Under the pieces are notes generated by a model. It worked only from the letters and a program-made list of their open reading frames with translations. It made no database searches and was not told the DNA's origin. Below are positions 1 through 56,246 of a stretch of 56,246 nt of DNA, one piece after another. The stretch spans positions 1 through 56,246 of the forward strand of contig WFYS01000121.1 of NCBI GenBank assembly GCA_015490005.1, read 5' to 3'. The translations under genes and the position numbers were made by a program. This DNA comes from Desulfurellaceae bacterium (GTDB lineage Bacteria > Campylobacterota_A > Desulfurellia > Desulfurellales > Hippeaceae). The first letter of the stretch is position 1. Every line of letters starts with the position of its first letter.

Positions 1-362
1 ACCAGTTTATCAGGGTCGGTCTCATTTATTTCAATGTCAAAAACATCCACATCGGCAAAGTTTTTAAATAAATTACCTTTACCTTCCATAACAGGTTTTG
101 AACCCAAAGCTCCAATATTGCCCAGCCCCAAAACAGCTGTACCATTAGAAACCACTGCGACCAAATTACCTTTCGATGTGTATTTGTAAGCTGATTTTGG
201 GTTTTTGGCAACCTCTAAAGAAACCTCAGCAACGCCGGGAGTATAAGCAAGCGATAAATCGCCTTGGGTTTTTAGCGGCTTTGTAGGCTTAACCTCCATC
301 TTGCCTGGCCTTCCCATCGAGTGATACTCAAAGGCCATTTCCCTTAGTCTATTGTCAGACAT
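1..362 (-). CDS. NAD(P)-dependent malic enzyme, N-terminal 120 residues (cut by window start)
   Basis: The frame reads leftward from an ATG at 362, preceded by a GAGGAGG Shine-Dalgarno, and is still open at base 1. The visible part begins [20 protein letters not shown] and contains the [16 protein letters not shown] stretch and the [20 protein letters not shown] motif that are diagnostic of bacterial malic enzymes (oxidative decarboxylation of malate to pyruvate and CO2). The NAD-binding domain and any C-terminal phosphotransacetylase-like domain lie outside, so NAD versus NADP preference and the short or long form cannot be decided. It sits 42 bases downstream of fetB on the same strand; no separate promoter is obvious. 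Confidence 0.93.
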
Positions 363-404
363 TAACTAACCTCCTCAAATTTTTCTCTAATATTAATTTA
401 TATT

Positions 405-1172
405 TTAAATACCACTATAAGTCAAATAAAATTTTAACCTACTTGATAAAATTTTAATCATAATATAGTTAGAGAGGCATACTGTTGCACCTATAGCAAC
501 AACAATAACAATTTGATAATAAACCGCCTGAGTCGGATCCACTCCAGATAAAATTTGCCCTGTCATCATGCCTGGCAAAAAAACAATCCCCATGCCCGAA
601 GCACTGGCAAAAGTGGGCAAAAGAGCTGCCTTTAAAGCTTCTCCCTTAACAAAAGATACCGCCTCCTCTTCTGTAGCACCAAGCCCCATAAGGTCTTCTA
701 TTTTACTCCTATTATCCTTTATTTTTGAGAAAAACCTTTCAATGCCAATAGCAGTTGAGTTCATCGAATTTCCTATCACCATACCCGCAAGTGGTATAAA
801 GTACCTGGCATTTAACTTATGCAGATGCACTATGCCAAATATAAGAACAACCAGCACCACGACTGATGAAATAAATATGGACAAAAATATGAATAAAGTG
901 GCGTTTTTAATTTTTACCCCTGACCTATCTACAACAATCCTTGAGGCAAAAAGAATCATAAAAAGGAAAATAATAACATTAATTATAGTGTTATCGATTT
1001 TAAAAACATAGATTAAAACAAAACCTGCAAGAAATAGCTGGACGCTCATTCTCAAGTATGAAACAAATATGTCCTTCTCGATACGCAACTTTTCCATGTA
1101 AGAAACAGCAAAAAGAACAGTGAGAACAAGGTAAGAGATAATTAATCCATTCAATCCAATAGGCTTAGCCAT
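405..1172 (-). CDS. fetB: FetB/YbbM-type ABC transporter permease (UPF0014), iron export
   Basis: A 255-residue, very hydrophobic protein with about seven predicted membrane spans. It has the UPF0014 core: a conserved MVIGNSMNSTAIGIERF segment and the GEALKAALLPTFASASGMGIVFLPGMMTG region (split here to stay short: residues around 180-210). FetB is the membrane subunit of the FetAB exporter, which in Escherichia coli relieves iron overload. ATG at 1172 overlaps the end of the upstream ATPase gene by 8 bases (ATGGCTAA), indicating translational coupling; a TTG three codons earlier is possible but less likely. Metal specificity is inferred from the family only. Confidence 0.85.
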   Translation of the reverse strand: MAKPIGLNGLIISYLVLTVLFAVSYMEKLRIEKDIFVSYLRMSVQLFLAGFVLIYVFKIDNTIINVIIFLFMILFASRIVVDRSGVKIKNATLFIFLSIFISSVVVLVVLIFGIVHLHKLNARYFIPLAGMVIGNSMNSTAIGIERFFSKIKDNRSKIEDLMGLGATEEEAVSFVKGEALKAALLPTFASASGMGIVFLPGMMTGQILSGVDPTQAVYYQIVIVVAIGATVCLSNYIMIKILSSRLKFYLTYSGI

Positions 1173-1797
1173 AATCAACAAACCCTTTTTTAGAAAAATA
1201 AAACAGTTTATCCGAAAATTCTTTAGCTATTGGGTCATGGGAAACAATAATACACACTCTGCTTTTGCAATACTCTTTAAGAAACCTATAAACCTCTTTG
1301 GAAACTTTGTTATCCAAGTTTGACGTAGGTTCATCAGCTAACAATATTTTCGGTTTAAGTAGCAATGCCCTAATCAATGCAATTCTTTGTAGCTCTCCAC
1401 CAGATAATCTCTTAACGCTTTCGTTGGAAGAAAACTTGTCTAATCTAAATAGGCTAAATAACTCTCTAAACATTTTTTCATCAAAAGTTCTCCCTCTATT
1501 GTATTTAAGCTCAAATGGTTTCTTAACAGTTGAAATTATTGTCTCTTCTGTGTAATATCCACTTTGAATCATCAGTTTACAATTCTCTCTAACCCAAGCC
1601 TCACTTAGTCTTTTATCTTTAAAATAAATCTTGCCTTTATAATCTAAAAGATGGCACAGGGCCTTTAGAAAGGTAGTTTTTCCGCTGCCTGAATCACCAA
1701 TAATTAGATTAAAACCTTTGGAAAACTTAATAGTTAAGTCCTTTAAGGTATATTTGCCACTATAGCCAACAGAGAAATTTTCAATAAACAAACACAT
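1165..1797 (-). CDS. fetA: FetA-type ABC transporter ATP-binding protein
   Basis: A 210-residue ABC ATPase with every motif intact: Walker A GDSGSGKTT (about residues 34-42), signature LSGGELQRIAL (about 129), Walker B ILLADEPTSNLD, and the switch histidine in IIVSHD. It is directly upstream of and overlapping the UPF0014 permease gene, the arrangement of fetA-fetB. AAGGAAAG lies just upstream of the ATG at 1797. Only 36 bases separate it from the divergent kamA-family gene, so both promoters must be squeezed into this gap or overlap the coding starts. Confidence 0.85.
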   Translation of the reverse strand: MCLFIENFSVGYSGKYTLKDLTIKFSKGFNLIIGDSGSGKTTFLKALCHLLDYKGKIYFKDKRLSEAWVRENCKLMIQSGYYTEETIISTVKKPFELKYNRGRTFDEKMFRELFSLFRLDKFSSNESVKRLSGGELQRIALIRALLLKPKILLADEPTSNLDNKVSKEVYRFLKEYCKSRVCIIVSHDPIAKEFSDKLFYFSKKGFVDYG

Positions 1798-1833
1798 TGC
1801 TCTTTCCTTTTCAATAATATACTATTATTTTGT

Positions 1834-2751
1834 ATGGAATTTGTAAAATTTAATACATATCTTACTGGGCTTATCCACAAAAATTCCTTTAAAAAACAGT
1901 TTGTTTTTAACTTAACAGAATTAGTAAGGTCAGGTGTGCAAGACCCTCTTGACGAAGAAAAACATATTAAAACAAAAGGGTTAATTCATAGATATCCAGA
2001 TAGGGTTGTGTTAACAGTAACCAACAGATGTTTCGCATATTGCAGGTTTTGCTTCAGAAAAAATAATTGGAAAAACTTTTCGGGCTTTGAACTTGATGGG
2101 GCGATAAATTACCTAAAAAACAAAAAGCATGTAAGAGAAGTTCTAATATCAGGAGGAGACCCCTTCACGCTATCGGACAAACAAATTGACGACATACTAT
2201 TTCAATTATCCAATTTAAATAACATCGAGGTTATAAGAATAGGTACAAGAGTGTTTACATCTAATCCTAAAAGAATAAAAAAAGAGACGGTAGATATTTT
2301 AAAAAAACACAAAAGTCTTTGGCTTGCCATTCACATAAACCATCCAGATGAAATAACTAAGGAATTTAAAAAAGCCGTTGATTTAATAGCAAACTCTGGC
2401 ATACCCATAGTTTCGCAAACGGTCTTACTTAAAGGTATAAACGATGACCATAGAATTCTAAAAAAACTGTTCTACACGCTGGTTAAACTGAGAATAAAGC
2501 CTTATTATTTATTTGGTTGTGACCAGGCTTTGGGAAACGAGAAATTTAGAGTTCCAATAGAAAAATCTTTAGATATAATGAGAAAACTACGTGGTAATAT
2601 TAGTGGACTATGTATGCCTTCTTATGCATTTGATTTGCCAAATGGAGGAGGGAAAATTATCTTAGAGCCACAAAATATATTGGAAAGAAAGAAAAATATT
2701 TACAGGATAAAAAATTTTGAGGGGAAGGAGTTCGTATACAATGACATTTGA
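1834..2751 (+). CDS. KamA/EpmB-family radical SAM aminomutase-like protein
   Basis: A 305-residue radical SAM enzyme with the 4Fe-4S motif CFAYCRFC at Cys66, Cys70 and Cys73, SGGDP at 106-110, and the PLP-binding region PSYAFDLPNGGGK whose Lys274 corresponds to the PLP lysine of lysine 2,3-aminomutase. At 305 residues it is much shorter than true lysine 2,3-aminomutases (about 400) and nearer EpmB (about 340), which isomerises lysine for EF-P modification. No efp or epmA gene is nearby, so the substrate is unknown. The ATG has no Shine-Dalgarno; a TATACT at 1818-1823 would start the mRNA only about 4 bases upstream, so a very short leader is possible. The next gene overlaps its 3' end by 11 bases. 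Confidence 0.8.
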   Translation: MEFVKFNTYLTGLIHKNSFKKQFVFNLTELVRSGVQDPLDEEKHIKTKGLIHRYPDRVVLTVTNRCFAYCRFCFRKNNWKNFSGFELDGAINYLKNKKHVREVLISGGDPFTLSDKQIDDILFQLSNLNNIEVIRIGTRVFTSNPKRIKKETVDILKKHKSLWLAIHINHPDEITKEFKKAVDLIANSGIPIVSQTVLLKGINDDHRILKKLFYTLVKLRIKPYYLFGCDQALGNEKFRVPIEKSLDIMRKLRGNISGLCMPSYAFDLPNGGGKIILEPQNILERKKNIYRIKNFEGKEFVYNDI

Positions 2752-3097
2752 CATTAATAGTTTAGTAGAAAATGTAAAAAATAATTCAAACCCCAACAAC
2801 CTTGGAATGATTCTTACTCACTTCGGCATTGTTAGAGGAACATCAAAAGATGAAAAACCCGTTACAGGAATGATATTAGATTACAGTGACGAAAGACTCA
2901 ATGCACTTAAAGAAAAAGTAAAGAAACTTGAATTTGTAGAGTCGATTGAGATTATGATAAACAAGGGAAAATTAAAGGTTGGTGATGACATTATGGTAGT
3001 GATACTTGCTGGAAACAACAGAAAACGACTACTACCGTTGTTTGAGGAAATAATAGAAGAAATTAAACAAAATATAGTGGAGGAGCAAGAAATATGA
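2741..3097 (+). CDS. MoaE-like (molybdopterin synthase large subunit fold) protein, possibly non-catalytic
   Basis: From the ATG at 2741 (AAGGAG upstream, inside the kamA-family gene) the product is 118 residues. GMILTHFGIVRGTS, the central VTGMILDYSDERL, and the GKLKVGDDIMVVILAGNNRK stretch follow the MoaE pattern (GAVVTFVGxVR, a central beta strand with Tyr, then IGxLxVGDxxVxVxVxxxHR). The C-terminal region where MoaE carries its catalytic lysines near a Trp-Lys-Lys-Glu motif is absent here; the protein ends in an acidic helix. Molybdopterin synthase activity is therefore doubtful. No moaD, moaA or other molybdenum cofactor gene is close. The function is unassigned; the fold is inferred from the pattern only. 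Confidence 0.6.
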   Translation: MTFDINSLVENVKNNSNPNNLGMILTHFGIVRGTSKDEKPVTGMILDYSDERLNALKEKVKKLEFVESIEIMINKGKLKVGDDIMVVILAGNNRKRLLPLFEEIIEEIKQNIVEEQEI

Positions 3098-4116
3098 AAA
3101 AGCTTGCTTTCATAATTCTGCTTTTATTTACATTCACATACTACTCCAAAGCTTGTGTTGTATTCATATATCACAAGGTTGGCGATAACAGGACTCCGAC
3201 CACCAACGTATCTGTGAAAAAATTTAAGGAACAAATGGCATATTTAAAAAATAAAGATTATAAAATACTTACATTAAAAAAGCTTGTTAGTCTGCTTGAA
3301 AAAAGGCAAAATTTACCCAAAAAGTGCGTTGTGTTGACATTTGATGATGGATATAAAAGCATTTATTACAACGCATTTCCCACTATAAAAAAATACAACT
3401 TTCCAATAACGGTTTTTTTGCCAACTGAAGCCATAGAGAAGCACTATCCAGATTACCTAACTATGCAGCAGATAAACCAAATGAAGGCTTATGGCGTTGA
3501 TTTTGAGTCTCACAGCTACTCTCACCCAAGATTTACGTCTCTTCCAAAGGGAATTACAGGGAAAAAATACTATGCTTGGATTAAAAACGATATTCAAAAA
3601 AGTGTAAACTTCTTTGTTAAAAACTTCGGATACAAACCATATGCATTTGCCATTCCATACGGAGACTACAACAAAACAGTTATAAAGGTTATACAAGATT
3701 TGGGTTTCAAAGCTATTTTGACGCAGGACGCTACAAACTTAAATAAAAATACACCACTTTGGCTAATACCAAGACAGCCTATTTTAGGAAAATATTGGTC
3801 TACAATGGCTCATTTCAAAGAGGTCTTGAATGAAGGTTATATAAACCTTAAAAAAAGATTGCCTGGCATAGGAATCTGCTCGAAACAACCAAAAATAGTT
3901 GGGGGTGAAGTAGAAAATATAAACAGATATAACAAAACATCCTTCATGGTATACGTTAGTGAATTAGGATGGAAAAGAGCATCGATTAAGGGTAATATTG
4001 TATATATCAAGTTAAACAAACCGCTAAGAAGAAAATTGGAGAGAATTGGCTTAGAAGCTACAACAAAATCTGGCAAAATATCAAAAGTTTTATGGATTAT
4101 AGAGCCCAAACAATAA
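3094..4116 (+). CDS. Exported polysaccharide deacetylase (NodB/CE4) family protein
   Basis: A 340-residue protein with an N-terminal signal peptide (Lys-Lys then a hydrophobic core to about residue 20, Ser-Lys-Ala-Cys). CE4 motifs are present: FIYHKVGD (about 24), TFDDGYKS (about 80), and the metal-binding histidines in FESHSYSHPRF (about 135-145), followed by AIPYGDYN. The family hydrolyses N- or O-acetyl groups from cell-surface or cell-wall polysaccharides in a metal-dependent way. About 100 C-terminal residues after the catalytic core form a separate, unrecognised domain. The ATG overlaps the MoaE-like stop by 4 bases (ATGA), so it is co-translated with that gene. The substrate is unknown. 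Confidence 0.85.
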   Translation: MKKLAFIILLLFTFTYYSKACVVFIYHKVGDNRTPTTNVSVKKFKEQMAYLKNKDYKILTLKKLVSLLEKRQNLPKKCVVLTFDDGYKSIYYNAFPTIKKYNFPITVFLPTEAIEKHYPDYLTMQQINQMKAYGVDFESHSYSHPRFTSLPKGITGKKYYAWIKNDIQKSVNFFVKNFGYKPYAFAIPYGDYNKTVIKVIQDLGFKAILTQDATNLNKNTPLWLIPRQPILGKYWSTMAHFKEVLNEGYINLKKRLPGIGICSKQPKIVGGEVENINRYNKTSFMVYVSELGWKRASIKGNIVYIKLNKPLRRKLERIGLEATTKSGKISKVLWIIEPKQ

Positions 4117-4119
4117 AGG

Positions 4120-4148
4120 TTGAATTTTTGTCCTATTATGTTTATACT
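4120..4148 (+). promoter_or_regulatory. Sigma70-type promoter for the rpmH-rnpA operon
   Basis: TTGAAT at 4120-4125 and TATACT at 4143-4148 are separated by 17 bases. Transcription would start near 4155, giving a leader of about 27 bases with GGAGG at 4168-4172, 9 bases before the rpmH ATG. No terminator is visible between the preceding deacetylase gene and this promoter. Confidence 0.65.
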
Positions 4149-4181
4149 TCACACGCTAAAATGTATTGGAGGTAGGTAAAA

Positions 4182-4316
4182 ATGAAAAGGACATTTCAAC
4201 CGCACAATAAGCCAAGAAAAAGAACCCATGGTTTTAGAGCAAAAATGAGGACTGTGGGTGGCAGAAAGGTTCTATCGAGAAGGAGAGCTAAGGGTAGAAA
4301 GAGATTAACGGTTTAA
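4182..4316 (+). CDS. rpmH: 50S ribosomal protein L34
   Basis: A 44-residue, Arg/Lys-rich protein that begins [20 protein letters not shown] and ends with KGRKRLTV, matching bacterial L34 over its full length. It has an excellent Shine-Dalgarno, GGAGG, 9 bases before the ATG. L34 is a late-assembling large-subunit protein. It is first in the classic rpmH-rnpA-yidD-yidC cluster. The rnpA frame appears to begin inside its last four codons plus stop (see rnpA). Confidence 0.98.
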
Positions 4317-4651
4317 ATTTTAAGGTAAAGTACAAATCTCTTAAAACTACCGAATTTAGGGAAATTTACGCTAAGGGGGATAAATTTGTAACTACTTACT
4401 TTGTCCTATTTGTTTTACATGGCAAAGAGGAATTTAAGGCAGGTGTAGTTGCAAGTAAAAAGATAGGCAAAGCTGTAAAGAGAAATCGTGCGAAGAGGAG
4501 GCTGAGAGAAATAATAAGATTATCTCAACACGAAATACCGAATAATATTTGGCTTGTTATGATTGCAAGATACAGTATTTTGAATGTTGATTTTAAAAAA
4601 GCTAGAAAGATTTTTACTAAGCTATTAAATGAAAATATTAAGTCTAATTAG
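4304..4651 (+). CDS. rnpA: Ribonuclease P protein component, with predicted ATT start codon
   Basis: The frame from 4298 to the TAG at 4649-4651 encodes a full Rnp[21 protein letters not shown] aligns with the family N-terminus, and the hallmark basic helix appears as [19 protein letters not shown]. RnpA is the protein subunit of RNase P, which matures tRNA 5' ends. There is no ATG, GTG, TTG or CTG in frame before the conserved region: a TAG lies at 4295-4297 and the first ATG is far inside, near 4558. The best candidate is ATT at 4304, 9 bases after TAAGGG, giving 115 residues, the usual length, and a 13-base overlap with rpmH. The identity is certain; the start is an inference. A sequencing error is an alternative. 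Confidence 0.9.
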
Positions 4652-4910
4652 TTACTATACAGCAAATGCGCTAATCTATATAATCAGATTTTATCAAAGG
4701 TTTATTTCACCCATAAAGCCTCCAAGCTGTAGGTTTTACCCTACCTGTTCAAATTACGCTATTGAAGCAATAAAAAGGTTTGGACCATTCCAAGGGGGTT
4801 TAATGGCTATATATAGGGTTTTAAGATGTGGCCCTTGGAGTGCTGGAGGCTATGACCCACCCGTTAAACCACTACTTACCTTTAAGAGGAGAGAAAATGG
4901 AAAACAATAA
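4629..4910 (+). CDS. yidD: Membrane protein insertion efficiency factor YidD
   Basis: A 93-residue protein with a hydrophobic or amphipathic N-terminus and the invariant YidD core: [20 protein letters not shown] (about 27-46) and [16 protein letters not shown] (about 65-80), including three conserved cysteines. It assists YidC-dependent insertion. The ATG lies inside the rnpA 3' end (overlap 23 bases), and its own 3' end overlaps the yidC start by 14 bases, as is usual for this cluster. Confidence 0.95.
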
Positions 4911-6453
4911 CAACAATAGAAATTTACTCATTGCTTTACTGATAACAACCATGTTAATAATAGGCTACACATATTTTTTCCTACCTTCACCAAACCAAAC
5001 ATCACAAGTTGAAAAAAAGACACCAACAAAAGTTGAAACTAAGCGTATTGCAACCAACATTGCTCCCAAGCAAAATATTAAAAAGATGAATCCAATCATC
5101 ATTGACACTAAAAATTATATCATAAAAATATCACCTTTAAACGGCTCTATAGTGTCATTAACACTAAAAAAATATAAGGTCAATAACAAAAACGTGGAAC
5201 TGGTAAAAAGTGAAGGTAAATATAACACTCTAGAAACGGTTTTTAAAGATAAATTAGTAGAAAATTTAGAGGAAACACTGTTATACAAACCAAATGCAAA
5301 AAAAATTATATTGGGCAATAACAGCAATATTTCGAAATTGATACTAACCAAAACTTCAGACAATATAACTATAATTAAAACCTTCACCTTCAGAAATAGC
5401 ATATACGCATTTGACTTTTCAGTAAAAGTCCTAAGGAACGGGAAACCTGTAAAAGAAGATTTTTCTATTTATGCTGGCCCAGATCTTGGAGATTTGCAAA
5501 AGAAAAAATACTCACATTTGGGTGCTGTAGCTTTAGTTGACAACAACAAAATAGAGACTGATAAAAAGATAAAACCAGATATGGATATCCATTGGATAGC
5601 CCTTGAGAGTAAATATTTTTGCTTTGCTTTCTTGCCAAAACACAGTAGTTCAATTTTGGCAGGCTATACAAACATAAACAGCGGAAATTATATCTATGCA
5701 AACCTAACCACGCCAACACAAATTGAAATCTATGCAGGCCCAAAAAGCAAGGAAACAATTGCGCCTGTCGACCACCATTTAGATAAAATTATAAGGTTTG
5801 GCATGTTTGGATTTATAGGTAAGCCTCTGTTATACGTGCTCAATTGGCTATATTCAATCTTCGGCAATTACGGAATGGCAATAATAATTTTAACTCTAAT
5901 CATAAGACTCATCTTTTACCCACTATCTTTTAAATCATACAAATCAATGAGAGAGATGGCAAAACTACAACCTAAATTGAAAGAGCTGCAGGCAAAATAT
6001 AAAGGCAAACCTGATCAGCTAAACAAAGCCACGATGGAACTTTACAAAAAACATAAAGTGAATCCATTCGGTGGCTGTTTACCTATGATAATACAAATCC
6101 CTGTATTTTTTGCACTTTACAATGTTCTGTTAAACGCTATTCAACTAAGAGGAGCTCCTTTTGTTTTCTGGATAACCGACTTAAGTTCTAAAGATCCATA
6201 TTACATTTTGCCTATAATTATGGGCTTAACTATGTTCGTTCAGCAAAAATTGACACCGGCAACAGGTGACCCTACTCAACAAAAAATAATGATGTTTATG
6301 CCGTTAATATTTACTTTTATGTTTATGGGTTTCCCGTCCGGACTGGTTTTATACTGGACAACTAACAACGTTCTAACCCTTCTTCAGCAACTAATAGATT
6401 CCCAAATACTGAAGGCTCAAGAAAAAAAGCTAAAACAAAATGCTCAAGCATGA
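4897..6453 (+). CDS. yidC: Membrane protein insertase YidC/OxaA
   Basis: The start chosen is the ATG at 4897, preceded by AGAGGAG, giving 518 residues: [20 protein letters not shown] places the first transmembrane helix at residues 9-27. A long, poorly conserved periplasmic domain follows (about 60-330), as in Gram-negative YidC. The conserved five-helix insertase core begins near [20 protein letters not shown] and contains the hydrophilic-groove Arg and the [20 protein letters not shown] cytoplasmic loop. It inserts inner-membrane proteins with or without Sec. The jag/khpB gene that often follows yidC is absent; mnmE follows directly, overlapping by 14 bases. Confidence 0.97.
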
Positions 6454-7801
6454 CGATGATATCATAACTGCTATTGCATCTGGACAAGTAGAATCGGCTA
6501 TTGGCGTAATAAGGGTATCAGGAAAAAACAGCCTTACCCTGCTTGAAAAGATTTTCACAAAAAAGCCTCCATACGAACACAGAAGGCTTTACTATGGTTT
6601 CATAAAAGACAAACAAAACAATACGCTGGACGAAGTAATCGTAGGAATATTCAAATCACCACAATCCTACACAGGAGAAGATTCATTTGAGGTCTATTCT
6701 CATGGTGGATTGGTGGTCATGAACGCTATTTTAGATAGGATATTAAGTGAAGGTGCAAGACTTGCCGAACCTGGAGAGTTTACTAAAAGGGCTTTTTTGA
6801 ACGGAAAAATGGATTTAACTCAAGCTGAAGCAGTGGCAACGGTTATTAGTGCAAAGAGCAAGAGAGCTTTAATGGCAGCTCAAAACCAACTGAAAGGTAA
6901 CTTCTCAAAGCAACTTTCAAAAATCAGAGACAGAATTTTGTATCTCATGGCCGAAAATGAGGTTAGAATTGACCATCCTGGTGAAGATTTAAGTCAAATG
7001 ACAGTTAATGATAGATTGGCCATCTTGAACGAAATAAAACTTTACATTAGTCGTATCCTAAGGGCTACAGAATTTGGCGACCATCTTTTTAAAGGATTAA
7101 CGCTTTTAATAGTGGGTAAACCAAATGTTGGTAAATCCTCCCTACTTAATTTAATCGTAGGCGAAGAAATGGCAATTGTTACTGATATTCCTGGAACGAC
7201 ACGCGATATAGTAAAAGAATCTTTTAACATAAAAGGTATTCCGTTCTCTGTTTTGGACACGGCTGGCATTAGGCGCACCAAAGATACCATCGAAAAAATA
7301 GGAGTTAATCGAAGCATTGAAGCAATCAATAGGGCAGATATTATCTTGGCTGTTTTTGATGCTTCTCAAACTTTAGACAAGGAAGATTTTAATCTTATCA
7401 ACAGGCTAAAATTTATAGAGAAACCAGTAATAGCAGTTTTGAATAAGACAGACAAACCTACAGCAATTAATGAGCATGATATACCCATAGAAAAGATTAT
7501 AAAAATCTCTTGTATTACTGGGGATGGACTAACAGATTTGGAAAACGCATTAGAAAAAATTGCTTTAGGCAATTTTGATGATACACAGCTAATATCTTTA
7601 AATTCATCTCAAAAAAAAGCCTTAAAAAAGGCTTTTAATATATGCAATCAACTATCAAAAGACATTAAAAAAGATATTGATCCTGTGCTCATTAGTGTAA
7701 ATCTTTTGTCTTTGGCTGATTACTTAGACGAAGTTATAGGTAGAATTACCAATGAAGATATGCTGGATGTAATGTTTAAACACTTTTGCATAGGAAAATA
7801 G
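6440..7801 (+). CDS. mnmE: tRNA modification GTPase MnmE
   Basis: A 453-residue protein with the full MnmE layout: a folate-binding N-terminal domain (ASGQVESAIGVIRVSG; GEFTKRAFLNGKMDLTQAEA), an inserted G domain with G1 GKPNVGKSS (about 226-234), G3 DTAG and G4 NKTD, and the invariant C-terminal CIGK. With MnmG it makes 5-carboxymethylaminomethyluridine at tRNA wobble position 34. The ATG lies within the end of yidC. It ends immediately before a parS site and mnmG, its functional partner. Confidence 0.98.
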   Translation: MLKHDDDIITAIASGQVESAIGVIRVSGKNSLTLLEKIFTKKPPYEHRRLYYGFIKDKQNNTLDEVIVGIFKSPQSYTGEDSFEVYSHGGLVVMNAILDRILSEGARLAEPGEFTKRAFLNGKMDLTQAEAVATVISAKSKRALMAAQNQLKGNFSKQLSKIRDRILYLMAENEVRIDHPGEDLSQMTVNDRLAILNEIKLYISRILRATEFGDHLFKGLTLLIVGKPNVGKSSLLNLIVGEEMAIVTDIPGTTRDIVKESFNIKGIPFSVLDTAGIRRTKDTIEKIGVNRSIEAINRADIILAVFDASQTLDKEDFNLINRLKFIEKPVIAVLNKTDKPTAINEHDIPIEKIIKISCITGDGLTDLENALEKIALGNFDDTQLISLNSSQKKALKKAFNICNQLSKDIKKDIDPVLISVNLLSLADYLDEVIGRITNEDMLDVMFKHFCIGK

Positions 7802-7819
7802 ATGTTTCACGTGAAACAT
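7802..7819. other. parS centromere-like site (ParB/Spo0J binding)
   Basis: The 18-base perfect palindrome ATGTTTCACGTGAAACAT fills nearly the whole gap between the mnmE stop and mnmG. Its inner 16 bases (7803-7818), TGTTTCACGTGAAACA, are identical to the bacterial chromosomal parS consensus. ParB loads here and spreads for chromosome segregation. The parA/parB genes are not in this window. I saw no second copy. Such sites normally cluster around the origin, which agrees with the dnaA region 12-16 kb to the right. Confidence 0.92.
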
Positions 7820-7832
7820 TATGGAGTTAAAG

Positions 7833-9719
7833 ATGAGATATCCTAAAAATTATGACATTATTGTAATCGGCGGTGGACATGCAGGCATAGAAGCATCACT
7901 GATTAACGCAAGATTAGGTCTAAGCACGCTGCTTCTAACAATATCGTTAGACTCAATAGGTCAAATGAGTTGCAATCCAGCCATAGGTGGATTGGCAAAA
8001 GGACACCTTGTAAAAGAGGTTGATATATTAGGCGGTGAGATGGCCAGGAATATAGACCAAACAGGGTTACAATTTAAAATTCTTAACAGAAGTAAAGGAC
8101 CTGCCGTTTGGTCATCAAGAGCACAAGCAGACATGACAGCATATAGGTTAAGGATGAAATACACTTTAGAAAATCAAAAAAATTTAGACACAAAACAGGA
8201 AATGGTTGACGAAATATTAACAGAAGAAAACAGAATAGTAGGTGTCAAAACAAACCTGGGAAACGAGTATTTTTCAAAAGCAGTAGTGATAACAACAGGC
8301 ACATTTATGAAAGGCAAAATATTTATTGGATTAAATACATACTCGGCAGGCAGGGCCTGGGAGCCGCCGTCAGAAAGGCTATCAGATAGCCTTAAAAGTT
8401 TAGGATTAAAAATAGCGAGGTTAAAAACAGGAACAACGCCTAGGTTGGATGCAAGAACAATAGATTTTGACTCCCTAATGCTGCAACCAGGCGATGATGA
8501 TCCAATACCGTTCTCCTTCAGAACAAAAGAACTTAGAAGGCCAAATATGCCTTGCTATCTTACCTACACAAACGAGAAAACTCACGAAATAATACTTAAA
8601 AACCTAGACCAGTCACCCCTTTATAGTGGAATAGTAGAATCTATGGGGCCAAGATACTGCCCATCCATAGAGGATAAGGTTGTAAAATTCTTCGAAAAAA
8701 CACAACATCAAATATTCTTAGAGCCGGAAGACGAAAAATCCACGGAGATTTATGCAGATGGTCTACATACATCTATGAGCTACGAGGTTCAATTGAATTT
8801 CCTAAGAAGTATCAAGGGGCTAGAGAAAGTAGAAATAATGAGACCAGGCTATGCTATAGAATACGATTTTGTTGACCCAACTCAACTTAAGCATACTTTA
8901 GAGACAAAGAAAATCAAAGGTCTATTCTTAGCCGGACAAATCAACGGAACGAGTGGTTACGAAGAGGCAGCGGCCCAAGGAATAGTAGCTGGAATAAATG
9001 CAGCTTTCTATTTACTTAAAAAAGAGCCATTCGTATTGAGAAGAGATGATGCGTACACTGGGGTTCTCATAGACGATTTAGTGACAAAAGGAACCAAAGA
9101 ACCGTACAGAATGTTCACTTCAAGAGCAGAGTATAGATTAATTTTGAGAGAAGACAACACCCACCTACGTCTAGCAGAGAAATCATTTAAAGCAGGGCTT
9201 CTAAACAAAGATGAATATGAAATGATACAAGAACAAAAAATAAAAATTGAGGAAACAATAAAAAGCCTAAAAAAAACATTCATTTTCCCAAACGAACAAA
9301 CCAATAAAAAACTTAAAGAGCTGGGAAGTGAAATAATCAAAACAAAAACCGATTTAGCAAAACTTTTGAGAAGAACAGAGATGAACTACGACAAATTAAG
9401 AGAGATTGTTCCTGATTTAGAGGAATTGGATAAATTTATAAAGCAAGAGATTGAAATAGATATAAAATATGAAGGCTACCTAAACTTGCAAAAACAACAA
9501 ATAGAAAAATTTAAAAAATATGAAAACATGAGAATTCCTGAAGATTTTGACTACACAAGAGTAGGTGGTTTATCAAACGAGGTTAGGGGAAAATTAATGG
9601 AAATTAGGCCTACATCTATAGGGCAGGCTATGAGAATATCTGGCGTCACTCCCGCAGCGGTTTCTATACTTATGGTATATTTAAAAAAATACGATGGGAA
9701 AACAGATAGCACTTCTTGA
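7833..9719 (+). CDS. mnmG: tRNA uridine-5-carboxymethylaminomethyl modification enzyme MnmG (GidA)
   Basis: FAD-binding partner of MnmE. From the ATG at 7833 (GGAG 6 bases upstream) the product is 628 residues beginning MRYPKNYDIIVIGGGHAG, with the dinucleotide motif at residues 13-18. An ATG at 7821 would add four residues but has no Shine-Dalgarno and abuts parS. Other family marks are SCNPAIGGLAKGHLVKEVD, the AGQINGTSGYEEAAAQG motif and the C-terminal ISGVTPAAVSILMVYLKK. The length is typical. Its 3' end overlaps rsmG by 26 bases. Confidence 0.98.
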   Translation: MRYPKNYDIIVIGGGHAGIEASLINARLGLSTLLLTISLDSIGQMSCNPAIGGLAKGHLVKEVDILGGEMARNIDQTGLQFKILNRSKGPAVWSSRAQADMTAYRLRMKYTLENQKNLDTKQEMVDEILTEENRIVGVKTNLGNEYFSKAVVITTGTFMKGKIFIGLNTYSAGRAWEPPSERLSDSLKSLGLKIARLKTGTTPRLDARTIDFDSLMLQPGDDDPIPFSFRTKELRRPNMPCYLTYTNEKTHEIILKNLDQSPLYSGIVESMGPRYCPSIEDKVVKFFEKTQHQIFLEPEDEKSTEIYADGLHTSMSYEVQLNFLRSIKGLEKVEIMRPGYAIEYDFVDPTQLKHTLETKKIKGLFLAGQINGTSGYEEAAAQGIVAGINAAFYLLKKEPFVLRRDDAYTGVLIDDLVTKGTKEPYRMFTSRAEYRLILREDNTHLRLAEKSFKAGLLNKDEYEMIQEQKIKIEETIKSLKKTFIFPNEQTNKKLKELGSEIIKTKTDLAKLLRRTEMNYDKLREIVPDLEELDKFIKQEIEIDIKYEGYLNLQKQQIEKFKKYENMRIPEDFDYTRVGGLSNEVRGKLMEIRPTSIGQAMRISGVTPAAVSILMVYLKKYDGKTDSTS

Positions 9720-10281
9720 AAAAGCATTCAAGGAATTGGACATACCCAAAAAAAATTTAGAGCATTTCTGCTTATATTTAGAAATGCTGTCTGAATGGAA
9801 TATGCACATAGCCTTGATATCTAAAAAAGAAAAAAATGTTGTAAGCAACTTACTCGCGCCATCGCTACTATTTTTTAAATTTTTTAAAGGAAATAACATA
9901 TCAGTCGTAGATATAGGTTCTGGGGCTGGTTTTCCTGCAATAGCAATAAAGATATACGAACCGACTCTCAAGACTACAATGATAGAAGCAAACTCTAAGA
10001 AGTGCGCATTTTTAACCTACGCATGCGCTAAACTGAACTTGCATTGCAACATCATTAACAAAAGAATAGAAGCTATGGATGAAATAATAAAATGCGATAT
10101 AATTACCGCCCGTGCTCTAAAAATTTCAACGCTTCTAAACAAAATTAAAAGAAGAATAAGCGGCGGCTATCTTTTGTATCTAACATCCAAAGACAACCAC
10201 CTCACTATTCCCCCAGAAAAAGAGCTCGTATTAAACAATCACTGCGCGAAACTATATCAACTTAAAGAACTGGTGGACTAA
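9694..10281 (+). CDS. rsmG: 16S rRNA (guanine527-N7)-methyltransferase RsmG (GidB)
   Basis: A 195-residue class I SAM methyltransferase. The N-terminal helix LYLEMLSEWNMHIALIS, the SAM motif VDIGSGAGFPAIAI (about 70-83) and the DIITARAL motif (about 133-140) are those of RsmG, which methylates G527 of 16S rRNA. It is the last gene of the rpmH-mnmG-rsmG run. Its 3' end overlaps the convergent HTH-cupin gene by 20 bases with no terminator between them. Confidence 0.95.
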   Translation: MGKQIALLEKAFKELDIPKKNLEHFCLYLEMLSEWNMHIALISKKEKNVVSNLLAPSLLFFKFFKGNNISVVDIGSGAGFPAIAIKIYEPTLKTTMIEANSKKCAFLTYACAKLNLHCNIINKRIEAMDEIIKCDIITARALKISTLLNKIKRRISGGYLLYLTSKDNHLTIPPEKELVLNNHCAKLYQLKELVD

Positions 10282-10804
10282 CGATCCAAATTGCCTCAAC
10301 ATCTACATCACCTACATTCTTGTAAGAGTGGGGTTGTGAAGATGTGAAATAGAAGCTATCCCCTGGTCCTAAAATCTTAACCTGTTCCCCTACTCTCAAT
10401 TCCAATTTTCCCTTTAGTATATATCCAAATTCCTCACCAACATGCCTATGCTCTCCGTTAGAATCGCATCCTACAGGCACAACCTTATATAACGGTTCCA
10501 TGGCCTTATTTGAGATTTTACCTACCAATAACTCCGCATAAATATGACTGCCCGGGTAAATAATTTGAGTTCTCTCTTCCTTTGTTAAAAAAATCTTGTC
10601 ACTCGCAGGCTCATCACTCAAAAGGTCTCTAACTTGAACATCCAACGCCTGAGCTATTTTTTTCAACACACTAATTGATGGAACTGCTTTTCCTGTCTCA
10701 ATTTGAGAAATATAGGCATCAGTACAGCCAACCTTTTCGGCTAATGCTTTCAACGTAAGCCCAAGCTTCTTTCTGTGAGATTTAATTTTTTCAGACATCT
10801 TCAT
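10262..10804 (-). CDS. XRE-family transcriptional regulator with C-terminal cupin domain
   Basis: The start chosen is the ATG at 10804, 9 bases after AAGGAGG, giving 180 residues (MKMSEKIKSHRKKLGLTLKA). Residues about 5-60 form an XRE helix-turn-helix (LAEKVGCTDAYISQIETGKA), and residues about 105-175 a cupin_2 beta barrel with the metal-type pattern GEHRHVGEEFGYILKGKLEL and HSYKN. Proteins of this build repress genes in response to a small ligand bound by the cupin. The ligand and targets are unknown. It has its own promoter and no same-strand partner nearby. It converges on rsmG with a 20-base overlap. Confidence 0.9.
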   Translation of the reverse strand: MKMSEKIKSHRKKLGLTLKALAEKVGCTDAYISQIETGKAVPSISVLKKIAQALDVQVRDLLSDEPASDKIFLTKEERTQIIYPGSHIYAELLVGKISNKAMEPLYKVVPVGCDSNGEHRHVGEEFGYILKGKLELRVGEQVKILGPGDSFYFTSSQPHSYKNVGDVDVEAIWIVSPPVL

Positions 10805-10849
10805 CTCACCAAACCTCCTTTTAAGATTAATTAAATAAAAGTACGCATA

Positions 10850-10878
10850 AGAATAAAAAAACAAACATTATTTGTCAA
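10850..10878 (-). promoter_or_regulatory. Sigma70-type promoter for the HTH-cupin gene
   Basis: Read on the minus strand, a perfect -35 TTGACA (10878-10873) and -10 TATTCT (10855-10850) have 17-base spacing. Transcription would start near 10843, about 40 bases before the ATG. Autoregulation is possible, but no clear operator was identified. Confidence 0.65.
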
Positions 10879-10961
10879 GTCTCTCTAACCATATCTTAAG
10901 TAAATTAACTTGAATAACATAATATGTTTGTGAACAAAAAAATTCAACAATAGATAATAAA

Positions 10962-11726
10962 CTAAAACCTAGACCTGCCGCGTGTAGAAATCAAGTAAAA
11001 ATCTATATAATCCGTATTTTTCCTAACTATAGCCCTAGGAATCTTGAATGCGGAGTGAATAGCTGGTTGATAGATCTTCTGTCCAATAATATAAGCCCTC
11101 TTAATTCCTAAATCAGAAATCAATCCTAATATTTCATCGTTGTATCCACCAAATGGGTAGGCGAAATCCTCTACATCACTCTGATATTGAGAAAGTATAT
11201 CTAATGATTGCAATATCTCTTTTTTCATTTCTGCTAATGTCAATTTTTGAAGATTAACATGCCTATTTGAGTGACTACCCAAAAACATCCCCAAATTTAC
11301 CAAACTTTTTAGGTCTTCTGAAGTAAGCATATCAACTCCATCCAAAATCTTGCCTATATGTGCAGTTGATATAAAGAAAATACCTCTATAACCATATCTA
11401 TTCAAAATTTCAGCCGCATGCAAATTATCTTTATAACCATCGTCAAACGTAAACACCACATAGCGATTTTTTAAGTACAGCTTTTTTTCAACAATTTCTT
11501 CTATATTACCAGGATGGGCAGAAAAATACTTTTTCCTTTTCAGATATGCTACCTGCTTTTCAAAGGTCTCCTTGGATATAGAAAATTTATCTAAATCTGT
11601 TCCTACAGGTTTATCATCAATCCTGTGGTACAATAGAACAAGAATCCCCTTTTTAGGTATGCGGAAGAAATTGTAGCGCAACAAAAATGCAATGACGAGA
11701 AAAAACAGTAAAACAATTGCTAGCAT
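10962..11726 (-). CDS. Membrane-anchored polysaccharide deacetylase (CE4) family protein
   Basis: A 254-residue protein with an N-terminal hydrophobic anchor (residues 2-16) and the CE4 motifs VLLYHRIDD (about 30), TFDDGYKDN (about 93) and the histidines of GSHSNRHVNL (about 150), followed by FAYPFGGYN. The Asp-His-His metal triad is intact. The ATG overlaps the glycosyltransferase stop codon by one base (TAATG), so it is co-translated with that gene; the pair probably acts on the same surface polysaccharide. It is the last gene of the tldD-to-deacetylase run. Confidence 0.85.
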   Translation of the reverse strand: MLAIVLLFFLVIAFLLRYNFFRIPKKGILVLLYHRIDDKPVGTDLDKFSISKETFEKQVAYLKRKKYFSAHPGNIEEIVEKKLYLKNRYVVFTFDDGYKDNLHAAEILNRYGYRGIFFISTAHIGKILDGVDMLTSEDLKSLVNLGMFLGSHSNRHVNLQKLTLAEMKKEILQSLDILSQYQSDVEDFAYPFGGYNDEILGLISDLGIKRAYIIGQKIYQPAIHSAFKIPRAIVRKNTDYIDFYLISTRGRSRF

Positions 11727-12451
11727 TATAATTCTAACATCTTAGCATATTTCACAAACACATAGTAACTCGAAAGTAGAGCGTATACGCAACCGGGGTA
11801 ACCGTCCAAAAAAGCACCTTTTAGAATAAAACGCTCAAAAAACTCTAATCCAAATCTTAAAAAGGGATAAAACTTGGAAGCCTTTTTCCCTTGCATTAAC
11901 CTACTTTTTGCTGCAAGTGTTGTGTATCTGTTAAATTTTTCAAAATAATCGACCAAATCATCATAGCTGTAGTGATAAACAGTATTTTTTAGTTTAAAAG
12001 CTTTGGTTTTTATGCCTTCATGTACATTATCTTCGTTAAACCAATAGAGCCCCTTTCTAAAAAGGCGAACATGATAATCAGGATAAGTTCCCCCAAATTT
12101 AAGTGGCTTTCCCATAAACACTAATTGAAAGTTCAGAGCGTAAGCATCGAATCTAGGTTTTTTCAACTCTTTAACAATCTCATTCCTCAAAGCATCGGAG
12201 ACAACCTCGTCGGCATCCAAGCTTAAAACCCAATCTGTTGACAATTTATCGATAGCAAAATTCTTTTGCCTCCCATATCCCAGCCAATCGTGGGTATAAA
12301 CTTTGTCTGTATAACGCTTCGCAACATCTAATGTTCTATCCTTGCTACCAGAATCAACAATAACAATTTCATCACAAAAGCTAACGCTTTTTAGTGTCCT
12401 TTCTATGCTCTTTTCTTCATTATACGTTATGATTGCGCAGCCTAAAGACAT
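11726..12451 (-). CDS. Family 2 glycosyltransferase (WaaE/KdtX-like, LPS core)
   Basis: A 241-residue GT2 enzyme. The nucleotide-sugar domain starts AIITYNEEKSIERTLKSV and includes IVIVDSGSKDRT and the catalytic DxD-type LSLDADE (about 75-81). The RLFRKGLYWF and VHEG motifs and the total length match the WaaE/KdtX group of lipopolysaccharide core beta-glycosyltransferases. The acceptor is unknown. It starts at a TAATG overlap with the SufT-like gene and is coupled to the deacetylase downstream. Confidence 0.8.
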   Translation of the reverse strand: MSLGCAIITYNEEKSIERTLKSVSFCDEIVIVDSGSKDRTLDVAKRYTDKVYTHDWLGYGRQKNFAIDKLSTDWVLSLDADEVVSDALRNEIVKELKKPRFDAYALNFQLVFMGKPLKFGGTYPDYHVRLFRKGLYWFNEDNVHEGIKTKAFKLKNTVYHYSYDDLVDYFEKFNRYTTLAAKSRLMQGKKASKFYPFLRFGLEFFERFILKGAFLDGYPGCVYALLSSYYVFVKYAKMLEL

Positions 12452-12765
12452 TACTCTCCGAGCAATCTTTTGCGGGCTTCTTCACTCATCATAGATGGAG
12501 TCCAAGGTGGATCATATACTATATCTACAATGACATCTTTCGCCCCAATTTCCTTAATCCTACTAACAATATCTTCTTGAATAGGTACCACCAAAGGACA
12601 TCCAGGGGTAGTTAGAGTCATCACAATTTTTACAACATTCTCGTCATCAACATCAATACCGTAGACAAAACCCAGGTTAACAACATCAAGCCCAATTTCA
12701 GCGTCAATAACATTATACAAAGCATCTACAACATCTTTTTTAGTGAGTTTCCTGCTCATACTCAC
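12451..12765 (-). CDS. MIP18/SufT-like (DUF59) iron-sulfur assembly protein
   Basis: A 104-residue DUF59 protein with the conserved NLGFVYGIDV and TTPGCPLVVPIQEDI (reactive Cys at about 51) and the C-terminal YDPPWTPSMMSEEARK typical of SufT/PaaD/MIP18 relatives. Such proteins help mature Fe-S clusters or deliver them to target proteins. It is embedded in a run of housekeeping genes: it overlaps the upstream hypothetical gene by 4 bases and the glycosyltransferase start by one. Confidence 0.8.
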   Translation of the reverse strand: MSMSRKLTKKDVVDALYNVIDAEIGLDVVNLGFVYGIDVDDENVVKIVMTLTTPGCPLVVPIQEDIVSRIKEIGAKDVIVDIVYDPPWTPSMMSEEARKRLLGE

Positions 12766-13136
12766 ACCGTCCCCTTTCTCTTGGGTTTAAATTTCAAGAC
12801 ATTCTTTAGTTCGTTCAATTGAACACCTTTATCAGGACTAACATCAATATTTTTGATTAGCTCAGAGTCCTCTTTTAAAAATTTTATCGTAACAATATTG
12901 TCAGTATTCATTATAATCAAACTATTTTTATAAACAGAATCTTCTTTATCCAAAGGTTCAAGCTCAATTTTGCCATTTACATCTTTACATTTGCACACAT
13001 TATCCAATCTTAAACCTAAATAAGCCTGTTCTTCTAAAAACAAAAACAAATCATCATCATCTTCATAAAAATTATCTATAGACCCAATGTAACTATCGCC
13101 ATTAGACATATCAATTCTTACCCATATTTTTGCCAT
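12762..13136 (-). CDS. Hypothetical protein between gatA and the SufT-like gene
   Basis: A 124-residue protein that I do not recognise. The first 70 residues look like a small beta-barrel (MAKIWVRIDMSNGDSYIGSI, then an acidic turn with DDDD, then LGLRLDNVCKCK), reminiscent of Sm-like or PilZ-size folds, but no diagnostic motif is present. A CKC pair sits near residue 50. The C-terminus is basic (KFKPKRKG). There is no signal peptide or membrane segment. It lies 8 bases after gatA and overlaps the next gene by 4 bases, so it is certainly translated within the operon. Its function is unknown. Confidence 0.75.
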   Translation of the reverse strand: MAKIWVRIDMSNGDSYIGSIDNFYEDDDDLFLFLEEQAYLGLRLDNVCKCKDVNGKIELEPLDKEDSVYKNSLIIMNTDNIVTIKFLKEDSELIKNIDVSPDKGVQLNELKNVLKFKPKRKGTV

Positions 13137-13144
13137 TTCTTACC

Positions 13145-14563
13145 TCAATCCAGGGGAAGTTTCCCCTTAAGGTTAAATTCTGTTTCAAATGCACTTGCCA
13201 CTTTAAATATAATATCCTCCCTAAAGGCATCGGCCATAATCTGTAAGCCTAAGGGTAACCCATTGACTGATAATCCATTTGGTATACTAATTGCAGGTAT
13301 ACCTGTCAAATTTGCCGGAATAGTAAATATGTCGGAAAGATACATCTGCAATGGATTATCGGCTTTTTCGCCAATTTTAAATGCCTCAGTAGGTGTGGTA
13401 GGCATAATAATGCAATCAAAATCCCTAAAAACACTATCAAAATCCTGTTTGATTAGGCTTCTCAATTTTTGTGCCTTTAAGTAGTAAGCATCGTAATATC
13501 CACTCGAAAGCACATAGGTGCCCAACATTATTCTCCTTTTTACCTCATCACCAAAACCTTCAGAGCGTGTCTTTATGTACATATCCTTTAAATCCTCATA
13601 CTCATCTGCTCTAAAGCCATATTTTGCACCATCATAACGCTCTAAATTACTCGATGCTTCGGCCGGCGCAATAATATAATAATCAGAAACGGCATATCTA
13701 GCATGTAGAAGTTCAATAGGTTTAACCTCGCAACCCAAGGATTCTAAAATTTTAACAGATTCATCCATTGCTTTTTGTACATCATTATCACAATCTTTTA
13801 AGGCTGCCTCATAAATTCCTATTCTCATACCATTAACGGACTGATTTAAATATTTAGTAAAATCTTCACAGCTAACATTCGCACTCGTTGAATCCATAAA
13901 GTCATGGCCGCAAATTGTACTCATAAGTATTGCAGCGTCTTTAACATCTCTTGTTATTGGACCTATCTGATCTAAACTTGAGGCAAAAGCAACAAGCCCA
14001 TATCTAGAAACCCTACCGTATGTGGGCTTTAGACCAACAACTCCACAAAGAGAGGCAGGCTGTCTAATAGAGCCTCCAGTGTCAGAACCCAAAGCTGCTA
14101 TTGCTTCACCTGATGCAACTGCAGCAGCTGAACCACCACTTGAGCCTCCGGGTACTCGTGTAATGTCCCACGGATTTTTTGTCACGCCATAAAACGATGT
14201 TTCAGTGGATGAACCCATCGCAAACTCATCCAAATTTGTCTTACCAATAAACGTTGCTCCATTTTCTCTTAATTTCTTAACTACAGTTGCATCAAAAACT
14301 GCTGTAAAATTGGACAAAATTTTTGAGGAACATGTAGTTGGCTTTCCATTTATATGCATATTGTCCTTTATTGCTACAGGCAACCCCTCAAAAATGCCAC
14401 CATTTTTATTTTCATCATATCTCTCAAAGACTGTAACATAGGCATTGATTTCGTCTTCCTTTCTATGAATCCTTTCAAGAACTGAATCATACACCTCTCT
14501 CTGTGTAGCTTCTCTATTTTTAACCAATTCCATCAAATCATAGAGTGTTTTTTTATAAAGCAT
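13145..14563 (-). CDS. gatA: Aspartyl/glutamyl-tRNA amidotransferase subunit A
   Basis: A 472-residue amidase with the amidase signature: catalytic Lys in AIKDNMHINGK (about 73), the GGSSGGSAAAVASGEA loop (about 145-160) carrying both serines, and ALGSDTGGSIRQPASLCGVVG. GatCAB transamidates misacylated Glu-tRNA(Gln) or Asp-tRNA(Asn), using ammonia released from glutamine by GatA. gatC lies 3 bases upstream on the same strand; gatB is not in the window. Confidence 0.97.
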   Translation of the reverse strand: MLYKKTLYDLMELVKNREATQREVYDSVLERIHRKEDEINAYVTVFERYDENKNGGIFEGLPVAIKDNMHINGKPTTCSSKILSNFTAVFDATVVKKLRENGATFIGKTNLDEFAMGSSTETSFYGVTKNPWDITRVPGGSSGGSAAAVASGEAIAALGSDTGGSIRQPASLCGVVGLKPTYGRVSRYGLVAFASSLDQIGPITRDVKDAAILMSTICGHDFMDSTSANVSCEDFTKYLNQSVNGMRIGIYEAALKDCDNDVQKAMDESVKILESLGCEVKPIELLHARYAVSDYYIIAPAEASSNLERYDGAKYGFRADEYEDLKDMYIKTRSEGFGDEVKRRIMLGTYVLSSGYYDAYYLKAQKLRSLIKQDFDSVFRDFDCIIMPTTPTEAFKIGEKADNPLQMYLSDIFTIPANLTGIPAISIPNGLSVNGLPLGLQIMADAFREDIIFKVASAFETEFNLKGKLPLD

Positions 14564-14566
14564 CTC

Positions 14567-14854
14567 CTACCTCTCAATAACCTTTGGCACTTTAAACGAT
14601 TCACCGTCTGTTTCGGGCGCATTTTTTAATATCAAATCCCTATTCATTGAAGGTTTAACCTCGTCTTCTCTAAAAACATTTTGAAGCTCCGTTATATGAA
14701 AAGCTGCTTCACAATCAGAAAGGTCTAACTCGTTAATCTGCTTCATGTAATTCAAAATTTCATTAAACTGAGACGCAAATTTATCTATTTGATTCTCTTC
14801 CAATTCAAGCATGGCCAACTTAGCAATTCTTTTAACCTCTTCTTTATCAACCAT
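14567..14854 (-). CDS. gatC: Aspartyl/glutamyl-tRNA amidotransferase subunit C
   Basis: From the ATG at 14854 (AAGGAG 6 bases upstream) the product is 95 residues, the usual length: MVDKEEVKRIAKLAMLELEE, then the FNEILNYMKQINELD helix, and the C-terminal FKVPKVIER. An upstream in-frame TTG would add seven residues that include the Shine-Dalgarno itself, so it is rejected. GatC stabilises the GatA-GatB complex. It lies directly upstream of gatA. Confidence 0.95.
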   Translation of the reverse strand: MVDKEEVKRIAKLAMLELEENQIDKFASQFNEILNYMKQINELDLSDCEAAFHITELQNVFREDEVKPSMNRDLILKNAPETDGESFKVPKVIER

Positions 14855-14864
14855 ATCTATCTCC

Positions 14865-15590
14865 TTAATAGCCAACTTTTCTCAAAAACAATCCCTCAGA
14901 AGGTGCCTTAAACGATTTAACATTTCTAACATTGAAAATTATATTACCGCTTTCATCTTTTTGCAAGCGCATAAGGGAATAAGCAATTGCCAATCCCACC
15001 ATATTGCGTACCATACCCCTTAAAAAACCATTAGCCCTTACATGAAAAATCACAAAATCCCTAAAACGTTTGACTCTAAAAAAATATACCTCTCGAACGC
15101 ATTTTTTATCCTTAGATTCATTGGAGAATAAAAGAAAATCCCTTTTACCGACAAACCCACCTACAAATTCTCTAAGCTTTTCTATATCGAGCTTCAAAGG
15201 CACATGCCATACGTAGTTATTCAAAAACGGTGGCAAAACACTGCTATTAAAGACAAAATACACATACTCTCTGAACTTCGCAGAATATCTGCTATTAAAA
15301 TTATCACCAGCTTCAAACACTTTCAAAATTCTTACATCCTTAGGTAAGATTGAATTTAAACCTTTAAGAAGTGCATCTAGATGTATTGGAAAAGGGGGTG
15401 AGAAGTCGATAACTTGACCAAAGGCATGTACTCCTGAATCTGTTCTACCAGCATAATTTATTTTTATAGACGTTTTAAATATCTTGGACAGTGCTTTTTC
15501 TAAAACTTTTTGGATGGTTAAACAGTTAGGTTGAATCTGAAAACCACAGTAGTTTGTTCCATCATACGATACAAGTGCAGCATACCTTAT
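14865..15590 (-). CDS. truA: tRNA pseudouridine38-40 synthase TruA, with predicted ATA start codon
   Basis: The frame encodes a complete 241-residue TruA: the N-terminal RYAALVSYDGTNYCGFQIQP, the catalytic aspartate in YAGRTDSGVHAFGQV (about residue 52), and the C-terminal VRANGFLRGMVRNMVGLAIA. It has no ATG, GTG or TTG at its beginning; the first is a TTG at 15326, well past the catalytic Asp. A TAG lies four codons before the conserved N-terminus, and the only plausible start between them is ATA at 15590. That codon overlaps the tldD TAA and sits exactly 9 bases after GGAGG (15604-15600). Gene identity is certain; the AUA start is inferred. TruA isomerises uridines 38-40 in tRNA anticodon arms. 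Confidence 0.9.
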   Translation of the reverse strand: MRYAALVSYDGTNYCGFQIQPNCLTIQKVLEKALSKIFKTSIKINYAGRTDSGVHAFGQVIDFSPPFPIHLDALLKGLNSILPKDVRILKVFEAGDNFNSRYSAKFREYVYFVFNSSVLPPFLNNYVWHVPLKLDIEKLREFVGGFVGKRDFLLFSNESKDKKCVREVYFFRVKRFRDFVIFHVRANGFLRGMVRNMVGLAIAYSLMRLQKDESGNIIFNVRNVKSFKAPSEGLFLRKVGY

Positions 15591-16945
15591 AGCGCGCTAC
15601 CTCCAACCATAATAGAAGGTATCCTTAAAGTTGGTTCACCATCTGTCACAGGCACACCCTGGCCTCCTTTACCGCACGTTCCAACTTCCACGCCAAAATC
15701 ACTGCCTACCATATCAATCTCCTCTAACACCTTAGGTCCATTACCTATAAGCGTTGCTCCTCTCACCATATGTCCAATCTTGCCGCTCTTTATGGTGTAG
15801 CCTTCAGCCACTTCAAAAACAAAATCACCTGTTGCAGGGTTAACCTGGCCGCCACCCATTCTAACAACAAACAAACCGTCATCCACAGAAGCAATTATCT
15901 CTTCAGGATTATCATTACCTGGCAAAATGTACGTATTGGACATCCTCACAATGGGCGGAAACCTAAAAGACTCCCTTCGGGCGTTGCCAGTAGGCTCTTT
16001 GCCTGCAAACTTAGCATACATCTTATCAAACATATACCCCTTTAAAATTCCATTTTCAATCAACAAAGTATTCTGAGATTTTGTCCCCTCATCATCAAAA
16101 TAAAAAGAGCCTCTCATCTTAGGCCTAGTGGAATCATCTACAACAGTTATTTTCTCATTTGCAACCTTTTGACCCAATTTATCTTTATAAACACTCATAG
16201 ATTCATAAACAAGGTCGGCCTCAAGCCCATGCCCAACAGCTTCGTGTATCATTGTACCGCCTGCATTACTTGACAAAACTACTGTCATACTTCGGGCTTT
16301 TAAAGGTGGGGCATGCAAAAGCTCAATTAATTTTTCGCTGGTTTCTACAGCCATTTTCTTGAAATCCATATTTTCAAAGCATTCAAAACCACCAAGATAA
16401 CTAAACGGCCGTCTAAAGGTTTGATAATTGTCTTTATCTGCAGCTGTAATTTCAAAGTACAAAACAGTGTATATCCTTTTTTCCTTTAGATGCTCGCCTG
16501 TTTCATTAATTATCTCTACATTTTTCAATCTATCTGAAAAGGTCATGCTGACCTGTTTTATTTCTTTATTTTTATAGGCCTCGCTGCAAAAATCATCGTA
16601 AATAGCTTTGATTTTGTCAACATGCGGCTTGTATTCGTCGCACATACCTACACTCTTTTCTTTGCTTTCAGACAAAACAAATGCACCACTACTATTTAAA
16701 TTCGAGATACTCGTCAAAAACTTACTCATTTCATAAACGTTTTTCTCGCTTATATCAAACGATGATGAATACAAAACGCTAAAACCCTTCACAGTCCTTA
16801 CGCCTACGCCCCTATCATGGCTAATCTTAATATTCTCAATTTCGCCACTTTTTGCTTCAACAAGTCTCACAAACGAATTTTCTAAGTATATGTCAAAAAA
16901 ATCGCAATCAGCATTTTTTAGAACGGCAAAGGCGTCTTCATACAT
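15587..16945 (-). CDS. tldD: Metalloprotease TldD
   Basis: A 452-residue TldD/PmbA family protein with the zinc motif HEAVGHGLEADL (HExxxH, about residue 235) and the GTCGKGGQGVPVTDGEPTL C-terminal signature. TldD forms a heterodimer with TldE and degrades unfolded or modified peptides. Its partner tldE is 28 kb away at 44.8 kb rather than adjacent. ACCTCC-complement Shine-Dalgarno lies just upstream of the ATG. The pps terminator T-tract ends only about 8 bases before that Shine-Dalgarno, leaving no room for a promoter, so expression may depend on terminator read-through. Its stop codon overlaps the truA start. Confidence 0.95.
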   Translation of the reverse strand: MYEDAFAVLKNADCDFFDIYLENSFVRLVEAKSGEIENIKISHDRGVGVRTVKGFSVLYSSSFDISEKNVYEMSKFLTSISNLNSSGAFVLSESKEKSVGMCDEYKPHVDKIKAIYDDFCSEAYKNKEIKQVSMTFSDRLKNVEIINETGEHLKEKRIYTVLYFEITAADKDNYQTFRRPFSYLGGFECFENMDFKKMAVETSEKLIELLHAPPLKARSMTVVLSSNAGGTMIHEAVGHGLEADLVYESMSVYKDKLGQKVANEKITVVDDSTRPKMRGSFYFDDEGTKSQNTLLIENGILKGYMFDKMYAKFAGKEPTGNARRESFRFPPIVRMSNTYILPGNDNPEEIIASVDDGLFVVRMGGGQVNPATGDFVFEVAEGYTIKSGKIGHMVRGATLIGNGPKVLEEIDMVGSDFGVEVGTCGKGGQGVPVTDGEPTLRIPSIMVGGSAL

Positions 16946-16962
16946 TAACTACCTCCAAAAAG

Positions 16963-16988
16963 TAAAAAAGGAGGCTCGAAAGCCCCCC
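16963..16988 (-). terminator. Intrinsic terminator after the PEP synthase gene
   Basis: On the minus strand, four bases after the pps stop, GGGGGCT-TTCG-AGCCTCC forms a 7-bp stem with one G-T pair and a four-base loop, followed by six T residues (plus strand 16964-16969 is all A). It is placed between pps and tldD and is the best intrinsic terminator in the window. Confidence 0.8.
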
Positions 16989-16991
16989 ACT

Positions 16992-19385
16992 TTATCTTCC
17001 GAGTTTTTCCTCAAGCTTCTTTATGTTGACGATTGTTGTCATAACGCTGTCTGGATTTAAGCTCATAGAATCAATACCTTGTTCTACCAAGAACTCGGCA
17101 AAATCTGGAAAGTCGCTTGGGCCTTGACCACAAATCCCCACGGGTTTTCCATGTTTATGAGCCTTTTCAATAAGCATAGATATCATTCTCTTTACAGCTA
17201 TATGACGTTCGTCAAAGAGATGTGCAACAAGACCAGAATCCCTATCGATACCCAACGTAAGCTGTGTCAAATCGTTTGAACCTATCGAGAAACCGTCAAA
17301 GATTTCGGCAAACTCATCAGCACACATTACATTGCTTGGAATCTCTGCCATTACATATATCTGAAGCCCATTTTCTCCTTGAACTAGTCCATTCTTTTTC
17401 ATCTCTTCTATGACTTTTCTACCCTCTTCAGGTGTCCTACAAAACGGTACCATCAAAGCCACATTGGTTAGACCAAACTCATCCCTAACCTTTTTCATTG
17501 CTTTACATTCAAGGGCAAAACCTTCCCTATACGCATCTGAATAGTATCTTGAAGCTCCCCTAAAGCCTATCATTGGGTTTTCCTCTTTAGGCTCAAACTC
17601 CTCCCCACCTATAAGGTTAGCATACTCGTTCGTTTTAAAATCACTCATCCTAACAAGGATTTGGTTAGGATAAACGCTAGCAGCAAGCATAGCAACTCCA
17701 TAGGCAAGCCTATCTATGAAATATTCTGGTTTTTCTTTATAACCTTTAGTGAGTCTTTCAATGATATCTTTTGTCTTTTTATTCTCCAGTTCGTCAAAAT
17801 GTATAAGAGCAAGAGGATGAACCTGAATAAATGAGCTTATAATAAATTCCATCCTCGCAAGCCCTATACCGTCATTTGGAACACCGGCTGTTTGGAAGGC
17901 TATTGCAGGATTCCCTAAGTTCATTTTAATTTGTGTCTTTGGTTTCTTAATCTTAGAAAGGTCAATCACTTCAACTTCATAGTCAAGTTTTCCACCATAA
18001 ATATACCCTACTTCGCCCTCTGCACAGGATATTGTTATCTCCTGACCATCTTTTAATTTTTCAGTTGCATCACCACACCCAACGATAGCTGGGACACCTA
18101 GCTCCCTCGATATAATCGCAGCATGACAGGTTCTTCCACCTCTGTTTGTAATAATCGCCGCGGCCTTTTTCATTATTGGCTCCCAATCTGGGTCTGTCAT
18201 ATCGGTAACTAGAATCTCACCATCTTTAAACTCATCCATCTTTTCTGGTGCATCTATTATTCTAACAGGTCCTGAGGCGATTTTGCTTCCAACAGCTATA
18301 CCTTCAGCTATTTTCTCCCCTTTTTCTTTAAGTTTATACGTTTCAAGAACACTCAAACTCTTTCTCGATTGAACTGTTTCTGGCCTAGCTTGAACAACAA
18401 ACAACTGACCTGTTTTACCATCTTTTGCCCATTCTATATCCATAGGAGTATATTTACCATTTCTCTTTGTATAATGGCTCTCTATAGCAACTGCCCACTT
18501 AGCCAGCGTTAAAACATCATCATCACTCAAACAAAATCTATTTCTATCTTCATCCGTGGTATCGACATCCTTTATGCCGCCGTTTTCATCGTAAATTGCC
18601 TTTGTAAGTTTAGAACCCAACTTTTTATTGATTATAGCCTTATAGCCTTTCTCTAATGTTGGTTTAAATACAATAAACTCATCTGGATTAACCTTACCAG
18701 AAACAACATTTTCTCCAAGACCGTAGCTTGCATTAATTACAACAGCCTTATCAAAACCACTTTCTGGATCTAACGAGAACATGACGCCACTTGCCGCCAA
18801 GTCACTACGTGCCATCTTTTGTACACAGATAGATAAACCAACATTAAAATGGTCAAAGTTCTTATCATGCCTGTAGGAGGTTGCTCTATCTGTAAATATC
18901 GAAGCGTAACAGCTTTTCACGTAATGAATGACATTGTCAACACCCTTAACGTTTAAATATGTATCCTGCTGACCTGCAAATGAAGCATCTGGAATATCCT
19001 CGATAGTGGCTGAGCTTCTAACAGCAACATCACTTTCATCCTCTCCATAATATTCACTGAGTTTTTTATATGCTTCTACAATTTCATTCCTTAAATCATC
19101 CGGCAATTTGGCGTTAAAAATCAACTCTCTTGCTTTTTTCGTTTTTTCTTTCAGGTCTTTGATGTCATGAGTATTTAAATCTTTCAAGGTTTCATAAATC
19201 TTCTCACGCAAATTATTTGAGTCTATAAGATACCAATAAGAATCTGCCGTCAAAGCAAAGCCGTAAGGAACATTAACCCCCTCCGCCTTTAACTCTCTAA
19301 TCATCTCACCTAAAGATGCATTTTTGCCACCGACTTCATGTACATCATCAGCTGTAACTTCATCTAACCACTCAATATACTTCAC
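16992..19385 (-). CDS. ppsA: Phosphoenolpyruvate synthase
   Basis: A 797-residue enzyme that converts pyruvate, ATP and water to PEP, AMP and phosphate: a gluconeogenic or autotrophic entry step. The start chosen is the GTG at 19385 (GGGGG 7 bases upstream), giving MKYIEWLDEVTADDVHEVGG; a GTG two codons earlier sits on top of the Shine-Dalgarno. The ATP-grasp domain spans about 1-350, the phosphohistidine is in GGRTCHAAIISRELGVPAIV (about 418), and the PEP-binding barrel ends with CGQGPSDFPDF and SLNPDSV. It has its own promoter and terminator, so it is likely monocistronic with read-through into tldD. Confidence 0.96.
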   Translation of the reverse strand: MKYIEWLDEVTADDVHEVGGKNASLGEMIRELKAEGVNVPYGFALTADSYWYLIDSNNLREKIYETLKDLNTHDIKDLKEKTKKARELIFNAKLPDDLRNEIVEAYKKLSEYYGEDESDVAVRSSATIEDIPDASFAGQQDTYLNVKGVDNVIHYVKSCYASIFTDRATSYRHDKNFDHFNVGLSICVQKMARSDLAASGVMFSLDPESGFDKAVVINASYGLGENVVSGKVNPDEFIVFKPTLEKGYKAIINKKLGSKLTKAIYDENGGIKDVDTTDEDRNRFCLSDDDVLTLAKWAVAIESHYTKRNGKYTPMDIEWAKDGKTGQLFVVQARPETVQSRKSLSVLETYKLKEKGEKIAEGIAVGSKIASGPVRIIDAPEKMDEFKDGEILVTDMTDPDWEPIMKKAAAIITNRGGRTCHAAIISRELGVPAIVGCGDATEKLKDGQEITISCAEGEVGYIYGGKLDYEVEVIDLSKIKKPKTQIKMNLGNPAIAFQTAGVPNDGIGLARMEFIISSFIQVHPLALIHFDELENKKTKDIIERLTKGYKEKPEYFIDRLAYGVAMLAASVYPNQILVRMSDFKTNEYANLIGGEEFEPKEENPMIGFRGASRYYSDAYREGFALECKAMKKVRDEFGLTNVALMVPFCRTPEEGRKVIEEMKKNGLVQGENGLQIYVMAEIPSNVMCADEFAEIFDGFSIGSNDLTQLTLGIDRDSGLVAHLFDERHIAVKRMISMLIEKAHKHGKPVGICGQGPSDFPDFAEFLVEQGIDSMSLNPDSVMTTIVNIKKLEEKLGR

Positions 19386-19440
19386 TGGCACACCCCCATT
19401 TAAATAAATTAATATTGCGCTCCTACTCCGCTGCACCGCT

Positions 19441-19469
19441 ATTCTAACAAATGAAAAATGCATTTTCAA
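19441..19469 (-). promoter_or_regulatory. Sigma70-type promoter for pps, with GC-rich start region
   Basis: On the minus strand TTGAAA (19469-19464), a 17-base spacer and TAGAAT (19446-19441) give a strong promoter. The bases right after the -10 and the first part of the leader (19440-19417) are GC-rich, which is exceptional in this AT-rich sequence. A GC-rich discriminator is typical of growth-rate or ppGpp-responsive promoters; this is inference only. Confidence 0.65.
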
Positions 19470-19553
19470 TAAATCAAAATATATTATCTACCAAAACTTG
19501 GGTATATTATTAAACTAACATACAATTGGATTAGAAATCTTTTAAATCTAAAG

Positions 19554-20258
19554 TTAAATATATGTAAAATACAAAGAGACTATAAAAATTAGTAAAGTCT
19601 CCGAAATTTCTATCGAAAAACCTAAAATATCGCCAGTTACTACACCCAACTTGTTTTTAATATATTTATACAGCAAAAAGCCAAAGATAAAGAACACAGT
19701 ATTTATTAACACCGACAGGTAGAGTGGCAATACAATAAATGAAGCAATAATAACAACATACCCGATTAAAAAATCGACAACCTTAAACTCCTTAAAAAAT
19801 ACCTTTGCTTTGCCATCTTGCCTACCATAGGGCAACTTTTTCATTAAATACAAAACCACAAACCTGCTGTATGATGGTATAAAAACCAAAATAAGGGCAT
19901 CTTTAACAAAAAATAGAGAAACAAATTTAATCAAAATATCTAAAATCAAAGCCAGAACACCAAATGTGCCAACACGAGAATCTCTCATTATTTCAAGCAT
20001 TTTCTCCTTCGATTTGCAGCTAAAAATAGCATCAGAAGTATCGGCCAAACCATCTAAATGTAAACCTCCTGTAATAAAAACAAGCCATAAAACAGAGATA
20101 ATCTGAAAAAATGGGTCTTTTAAAAAACTAAAAATATATAAAAAACCTCCTATAAAAATTCCAACGATAGGGAAATACTTAACCGCATCCTTTGGACTAA
20201 AATCACAACTAGAACGAATTATGGTAAGAAAAGAAAAAGCAGAGCATACACCATTCAT
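19554..20258 (-). CDS. cobS: Adenosylcobinamide-GDP ribazoletransferase (cobalamin synthase)
   Basis: A 234-residue integral membrane protein with the CobS hallmarks SAFSFLTIIR at the N-terminus, GGLHLDGLADTSDAIF (about 64-79) and RDSRVGTFGVLAL (about 90). It joins alpha-ribazole to adenosylcobinamide-GDP in the last stage of cobalamin assembly. No other cob gene is in the window. It is divergent from dnaA across only 65 bases; there is no clear Shine-Dalgarno before the ATG at 20258. Confidence 0.92.
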   Translation of the reverse strand: MNGVCSAFSFLTIIRSSCDFSPKDAVKYFPIVGIFIGGFLYIFSFLKDPFFQIISVLWLVFITGGLHLDGLADTSDAIFSCKSKEKMLEIMRDSRVGTFGVLALILDILIKFVSLFFVKDALILVFIPSYSRFVVLYLMKKLPYGRQDGKAKVFFKEFKVVDFLIGYVVIIASFIVLPLYLSVLINTVFFIFGFLLYKYIKNKLGVVTGDILGFSIEISETLLIFIVSLYFTYI

Positions 20259-20286
20259 GCATTCATTTTACAAATTTTTATTAAAA

Positions 20287-20315
20287 TTGAAATAATAGTT
20301 TTGATTTAATATAAT
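20287..20315 (+). promoter_or_regulatory. dnaA promoter, predicted to give a leaderless mRNA
   Basis: TTGAAA (20287-20292), a 17-base spacer and a perfect TATAAT (20310-20315) form a near-consensus promoter. The dnaA ATG is at 20324, only 8 bases after the -10, so the normal start point (6-7 bases downstream) would give a leader of 0-2 bases. The GGAG at 20316-20319 would not be transcribed. Confidence 0.75.
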
Positions 20316-20323
20316 GGAGCGCT

Positions 20324-21577
20324 ATGTGGAAAAGGGTTATAGATTTACTCAAAGACAGCGTTGAAACACAAGATTTAGAAAAGCTATCATTAATAGAACC
20401 TTTAGATGTATCACCCGTAAAGATTAGTCTAATTATTCCAAATGATTCAGTCAAAAAACTAATAAAAGAAAAATACAAAGACGAATTTAAAAAAAGCTTG
20501 AAAACCGTGTTTGGTAAATTACCAAAAATAGAACTTATCATAAAAAATAATGAAAAAGACAATCTTAATATAAAATATGCATTTGAAAACTTCGTCGTTG
20601 GTCCAAGTAACCAACTGGCTTATGCCGCAAGTGTAGCTGTTAGCGAAAATCCAGCCAGAGCATACAACCCATTATTTATATACGGCGGAGTAGGACTAGG
20701 TAAAACACACCTACTGCACGCAATTGGAAACACAATAAGAAAAAATAGACCAAACTCAAAGGTTCTATACATATCCTCTGAAGAATTCACAAACGAACTC
20801 ATAAACTCCATACAACACAAACAGATGACACATTTTAGAAATAAATATAGAAATCTAGACTGCCTGTTAATCGACGATATACAATTCATATCCAAAAAAG
20901 AAAGAACCGAAGAGGAGTTCTTCCACACCTTCAACTCACTATATGAAAATCAAAAACAAATAGTTATAACAAGCGATAAACCTCCAAGCGAAATACAGGA
21001 TATTGAAAATAGACTAAAATCACGATTCAGCTGGGGTCTAATAGTGGATATACAACCCCCAGAGCTAGAAACTCGTATAGCAATAATACAAAAAAAGGCT
21101 GACCTATTTAACCTAAAGCTATCACAAGAAATTGTAGAATTTATAGCACAAAACATCAGTTCAAACGTGAGAGAAATAGAAGGAGCTCTTATAAAAATAT
21201 CAGCATTTAAATCCATAATGAGAAGGCCAGTAACACTATCACTTGTAAAAACAACACTTCAAGATATAGTTATGAGAAAAGAAAAAATGCTTACAGCAGA
21301 AAATATACAAAAAACTGTAGCAAACCACTTCAAAATAAGCATCGAAGAGCTAAAATCATCAAAAAGAAACAAGGAAATACTCATACCAAGAGAAGTAGCA
21401 ATGTATCTAACACGAAAGATAACAAAAAACTCTCTACCTGAAATTAAAGCCAAATTTGGAGTCAAAAGCCATGCAACAATAATAAATGCCTGCAGAAAAA
21501 TAGAAAAAGAAATAGAAAAAAATCCCGAATTAAGAGAAAAAATTAAAGAAATAGAAAAAGAAATAACAAATGTTTAA
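20324..21577 (+). CDS. dnaA: Chromosomal replication initiator protein DnaA
   Basis: A 417-residue AAA+ initiator. Domain I (1-65) and a very short linker precede the AAA+ domain: YAFENFVVGPSNQLAYAA, Walker A GGVGLGKTH (121-129) and Walker B LLIDDIQF. Domain IV ends in ACRKIEKEI. The DNA-contact signature, normally GGRDHTTV, reads GVKSHATI (379-386), so the Asp and first Thr that contact the DnaA box in Escherichia coli are Ser and Ala; the PRQ motif is PRE. The minor-groove arginine (Arg399 in E. coli) appears kept. Codon use is extremely A-rich. Box preference may differ from the classical one. Confidence 0.98.
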   Translation: MWKRVIDLLKDSVETQDLEKLSLIEPLDVSPVKISLIIPNDSVKKLIKEKYKDEFKKSLKTVFGKLPKIELIIKNNEKDNLNIKYAFENFVVGPSNQLAYAASVAVSENPARAYNPLFIYGGVGLGKTHLLHAIGNTIRKNRPNSKVLYISSEEFTNELINSIQHKQMTHFRNKYRNLDCLLIDDIQFISKKERTEEEFFHTFNSLYENQKQIVITSDKPPSEIQDIENRLKSRFSWGLIVDIQPPELETRIAIIQKKADLFNLKLSQEIVEFIAQNISSNVREIEGALIKISAFKSIMRRPVTLSLVKTTLQDIVMRKEKMLTAENIQKTVANHFKISIEELKSSKRNKEILIPREVAMYLTRKITKNSLPEIKAKFGVKSHATIINACRKIEKEIEKNPELREKIKEIEKEITNV

Positions 21578-21728
21578 AACGCACAAAAAAGTTGTCAAAA
21601 AACATAAATATTTAAACAGAGAAAAAAACACAACCAGTAAAATAGACAATAAAAAAACAAAAATTGACAGGGTAAAAAAAATAAAAAACCCAAACAAAAC
21701 CAAAAAAACTTATAAATTGACAAAATGA
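21570..21728 (+). CDS. Candidate small Lys-rich protein (52 aa) between dnaA and dnaN
   Basis: An ATG overlapping the dnaA stop (ATGTTTAA) opens a frame of 52 codons that uses most of the 205-base dnaA-dnaN gap. The product is about 40% lysine (MFKTHKKVVKKHKYLNREKN...) with many Asn, Thr and Ile. There is no good Shine-Dalgarno. The region is so A-rich that a stop-free frame of this length could be chance. It may equally be untranslated A-rich DNA with a role in replication. Reported as a weak candidate only. Confidence 0.25.
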   Translation: MFKTHKKVVKKHKYLNREKNTTSKIDNKKTKIDRVKKIKNPNKTKKTYKLTK

Positions 21729-21782
21729 TAAGCTCTATTACTTTTACTTTCTCTAATAAAACAAATAAATAGGAGGATAAAA
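21578..21782 (+). promoter_or_regulatory. A-rich dnaA-dnaN intergenic region with possible dnaN promoter
   Basis: The longest non-coding stretch in the window (unless the 52-codon frame is real). The plus strand is overwhelmingly A with many A-tracts up to about 21715. A TTGACA at 21717-21722 with TACTTT at 21739-21744 (16-base spacer) could drive dnaN; AGGAGG sits properly before its ATG. I see no TTATNCACA-type DnaA boxes, no convincing hairpin and no repeats beyond A-runs. Confidence 0.35.
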
Positions 21783-22870
21783 ATGTTAATAAAAACCAAA
21801 GATCTAAAAGAAGCTATTATAAACGCATCTTTCTCAACATCTAAAGATAAAGAAAGTAGCTTATATAACATCTTAATAGAAACAAAAAACAATAAAATAG
21901 AAATCAAATCCCAAAACAACATAACAAAACTCGTACAAACACTCGACTCAAACCAAGAAGAAGATATTAAGATACTCATAGACCCACAAAAAACAATAAA
22001 TATACTAAAAGAAATAAAAGACAAAGAAATAGAAATAAAAAAAGAAGACAACACACTGAAAATATCTTCAGGAAATTTCAAAACAAAACTCAAGACATTA
22101 AACCCAGAGATATTTCCAGAAATTAAAGAAACTGTAGAAAAAAGTAAAATCTGTGATATAGAGGCTGAAAAATTAAAAAAACTCATAAAAGAAACCATAT
22201 ACTGCCCAGATAAAAATGATATAGCAAGAGAATACACAGGAATATACCTAGAAATAAAAGACAAAACAATAAAAGCAACAGCAACAGACCACTACAGACT
22301 AATTAATGTAAGTGCAGAAAATGAAGCCGAAATAGAAGCTGAAATTATACTAGAAAACAGTGGAGCAAACCTCATTAATAAAATTCCCATAGAAGGAGTT
22401 CTAGAGATATATTCAGGCGAAAATGAAATATACATAAATTGCGAAAATACAAGTATCTCATCTAAAATAATAAAAGGAAACTTTCCAGATTACAACCAAA
22501 TACTACTAGATAAAGAAACTTCTAATATAATAGAATTAAACAGAGAAGAACTAAAAGAGGCAGTTAAAAGAAGCTCTGTAATCAATGAAAATAGGGAAAT
22601 ATCTGTAAATATAAACATAAACAACAAGGAACTATTAATATCCAGCCAAAATCAAGAAGGAGAAATATCAGAGGACAAAATAAGCTTCAACACAATAAGA
22701 GCCAATGATAACTTAACAATAAAATTAGACTCAAAGTTTATACTCGACTTCATAAATCAAATAACCCCAAAAATAGTTACACTACTATACAGAACATCAG
22801 AAGAACCTGTAATGTTTGAAGCAAAAGAAGAAAATCTATTATACAAATATATAATGACACCGATTATAGA

Positions 22871-22874
<4 letters not shown>
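21783..22874 (+). CDS. dnaN: DNA polymerase III beta subunit (sliding clamp)
   Basis: A 363-residue clamp of usual length. Family signs are TLNPEIFPEI (about 106-115), the ATDHYRLINVSAE motif (about 166), GNFPDYNQIL (about 232-241), and a C-terminal YKYIMTPIIE corresponding to the canonical ...MPMRL end. The sequence is very rich in Lys, Glu, Asn and Ile, driven by an A-rich coding strand. It encircles DNA and tethers polymerase III. AGGAGG precedes the ATG. It lies between dnaA and recF as in most bacteria and overlaps recF by 4 bases (ATGA). Confidence 0.93.
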
Positions 22875-26214
<3,340 letters not shown>

Positions 26215-26223
26215 GGTTGATAT

Positions 26224-28656
26224 ATGAAAGATTTATTTGCAGATTCAAATGTAATACCTATTGATATAAAAGACACGATGCAACAATCCTACCTTGATTA
26301 CTCAATGAGTGTTATTGTTGGTAGGGCTATTCCCGATGCAAGGGATGGGTTAAAACCTGTACATCGTAGAATTCTCTATGCGATGAAGGAATTAAATTTA
26401 GAACATAACAAACCTTATAAAAAGAGTGCTCGTGTTGTTGGTGACGTTATAGGTAAATACCACCCACACGGTGATATGGCAGTTTATGATGCTTTGGTTA
26501 GAATGAGTCAAGATTTCTCTATGCGCTACCCGTTAATCGATGGCCAGGGTAACTTTGGCTCTATTGACGGAGATAGCCCAGCAGCAATGAGGTATACAGA
26601 GGTTCGACTAACAAAGTTATCCGAGGAGATGCTTAAGGATTTAGATAAAAATAGTATAGATTTTACTCCTAATTACGATGATTCACTCCAAGAACCTTCT
26701 GTTTTGCCCACATTTATACCAAATCTTTTAATGAATGGTTCAGATGGAATAGCTGTAGGTTTTGCAACAAAAATACCGCCTCACAATTTAGCGGAAGTAA
26801 TAGATGCGTGTTTGGTTTTTCTTAATAGGGAAGGGGATGTATCTACTGATGAAATTTTGAATTATATTAAAGGTCCAGATTTTCCTACGGGTGGCATCTG
26901 TTATGATATTAACTCTATAAAGGATGCTTATAAAAAAGGTATTGGTAAAGTTCGAGTAAGGGCACGCGTAAAAGAAGAAAAAATTAAAAACAGAAATGCT
27001 TTAATAGTTTACGAGTTACCATATCAAGTTAATAAAGCGTTGCTTTTACAGAGTATTGCACAGCTTGTTAAGGATAAAAAGATTGACGGAATATCTGATT
27101 TAAGAGATGAATCCAATAAAGAGGGTATTAGAATAGTAATAGAGCTAAAAAAGGATGAGCAGCCAGAGGTTGTTTTAAATAAACTGTTTAAATACACCAA
27201 TCTCCAAACGACATTTGGTATAAATATGATGGCTTTGGTTGATAATACGCCAAAACTTTTGAATATAAAAGACGCGATAGAGGTATTTATAAAACATAGA
27301 ATAGATGTGGTAAAGCGTAAAACATCTTATCTTTTAACTAAAGCTAAAGATAGGGCACATATACTGGAGGGTTTATTAATTACACTTGATAATATAGATG
27401 AGGTTGTGGCTATAATAAAGTCGTCTCAATCTACAAAAGAAGCTAGAAATAAACTAAAGATTAGGTTTAAGCTCTCTGATAAACAAACACAAGCCATACT
27501 TGATATGAAGCTTGCACGTCTTGTTGCTTTAGAGAAGCAGAAAATTATAGATGAACATAAGCATGTTTTGGAAGATATATCGTATTATGAAAGTATCTTG
27601 AGAGATAAAGGTGTACTTAAGAAAGTTATAAGGGAAGAATTATTGTATGTTAAACAGACTTATGCTGATGAGAGAAGAACCCAGATTTTGGATAAGGTTG
27701 AGGACATTACGGTTGAGGATATTATAAAAGATGAGCAGCTTATAGTAACGTTTTCTAAAAAAGGTTATATAAAATCTGTGCCTTTGGATACTTATTCTAC
27801 ACAAAACAGAGGTGGGAAGGGTAGAATTGCAGCTACATTTTCAGATAATGACTATGTAACTGATATCTTTTTAACAAATAGCTTAAATACTCTGTTGTGT
27901 TTTACAAATTTAGGTAGAGTCTATGCAATTAAGGCTTACAATATACCAAAACAGTCCCCGTCTTCTAAGGGTAGGCCTATTGTTAATTTTGTTAAATTGC
28001 AGCCACAAGAGACAATAAAGACAATTGTTCCGGTTAACGAAACCAACAGCTTATTTTTTGTTACAAAATCTGGAACTGTTAAGCGTTCATCATTTAAACA
28101 TTTCGAGAAAATACTATCAAATGGCAAGCTTGCTATTAAATTAGATGATCAGGATTCTCTTGTAAGTGTGTTTGATGTTAAGAGTGATGACGAGATTGTT
28201 ATTGTTACAGAGAGTGGAATGTGTGTGAAATTTAATGCAGATGAAATAAGAGATATGGGACGCACGGCTTCTGGTGTTAGAGGTATTAGGCTTTCAAGTG
28301 ATGATAGTGTTGTAAGTGCTGATAAGTTTAGAAAAGATGAACATACAAAGGTTATAGTTGTTACAAAGGATGGAATTGGGAAACTTTTAAGAATAGGAGA
28401 TATAAGAAAAATTAAACGTGGCGGTAAGGGTGTTAAATGTATAAAACTTAAAGATGGAGATGGGGTTGTTGAAAGCCTATCTTTGAATGACTTAGACGAC
28501 GTTATAGTAATTACTAAAAATGGTAAAATGATAAAGATGGACGCTGAGAATATAAGTGTTTTAAGTAGGTATGCACGGGGAGTTAAATTGATTAATTTGG
28601 ATAGCGGCGATGAAGTTGTGAGTATCTCAATAGTAAAGGAACACAATGGATATTAA
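26224..28656 (+). CDS. gyrA: DNA gyrase subunit A
   Basis: An 810-residue gyrase cleavage subunit. The N-terminal [20 protein letters not shown], the quinolone-pocket [15 protein letters not shown] (about 80-94) and the catalytic tyrosine in [10 protein letters not shown] (about residue 122) are present. The C-terminal DNA-wrapping beta-pinwheel follows, with the GyrA box written as QNRGGKG (consensus QRRGGKG), which marks a gyrase rather than topoisomerase IV. It overlaps the polyprenyl synthase gene by 11 bases. Confidence 0.98.
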
Positions 28657-29596
28657 ACTTAAAACAGCCATAAAGTCTGATATAGATAAAGTTGATGAGA
28701 AATTGAAAGAGATAGTAAAGCCTAAAAGTGGATTGTTGTTTGATGTTTATAAACAGGTAATTGATAGTGGGAAAAGATTGAGACCACTCCTTGTATTTTA
28801 TGTGTCAAAAGCTTTGGGGCTTGATAAGGATGATGATGCTTTGGTTGTTGGTAGTGTTATTGAACTTGTGCATACGGCAAGCCTATTACATGACGATATA
28901 ATTGATGAGGCTTTGTTTAGGAGAGGTAGACCATCTGCTAACTCTGTCTTCGGTATTAAGCCTGCCGTTTTGGGTGGGGATTATCTGTTTTCATTGGCTT
29001 ATAATATTGTTTTAAAGTACAACAAGGAGATAGCAAGGCGGATTTCTGAAGCTGCATACACGCTAACTGAGGGCGAGGTTTTGGAGATAGAAAGGGCATT
29101 TAATGTTAATGTTTCGATAGATGATTACCTTGAAGTCATATATAAAAAAACGGCCGTTTTAATAGAAGTAAGTTGTGTCTGTGGCGGCCTGCTTGTAGAA
29201 AGTGATTATATTGATGTTTTATCCGATTATGGTAAGAATCTTGGTTTGGCTTTTCAAATAAAGGATGATTGTCTTGATTATATGGGTGATGCAAAAGAGG
29301 TGGGAAAAGACTTAGGTGTAGATTTAAGGGAAGGTAAAATTACACTGCCTGTTTTGGTTGCAATGGATAGAAATAAAGATTTAAAAGGTAAGATTGAGGA
29401 GTTTTTTGACTCTAAAAACACTCGGGTATTAAACGAGATTGTTTTTAATGTGAAGAAATGTGGGTTAGATGGTGCTTTAAAAGAGGCAAAAAAGTATGCA
29501 GATTTGGCTAAAAAGGCTGTAAATGAATTACCAGTTTCTAAATATAAGAATTACCTTCTGGCAATAGCTGATTACTCTATTGAAAGGACGAAATGA
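28646..29596 (+). CDS. ispB: Polyprenyl diphosphate synthase (octaprenyl/heptaprenyl type)
   Basis: A 316-residue trans-isoprenyl diphosphate synthase with both aspartate-rich motifs, [15 protein letters not shown] (FARM, about 80-94) and [13 protein letters not shown] (SARM, about 206-218), plus GKRLRPLLV. No bulky residues sit just before the first motif, agreeing with a long-chain product, probably the quinone side chain; exact chain length cannot be read from sequence. It is placed between gyrA and the haem genes, translationally coupled to both (4-base overlap with hemA). Confidence 0.88.
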
Positions 29597-30876
29597 GCGA
29601 AATTGTTGTTGTAGGCGCGAACCACAGCACTTCTCCCCTTGAAATTAGAGAAAAGCTCGCATTTGATAACGCTAAATTGGATAGATACCTGCTTGAATTA
29701 AAATCTTTGGATGGTTTGGATGAGGTAATGATACTTTCTACTTGTAATAGGGTTGAAATTCTTTATGTTTCAAAGTTTGATATTGTTGATAAGATAATTA
29801 GGTATATGAGCAGTCATTCTGGTATAGAATTTGAGAAGATAAAGGGGTATTTGTATATAAAAAAAGGTATTGATGCAGTTAAACATGTGTTCAGGGTTGC
29901 ATCATCCTTGGATTCTATGATTATAGGTGAACCTCAGATATTAGGGCAGATAAAAGAAGCGTACAAATGGTCTGTTGAGTTTTATACAAGTGGAGCGACT
30001 ATTAATAGGATTATGAGGCGTGCATTCCGTGCAGCGAAAGTGGTAAAAACTAAAACAGATATTTCAAAAGGTGCAATTAGCATTGCCTATGCTGGATTTT
30101 TGAAAGTGAGAGAGTTGATAGATGTAAAAGGAAAAAGTGTGTTGAGTATAGGAAATTCAGAGATGAATAGGTTATCTTGTGAGCACTTCTCGGAACATGG
30201 GGCTGTTATTAAAGCTGTTGCAAATAGGACTGTTGAGAATGTTAAGGACTTAGCAAATAAGTATAGCGCTTCTGTTTTTGGTCTTGACAGTTTAAAAGAC
30301 GCTTTTGAAGCTATAGATATAGTTGTTACATCTACAGCATCAAAAAAGCCTATAATAAAGCCTGAGTTTATACCTCTTGATAGAAAAATCGTTATTGTTG
30401 ATTTGTCTGTCCCTCAAGATACAGAACGCAGTGTTGAGGAATTAGATAATGTTAAGGTTGTACGGATTGATGATTTGAAGAATATAGTTAACCAATCGTT
30501 GGAATATAGAAAGAAGCAGACTGAACTTGCTGAAAGAATCATAGAGGAAGAGATTGAGTCCTACAAAGAGTACGTGCAATCTTTGGATTATGATGATGTG
30601 ATTAGAGAGATAAGGCTGAGGGCTGAGAGAATTAGAAAATTGGAGATTTATAAATTTGAGAAAATAAATAAAAATAAGATAAGCAAAGAAATGCTAGAAT
30701 CTATTGATAAGCTAACTAAATCTTTGCTGTCAAAAATACTCCATGAGCCCACAATGAATATTAAAAGTTTTTTAAATAACCCAGAAGGAGATCTTTATAT
30801 TGAACTGTTGAGGAGGTTGTTTGATATAAGTAAATCCAAAAAGGATGTGAGATGCTTTTTCTCGGAAAACAATTGA
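29593..30876 (+). CDS. hemA: Glutamyl-tRNA reductase
   Basis: A 427-residue enzyme that makes glutamate-1-semialdehyde from Glu-tRNA, the first step of C5 tetrapyrrole synthesis. The N-terminal ANHSTSPLEIREKLAF, the catalytic cysteine in ILSTCNRVEI (about residue 50), and SSLDSMIIGEPQILGQIKEA are diagnostic; a Rossmann NADPH domain follows and a C-terminal dimerisation helix ends the protein. It begins the hemA-hemC-hemD run. It overlaps hemC by 25 bases. Confidence 0.97.
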   Translation: MSEIVVVGANHSTSPLEIREKLAFDNAKLDRYLLELKSLDGLDEVMILSTCNRVEILYVSKFDIVDKIIRYMSSHSGIEFEKIKGYLYIKKGIDAVKHVFRVASSLDSMIIGEPQILGQIKEAYKWSVEFYTSGATINRIMRRAFRAAKVVKTKTDISKGAISIAYAGFLKVRELIDVKGKSVLSIGNSEMNRLSCEHFSEHGAVIKAVANRTVENVKDLANKYSASVFGLDSLKDAFEAIDIVVTSTASKKPIIKPEFIPLDRKIVIVDLSVPQDTERSVEELDNVKVVRIDDLKNIVNQSLEYRKKQTELAERIIEEEIESYKEYVQSLDYDDVIREIRLRAERIRKLEIYKFEKINKNKISKEMLESIDKLTKSLLSKILHEPTMNIKSFLNNPEGDLYIELLRRLFDISKSKKDVRCFFSENN

Positions 30877-31751
30877 GAATAGGCACAAGAGCATCAAAGC
30901 TTGCTTTGTGGCAAGCGGGTTTTGTAAAAGAGAAGCTTGAGCAGTTGGGTTTTGAGTGTGAAATTATCCCTATAAAGACAGAAGGCGATAAAACAAAGAA
31001 ACCCCTTTATGATTTAGGTGGTAAGGGACTGTTTGTTAAAGAGATAGAAAAGGCTCTGATTGATAAAGAAATTGATGTTGCTATTCACTCTTTGAAAGAT
31101 ATGAGTGTTTATGGTAGTGATGAATTTGAATTTGTAGTTTTTGAAAGGGATTTTTATCAAGATACGTTTGTGTCTTTTAAGGGTAATCTCCTTGAACTTA
31201 GAAGTGGTGCAAATATTGGTACAACATCGTTGAGAAGAAGGGCAGAGATCTTACGCGTTAAGAGGAGTATTGAGTTTGTTGACCTACGTGGCAATCTGGA
31301 TACGAGATTAAAGAAACTAATAGAAGGTGCTATTGATGGTATTGTAGTTTCTAAAAGCGGCCTTGTGAGATTGGGTTTGTATGATGAGAGCTATATGTAC
31401 GACCTTGAATTCATGATTCCATCTGCTGGACAAGGTGTTGTGGCTATTGAGTTTTTGAAAGATTTTGGGTTTAAAGAAGAGATTAAGAAGCTCGAAGATG
31501 AACAAACAAGGGTGTGTATTGATGCAGAGCGGGCGTTTGTAAGGCAGCTAAACGCATCTTGCAACTATCCAATAGGAGCACATGCTTACTTTGATGGCAA
31601 TGAGTTCTGTATGAGCGTTATGTATGGTTGCCCTAAGGATTTGACCAAAACAATAAGATATACAAGTTGTGATAATAGTGTGATGTTTGTAATTACAGAT
31701 GTCATAGATTACGTTGATAGGGTAAGGAATGAAACAAGTTTCTGTCAGTAG
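30852..31751 (+). CDS. hemC: Porphobilinogen deaminase (hydroxymethylbilane synthase)
   Basis: A 299-residue enzyme that condenses four porphobilinogens. LRIGTRASKLALWQAGFV, the substrate-site VAIHSLKDM, GTTSLRRRAEILR and the dipyrromethane-cofactor cysteine in NASCNYPIGAHA (about residue 237) are all present. The ATG at 30852 has AAGGA upstream; an in-frame TTG at 30873 would give the more usual short N-terminus. It overlaps both neighbours. Confidence 0.96.
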   Translation: MLFLGKQLRIGTRASKLALWQAGFVKEKLEQLGFECEIIPIKTEGDKTKKPLYDLGGKGLFVKEIEKALIDKEIDVAIHSLKDMSVYGSDEFEFVVFERDFYQDTFVSFKGNLLELRSGANIGTTSLRRRAEILRVKRSIEFVDLRGNLDTRLKKLIEGAIDGIVVSKSGLVRLGLYDESYMYDLEFMIPSAGQGVVAIEFLKDFGFKEEIKKLEDEQTRVCIDAERAFVRQLNASCNYPIGAHAYFDGNEFCMSVMYGCPKDLTKTIRYTSCDNSVMFVITDVIDYVDRVRNETSFCQ

Positions 31752-32592
31752 TCTGCTCCCATTAAAACTTTTTCCCAATATAGAAGATAAAGTTTGGTTT
31801 GAAAACAATTTTAGGCGCAAATTCCTACTTAAATGTAATAATATAGATAAAAACAATTATGATTTTTTTCTTACGCACTCATTAGGAGGCGATATAGAGT
31901 TTTTAAAAAGAGGTAATAAATCAAAAAAACCACATGTACTTTTTAGTGCGAATAAGAGGGATTTAATAAGATATACAGAGATTTACGATGATTTTTTAGA
32001 TATATTTCCTATTGAATCAATGGAGTTTAGGGCTGTTGACTTTATCATAGATAGCAGGGCTGATTGGGTGGTTTTTACGAGTAAAAGGGCTGTTGAATTT
32101 TTCTTTAAAAAGATTTCAGTTAGATTTTTATGTGACAAAAAGGTTGCAGCCATAGGTGATAAAACGGCGTATGCGTTAATGGAGAGGGGTTTTAGATTGG
32201 ACTATGTGCCTGAAGAATTTTATGGTTCTTCTCTTGTTGAGTTTTTAAAAGATAAAGGTAAACTGCTTGTTATATCGGCAGCAAAGTATAATAAAGTCTA
32301 CGATGAATTGGATAATGTGATTGTTGTGCCTGTTTATGAAAATGTAGTACCTGAAAGAATCAAGTATTTTGAGCCAAAAGGTCAATTCGAATTCGGCTTA
32401 TTTTCAAGTCCATCGGCGTTTTGGCATATAAAAGAGGCTTTTGGAAGTTATCAATTTGTAGAAAATATTAAGAATATAGTCGCTATAGGTCGAACAACAA
32501 AGTCTTATATTGAATCGTGTGGTTTTGAAGCTGTTATGCCAAATAGAGCAACAATTGATGACATGTTTAAGTACGTGTTGGATTTGATTTAA
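31729..32592 (+). CDS. hemD: Uroporphyrinogen-III synthase with an unusual N-terminal extension
   Basis: A 287-residue protein. From about residue 67 it follows the HemD fold: HVLFSANKRD, the ADWVVFTSKRAVEFFF motif (about 112-127), KVAAIGDKTAYALMERGF and the late VAIGRTTKSYIESCGF. HemD cyclises hydroxymethylbilane to uroporphyrinogen III. The first 66 residues, rich in Leu, Phe and Asn, are not part of the standard enzyme, and no good alternative start lies close to the core. Placement right after hemC supports the identity. It is poorly conserved even within HemD, hence moderate confidence. Confidence 0.82.
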   Translation: MKQVSVSSLLPLKLFPNIEDKVWFENNFRRKFLLKCNNIDKNNYDFFLTHSLGGDIEFLKRGNKSKKPHVLFSANKRDLIRYTEIYDDFLDIFPIESMEFRAVDFIIDSRADWVVFTSKRAVEFFFKKISVRFLCDKKVAAIGDKTAYALMERGFRLDYVPEEFYGSSLVEFLKDKGKLLVISAAKYNKVYDELDNVIVVPVYENVVPERIKYFEPKGQFEFGLFSSPSAFWHIKEAFGSYQFVENIKNIVAIGRTTKSYIESCGFEAVMPNRATIDDMFKYVLDLI

Positions 32593-32606
32593 AAAAGGGG
32601 GAGTGT

Positions 32607-33431
32607 ATGGAGGACTTTGGGGAGCTTGAACGTATAGCAAGAGAACTCAGAAAAGATGTGCTTGTTATGTTAAATAAGGCTAAAAGTGGCCACTCTGGCG
32701 GGTCGTTGAGCGTTGTTGATATACTTGTAGCGTTGTACTTTGGTGGTATAATGAATTATGACCCAAAAAATCCCTCATGGGAAGATAGGGATAGGTTGGT
32801 TTTGTCAAAAGGTCATGCTTGCCCCGCACTGTATGCTACTCTAGCAAAGGCTGGTTTTTTTGAAAGAGAGCTTTTGTGGACGTTGAGAAGGTTGGGCTCT
32901 CCTCTTCAGGGGCATCCAGATTCAAAGAAGCTACCAGGCATTGATGCATCCACTGGGTCTTTGGGTAACGGTATAACACAAGCTGTAGGAATTGCACTTG
33001 CAGCAAGGGTTTTACATAAGAGATATAAGGTTTTCTGTATAATGGGCGATGGTGAGCTTCAAGAAGGTATAACCTGGGAAGCATTCATGGCAGCATCGCA
33101 CTATAAACTGTCCAATTTGATTGTTATTGTGGATTTTAATGGCCTACAAATAGACGGAAGGGTGATGGATATAATGAATATATCTCCTTTAAAGGAAAAG
33201 TTTGAAGCGTTTGGTTTTAGGACGTATGAAATTGGTGGCCATGTGTATAAAAATTTGATTGACACGTTAACTACAGCAAAGCGCAATGTAATTAGCCCGA
33301 CAGCGATTATTGCAAGGACGGTTAAGGGGTATGGCGTTTCATTTATGGCAAACAAAGTTGAATATCATGGTGTTCCGCCTTCAAATCAAGAGTTAGAAAG
33401 AGCGCTAAAGGAGTTGGACAATGGAATTTAA
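32607..33431 (+). CDS. Transketolase, N-terminal (TPP-binding) subunit
   Basis: A 274-residue half-transketolase. SGHSGGSLSVVDILVALYFG, LSKGHACPALYATLA, DASTGSLGNGITQAVGIALA and the TPP metal motif CIMGDGELQEGITWEA through VDFNGLQIDG are intact. GGGGGAG precedes the ATG. The C-terminal half is encoded by the next gene, overlapping by 11 bases; split transketolases occur in archaea and several anaerobic bacteria. Substrates are presumed pentose-phosphate-pathway sugars; a related two-carbon ketol transfer cannot be excluded. Confidence 0.93.
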   Translation: MEDFGELERIARELRKDVLVMLNKAKSGHSGGSLSVVDILVALYFGGIMNYDPKNPSWEDRDRLVLSKGHACPALYATLAKAGFFERELLWTLRRLGSPLQGHPDSKKLPGIDASTGSLGNGITQAVGIALAARVLHKRYKVFCIMGDGELQEGITWEAFMAASHYKLSNLIVIVDFNGLQIDGRVMDIMNISPLKEKFEAFGFRTYEIGGHVYKNLIDTLTTAKRNVISPTAIIARTVKGYGVSFMANKVEYHGVPPSNQELERALKELDNGI

Positions 33432-34350
33432 GGCAACGAGAGAGGCATACGGTAAGGCTTTGGTTGAGTTGGGTAAAAAAGATGACAGGGTTGTTGTATT
33501 GGATGCAGATTTGAGCGGTTCTACAAAATCTAAGGAATTCCAAAAGCAATTTTCTAATAGATTCTTTAATATGGGTATAGCAGAAGCCAACATGGTGGGA
33601 GTCGCTGCTGGCATGGCTTTAAATGGCTTAAAACCCTATGTATCATCGTTTGCTGTATTCATCACGGGAAGGGCCTTTGAAATCGTAAGGCAATCAATTT
33701 GCTATCAGAATTTGCATGTTGTCCTTTGTGGTTCACACTCTGGCATTAGTGTTGGTGAGGATGGTGGTTCTCATCAATCTATAGCGGATATTGCCCTAAT
33801 GAGGTCTTTGCCTAATATGAAGGTTATTGTTCCTGCAGATTACAACGAAGCCTACCTTGCTGTTTTGGAATCTGTAAATATAGAGTCTCCTGTATATATA
33901 AGGACATCGAGGGCAAAATCGCCCATTATTATTAAAAAAGATAAGTTTGCATTGGGTAGAGCAGATGTTTTAAGGGAAGGCAAGAGTGTTACGGTTGTTG
34001 CCTGCGGAATGATGGTTAGTCTTGCTCTGGATACTGCAGAACTTTTGGAAAAAGAGGGTATAGATTCTGAAGTTATAAATGTATCATCCATCAAACCCAT
34101 AGATAGGGACACAATTATTAAATCAGCTAAAAAAACCAGTAGAGTGGTTACGATTGAAGAACATACAGTTATTGGTGGATTAGGAAGTGCCGTCAGTGAG
34201 GTTTTGACAGAAGAGTATCCAGTTAAAGTTTTAAAAATAGGAATAGAAGATGTGTTTGGCGAATCCGGAACTAAAGATGATCTGTTCTGTAAATTTGGTT
34301 TTACAAAAGATGCTTTAGCTGAAAGGATAAAAGAATTCTTGAATGGTTGA
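33421..34350 (+). CDS. Transketolase, C-terminal (pyrimidine-binding) subunit
   Basis: A 309-residue second half: FKATREAYGKALVELGKKDD, VVVLDADLSGSTKSKEF, the catalytic glutamate in RFFNMGIAEANMVGVAAGMA (about residue 56), FAVFITGRAFEIVRQSI for the aminopyrimidine ring, and the C-terminal TIEEHTVIGGLGSAVSEVL. Works with the preceding N-terminal subunit as a heterotetramer. It overlaps ftsE by 8 bases. Confidence 0.93.
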   Translation: MEFKATREAYGKALVELGKKDDRVVVLDADLSGSTKSKEFQKQFSNRFFNMGIAEANMVGVAAGMALNGLKPYVSSFAVFITGRAFEIVRQSICYQNLHVVLCGSHSGISVGEDGGSHQSIADIALMRSLPNMKVIVPADYNEAYLAVLESVNIESPVYIRTSRAKSPIIIKKDKFALGRADVLREGKSVTVVACGMMVSLALDTAELLEKEGIDSEVINVSSIKPIDRDTIIKSAKKTSRVVTIEEHTVIGGLGSAVSEVLTEEYPVKVLKIGIEDVFGESGTKDDLFCKFGFTKDALAERIKEFLNG

Positions 34351-34969
34351 GTTTATAGAGGTAACAAAGAGTTATAAAAAAAAGCCCATATTTGTGAACT
34401 TGAGTTTTCGTATAGTTCCAAATAGAATAAATCAGATTGTTCTACCTCAATCGGCGGGTAAGAGCACTATTTTAAAGATGATTTATGGCGCTGAAAAACC
34501 TGATAGTGGCTTTGTTAGGGTGTTTGACTTTAATGTTACAGATTTAAATTATTCTGGTATCTTGCTTTTGAGACGCTATTTAGGCATCATTTTTGAAGAT
34601 ATAAGACTTATCTCTAATATGACAGTAAAGGACAATCTAAAAGCCATAACAAAGCTTACGAAGAGAAATCTTTATTTGTCTGAAGAGATATTTGATATGC
34701 TCTCAATTGGTCATCTGTTGGATAAATATCCATATGAGCTTTCCATAAGTGAGCAATCTCTTGTTAATATTGCAAGAGGCGTAATTTATAATTTTCCACT
34801 GGTTTTAGCCGATGAACCTTTGAGATATCTATCATTAGATTATAAAGTTAAAGTGATTCATCTGTTTAAATATTTAAACGAGAAAAAGAGTATAACTTTT
34901 CTTATTGCTGCATTAAACCCAATAGATGAAAATTTTTATACCATAGATTTGAGATATGAAAAGGGATAA
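34343..34969 (+). CDS. ftsE: FtsE-like ABC protein with degenerate ATPase motifs
   Basis: A 208-residue protein in the FtsE position directly before ftsX. Overall alignment is FtsE-like (FIEVTKSYKKKPIF, MTVKDNL, LLDKYPYELS), but active-site motifs are eroded. The Walker A is LPQSAGKST (34-42), losing both P-loop glycines before the GKST; the Q-loop Gln is Glu85; the signature LSGGQ is LSISEQ (133-138); the D-loop is lost; and the switch His is Leu191. Only Walker B LADEP (Asp157, Glu158) is intact. FtsEX normally couples ATP hydrolysis to activation of cell-wall hydrolases at the septum. This one may bind FtsX without normal ATP cycling. Confidence 0.85.
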   Translation: MVEFIEVTKSYKKKPIFVNLSFRIVPNRINQIVLPQSAGKSTILKMIYGAEKPDSGFVRVFDFNVTDLNYSGILLLRRYLGIIFEDIRLISNMTVKDNLKAITKLTKRNLYLSEEIFDMLSIGHLLDKYPYELSISEQSLVNIARGVIYNFPLVLADEPLRYLSLDYKVKVIHLFKYLNEKKSITFLIAALNPIDENFYTIDLRYEKG

Positions 34970-35786
34970 TGTAAAAGTAGCGTTATTTTTCATATTCGTA
35001 TCTTTTGTTTTAACGATGAGCGTTATAATGGGTGTATTTTTAGCGATGAATAGCTACGTTCAGCAAAAAAAGAGCAATATTCCTCTATACGTTTTCCTAA
35101 AAACAGATACTACTCAAAATGCCGTAGAAGATTTTGTAAATACAGTTAAACAACTGAATGGTGTAAAAAGTGTTAAACTTATCAATAAAAAGAAGGCGTT
35201 AGAGCAAATGGTGAAAAAATTCCATATTGACCCCACTATTTTTGTGAATAATCCGTTTCCCGATTCTTTGGAGGTGTTTTTTTATCCAAATTACACAAAT
35301 AAGGATTACTTTAATAGATTTAGAGAGGATATAACAAGCCCCATTGTTGAAAGTGTTGCTTATCCTAAAGATGTTTTAAAGGAAATAGAATCCATTCATT
35401 CAAAGGTTATCTATTTTTCGGAGATAGTTATATTTGTGCTTTATAGTGTTGAATTTATAGTATTTTTATCTATAATGACCATATTTTATTCAAATAGGAA
35501 GTTTGATTATGATACGCTAAAGTTCTTTGGTATTAAAAGGTTTACTATTTTTAGGCTGTTTTTGAAAGAAACAATGCTCCCCTCTTTCTATGGCTTTATA
35601 TTTTCGGTTGTTTTAATTTTTGCTTTATATTTTACATATGGAAGCTATGGAGGATTACCGTTTATGAGCATTGAATTGTTTAAAAGCGTTCAAAGGGATA
35701 CGTTTGTTGTAAATATAATCGTAGGTTTTGGCTTTACGCTTCTATCTTCTATTTTGGTTTTCTTAATAAACGATGAAAAAGTTTAA
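34956..35786 (+). CDS. ftsX: Cell division protein FtsX
   Basis: A 276-residue protein with the FtsX topology: a first membrane helix (about 7-33), an extracytoplasmic domain of about 110 residues carrying the FtsX pattern (VEDFVNTVKQLNGVKSVKLI, NPFPDSLEVFF), then three helices (about 152-174, 203-227, 248-270). It transmits signals from FtsE to the EnvC-like activator, whose gene follows, overlapping by 14 bases. Its start overlaps ftsE by 14 bases. Confidence 0.93.
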   Translation: MKRDNVKVALFFIFVSFVLTMSVIMGVFLAMNSYVQQKKSNIPLYVFLKTDTTQNAVEDFVNTVKQLNGVKSVKLINKKKALEQMVKKFHIDPTIFVNNPFPDSLEVFFYPNYTNKDYFNRFREDITSPIVESVAYPKDVLKEIESIHSKVIYFSEIVIFVLYSVEFIVFLSIMTIFYSNRKFDYDTLKFFGIKRFTIFRLFLKETMLPSFYGFIFSVVLIFALYFTYGSYGGLPFMSIELFKSVQRDTFVVNIIVGFGFTLLSSILVFLINDEKV

Positions 35787-36942
35787 TTTAATATTCTTGG
35801 CTTTTGCTCTTCTTTTAACCTCACCTGCCTTTTCAGCCAATAAAAAGGTTATAGAAAAACAACTTAAAACCTTGAGCAAAAAATTAGAGCAAACAAAAAT
35901 AAATTATGAAAAAATAAGACAACAATATAGAGATTTAATGATTCAGATAAAAAATACAGATGGAAGAATTGAGTATTTAGAAAAAAGGATAAAAACTACA
36001 CACAGGAGTTTAAGTAATTTAAATAAAAAAATAACGAATTTAAATAACGAAATAGAAAAGGTTTCTGCTAAGCTAGTGGTTCAAAAGAAATTACTTCAAA
36101 AAGAGTTGAGAAGTTATTACGAGTATTCTTTTGTTAGTCGTTATTACAATAAAGGTGTGTGGTTTGGACATATGAACGGTTATGTTACTGAATATATGCA
36201 AAGTAGAATTGAAAATTATATTAATCAAAGGGGATATTTAAAGCGCAGAATTGAACAGTTAAATAAGTATAAACTTATGAAACAAAGAATTATCAATGAC
36301 ATAGAGAATCAGCAAGTGGCTCTTAGTAAGCAAAAATTTCAACTTAAGGCCTTGGCTTTGCAAGCAACAAATAAGAAGGCGCAATATTTGAACAGAATTC
36401 AACAAATAACAAAACAGCAAGAATCTCTTAAAGAGCTGCTTAAAAGAATTATCAAGGAGGAGGAAAAAAGAAGAAAGGAGCTCCTTGCTAAGAAAAAGAG
36501 GAACAGGAAAAATATAATAAAAATTAATCCTAGACTTGTTGCAAAAGAGTTTTCTGCTTTGGCTAGGAAGATTCCGCCTCCAGTTAGCGGTGATATTGTG
36601 AGCTATTTTGGTAGAAAATATGACCCACTTTTTAAGGTTTACACGCGAAATGATGGAATTGATATAAAGGCCAAAAGGGGAAGCTGTGTCAAATCTATTG
36701 CATATGGCAAGATAGATTTTGTAGGAAATTTGCCAGGTTATGGTGGAGTTGTTATAATAAACCACTTGAACGGTTATTATACCGTTTATGGAGGTGTTAG
36801 GTGTTTTTATGGGGTAGGGAAGATAGTAAAAGCTTATCAATGTATCGGCAGAATGACTTCTAACAAATTGCATTTTGAGATTAGACGGCATTCTACACCC
36901 CTTAATCCACTAAATTATTTAAACAGGAGGTTGTTGAAATGA
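35773..36942 (+). CDS. envC: EnvC-like murein hydrolase activator (coiled coil plus degenerate LytM domain)
   Basis: A 389-residue exported protein: signal peptide (to about residue 21, AFS-AN), a long coiled coil (about 25-240) rich in Lys, Gln and Leu, and a C-terminal LytM/M23 domain (about 265-385). The zinc ligands are incomplete: the usual HxGID is NDGID and the usual HLHFEIR is KLHFEIR, so the peptidase is presumed inactive, as in E. coli EnvC, which activates amidases AmiA/B. It follows ftsEX, which recruit EnvC. An amidase gene (amiC) is at 50.3 kb. An amphipathic KEEEKRRKELLAKKKR segment ends the coil. Confidence 0.9.
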   Translation: MKKFNLIFLAFALLLTSPAFSANKKVIEKQLKTLSKKLEQTKINYEKIRQQYRDLMIQIKNTDGRIEYLEKRIKTTHRSLSNLNKKITNLNNEIEKVSAKLVVQKKLLQKELRSYYEYSFVSRYYNKGVWFGHMNGYVTEYMQSRIENYINQRGYLKRRIEQLNKYKLMKQRIINDIENQQVALSKQKFQLKALALQATNKKAQYLNRIQQITKQQESLKELLKRIIKEEEKRRKELLAKKKRNRKNIIKINPRLVAKEFSALARKIPPPVSGDIVSYFGRKYDPLFKVYTRNDGIDIKAKRGSCVKSIAYGKIDFVGNLPGYGGVVIINHLNGYYTVYGGVRCFYGVGKIVKAYQCIGRMTSNKLHFEIRRHSTPLNPLNYLNRRLLK

Positions 36943-38189
36943 AAAGGGTTTTAGCCCTAGTATTTGTGCTTGTTTTTGTGAGTTATTCATCTTTTGCCCA
37001 AGAAACTAGGTATGAGAAATTAAAGGTTTTTGCAAAAGTTATGGCTATAATAGAACACGATTACGTTGATAATGTAAGTGAAGTGAAGTTGATTAACAAT
37101 GCAATTAAAGGAATGGTTAGCTCCCTCGACCCACATTCATCGTACATGACAAAGAGTGAGTACAAAGAACTTAAAATTATGACTACTGGTAAGTTTGGCG
37201 GTTTAGGTATGGTAGTTACGATGAAGGATGGCGTGCTTACTATTGTTTCACCTATAGAAGATACTCCTGCTTATAAGGCGGGCATTAAGGCTGGGGATAT
37301 AATTATAAAAATTAACGGTGAGAGTACGATAGGTATGACTTTAGACCAGGCTGTCAAAAAACTCAGAGGAAAACAGGGAACTAAAGTTAAGCTAACTATT
37401 TTAAGAGAAGGTGCTACAAAACCCATAGAACTCGTGATTACTAGGGCTATTATTCATGTTAAAAGCGTAAAGTATAAAAAATATGGGAATATAGGTTATG
37501 TTAAAATAACACAATTTCAGAATGGAACAACAAAGGAGCTAAAAAAAGTACTAAAGAAATTAGGCAAAATAGATGGTTTGGTATTGGATTTAAGAAACGA
37601 TCCAGGTGGTCTGTTGAAAGAGGCTGTAGGTGTATGCGATCTGTTTATCAAAAAAGGTGTTATTGTTTCTATTAGAGGAAGAAGGAAAAATAATGTTCAA
37701 TATTTTTATTCACACGACGATGGCAATGAGCCAACCTATCCGATGGTTGTTTTGATAAACTCAGGAACAGCGTCTGCAGCGGAAATTGTCTCTGGTTGCT
37801 TAAAAGACCACAAAAGAGCGATAATAATGGGTGTTAGAAGTTTTGGCAAGGGTTCTGTTCAGTCTATTATTCCTTTGGGTGATGGTTCTGCTTTGAGACT
37901 TACAACGGCTCGCTACTATACTCCTAGTGGCAAGAGCATACAGGCTGTTGGCATACAACCCGATATTGTTGTTTATCAGGCAAAGATTATGCCAGAAAAG
38001 ATGGGTATGAGTTTAAGGGAAAACAACTTATTGCACCACTTGAATAATCCAGAACTAAAGAAATTGTTGAATAAAAGTAAGAAAAAACATGTAAATTTAC
38101 AGCAAGAGCTTAAGGACGATTATCAACTACTTAGAGCTATAGAGCTTATCAAAGCAGAGGATGTTATATGCTCAAGAAAATCGGGCTAA
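36939..38189 (+). CDS. ctpA: Carboxy-terminal processing protease (S41 family, CtpA)
   Basis: A 416-residue periplasmic protease: signal peptide (VLALVFVLVFVSYSSFAQE), a PDZ domain (about 80-165: KFGGLGMVVTMKDG, AGIKAGDIIIKINGE) and the S41 catalytic domain with nucleophile Ser in INSGTASAAEIVSG and the general-base Lys in RSFGKGSVQS. Such proteases process exported proteins and cell-wall hydrolases; in many proteobacteria ctpA follows envC as it does here. AGGAGG precedes the ATG, which overlaps the envC stop by 4 bases. Confidence 0.95.
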   Translation: MKRVLALVFVLVFVSYSSFAQETRYEKLKVFAKVMAIIEHDYVDNVSEVKLINNAIKGMVSSLDPHSSYMTKSEYKELKIMTTGKFGGLGMVVTMKDGVLTIVSPIEDTPAYKAGIKAGDIIIKINGESTIGMTLDQAVKKLRGKQGTKVKLTILREGATKPIELVITRAIIHVKSVKYKKYGNIGYVKITQFQNGTTKELKKVLKKLGKIDGLVLDLRNDPGGLLKEAVGVCDLFIKKGVIVSIRGRRKNNVQYFYSHDDGNEPTYPMVVLINSGTASAAEIVSGCLKDHKRAIIMGVRSFGKGSVQSIIPLGDGSALRLTTARYYTPSGKSIQAVGIQPDIVVYQAKIMPEKMGMSLRENNLLHHLNNPELKKLLNKSKKKHVNLQQELKDDYQLLRAIELIKAEDVICSRKSG

Positions 38190-38905
38190 CCCTGTTAGTC
38201 CTTCTTTTTTCTATTCACAGTTTTGCTGCGAGTTCCCTTTATCTGCTTAAAAGAAAGAAACTTGCTATCGTAATTGATGATATGGGTTACAATATTGAGC
38301 TTACTCATAAATTTGAAAATTTGGGATTACCACTTGCCTTCTCCTTTCTCCCATATGCGCCGTACACACACGAATTATCTCTTGAAGCCTCAAATAAAGG
38401 ATTTGTTGTAATGATTCATATGCCGAGTCAGCCTAAAGATTATCCAATTCACAAGCCGGGTGGTTATGCTATTTTTCTTTGGACATCAAAAGATGAAACA
38501 TTCAAACACTTGCAAGAAGCCTACAAAATAATTCCAGCAGCTCTGGGATTAAATAATCACATGGGGTCTGCTATTTTAAGAGACCCTACTCATCTCGATT
38601 ATATAATGGAGTTTTTGAAAGAGCATAATCTATTTTTTGTTGATTCTGCAACGGTGAGGGATAGTTTGGGATGCGTTGAAGCAGAAAAGTTCAATGTTCC
38701 TTGTTCAAAGAGAGAAGTATTTTTGGATGACCTTAAACAAGTTGGCTACATAAAGGGTCAAATTAGGAGAGCTTTGAACCTTTTAAAAAAGCAGGATAGT
38801 GTTTTGGCTATAGGCCATTGCAATGAAAAAACCTGTGAAGCCCTATATGAAATGCGTAGCGTATTGAAAAAATACATGGTTCCTGTAATATTTGTGTTAA
38901 AATGA
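38168..38905 (+). CDS. Divergent polysaccharide deacetylase (YibQ family)
   Basis: A 245-residue exported protein with a signal peptide (to about residue 21) and the YibQ pattern: LAIVIDDMGYN (about 36), LPLAFSFLPYAPYT, VVMIHMPSQPKDYP, and LGLNNHMGSAI (about 123), where conserved Asp and His residues stand in for the classic deacetylase metal site. The usual partners envC and ctpA are directly upstream, so a role in envelope remodelling at division is likely; no enzymatic activity is proven for the family. It overlaps ctpA by 22 bases and tsaD by 4. Confidence 0.87.
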   Translation: MLKKIGLTLLVLLFSIHSFAASSLYLLKRKKLAIVIDDMGYNIELTHKFENLGLPLAFSFLPYAPYTHELSLEASNKGFVVMIHMPSQPKDYPIHKPGGYAIFLWTSKDETFKHLQEAYKIIPAALGLNNHMGSAILRDPTHLDYIMEFLKEHNLFFVDSATVRDSLGCVEAEKFNVPCSKREVFLDDLKQVGYIKGQIRRALNLLKKQDSVLAIGHCNEKTCEALYEMRSVLKKYMVPVIFVLK

Positions 38906-39894
38906 TTTTGGCTTTTGACACGTCTTGCGACGATACTTCTGTTGCGCTGTATAAAGATGATAAAATTTATAGCAATGTTGTATCTTCTCAAAATGATGTA
39001 CATGCCAAATTTGGCGGTGTAATACCGGAGCTTGCAGCCAGAAAACACGCAGAGGTTATAGCTTATTTAACAGACGAAGCGCTCGATAGGGTAGGTTCTG
39101 ATTTAAAAGATGTGAACCACGTTGCTGTAACAGTTGGCCCTGGACTTTTACCAAGCTTACTTGTGGGATTATCCTTTGCTAAAGCTTTGGCCTATGCTAA
39201 TAATTTGCCAATAATTCCTATCAATCACATAGAAGGACACATATTTGCTCCTTTTTTTAACAAATATATAGAGTATCCCTTTCTTTCTCTTGTTGTGTCT
39301 GGTGGCCACACACATCTATTCTATGTTAAAAATTTTGGCAATTATGAGTTGGTTGGAAAAACTTTGGATGATGCCGTTGGAGAAGCGTTTGATAAGGTGG
39401 CGAGAGTGTTAGGGTTAGAATATCCTGGTGGACCTGTTATAGACAAACTGTCAAAAAATGGAAATCCCTATCAGTTTAGGATTCCTAAGGGATTAGAAAA
39501 TGACAAAAGCTTTAATTTTAGCTTTAGTGGCGTAAAGACGCATGTTAAAAATCTTGTTAAAAAATTGGATGGCCTGTCAAAAACTCAGATTATGGATATA
39601 GCAGCCTCTTTTCAAAAAGCATCTATAGATGTGTTGATTGAAAAGACTGTTAGGGCGGCTAAAGAATTAAATGTTAAAATTGTGTCAGTTTCTGGAGGTG
39701 TGTCAGCAAATTCATATTTAAGAGAGGCTTTCAAAAAAGCATCAGAGAAGCATGCCTTTACGCTTGTTTTACCAGAAAAAGAGATGACGACAGATAATGC
39801 TCTTATGATAGCATTTACTGCATCACTCGATGTAAACAGAGCCACATGGGAATATGCTAAAATAGAAGCAAACCCCTCATTGAGACTATTCTAG
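38902..39894 (+). CDS. tsaD: tRNA N6-threonylcarbamoyladenosine synthase catalytic subunit TsaD
   Basis: A 330-residue ASKHA-fold protein: [16 protein letters not shown] at the N-terminus, the metal-binding HAEVIAYL and NHIEGHIFA histidines (about 54 and 109), [11 protein letters not shown] and the C-terminal [13 protein letters not shown] and [10 protein letters not shown]. With TsaB, TsaC and TsaE it makes t6A37 in tRNAs reading ANN codons. It closes the 18 kb plus-strand run and its 3' end overlaps the convergent cysE by 9 bases. Confidence 0.97.
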
Positions 39895-40698
39895 CCCTTC
39901 AATATCGTAGCTTTTTATATATTTCTCAATTTTTTTGAGTTCTTCAGCTTCTTTTTTTCTTTCATTTTCTATAGCTTCAGGTTTTCCTTCATTTAATGCT
40001 GAAATTTCCTTTTCTAACTCTTCTATTCTGTGAAGCAGATATCTTATTACTCTACCCTCCACATCTGGAAGTTTTGTGTGTTCCAAATCGACCTTTTTTT
40101 CTGGATTTTCTTTCTCGATTGTCTTTGCTGGCACACCCACGACTGTGGAATTTCTCGGCACATCCCTTATAACAACACTTCCAGATCCTATTTTTGAATT
40201 ATCTCCTATTTTGAGTGCACCAAGCACCTTTGCTCCGCTTCCTATCACAACATTATTTCCAACAGTGGGGTGCCTTTTAACCTTTTTTAAACTTGTACCC
40301 CCTAGAGTTACACCCTGGTATAGTGTTACATTGTTGCCAATTTCTGCTGTCTCGCCTATAACTATGCCCATACCGTGGTCTATAAAAAATTTTTTTCCTA
40401 TATTTGCTCCTGGATGAATTTCTATACCTGTTAAAAATCTTGATATGTGTGATAAAAACCTTCCAGTAAGTTTAAAATTTCGTTTCCAAAAAAAATGTGA
40501 GATTCTGTGAAACCATAAAGCGTGCAAACCGGGATAACAAAATATTACCTCTGGGATACTGCGTGCAGCAGGATCTCTTTCGAATACTGTTTCTATATCT
40601 TCCTTTAACGTGTCAATGATACCTGATTTTTTTAAGGTCACGTATAGGGATGTGCTTAAAGTAGCAAAAGCAAACATTTTTGAAGGTAGTTTCTTCAT
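39886..40698 (-). CDS. cysE: Serine O-acetyltransferase
   Basis: A 270-residue hexapeptide-repeat acyltransferase. The catalytic core starts [19 protein letters not shown] (about 30) and has [30 protein letters not shown] (catalytic His) and left-handed beta-helix repeats to about residue 195. It makes O-acetylserine for cysteine synthesis. The first 29 residues ([20 protein letters not shown]...) are extra relative to most CysE proteins, and the tail after the helix is a charged coiled coil (about 215-268) not found in E. coli CysE. A GTGGAG Shine-Dalgarno supports the ATG at 40698. It overlaps ybeY by 4 bases. Confidence 0.93.
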
Positions 40699-41123
40699 TT
40701 CTCCACCCTTTTATTTAATATAAATTCTTCGACTAAATTTTCCTGTATCGATATCATATTGTTAAATTTTTCCATTGTTTCGTGTGTGTAGCCTAAAAGG
40801 TGTAAAAAACCGTGAGCTACTATAAAAAGCGTGTATTTAAGTGCATTTACGTTTTGCTCCCTTGCCTCTTTTTCTAAAGTTTCAAGGGATATTGCAATGT
40901 CTCCCAATATATTACCATCGTACCCATAAAAGCTAAGTATATTTGTTGGAGAGTCTTTTTTTCTAAATTTTTTGTTTAGTTTTTGTATCTCTTCGTCGTT
41001 AGTGAAAACAATGTTTAATTCTTTATCTTTATTGACAGAAAACTTATCCATAAGAAATAAAATGAAGCTTTTTACGATTTCTCTATTATTAAATTCAGTT
41101 TTGCTTATTATCGTTAGATTCAT
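40695..41123 (-). CDS. ybeY: Endoribonuclease YbeY
   Basis: A 142-residue zinc hydrolase with the signature [12 protein letters not shown] (about 108-119; three His ligands) and [20 protein letters not shown] in the middle. YbeY takes part in 16S rRNA maturation and ribosome quality control. It lies directly downstream of the 7TM-HD gene, which overlaps it by 29 bases, an arrangement (pgpH-ybeY) common across bacteria. Confidence 0.95.
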
Positions 41124-43329
41124 TACTCTTTTGACTTTCCTCTGGGTATTCTATTCTGTGATGGAAAATTCCAACTAAGACTTTTACAAAGCTATCTACG
41201 ATTTTATTAAGATCTTTCAGTGTCAATTCACACTCATCTAACTGCCCATCTAAGAATATTTTGTTTGTTATCTCCCTTACAAAGTCCCTTAGATGAGCTA
41301 CTGTAGGGTTAGATAGAGTTTTGGATGCTGCCTCAACCTCGTCTGCAATCATGACTATTCCTGCTTCTTTTGTTTGTGGCTTGGGGCCTGGATATCTAAA
41401 ATCTTCTTCTTTTGGGTCAAGACCATTTTCTTTGGCTTTGTTGTAGAAGTATTTTATTAGGCTAGTTCCATGGTGTTGTTGAATTATATCTATTATGTAG
41501 TTACCGAGCCTACTCTTTTTAGCTATCTCAACGCCATATTTCACATGGTTTTTTATAATTAAAGCACTGATAGATGGTTTTAATTTGTCATGGAGATTCT
41601 TTCCGTCCGTTTGATTTTCTATAAAGTACATAGGTTTTTTTATTTTTCCTATATCGTGATAGTAAGAACCGACTTTAACAATTAGTGGGTTAGCACCTAT
41701 TTCACTTGCAGCAGCCTCTGCTAAGCTTGATACAACAATACTGTGATGATAGGTGCCTGGGGCTTTTATGGCTAACTCTTTTAATAGCGGGTTATTTAAA
41801 TTTCCGAGTTCTAATAGCTTAATATCGGTGGTTACGTTGAAAGAGAATTCAAATACAGGGAGCAGCCCGCTCACGATTATTGAGGATAAAATACCACTTG
41901 TAACGCCAAAAATGAGATCTATTAACATGGCTTTTGTTATATCATTATTTCTTAATAGGCACAGAAGCACTATAAATACAATATTGCTCAAAGATACGTA
42001 TAATCCAGCTTTTATTATGCCTGTTCTCGTTTTTTCCCTTTTTATGCCAAATATGCCTATAACGTTACCTAAAAATACGTAAATACCTATGTATGATGCC
42101 ATTTCTGGAGAGGTTGAAAGCCATGATGTTATGCCGAATAGGATAGAAACCAAAAATGCAAGTTCAAAATCTATTATTATAGCGGCAATCATAGAGGCTA
42201 CGGCAAATGGCATTCCTAACAGTATGGCTCTTTGTGTTATATCTACATTAGAAAAACTTATGACGTTGGATAGATAAGTGGATAGTTTAAAAATAAGCAG
42301 TTGTATTATTATCAAGGTTTCAATGATTGCCAGTGTTTTAACCACACTTATCCATTTATTTTTTTTGGCTTTTGTGGTCTCGTAAATTTTAAATAGAACT
42401 ATTGAGATGATAATAAAAATCAGCATGTTTGCTATAAATTTCAAATATGTGTTCTGTTTTTGTTTTAGGGAATTAAGTGCGTTAAGTTTCAGATAATCTG
42501 CTTTTGTTATAACGTCTCCACTTCTTACTATTATTTCACCTTTTGATATTTTAAAAAACACCTTATTGACCTTTTTTGATGCCTCTTCTTTTTTTTGCTG
42601 GGTTGCCAGAGAATTAAACGTTAGATTTGGTGAAATGAGTTGTGATATTAAATCCCATATGGTGTTTCTCAATATTGCATTATCAACAGTATCCCTAAGG
42701 TTATTGTATGCAATTATTTTTGCCCTTGTTACATCTATAACATCGTCTTTGTTGAGTAGTTGCTCGTTTTTGGGATTTTTTATATCTCTAATCATTATTT
42801 TGTTTGGTGTGAATTTATACAAGCTCCTAACAGAATCTACTATATAGTAGTTTTGCAAACTTTCTAAAGCGTCTTTTGCAGGGCCAAAAATATCCTGTGG
42901 TTTGAAACGCACTATCCTTTTGTACAAAGACAGGCTGGGTTTGATTTTTAATATGGTAAAGAATGTTTTTTCCGGGGCTTTAGAATTATCTTTGTTATTA
43001 ATGGAAAAGAGAGCCTTTTTTAATAGGGATATTGTGTTTGAAAAGAGCTGAGAGTTGTAATCGAAAACGGGGGGCACATTATTCATTGCTTCTTCTATAC
43101 GATGTTTGGTAGCCTCTTTGTCCTCAACTAGCATATTTACCGTGGCTCTTATTGTTTTTGGCGCTATATCACCTATTTGTAAGTTGTATATTGTGGTCGA
43201 GGATTTTGGGAGGTTCAGTATAATCACCACTATAAAAAAAATTGTGCTTATAGTGTATTTATTGAAGATTTTGCTTAATTTTTCTTCAATTTCTTCAATA
43301 AATTTTTCCTTTTTTTCTTTTACGTTCAT
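41095..43329 (-). CDS. 7TM receptor-type HD-domain phosphohydrolase (PgpH/YqfF family)
   Basis: A 744-residue membrane protein from the ATG at 43329: a cytoplasmic N-terminus and first helix (about 25-43), an extracytoplasmic domain (about 45-300), seven membrane helices (about 300-500), and a C-terminal HD domain with APGTYHHSIVVSSLAEAAAS, YYHDIGKI (metal-binding His-Asp) and NHVKYGVE. Homologues in Listeria (PgpH) degrade cyclic di-AMP; whether this organism uses that messenger cannot be told from the window. A TTG five codons upstream was rejected because it lies inside guaA's end. Confidence 0.92.
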   Translation of the reverse strand: MNVKEKKEKFIEEIEEKLSKIFNKYTISTIFFIVVIILNLPKSSTTIYNLQIGDIAPKTIRATVNMLVEDKEATKHRIEEAMNNVPPVFDYNSQLFSNTISLLKKALFSINNKDNSKAPEKTFFTILKIKPSLSLYKRIVRFKPQDIFGPAKDALESLQNYYIVDSVRSLYKFTPNKIMIRDIKNPKNEQLLNKDDVIDVTRAKIIAYNNLRDTVDNAILRNTIWDLISQLISPNLTFNSLATQQKKEEASKKVNKVFFKISKGEIIVRSGDVITKADYLKLNALNSLKQKQNTYLKFIANMLIFIIISIVLFKIYETTKAKKNKWISVVKTLAIIETLIIIQLLIFKLSTYLSNVISFSNVDITQRAILLGMPFAVASMIAAIIIDFELAFLVSILFGITSWLSTSPEMASYIGIYVFLGNVIGIFGIKREKTRTGIIKAGLYVSLSNIVFIVLLCLLRNNDITKAMLIDLIFGVTSGILSSIIVSGLLPVFEFSFNVTTDIKLLELGNLNNPLLKELAIKAPGTYHHSIVVSSLAEAAASEIGANPLIVKVGSYYHDIGKIKKPMYFIENQTDGKNLHDKLKPSISALIIKNHVKYGVEIAKKSRLGNYIIDIIQQHHGTSLIKYFYNKAKENGLDPKEEDFRYPGPKPQTKEAGIVMIADEVEAASKTLSNPTVAHLRDFVREITNKIFLDGQLDECELTLKDLNKIVDSFVKVLVGIFHHRIEYPEESQKSNESNDNKQN

Positions 43330-43330
43330 C

Positions 43331-44851
43331 CTATTCCCACTCAATGGTTGCGGGTGGCTTTGATGAGATGTCGTAAACCACCCTGTTTACATATTTTACC
43401 TCATTTATAATTCTATTTGCGATTCTGTTTAAAACATCATATGGTAGATGCGCCCAATCGGCTGTCATTCCATCTACGCTATTTACAATCCTCACAGCTA
43501 CAACATTTTCGTATGTTCTTTTATCTCCCATTACACCTACGCTGCTTATAGGTAGCAGGACAGCAAAAGCCTGCCATACTTCGTCATATAAATTGGATTT
43601 TTTTATCTCTTCTGTAACGATTTCGTCTGCATCTCTTAAAACGTTTAGTTTCTTCTCTGTGACTTCACCGATAACCCTGATTGCCAATCCTGGCCCTGGA
43701 AATGGATGTCTGTTTATGTAATCATCTTTTAATCCTAACTCTTTACCAAGTTTTCTCACTTCATCTTTAAATAGCTCCCTCAGTGGCTCTATTAGTTTAA
43801 AGTTTAAATTTTTGGGTAATCCTCCAACGTTATGGTGACTCTTTATTGTTGCAGATGGCCCTTTAACGGAAACACTCTCTATCACATCGGGATAAAGCGT
43901 GCCTTGAGCCAAGAATTTTGCATCCTTATACTCTGTGGCAACTCTGCTAAACACTTCAATAAACGTATGACCTATTATTTTTCTCTTTTCTTCAGGTTCT
44001 GTGATACCTTTAAGTTTTTGTAGAAACAGCTTGCTTGCATCCACGTATCTCAGATTTACGCCCAGCTTTTTGAGGGAATTTACAACATATTCTGGTTCGT
44101 TTTTTCTCAAAAGACCGTTGTTTACAAAAACGCCTATGAATTTGTTGCCGATTGCCCTTTTCATTAAAGCAGCAACAACACTTGAGTCAACACCGCCAGA
44201 AATAGCTCCAATTACAAGTTTATCGCCAACCTTTTCTTTAATTTGTTCTATAAGATTGTCAACTAAGTTTAACATATTCCATTCGGCTTTTGCCTTGCAA
44301 ATGTTAAAAACAAAGTTAGATAGCATCTCTTTTCCCTTTTCTGTATGATGTACCTCTGGATGAAACTGGACAGCCCAAATTTTTCTTTCTTTGTTTTCTA
44401 TAGCTGCAAAAGGAGAATTATCCGTTTTGGCTATTGAATTAAAACCGTTTGGTAATTTTTTAAGCCTATCACCGTGACTCATCCATACGACACTGTCTTC
44501 AATTTTTTTGTCTATTAAAGCGTTATTTTTTATAATGATAATTTTTGCAAATCCGTATTCTCTCTTTTCTGCTTCTATAATTTCTCCGCCAAAAAAGTGT
44601 GCTATGATTTGCATTCCGTAGCAAATACCCAAGATGGGCAAATTTAGTTCAAAAATCTTTTTCTTTAAAAGTGGCGGGTTTTTCTCGTATATGCTTGATG
44701 GGGAGCCAGATAAAATCAAGCCTTTTGCGTCTTTTATCTTAGGTTCTTTATCAAATGGAACTATCTCTGCATAAACCCCGAGTTCCCTGATTTTTCTTGC
44801 AATGAGCTGAGTATATTGAGACCCAAAATCCAATATTATAATTTTATCCAT
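43331..44851 (-). CDS. guaA: GMP synthase (glutamine-hydrolysing)
   Basis: A 506-residue two-domain enzyme. The class I glutamine amidotransferase part starts [20 protein letters not shown], with nucleophile Cys in ILGICYGMQ (about 79) and the His-Glu pair in FHPEVHHT. The ATP pyrophosphatase P-loop [13 protein letters not shown] (about 217) and the C-terminal dimer domain ending PPATIEWE are complete. It converts XMP to GMP. The ATG at 44851, not the TTG at 44863, follows GGAG. It overlaps the tldE stop by 8 bases. Confidence 0.97.
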
Positions 44852-46154
44852 TGCTTTCTCCAATTAAACAGTCTGCTATCGCTATATCTGGGCTACCGAT
44901 ACTTCCGGAAAAGTATAAATTGTTTGATACCTCTATCACTCTTTTCATGATTTGAAAAAAATTGCCTGCGAATGCGGCAGATTTGAAATAGGACACAAGT
45001 TCACCATTATGTACCAAAAAACCGCTCACGCCCAAAGAAAAGTCGCCGCTTATAGTGTTTGCCATATGTAGTCCCATAACGTCTGTTATGTATACGCCGT
45101 CAAACATGTTCAAAAGTTTGTCCCTATCAATTTTTTCATTTCCCTTTATGTGTAGATTAAAAGGTCCAACTTTTGGTAAAGTATCAAATCCTGCTCTTTT
45201 TGCATGAGATGTGTTTTTCATATTTAGCCTATTTGAAGTGTAAGTATTATGCATAAAGGTTTTTAGCATGCCGTTTTCCACAATTACAACGTCACTTCTT
45301 TTACTTCCCTCATCGTCAACGTCTATATTGTTTGGTCTGTTTTCTAATTGCTTTGAATCAATAATCGTAAGTTTATCAGAAAATATTTTCTCCCCTAATT
45401 TATCCTCAAGGGGAGTTGTATGATTTATAACTGAATAACCATTAAAAATGCTCAAGAAGTGAGCGAGTATGTCCCTAAATGTATTGTTTGATATTATTAT
45501 ACTATATTTTTTTGTTTGAATGGGTTTTGGATAAAGTTTATTAACGGCAGAATTTGCGGCTTTTTTCGCTAAGAATTCTAAATCGATTTTGTCCAGTTTG
45601 TCTGAGTCCAAATGGTAATATGCCAAATCAGAGATTTTGTCCTCTGCTAAAACCTCTAAAGAAGCTCCTCCAGAACTCTTTTCGTACTCCACAGTCAGAC
45701 CGTAGCTGTTTGCTATTTCTACATGTTTAAATGATATGCCTATTCCGGCTGACTTGACATCTTTTATTCTTTTATCGAACTGCTTTGCTGTGGAACTTAA
45801 AAACTCTAATTTATATTTGGCTTCGTTTTCATCTATTTCTTCTAATGCCATGTTTTTTTTGTATACAGAGGCTTTTTTGGGAATTGTGGGCGATTCTAAT
45901 GTTTTTGAGTACGTTATTGCTTCTTTTACCTCTTTTACAATTTCATCTAGCTTATCTGAATGATACGGTAAAGACACAAACGCCATTTTATTGTCTTTTA
46001 TAACTCTTATACCGACTCCGGAGCTCTCTTCCAGCCCTTTTGAGAAATCTTTCGAGTTTTTGAGTTCGAATTCCACAGATTTTGATTTCTCTAAAAAAAC
46101 CTCAACTTCGTCGAATGCATTTTTCAGTTTACTTAAAATAACCGAGGCTTCCAC
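44844..46154 (-). CDS. tldE: TldE/PmbA metalloprotease-family protein (TldD partner)
   Basis: A TldD/PmbA protein of about 436 residues without the HExxxH zinc motif, as expected for TldE. The [21 protein letters not shown]-terminal segment, [20 protein letters not shown] and [18 protein letters not shown] are conserved. The start chosen is the GTG at 46154, 6 bases after GGAGG; a GTG two codons earlier abuts the Shine-Dalgarno. It forms the heterodimeric protease with TldD, whose gene is at 15.6-16.9 kb. It overlaps the upstream dGTPase-like gene by 26 bases. Confidence 0.92.
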
Positions 46155-47175
46155 TATCACCCTCCCATGGTTTTGGCAAAAATAGTTCCGAGTATAAATT
46201 TAGTGCAAATCTATCTGTCATACCAGATATGTAGTCAGTTACTACTGTTTCTTTATCTTTTGAAAATTGTTTTTTTATTAGGTGTGTATTTTCCATGAAA
46301 AAATCAAAAAGCTCCCCTAAAATCTTTTCTGCTTTTTTAACCTCTTTAAGAGCCCTTTTGCTCAAATATACGCGCTCAAAAAGAAAATCTCTCAACTCGT
46401 TTAGGGTCTCTAAAACTTCGCTTTCCATTGATACCATTTTGTAATTTATGCTTTGGGTTTCTTTTACGACACTCTTAACCATTGTGTCTATGCGTTGAGC
46501 GTGTGTTGAACCTAAAACGTTAGATATTCTTTTAGGAATGTCGGAATTTTGAATGATGTCAGCGCGTATTGCGTCGTCAATATCGTGGTTAACATAAGCT
46601 ATAATATCCGCAATCCTTACAATTTGCCCTTCAAGCGTGTTAGATGATATAGCCTGTGTATGCGGAATTATGCTGCCCCTACCTTTGGAATGTTTTAAGA
46701 TTCCGTCCCTAACCTGATTTGTCAGATTTAATCCTTGACCATCCTTTTCTATAACATCAACAACACGCAGACTTTGCGTCCAGTGTTTAAATTTGCCGTT
46801 TGTTTTTTTGTCTAATACGCTTTCTCCTGCGTGTCCAAATGGTGTATGCCCTAAATCGTGCCCTAAAGCAATGGCCTCCGTTAAGGTTTCGTTTAAAAGT
46901 AGTGCCTTTGCGATTGTCCTTGCGATTTGGGAAACCTCGAGAGTGTGTGTAATCCTTGTTCTATAATGGTCTCCACCGGGGGATATGAATACCTGTGTTT
47001 TGTGTTTTAGTCTTCTAAATGCCTTGCTGTGTATTATTCTGTCTCTATCTCGCATAAAATCCGTTCTTACATCATCTTTTTCTGGTCCTTTGGGGCGCGT
47101 AGAATGTTTGGATAAAAAAGCATACCCCGATAGTGTATTTTCTTCTATTTTTTCCAGTATCTCTCGTATTAACAT
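46129..47175 (-). CDS. Deoxyguanosinetriphosphate triphosphohydrolase-like HD protein
   Basis: A 348-residue HD-domain protein of the type 2 dGTPase family: [20 protein letters not shown] near residue 40, [19 protein letters not shown] (first His), [17 protein letters not shown] (HD motif, about 110) and the later [18 protein letters not shown]. The family hydrolyses dNTPs to deoxynucleosides and triphosphate. The ATG overlaps the upstream BFN-like stop (ATGTTAA). Confidence 0.9.
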
Positions 47176-47597
47176 AGGTCTAATTCTTTTAGGAATTTAT
47201 ACCATACGTATTTCTCTAGTTCTTCAATGTCTAAGAAACAGGCCTCTTTTTTTATAAATATGGGTGTTTGAGAGAGGAGTCCTATAATTATGGCATCGTC
47301 TATAGTAATTGGAAAAGATTTTGTCGTGTTGTTGTTGATTATATTTATTGATGCTATATTTTTATATCCGTCTAAAATGACGATGGAATGTAGGCCTGCC
47401 CCTGTATCTCTTAAAAATCTTATAAATATTTCGTAAATATTGTTTGAAGAGACATAAACTCCATGCATTAATAAAGAGAGGAGTTTTGCTTTTTCATAAC
47501 TAGTTGAGAATCTGTAAACAAGCCCATTTTCGCTTTTGCAGTAGATGTAACTACCTGTTTCATTAACTTCTATGTCACTAACCCTTACCCTCACCAT
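47169..47597 (-). CDS. BFN (DUF151)-like protein, divergent
   Basis: A 142-residue protein resembling the bifunctional nuclease family: an N-terminal beta region ([19 protein letters not shown]), a [13 protein letters not shown] segment, [10 protein letters not shown], and the family's 'DAIALALRxxxPIyv' region appearing as [20 protein letters not shown] (about 95-114). The usual RPSDA is ITIDDA, so it is divergent and nuclease activity is not assured. There are no membrane segments. It is tightly packed between miaB and the dGTPase-like gene. Family assignment is by pattern only. Confidence 0.65.
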
Positions 47598-47604
47598 TTC
47601 CTCT

Positions 47605-48873
47605 CTAAATAACTTTTCCTAATAGTGAATGCTTAAAGGCTTTTGTAATTTTTACTTTTACAATATCGCCTGCTTTAATATTATCCATAAAATCTAAATT
47701 GACAACCATGTTTTGCCTATTTCTGCCAAAAAATTGATTTCCTTTTTTAGAAACTCCTTCAATTAACACCTCTACAATTCTATTTTCATAGGTTTTTAAT
47801 TTTTCCTGTGTAATTTTGGCTTGTAAATCCTGCAGTAAGTTTAATCTTTTCATTTTATCTTCCTCTGGCACTTGCCCATCCATATCTTTGGCTTTTGTAA
47901 AAGCTCTCTTTGAATATTTAAACGAAAACGATGTATCGTACTTAACTTCTTCCAATACATTTAATGTTTCTTGAAAATCCTCTTCAGTTTCTTGAGGAAA
48001 ACCCACAATAATGTCCGTTGTTATTGAACCGTTTTTTACTATTTCTTTGTATATATGGACTTTTTCTAAGTATTCCTCTTTTGTGTACTTTCTTCTCATT
48101 AGATTCAATATTTTGTTAGAACCAGACTGAATGGGTAAGTGTATATGCTCACACACCTTTTTTAGATCTCTAATTGCATATATTAGGTCTTTTGAGAAGT
48201 CTTTTGGATGTGATGTTGTAAATCTAATGCGTTCAAGTCCCTCTACTTTATTGACCTCATACAGCAAATCAACGAATCCGTAGTTAAAGTTTTTTCCGTA
48301 TGAGTTTACATTCTGGCCAAGTAGCATGACCTCTTTTGTTCCTTTGTCTACAAGTTCTTTTATCTCTTCAATGATAGCCTCCCTCTTGCGCGAGACCTCT
48401 CTACCTCGCGTATAAGGAACTACACAATAGGAACAAAAATTGTCGCATCCATACATTATGTCTATGTAAGAAGTTATTCTATTTAAGTGTGGAAAGATAT
48501 AATCAGGTTTGTCCATGCTCGGTTTTATAAATACTCCACTAATACCTTGTTTTTTTACTATGTTATAAAACTCATCGATTGTGTTTGTTCCTACTACAAC
48601 GTCTGCTAAATTTTTCAGTTTTTCATAGTTTATTTGGGCAACGCAACCCATTGCCACAATTGTTGCTTTTTTGTTTTTAAACCGTAGTCTGCCAATCTCG
48701 CTATACAGTTTGTTTTCTGCTTTCTCTCTTACAGCACACGAATTAATAATTATTAAGTCTGCTTGTTCTGCTTCTTCAACCTTCTCATAGTTGTTATCAA
48801 GTAGTATTCCCTCTACCTTTTCTGAATCCCTTTCATTCATCTGGCAGCCGAATGTCTTTATGTAATATTTCAC
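47605..48873 (-). CDS. miaB: tRNA-2-methylthio-N6-dimethylallyladenosine synthase MiaB
   Basis: A 422-residue methylthiotransferase: an N-terminal UPF0004 domain binding a second cluster (TFGCQMNERDSEK, INSCAVREKA and AMGCVAQ cysteines), the radical SAM motif YGCDNFCSYCVVPYTRGRE (about 147-165) and a C-terminal TRAM domain (about 360-420). It adds the methylthio group to i6A37. The length and the NERDSE motif fit MiaB rather than MtaB or RimO. It overlaps mltG by 4 bases. Confidence 0.95.
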   Translation of the reverse strand: MKYYIKTFGCQMNERDSEKVEGILLDNNYEKVEEAEQADLIIINSCAVREKAENKLYSEIGRLRFKNKKATIVAMGCVAQINYEKLKNLADVVVGTNTIDEFYNIVKKQGISGVFIKPSMDKPDYIFPHLNRITSYIDIMYGCDNFCSYCVVPYTRGREVSRKREAIIEEIKELVDKGTKEVMLLGQNVNSYGKNFNYGFVDLLYEVNKVEGLERIRFTTSHPKDFSKDLIYAIRDLKKVCEHIHLPIQSGSNKILNLMRRKYTKEEYLEKVHIYKEIVKNGSITTDIIVGFPQETEEDFQETLNVLEEVKYDTSFSFKYSKRAFTKAKDMDGQVPEEDKMKRLNLLQDLQAKITQEKLKTYENRIVEVLIEGVSKKGNQFFGRNRQNMVVNLDFMDNIKAGDIVKVKITKAFKHSLLGKVI

Positions 48874-49826
48874 TTTAAATACTTCCTTATGTTTTTGTTG
48901 TGATTTTTTAATGTTTTACTAAAAATCATTTTACCGTCTTTTTTGGATATGAAATATAGAAAATCACTGCTTATAGGATTATATGTCGCTTCAATCGCCT
49001 CTTTTGCCGGATTGCATATAGGTTGCGGAGGTAGGCCCTTGTGTAAATATGTATCAAAACTTTTATTATCTAACATTCGGGTCGAGTCCATTTGCAAAAA
49101 CATATTTTTTTTAAGCCTGTTGTAAATTACTGATGCTACAAGTTTCATATCTCTTCTGTTAGTGGCTTCTTTTTGTATAATTGAGGCTATTATGAGCTTT
49201 TTATAGTCGTTGTTTGTAAAATTATCGCTCTTTTTAATCTCTCTGAAAACCTCTTTAAATCTCTTACACATTAGCTTCGCTATAGTTTTTGGATTTTCAC
49301 TTTTTGCAAAGAAATAAGTATCAGGATAAAGAAAACCCTCGAGGTTTTTTGCTTTATACCCCACGCATTTTTCTACAAAATTTGGGTTGTAGGCTATTTT
49401 TTTAAATCCTTCGCTGTCCAAATCTTTTGATTTTAATATTTCAATAATCCTTTTTAAGCTAAATGCTGGCAGAATTGTTACCTTAACTGTATAGATTTTA
49501 GGACTTACAAGCTCATCTAGTACCTGCTCTGGCGTGTAATCTGCATAGAAAAAGTGATAACCCGCCTTTATGTTTCTTGCCTCCCCTGAGAGCCTTAGAT
49601 AATAATAAAACCAATCACTACGTGCTATTAAGCCTTTATTTTTCAGTGTTTTTATAAGTTTTTGGACAGACTCTTGTTTTTTTACTTCGATATATAAACC
49701 TTTGTGAACGGTTGATGCTGGTGTGCTTAAAAATGAATTGAACTTAATGGCAGTGTACACAATAAATGCTAATACAAAGAAAAGAACTATGATGTTTGCT
49801 ATAAACAGCTTTTTGACTAAATTCAT
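48870..49826 (-). CDS. mltG: Endolytic murein transglycosylase MltG
   Basis: A 318-residue protein with one N-terminal membrane helix (about 8-27), a LysM-like region, and the YceG domain: IIASIIQKEATNRRDMKLVA with the catalytic Glu (about 218), SVIYNRLKKNMFLQMDST and LPPQPICNPAKEAIEATYNP. It cuts nascent glycan strands to set their length. It overlaps ruvX by 4 bases. Confidence 0.95.
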   Translation of the reverse strand: MNLVKKLFIANIIVLFFVLAFIVYTAIKFNSFLSTPASTVHKGLYIEVKKQESVQKLIKTLKNKGLIARSDWFYYYLRLSGEARNIKAGYHFFYADYTPEQVLDELVSPKIYTVKVTILPAFSLKRIIEILKSKDLDSEGFKKIAYNPNFVEKCVGYKAKNLEGFLYPDTYFFAKSENPKTIAKLMCKRFKEVFREIKKSDNFTNNDYKKLIIASIIQKEATNRRDMKLVASVIYNRLKKNMFLQMDSTRMLDNKSFDTYLHKGLPPQPICNPAKEAIEATYNPISSDFLYFISKKDGKMIFSKTLKNHNKNIRKYLK

Positions 49827-50227
49827 AGAGAATCTAAATATCCTTGCAGTATAAACGTAGCTGCAATTTTATCTATGACCTTTTTTTTATTTTTTCTGCC
49901 TTTTACATTGGCGCTGTTGAGTATTCTTTCTGAAAAACGAGTAGAAAGTCTTTCGTCCCATTCCACAACGTCTACATTTACTGTTTCTTTTAATTTATCT
50001 ATAAATTCTTCCGTTTCCTGAGCCCTTTTTCCTTTATTGCCACTTAGAGTAATTGGTAATCCTACAACAATTTTTTCTACTTTATTATCTTCCACAATTT
50101 TTTTAATTTGACCTAAAGCCGCATCGTTGCAATCTATAACTTTAAGCGGCATTGCTATTGTGTTTGTATCGTCACTTATAGCTAAACCAATCTTTTTTGT
50201 TCCATAGTCCACGCCCAAAACTTTCAT
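49823..50227 (-). CDS. ruvX: Putative pre-16S rRNA nuclease / Holliday junction resolvase RuvX (YqgF)
   Basis: From the ATG at 50227, five bases after AAGGAGA, the product is 134 residues, the usual YqgF size: MKVLGVDYGTKKIGLAISDD (first catalytic Asp), VEKIVVGLPITLSGNKG and VVEWDERLSTRFSE (second catalytic acid). An RNase H-fold nuclease needed for 16S rRNA 5' processing in E. coli. It is the first gene of the ruvX-to-cysE minus-strand run and divergent from amiC across 46 bases. Confidence 0.93.
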   Translation of the reverse strand: MKVLGVDYGTKKIGLAISDDTNTIAMPLKVIDCNDAALGQIKKIVEDNKVEKIVVGLPITLSGNKGKRAQETEEFIDKLKETVNVDVVEWDERLSTRFSERILNSANVKGRKNKKKVIDKIAATFILQGYLDSL

Positions 50228-50237
50228 AACAGTCTCC

Positions 50238-50265
50238 TTGCAAACCCTCAAAATATAAATATAAT
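50238..50265 (+). promoter_or_regulatory. amiC promoter, predicted to give a leaderless mRNA
   Basis: TTGCAA (50238-50243) and a perfect TATAAT (50260-50265) are 16 bases apart. The amiC ATG at 50274 is 8 bases after the -10, so the mRNA would begin within about 2 bases of the start codon. No Shine-Dalgarno is present, in agreement. Geometry is the same as at dnaA. Confidence 0.65.
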
Positions 50266-50273
50266 AATTTTCC

Positions 50274-51428
50274 ATGGTAAAAGCAATAATTACGCTTGTT
50301 TTCCTTCTCTTTAGTCTAAATAGTTACGCTTATCGTATCGTGCACCTAAAAAGCTTTAGCATATTAAGTCTAACCCAAACCGTGGATAACGTTATTTTTA
50401 CGTTCGATAAGATAGATAAATACAGGTTTATAATGCTAAGCAATGATTATTGGTATATCGCTGTTCCAGGAAAAATCATGAGCATAACCACTCCTCTTAT
50501 ACCAAAAGGCAATATAAGAAGAATATTGGTGCGTATAATAAAAGGTGAGACAAGAATTTTCTTTAAGATGGACAGCGGCTATAAATATAGATTTCACATA
50601 GTTTTGTCTAGAAACCGCCATTTTTTGATTGTTAGAGTAGAAAAACAAAATAGGATTAAAATACATAAAGCTTTTGCCACTAATAGAAAAAAGACAACGA
50701 AGACACGAGTGAGTAAAATACCTGTTGTGGTTGTGGATCCAGGACACGGCGGCAAAGACCCAGGTGCATTAGGTCTTTTTGGCTTAAAGGAGAAAAATAT
50801 CACACTATCCATCGGAAAGTATGTAGCATACTTTTTGAGAAGAGATGGTTATAGGGTTTACATGACGCGTACAGGTGACACTTATCCAACGCTTGCGGAT
50901 AGAGTTAGGCTAGCAAACAGGGTTAAGGCAGATGTTTTTGTTTCTATACATGTCAACTATACACCGAGAGATAGACTTAGGGTGAAGGGATTAGAAGTGT
51001 ACTTTGTTAACACTACTTCTGATAAAAGAGCACTTAGATTAGCTGCACGTGAGAATGGTATGAGCTTATCTCAAATAAGCGACCTTAATAAGATTATACT
51101 GTCTCTAATTCAATCTACAAAAATTGAGTATTCTAAAAAATTGGCATCCGATATTTACAGATATATGCTTTTATACGGGAAGCAAGTTTATAAATCGTAT
51201 ACAGGTAAAGGTGTTAGACAAGCCCCATTTTATGTCCTTGTTGGAACGCGGTGTCCGTCTGTTTTAGTAGAAACTGCGTTTATCAACAATCCATCCGATG
51301 CAATATTTTTGAGAAATGATAGATTCAGAAGAACTTTGGCAAGGGGTATTGCAAAAGGGGTGGAACTGTTTTTAAGAAAAACCAAGATTAGCGTTGCTGA
51401 GCCTTTGGATAAGAACCTAAAATCTTGA
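50274..51428 (+). CDS. amiC: N-acetylmuramoyl-L-alanine amidase (AmiC type)
   Basis: A 384-residue exported amidase: signal peptide (to about residue 19), an AMIN-like beta domain (about 22-125) for septal targeting, and an Amidase_3 domain with VVVDPGHGGKDPGALGLFGL (zinc His, about 160), KEKNITLSIGKYVAYFL (Glu ligand), FVSIHVNYTP (His) and LVETAFINNP (catalytic Glu). It splits daughter cells by cutting peptide side chains and is the expected target of the EnvC-like activator at 35.8-36.9 kb. It overlaps the convergent pheA by 41 bases. Confidence 0.95.
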   Translation: MVKAIITLVFLLFSLNSYAYRIVHLKSFSILSLTQTVDNVIFTFDKIDKYRFIMLSNDYWYIAVPGKIMSITTPLIPKGNIRRILVRIIKGETRIFFKMDSGYKYRFHIVLSRNRHFLIVRVEKQNRIKIHKAFATNRKKTTKTRVSKIPVVVVDPGHGGKDPGALGLFGLKEKNITLSIGKYVAYFLRRDGYRVYMTRTGDTYPTLADRVRLANRVKADVFVSIHVNYTPRDRLRVKGLEVYFVNTTSDKRALRLAARENGMSLSQISDLNKIILSLIQSTKIEYSKKLASDIYRYMLLYGKQVYKSYTGKGVRQAPFYVLVGTRCPSVLVETAFINNPSDAIFLRNDRFRRTLARGIAKGVELFLRKTKISVAEPLDKNLKS

Positions 51429-52494
51429 GAAAAGCAGTCAAGGTTTCTACTTCTTGCAGAGCACCTTTTAATTTTTCGTCTTCTAAATGACCTTCAACAT
51501 CAACATAAAATATGTAAGACCAGTTTCTCTGTTTAGAAGGCCTTGATTCTATACGTGTTAAGTTGATTTTGTTTTTATAAAATGGAGACAATATTTCATA
51601 CAATGCCCCGACTTTATCTTTTATAGAAAACATAAACGATGTTTTATCATCCCCGGTAGGTTTCGGGATTTGTTTTCCTATAACGAGAAAGCGTGTTGTG
51701 TTGTTAGTTTTGTCTTCTATTCCGCTTGCAAGAACGTTGAGCCCATAAATCTCACTTGCAGCAAGGGATGCTATAGCTGCCGCTTCTTCATCCTTTTCTG
51801 CAATTCTTGCCGCCTTTGCTGTTGATACGGTTTCGTATAGAGGAACGTTGGGTAGGTGCTTTTTTATCCATCCTTTGCATTGTCCTAAAGCATTTGGATG
51901 GGAGTATATTGCCTTAATTTCCTCCAAAGAGTGAGATTTGCTCAACAAGTTGTGTTTTATGTCTATGTAAATCTCTGAGACAATCTTTACTGAAGAATTA
52001 ACAAACATGTCTAAGGTGTAATGAACTACGCCTTCAATGGAGTTTTCTATTGGAACAACACCAAAATCTACCCTACCTTGTTCTACATCCATAAATACAT
52101 CTTCTATAGATTCTTCAGGAAGGTAGTGGAGAGATAAGCCAAACCTTTCCATGGCTGCTTGGTGTGTAAATGTGGCTTCTGGTCCTAAATAACTGATTGT
52201 CAAAGGCTCTTCTAGCTTTATCGAGGCACTCATTATTTCCCTAAAGATGTTTTTTAAACTTTTTATTGGAAAGCTACCTGATGCATTTTCTTCTATCATT
52301 TTGTATATTTTTTTCTCTCTATCTGGAGAATAAAAGGGTAAACGATGCAACCTTTTTAAATCACCTACCTTTTTTACCAAAGTAGCCCTTTCTTCTAATA
52401 GATCAATAATCTTTTTGTCTATATCGCTTATTTCTTGTCTCAAACTATCTAATTTTACAGGAATTGAGTTGTCATTCCTCTCCATTTTTCCCAT
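51388..52494 (-). CDS. pheA: Chorismate mutase / prephenate dehydratase (P-protein)
   Basis: A 368-residue fusion: AroQ-type chorismate mutase (LDSLRQEISDIDKKIIDLLE to about 95), prephenate dehydratase (ISYLGPEATFTHQAAM, VPIENSIEGVVHYTLD, and the catalytic Thr in NNTTRFLVIG) and a C-terminal ACT domain with the phenylalanine-binding ESRPSK. It makes phenylpyruvate. Starts at 52494 or 52485 are both possible. It overlaps accA by 40 bases at its 5' end and amiC by 41 bases at its 3' end. Confidence 0.95.
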   Translation of the reverse strand: MGKMERNDNSIPVKLDSLRQEISDIDKKIIDLLEERATLVKKVGDLKRLHRLPFYSPDREKKIYKMIEENASGSFPIKSLKNIFREIMSASIKLEEPLTISYLGPEATFTHQAAMERFGLSLHYLPEESIEDVFMDVEQGRVDFGVVPIENSIEGVVHYTLDMFVNSSVKIVSEIYIDIKHNLLSKSHSLEEIKAIYSHPNALGQCKGWIKKHLPNVPLYETVSTAKAARIAEKDEEAAAIASLAASEIYGLNVLASGIEDKTNNTTRFLVIGKQIPKPTGDDKTSFMFSIKDKVGALYEILSPFYKNKINLTRIESRPSKQRNWSYIFYVDVEGHLEDEKLKGALQEVETLTAFLKILGSYPKAQQR

Positions 52495-53405
52495 CTTCTC
52501 TTCAGTAATTTTTTCTTAGGTAAAGGTAATAGTTCATCTAAGCTCCCTAGAATAAAGTTTTTTATATTGTTGGCTGCTGCTTCATAATCCCTGTGGGCTC
52601 CGCCCAGTGGCTCTTCTATAATCTCATCTATTATGTCTAGCTCGAGTAGGTCTTTTGCTGTTACCCTCATGGCTTTTGCCGCATCTATAGAATGTTCTGT
52701 ATCTCTCCATAGAATAGATGAGCAGCCTTCAGGGGATATAACGCCATAAATGGCAAATTCAAGCATTCCAATCTTATCGCCGCTTGCAATAGCTAAAGCA
52801 CCGCCCGACCCACCTTCTCCAGTTATTACAACGACTATAGGTACTTCAAGCTCAAACATAAGTTTTAAATTGCTTGCAATAGCTTCAGACTGCCCTCTCT
52901 CCTCTGCTCCTACGCCTGGATATGCTCCCGGAGTGTCCACAAAAGTAACTATAGGTATGTTAAACTTTTCTGCAAGTTTCATTACGCGTTGGGATTTTCT
53001 ATAGCCTTCTGGATTTGCCATGCCGAAGTTTCTGTCTAAATTGTCTTTTGTATTTCTCCCCTTTTGATGCCCAATTATAGCCACTCTTTGGTTGTCTATG
53101 TAACCAAATCCTGTAACTATTGCTTTGTCATCTGCAAATCTACGGTCTCCATGTATTTCTGTAAAATCATCAACTATATGTTGAACAAAGTCCAAAGTAT
53201 ATGGCCTATTAGGATGCCTTGCTATCTTTATTATTTTATCAATAGATAAATTAGTAAACTCTTTTTTTAGAATTTCATTTTTCTTTCTCTCAAGCTGCTC
53301 TATCTCTTCTATTACATCTATATTTCTCTCCATTGCCATTTTTTTTAGGTTTGCTATTTGTTCCTCTATCTCTTGCAGTGGTTTCTCAAAATCTAAAACC
53401 AACAT
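52455..53405 (-). CDS. accA: Acetyl-CoA carboxylase carboxyltransferase subunit alpha
   Basis: A 316-residue protein of standard length with LDFEKPLQEIEEQIANLKKM, FTEIHGDRRFADDKAIVTGF, FVDTPGAYPGVGAEERGQSE and the oxyanion-hole ITGEGGSGGALAIASGDKIG. With AccD it transfers carboxyl from biotin to acetyl-CoA for fatty acid synthesis. accD is not in the window. It lies 10 bases downstream of lysC. Confidence 0.97.
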   Translation of the reverse strand: MLVLDFEKPLQEIEEQIANLKKMAMERNIDVIEEIEQLERKKNEILKKEFTNLSIDKIIKIARHPNRPYTLDFVQHIVDDFTEIHGDRRFADDKAIVTGFGYIDNQRVAIIGHQKGRNTKDNLDRNFGMANPEGYRKSQRVMKLAEKFNIPIVTFVDTPGAYPGVGAEERGQSEAIASNLKLMFELEVPIVVVITGEGGSGGALAIASGDKIGMLEFAIYGVISPEGCSSILWRDTEHSIDAAKAMRVTAKDLLELDIIDEIIEEPLGGAHRDYEAAANNIKNFILGSLDELLPLPKKKLLKRRWEKWRGMTTQFL

Positions 53406-53415
53406 ATTTTTTCTC

Positions 53416-54645
53416 CTAAGCCGATTCTTTATCTAACCCAAATGACTCGTGTAAAGATCTAACGGCTAACTCTGTATATTTTTCATCTATTAAACAAGAG
53501 ATTTTTATTTCTGAAGTGGATATAGCCCTAATATTTATATTTTCCGAGGATAGTGTATTGAACATACGGGCTGCGACTCCAGGATGAGAGCGCATGCCAA
53601 CTCCTACAACGGATACTTTTGCCACATCCTTATTTACGCTTACTTCTCCTGCATTTAAATCTTTAGCTAGTCTTTTTAAAATCTCAAAGGCTTTTTCTGC
53701 ATCATCTCTTGGTACTGTGAATGATATATCTGTTCTTTTTCCATCATCGCTGACATTCTGAACAATCATATCAACGTTTATGTTACTCTTTGCTATTTCA
53801 TTAAATATTCTGGCTGCTACCCCTGGCTGGTCACTAACATCATTTATTTTTAGCCTAGCCTGATTTTTATCATGTGCGATTCCAGAAACCACAATTTTCT
53901 CCATTTCTTTATCCTCCTTTGTTACTAAAGTTCCAGGATTAAATGTAAAGCTTGAGAGCACCATTATTGGTACTTCGTATTTCATTCCAAATTCCACCGA
54001 TCTGATTTGCAGCACCTTAGCTCCTAGGCTTGCAAGTTCCATCATTTCGGAATAGCTGATTTTATTTAGTTTTCTTGCATTGCTCACTATCCTTGGGTCT
54101 GCTGTGTATATTCCGTCTACATCTGTGTATATTTCACATACATCTGCTTTTAATGCAGCCGCAATAGCCACTGCTGTTGTGTCTGAGCCACCTCTACCAA
54201 GAGTTGTTACATCTCCTGTTGTATAGCTAATGCCCTGAAACCCTGCAACTATAACTATTTCGTTGTTATCCAAGTGCTCAAATATTCTTTTTGAGTTTAT
54301 AGATTTAATCCTTGCTTTTGTATGAACTTCATCTGTTACAATGCCACACTGTCTACCTGTTAAAGCTACAGCTTTTGCTCCTATTTCGTTTATTCTAATA
54401 GCTACGAGTGCGCTTGATATACGTTCGCCGCTCGATAAAAGCAAATCCATCTCTCTATCTGAGGGATGTTTAGAAAGTTCTTTTGCCATTTTTATCAATT
54501 TATCTGTTTCGCCGGCCATCGCAGAAACGATGGCTACAACTTTATTACCTTTTTCTTGTGTTTCTTTGATATGTTGAGCCACTATATTGATACGTTCCAA
54601 AGACCCTACGCTTGTCCCACCATACTTTTGTACGATAAGAGCCAT
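53416..54645 (-). CDS. lysC: Aspartate kinase
   Basis: A 409-residue kinase from the ATG at 54645 (GGAGG upstream): [47 protein letters not shown] and two C-terminal ACT domains (about 265-405) for allosteric control by lysine or threonine, with no fused homoserine dehydrogenase. First step of Lys/Thr/Met synthesis. A TTG three codons upstream overlaps the Shine-Dalgarno region and was rejected. Confidence 0.96.
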
Positions 54646-54661
54646 TTTCTTCAAGCCCTCC

Positions 54662-56246
54662 TTAAATCAAAATTTCCCTTTTTCCTCTGTGGTCGGGTTT
54701 CGAAAGTATACCTTTTTTTTCCATTTGTTCAACAATTCTTGCAGCTTTATTGTATCCAATTTTTAAACGCCTTTGTAAATAGGAAATAGAAGGGTTACCT
54801 CCATCTTTTATTATTTCAACGGCTTCTTCAAACATTGGGTCTAGTTCTTCATCATCTTCATTTACGCCCGCAATTTCCTTTGTTGCTTCCATGAGCTCCT
54901 CGTTATATTCAGGAGAGCCTTGAGATTTAACAAAGTCTGTAATACGCTTTATTTCATCGTCACTAATGAATGCTCCATGTATTCTAATCAAAGAAGATGA
55001 GCCTGGTTGCATAAACAACATATCACCTTTTCCAAGTAAGGTTTCAGCTCCAGGTGTGTCCAAAATTGTTCGAGAGTCCACCTTTGATGTGACCTTAAAC
55101 GATACTCTTGCCGGAAAATTGGCTTTAATCAATCCTGTTACTACATCGACACTTGGCCTTTGTGTGGCCACGATTAAATGTATGCCGGAAGCCCTTGCTT
55201 TTTGAGCCAGTCTTTCTACGTACATCTCCACCTTTTTGCCGGACACCATCATTAAATCGGCCAATTCATCTATTACTACAACTATATATGGCATCTGAGG
55301 GTAGTCTATAGACCCTTTTTTTGCTTTAATGTTAAATCCTTCTATATTTCTAACACCGGCCTCATTCATGATTTTATAACGCGTTTCCATTTCATTTATA
55401 AGTGCATTTAAAGCTGCCGCTGCCTCTTTTGGATCCGTCACAACAGGCATCATCATGTGAGGTATATTGTCGTAAATAGAAAGTTCCAGTATCTTTGGGT
55501 CTATCATAACAAATTTTACCTCTTGAGGTGTTGCTTTGTAGAGTATGCTTATTATCATGGTGTTTAAGGATACACTTTTTCCTGAGCCTGTAGCACCGGC
55601 GATTAATAGGTGAGGCATTTTTGCTAAATCAGTTACAAACACGTTGCCTACAATGTCTTTGCCTAAACCTAGTGTTAACTTTGATGTAGACCTCAAAAAT
55701 TCCTTAGATGATACGATTTCTTTCATATAAACCGTTTGTCTGACTTTGTTTGAAACCTCTATGCCTATTGCTGCTTTTCCTGGTATTGGAGCTATTATTC
55801 TAACGCTCATGGCTTCCATGGCGAGTGCAAGGTCGTTGTATAGGTTTGCGATTTTGCTTATTTTAACCCCAGATTTTGGTCTAAATTCATACATCGTAAC
55901 AACAGGTCCAGGTTTTACGCCGACAATTTTACCTTCGACACTAAAGTGTTTTAGTTTTTCCTCTAATTTCTTTGCACTTTGCATTATTTCTTCCCTGTCT
56001 AGCTCTGGATTGCCTATTGCTAATGAATCCTCCATAAGGTCTACAGATGGGAATTTGTAGCCATCTTCTTCTTTTTGGTTGATATTTTCTACGGTTTCCC
56101 TCTGTTTGTTTATGTATTCAGTGTCAATAAATATAGAATCTTTGCTATTATCCTCATCTTTATCCTCTTTTTTGCGTTCTTTTTGTTTGTCGTTTGGTTC
56201 TTCTACAGTGTGATTTTCTTCTTTTATTTCTTGTTTTATGCTTTCT
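54662..56246 (-). CDS. ftsK: DNA translocase FtsK, C-terminal part (cut by window end)
   Basis: The frame is open to base 56246, so the N-terminal membrane domain is outside. The first 70 visible residues are a highly charged Glu/Lys/Asp-rich linker. Then comes the motor: [20 protein letters not shown], Walker [19 protein letters not shown], Walker [35 protein letters not shown]. The C-terminal gamma winged helix ends [26 protein letters not shown]. It pumps chromosomal DNA toward dif at division. The next gene, lysC, follows closely. Confidence 0.96.

Follow-up and report, generated by a model that had tools for sequence, protein, structure and literature searches.

A conserved near-cognate start codon of truA at the tldD-truA junction in Desulfurellales

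The tRNA pseudouridine synthase gene truA of the order Desulfurellales, to which the heat-loving sulphur bacterium Hippea belongs, is a new member of the known class of bacterial genes with near-cognate start codons; its start is real and conserved and not an artefact. The initiation codon is ATA in every one of the 15 genomes of the Hippea family whose tldD-truA junction could be read, and ATT at the matching codon position in all three genomes of the sister family (Desulfurella-like). The best explanation, which we regard as probable, is a weak start driven by the Shine-Dalgarno (SD) sequence and coupled to tldD, kept for a low output of TruA and possibly responsive to IF3. Because infC in this lineage itself starts with ATA, truA can be placed among the known near-cognate starts discriminated by IF3 (infC, pcnB and ccpN).

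The window, meaning the whole stretch of 56,246 nucleotides that was analysed, comes from a draft, Hippea-like MAG. It carries truA, encoding tRNA pseudouridine(38-40) synthase, on the minus strand at 14865-15590, with 241 codons from the ATA plus TAA. The frame is intact, matches TIGR00071 (169.2 bits against a cut-off of 142.85 in a profile search) and PF01416, and retains the catalytic motif GRTDSGVHA (pattern GRTDxGVHA). The upstream partner of the overlapping pair is the metalloprotease gene tldD (15587-16945, minus strand; NCBIfam TldD models), and downstream lies gatC (14567-14854, minus strand; TIGR00135), which has an ATG and a GGAG of its own.

Along the minus strand the sequence of the junction is GGTTGGAGGTAGCGCGCTATAAGGTATGCTGCA, with the tldD frame ending GGA GGT AGC GCG CTA TAA and the truA frame running TAG CGC GCT ATA AGG TAT GCT GCA. 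Since the tldD TAA occupies 15587-15589, it overlaps the truA start (15588-15590) as ATAA. The truA frame is closed upstream by the TAG at 15597-15599, three codons 5' of the ATA and four 5' of the Arg codon, and the ATA is the sole third-base relative of ATG between this TAG and the TruA core. The SD sequence GGAGG (15600-15604) falls within conserved Gly-Gly codons of tldD and is separated from the ATA by the 9-nt spacer TAGCGCGCT. Its duplex with the anti-SD is predicted at -10.7 kcal/mol, which tops 71% of 189 genes; across the genus the values range from -10.7 to -11.6 kcal/mol, stronger than 71-80% of genes. An earlier note made from the letters of the window had described an ATA start overlapping the tldD TAA, a GGAGG 9 bases upstream, an intact TruA frame behind a TAG and no other near-cognate codon between them, and every one of these details is confirmed.

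The junction was compared in nine family genomes of the same genus and six of other genera, five genera overall. ATA is constant among them and the neighbouring codons vary. The tldD stop is TAA in 14 and TAG in one, never TGA, so that the overlap is either ATAA or ATAG. In the sister family the junction is GGGGGTTAATATATTCGCTATAAA or a near variant, where the ATT stands three bases past the tldD TAA and there is no overlap. Six class-level outgroups, three of three in each of the families f3 and f4, have ATG aligned with or neighbouring the ATA/ATT position, and the alignment is ungapped in f4. These two families belong to the same class, so AUG was lost either by the common ancestor of Desulfurellales or separately in its two families. 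The two genes adjoin in all 21 loci compared (L003-L023), and the gene order tldD-truA-gatC (14567-16945 in the window, minus strand) is kept through Desulfurellales and f3. Such an alignment had been proposed in the earlier note, which named ATG in relatives as evidence against its reading; the outcome was the opposite, with no ATG in the family or the sister family. The most divergent family member (G012, locus L017) also keeps ATA; its SD, AGGTGG, looks weak by eye and its TldD tail ends in Lys. No report of an AUA start for truA was found in the open-access literature.

Other starts for truA were considered on both sides of the ATA. In the complete Hippea genomes G004 and G007, 93 aligned codons precede the first in-frame NTG, and this NTG-free stretch evolves as protein, with 14, 9 and 39 substitutions at the three codon positions. 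A downstream start is rejected since at least 93 codons separate it from the first NTG. The sister family has a TTG (in G018) or a CTG four codons downstream of the ATT. An upstream start is rejected because most relatives have stops two to three codons upstream and no NTG between. In four genomes (G004, G007, G011 and G014) the stop is two codons 5' of the ATA, for example TAG TAG CCT ATA, which leaves only CCT or ATA as an upstream start. Folds of the 15 junctions gave no shared hairpin.

Stretches of 1.2 Mb from each of G004 and G007 yielded 912 coding-like reciprocal ortholog pairs, of which 851 were retained for good length and identity. Three of the 851 pairs lack any NTG and have a coding-like N-terminus, in a screen that is blind to genes with an NTG just downstream of the true start: truA, rnpA (34 codons, modest signal of 3/3/5) and a livH-like permease gene (38 codons, 1/2/15). 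A fourth NTG-less pair starts at a conserved A9 run and is better explained by a slippage or frameshift site. A large protein, AsmA-like by eye but without a Pfam family, has its coding sequence divided between two frames at a conserved nine-A run (G004 contig C1, about 1691200, L104; G007 contig C1, about 114300, L109), likely by programmed transcriptional slippage or frameshifting. Two further candidates for ATA or ATC starts were dropped, Sir2 because a GTG is present and CobS because its prefix is not coding-like. Counts of conserved codons behind strong SDs were 298/892 for ATG, 19/108 for GTG and 12/163 for TTG, against 12/620 for ATA, which is no higher than for sense codons. Judged by sequence, the initiation machinery is normal: the 16S 3' end is GGCTGGATCACCTCCTTT (found in G004, G007, G008 and G018), the anticodon arm of the initiator tRNA is GGGCTCATAACCC (also in the window's own genome) and IF3_C profile scores are usual. 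The IF3 search of G004, which contains long N stretches, gave no match.

The start of infC, which the earlier note had suggested inspecting together with the 16S 3' end and a genome-wide count of NTG-less genes, is ATA in every family genome read (among loci L066-L086; L082 on contig C26 of the window's own genome). Its SD is extended, of the AGGAGGTGAT type, and stronger than that of 99.5% of genes. The infC start seems to be ATA in families f2 and f4 too. Among the 14 family genomes read for the LivH/UrtB-type permease gene, 13 have an ATA start and one, G013, has ATT (L252, L253 and L254-L265; L258 near 9691 on contig C66 of the window's own genome); the SD is mostly of the GGAGG type, and paralogues in the same lineage start with ATG. 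The RNase P protein gene rnpA (4304-4651, plus strand; TIGR00188) probably starts at an ATT (4304-4306) within the 3' end of rpmH. It has no in-frame NTG, in agreement with the non-AUG start proposed for it earlier, and the ATT is found in 16 of 16 genomes of both families (L044-L059). The evidence for rnpA is weaker because the ATT bases also encode Arg-Leu of RpmH, where the Arg codons are mostly AGA. At the matching place within rpmH, f4 has ATC (L061, L064 and L065). The link to tRNA maturation drawn in the earlier note stands in that truA and probably rnpA have near-cognate starts, but it is not exclusive, since infC and the livH-like gene also begin with ATA.

That a true ATG was misread through sequencing or assembly error might be suspected in a draft MAG, but it is refuted by the relatives, which share the codon. 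The identical codon occurs in 15 genomes, one of which matches the finished genome of H. maritima MH2, sequenced at 1,213x Illumina coverage with an error below 1 in 100,000 (PMC3156395), and the chance of such an error is practically nil. The overlap of the tldD and truA frames, and the lack of NTG in the truA frame from the upstream stop to the TruA core, would also suit a TldD-TruA fusion by -1 frameshifting as the sole truA product, with the ATA not used as a start. However, there is no slippery heptamer at GCGCTATAA, the final tldD codon is variable (CTA, TTA or AAA), in four genomes a stop only two codons upstream leaves a shift hardly any room, and the sister family would require another mechanism, readthrough of TAA; a fusion is thus very improbable. 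Relaxed start-codon selection with broad use of AUA and AUU, one of the explanations offered in the earlier note, would fit four near-cognate starts in one lineage (infC, truA, the livH-like gene and probably rnpA), but was not borne out. NTG is absent in only three of 851 pairs besides the probable slippage ORF, ATA behind strong SDs does not rise above sense codons, and neither the IF3_C scores nor the 16S 3' end nor the anticodon arm of the initiator tRNA is unusual. This reading is only slightly less improbable than a fusion.

The ATA might also be used and yet be a neutral relic of drift from TGA to TAA in tldD, tolerated because coupled initiation is adequate. The outgroup f3 has TCATGA, one substitution from the ATAA overlap, and truA is often dispensable. 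Further, ATA comes free from NTA followed by TAA in tldD, and the TldD C-terminus could explain part of the conservation. The start has nevertheless been kept in 15 and 3 genomes although the change back is a single transition: a TGA stop in tldD, the only substitution able to bring ATG back, is absent from all family members, and 10% of TAA genes carry TGA in the other species when G004 and G007 are compared. In 14 genomes tldD ends in a Leu codon, and in all 14 this codon is A-ending, compared with only 60% of 6,159 A-ending Leu codons remaining so between G004 and G007, although these codon and stop counts are not phylogenetically independent. The sister family, moreover, has ATT without an overlap, and taken together a relic is unlikely. 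Loss of TGA as a stop is ruled out as a cause because TGA accounts for 36% of stops and ATGA overlaps occur often; the tally of four-base overlaps, which does not show where genes start, was not drawn on for ATA.

A weak coupled start remains the preferred reading. Points against it are the share that the TldD C-terminus could have in the conservation of ATA, the position of GGAGG in conserved Gly-Gly codons, the weak-looking SD of G012 and the TTG or CTG downstream of the ATT in the sister family. The SD at 9 nt would set fMet-tRNA on the AUA, or on the AUU in the sister family, and ribosomes terminating tldD at the overlapping stop would provide 30S subunits on site. With a mismatch at the third base, which IF3 tends to reject, initiation of truA is expected to be weak. 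A low output of TruA may be favoured and the codon therefore retained, perhaps in response to the level of IF3 as in infC. Re-initiation after tldD, suggested in the earlier note as what permits AUA, fits the four-base overlap and the 3-nt gap of the sister family, but it is not the general reason, since infC in the genus has its ATA 15 or more bases past the upstream in-frame stop.

To our knowledge, only a few bacterial genes have been described with a natural AUA start. Prodigal, which is the gene finder reported for H. maritima, considers only ATG, GTG and TTG by default, and annotation therefore truncates or misplaces genes with AUA starts. In truA, two families have kept AUA or AUU although AUG is one easy mutation away, which offers a clean natural test of selection for weak starts. 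With truA joining infC, rnpA and the livH-like gene, the old question of IF3 control beyond infC also becomes directly testable. Tentatively, and with considerable doubt, the four genes may form an IF3-responsive group in Desulfurellales in which falling IF3 opens the AUA and AUU starts together. If so, the fidelity of initiation would govern how much is made of the enzymes of tRNA maturation and of one transporter.

The closest known parallel is infC, with AUU in Escherichia coli and AUA in Staphylococcus aureus, where a conserved start with a third-base mismatch is likewise driven by the SD. It differs in being self-regulating and in its extended SD, whereas the SD of truA is moderately strong and its start overlaps a stop codon. 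AUA starts are described for infC, ccpN and citZ of S. aureus, and the AUA and AUU starts tested gave about 10% of the output of AUG (PMC13009471). The ccpN (AUA) and cvfC1 (AUU) genes of S. aureus and its relatives resemble truA in having conserved starts with strong SDs, but they are unrelated genes of Firmicutes for which the output of about 10% of AUG comes from experiment. In E. coli, the AUU of pcnB limits expression and keeps poly(A) polymerase low (PMC9764084). Like truA, for which low output is inferred, pcnB encodes a housekeeping enzyme acting on RNA that is held low by a near-cognate start, but it has AUU and a poor ribosome-binding site, and no overlap is reported for it there. 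Gene pairs coupled through ATGA share with tldD-truA the four-base stop-start overlap and the SD within the upstream gene; tldD-truA differs from them in that the overlap is ATAA or ATAG and the start AUA.
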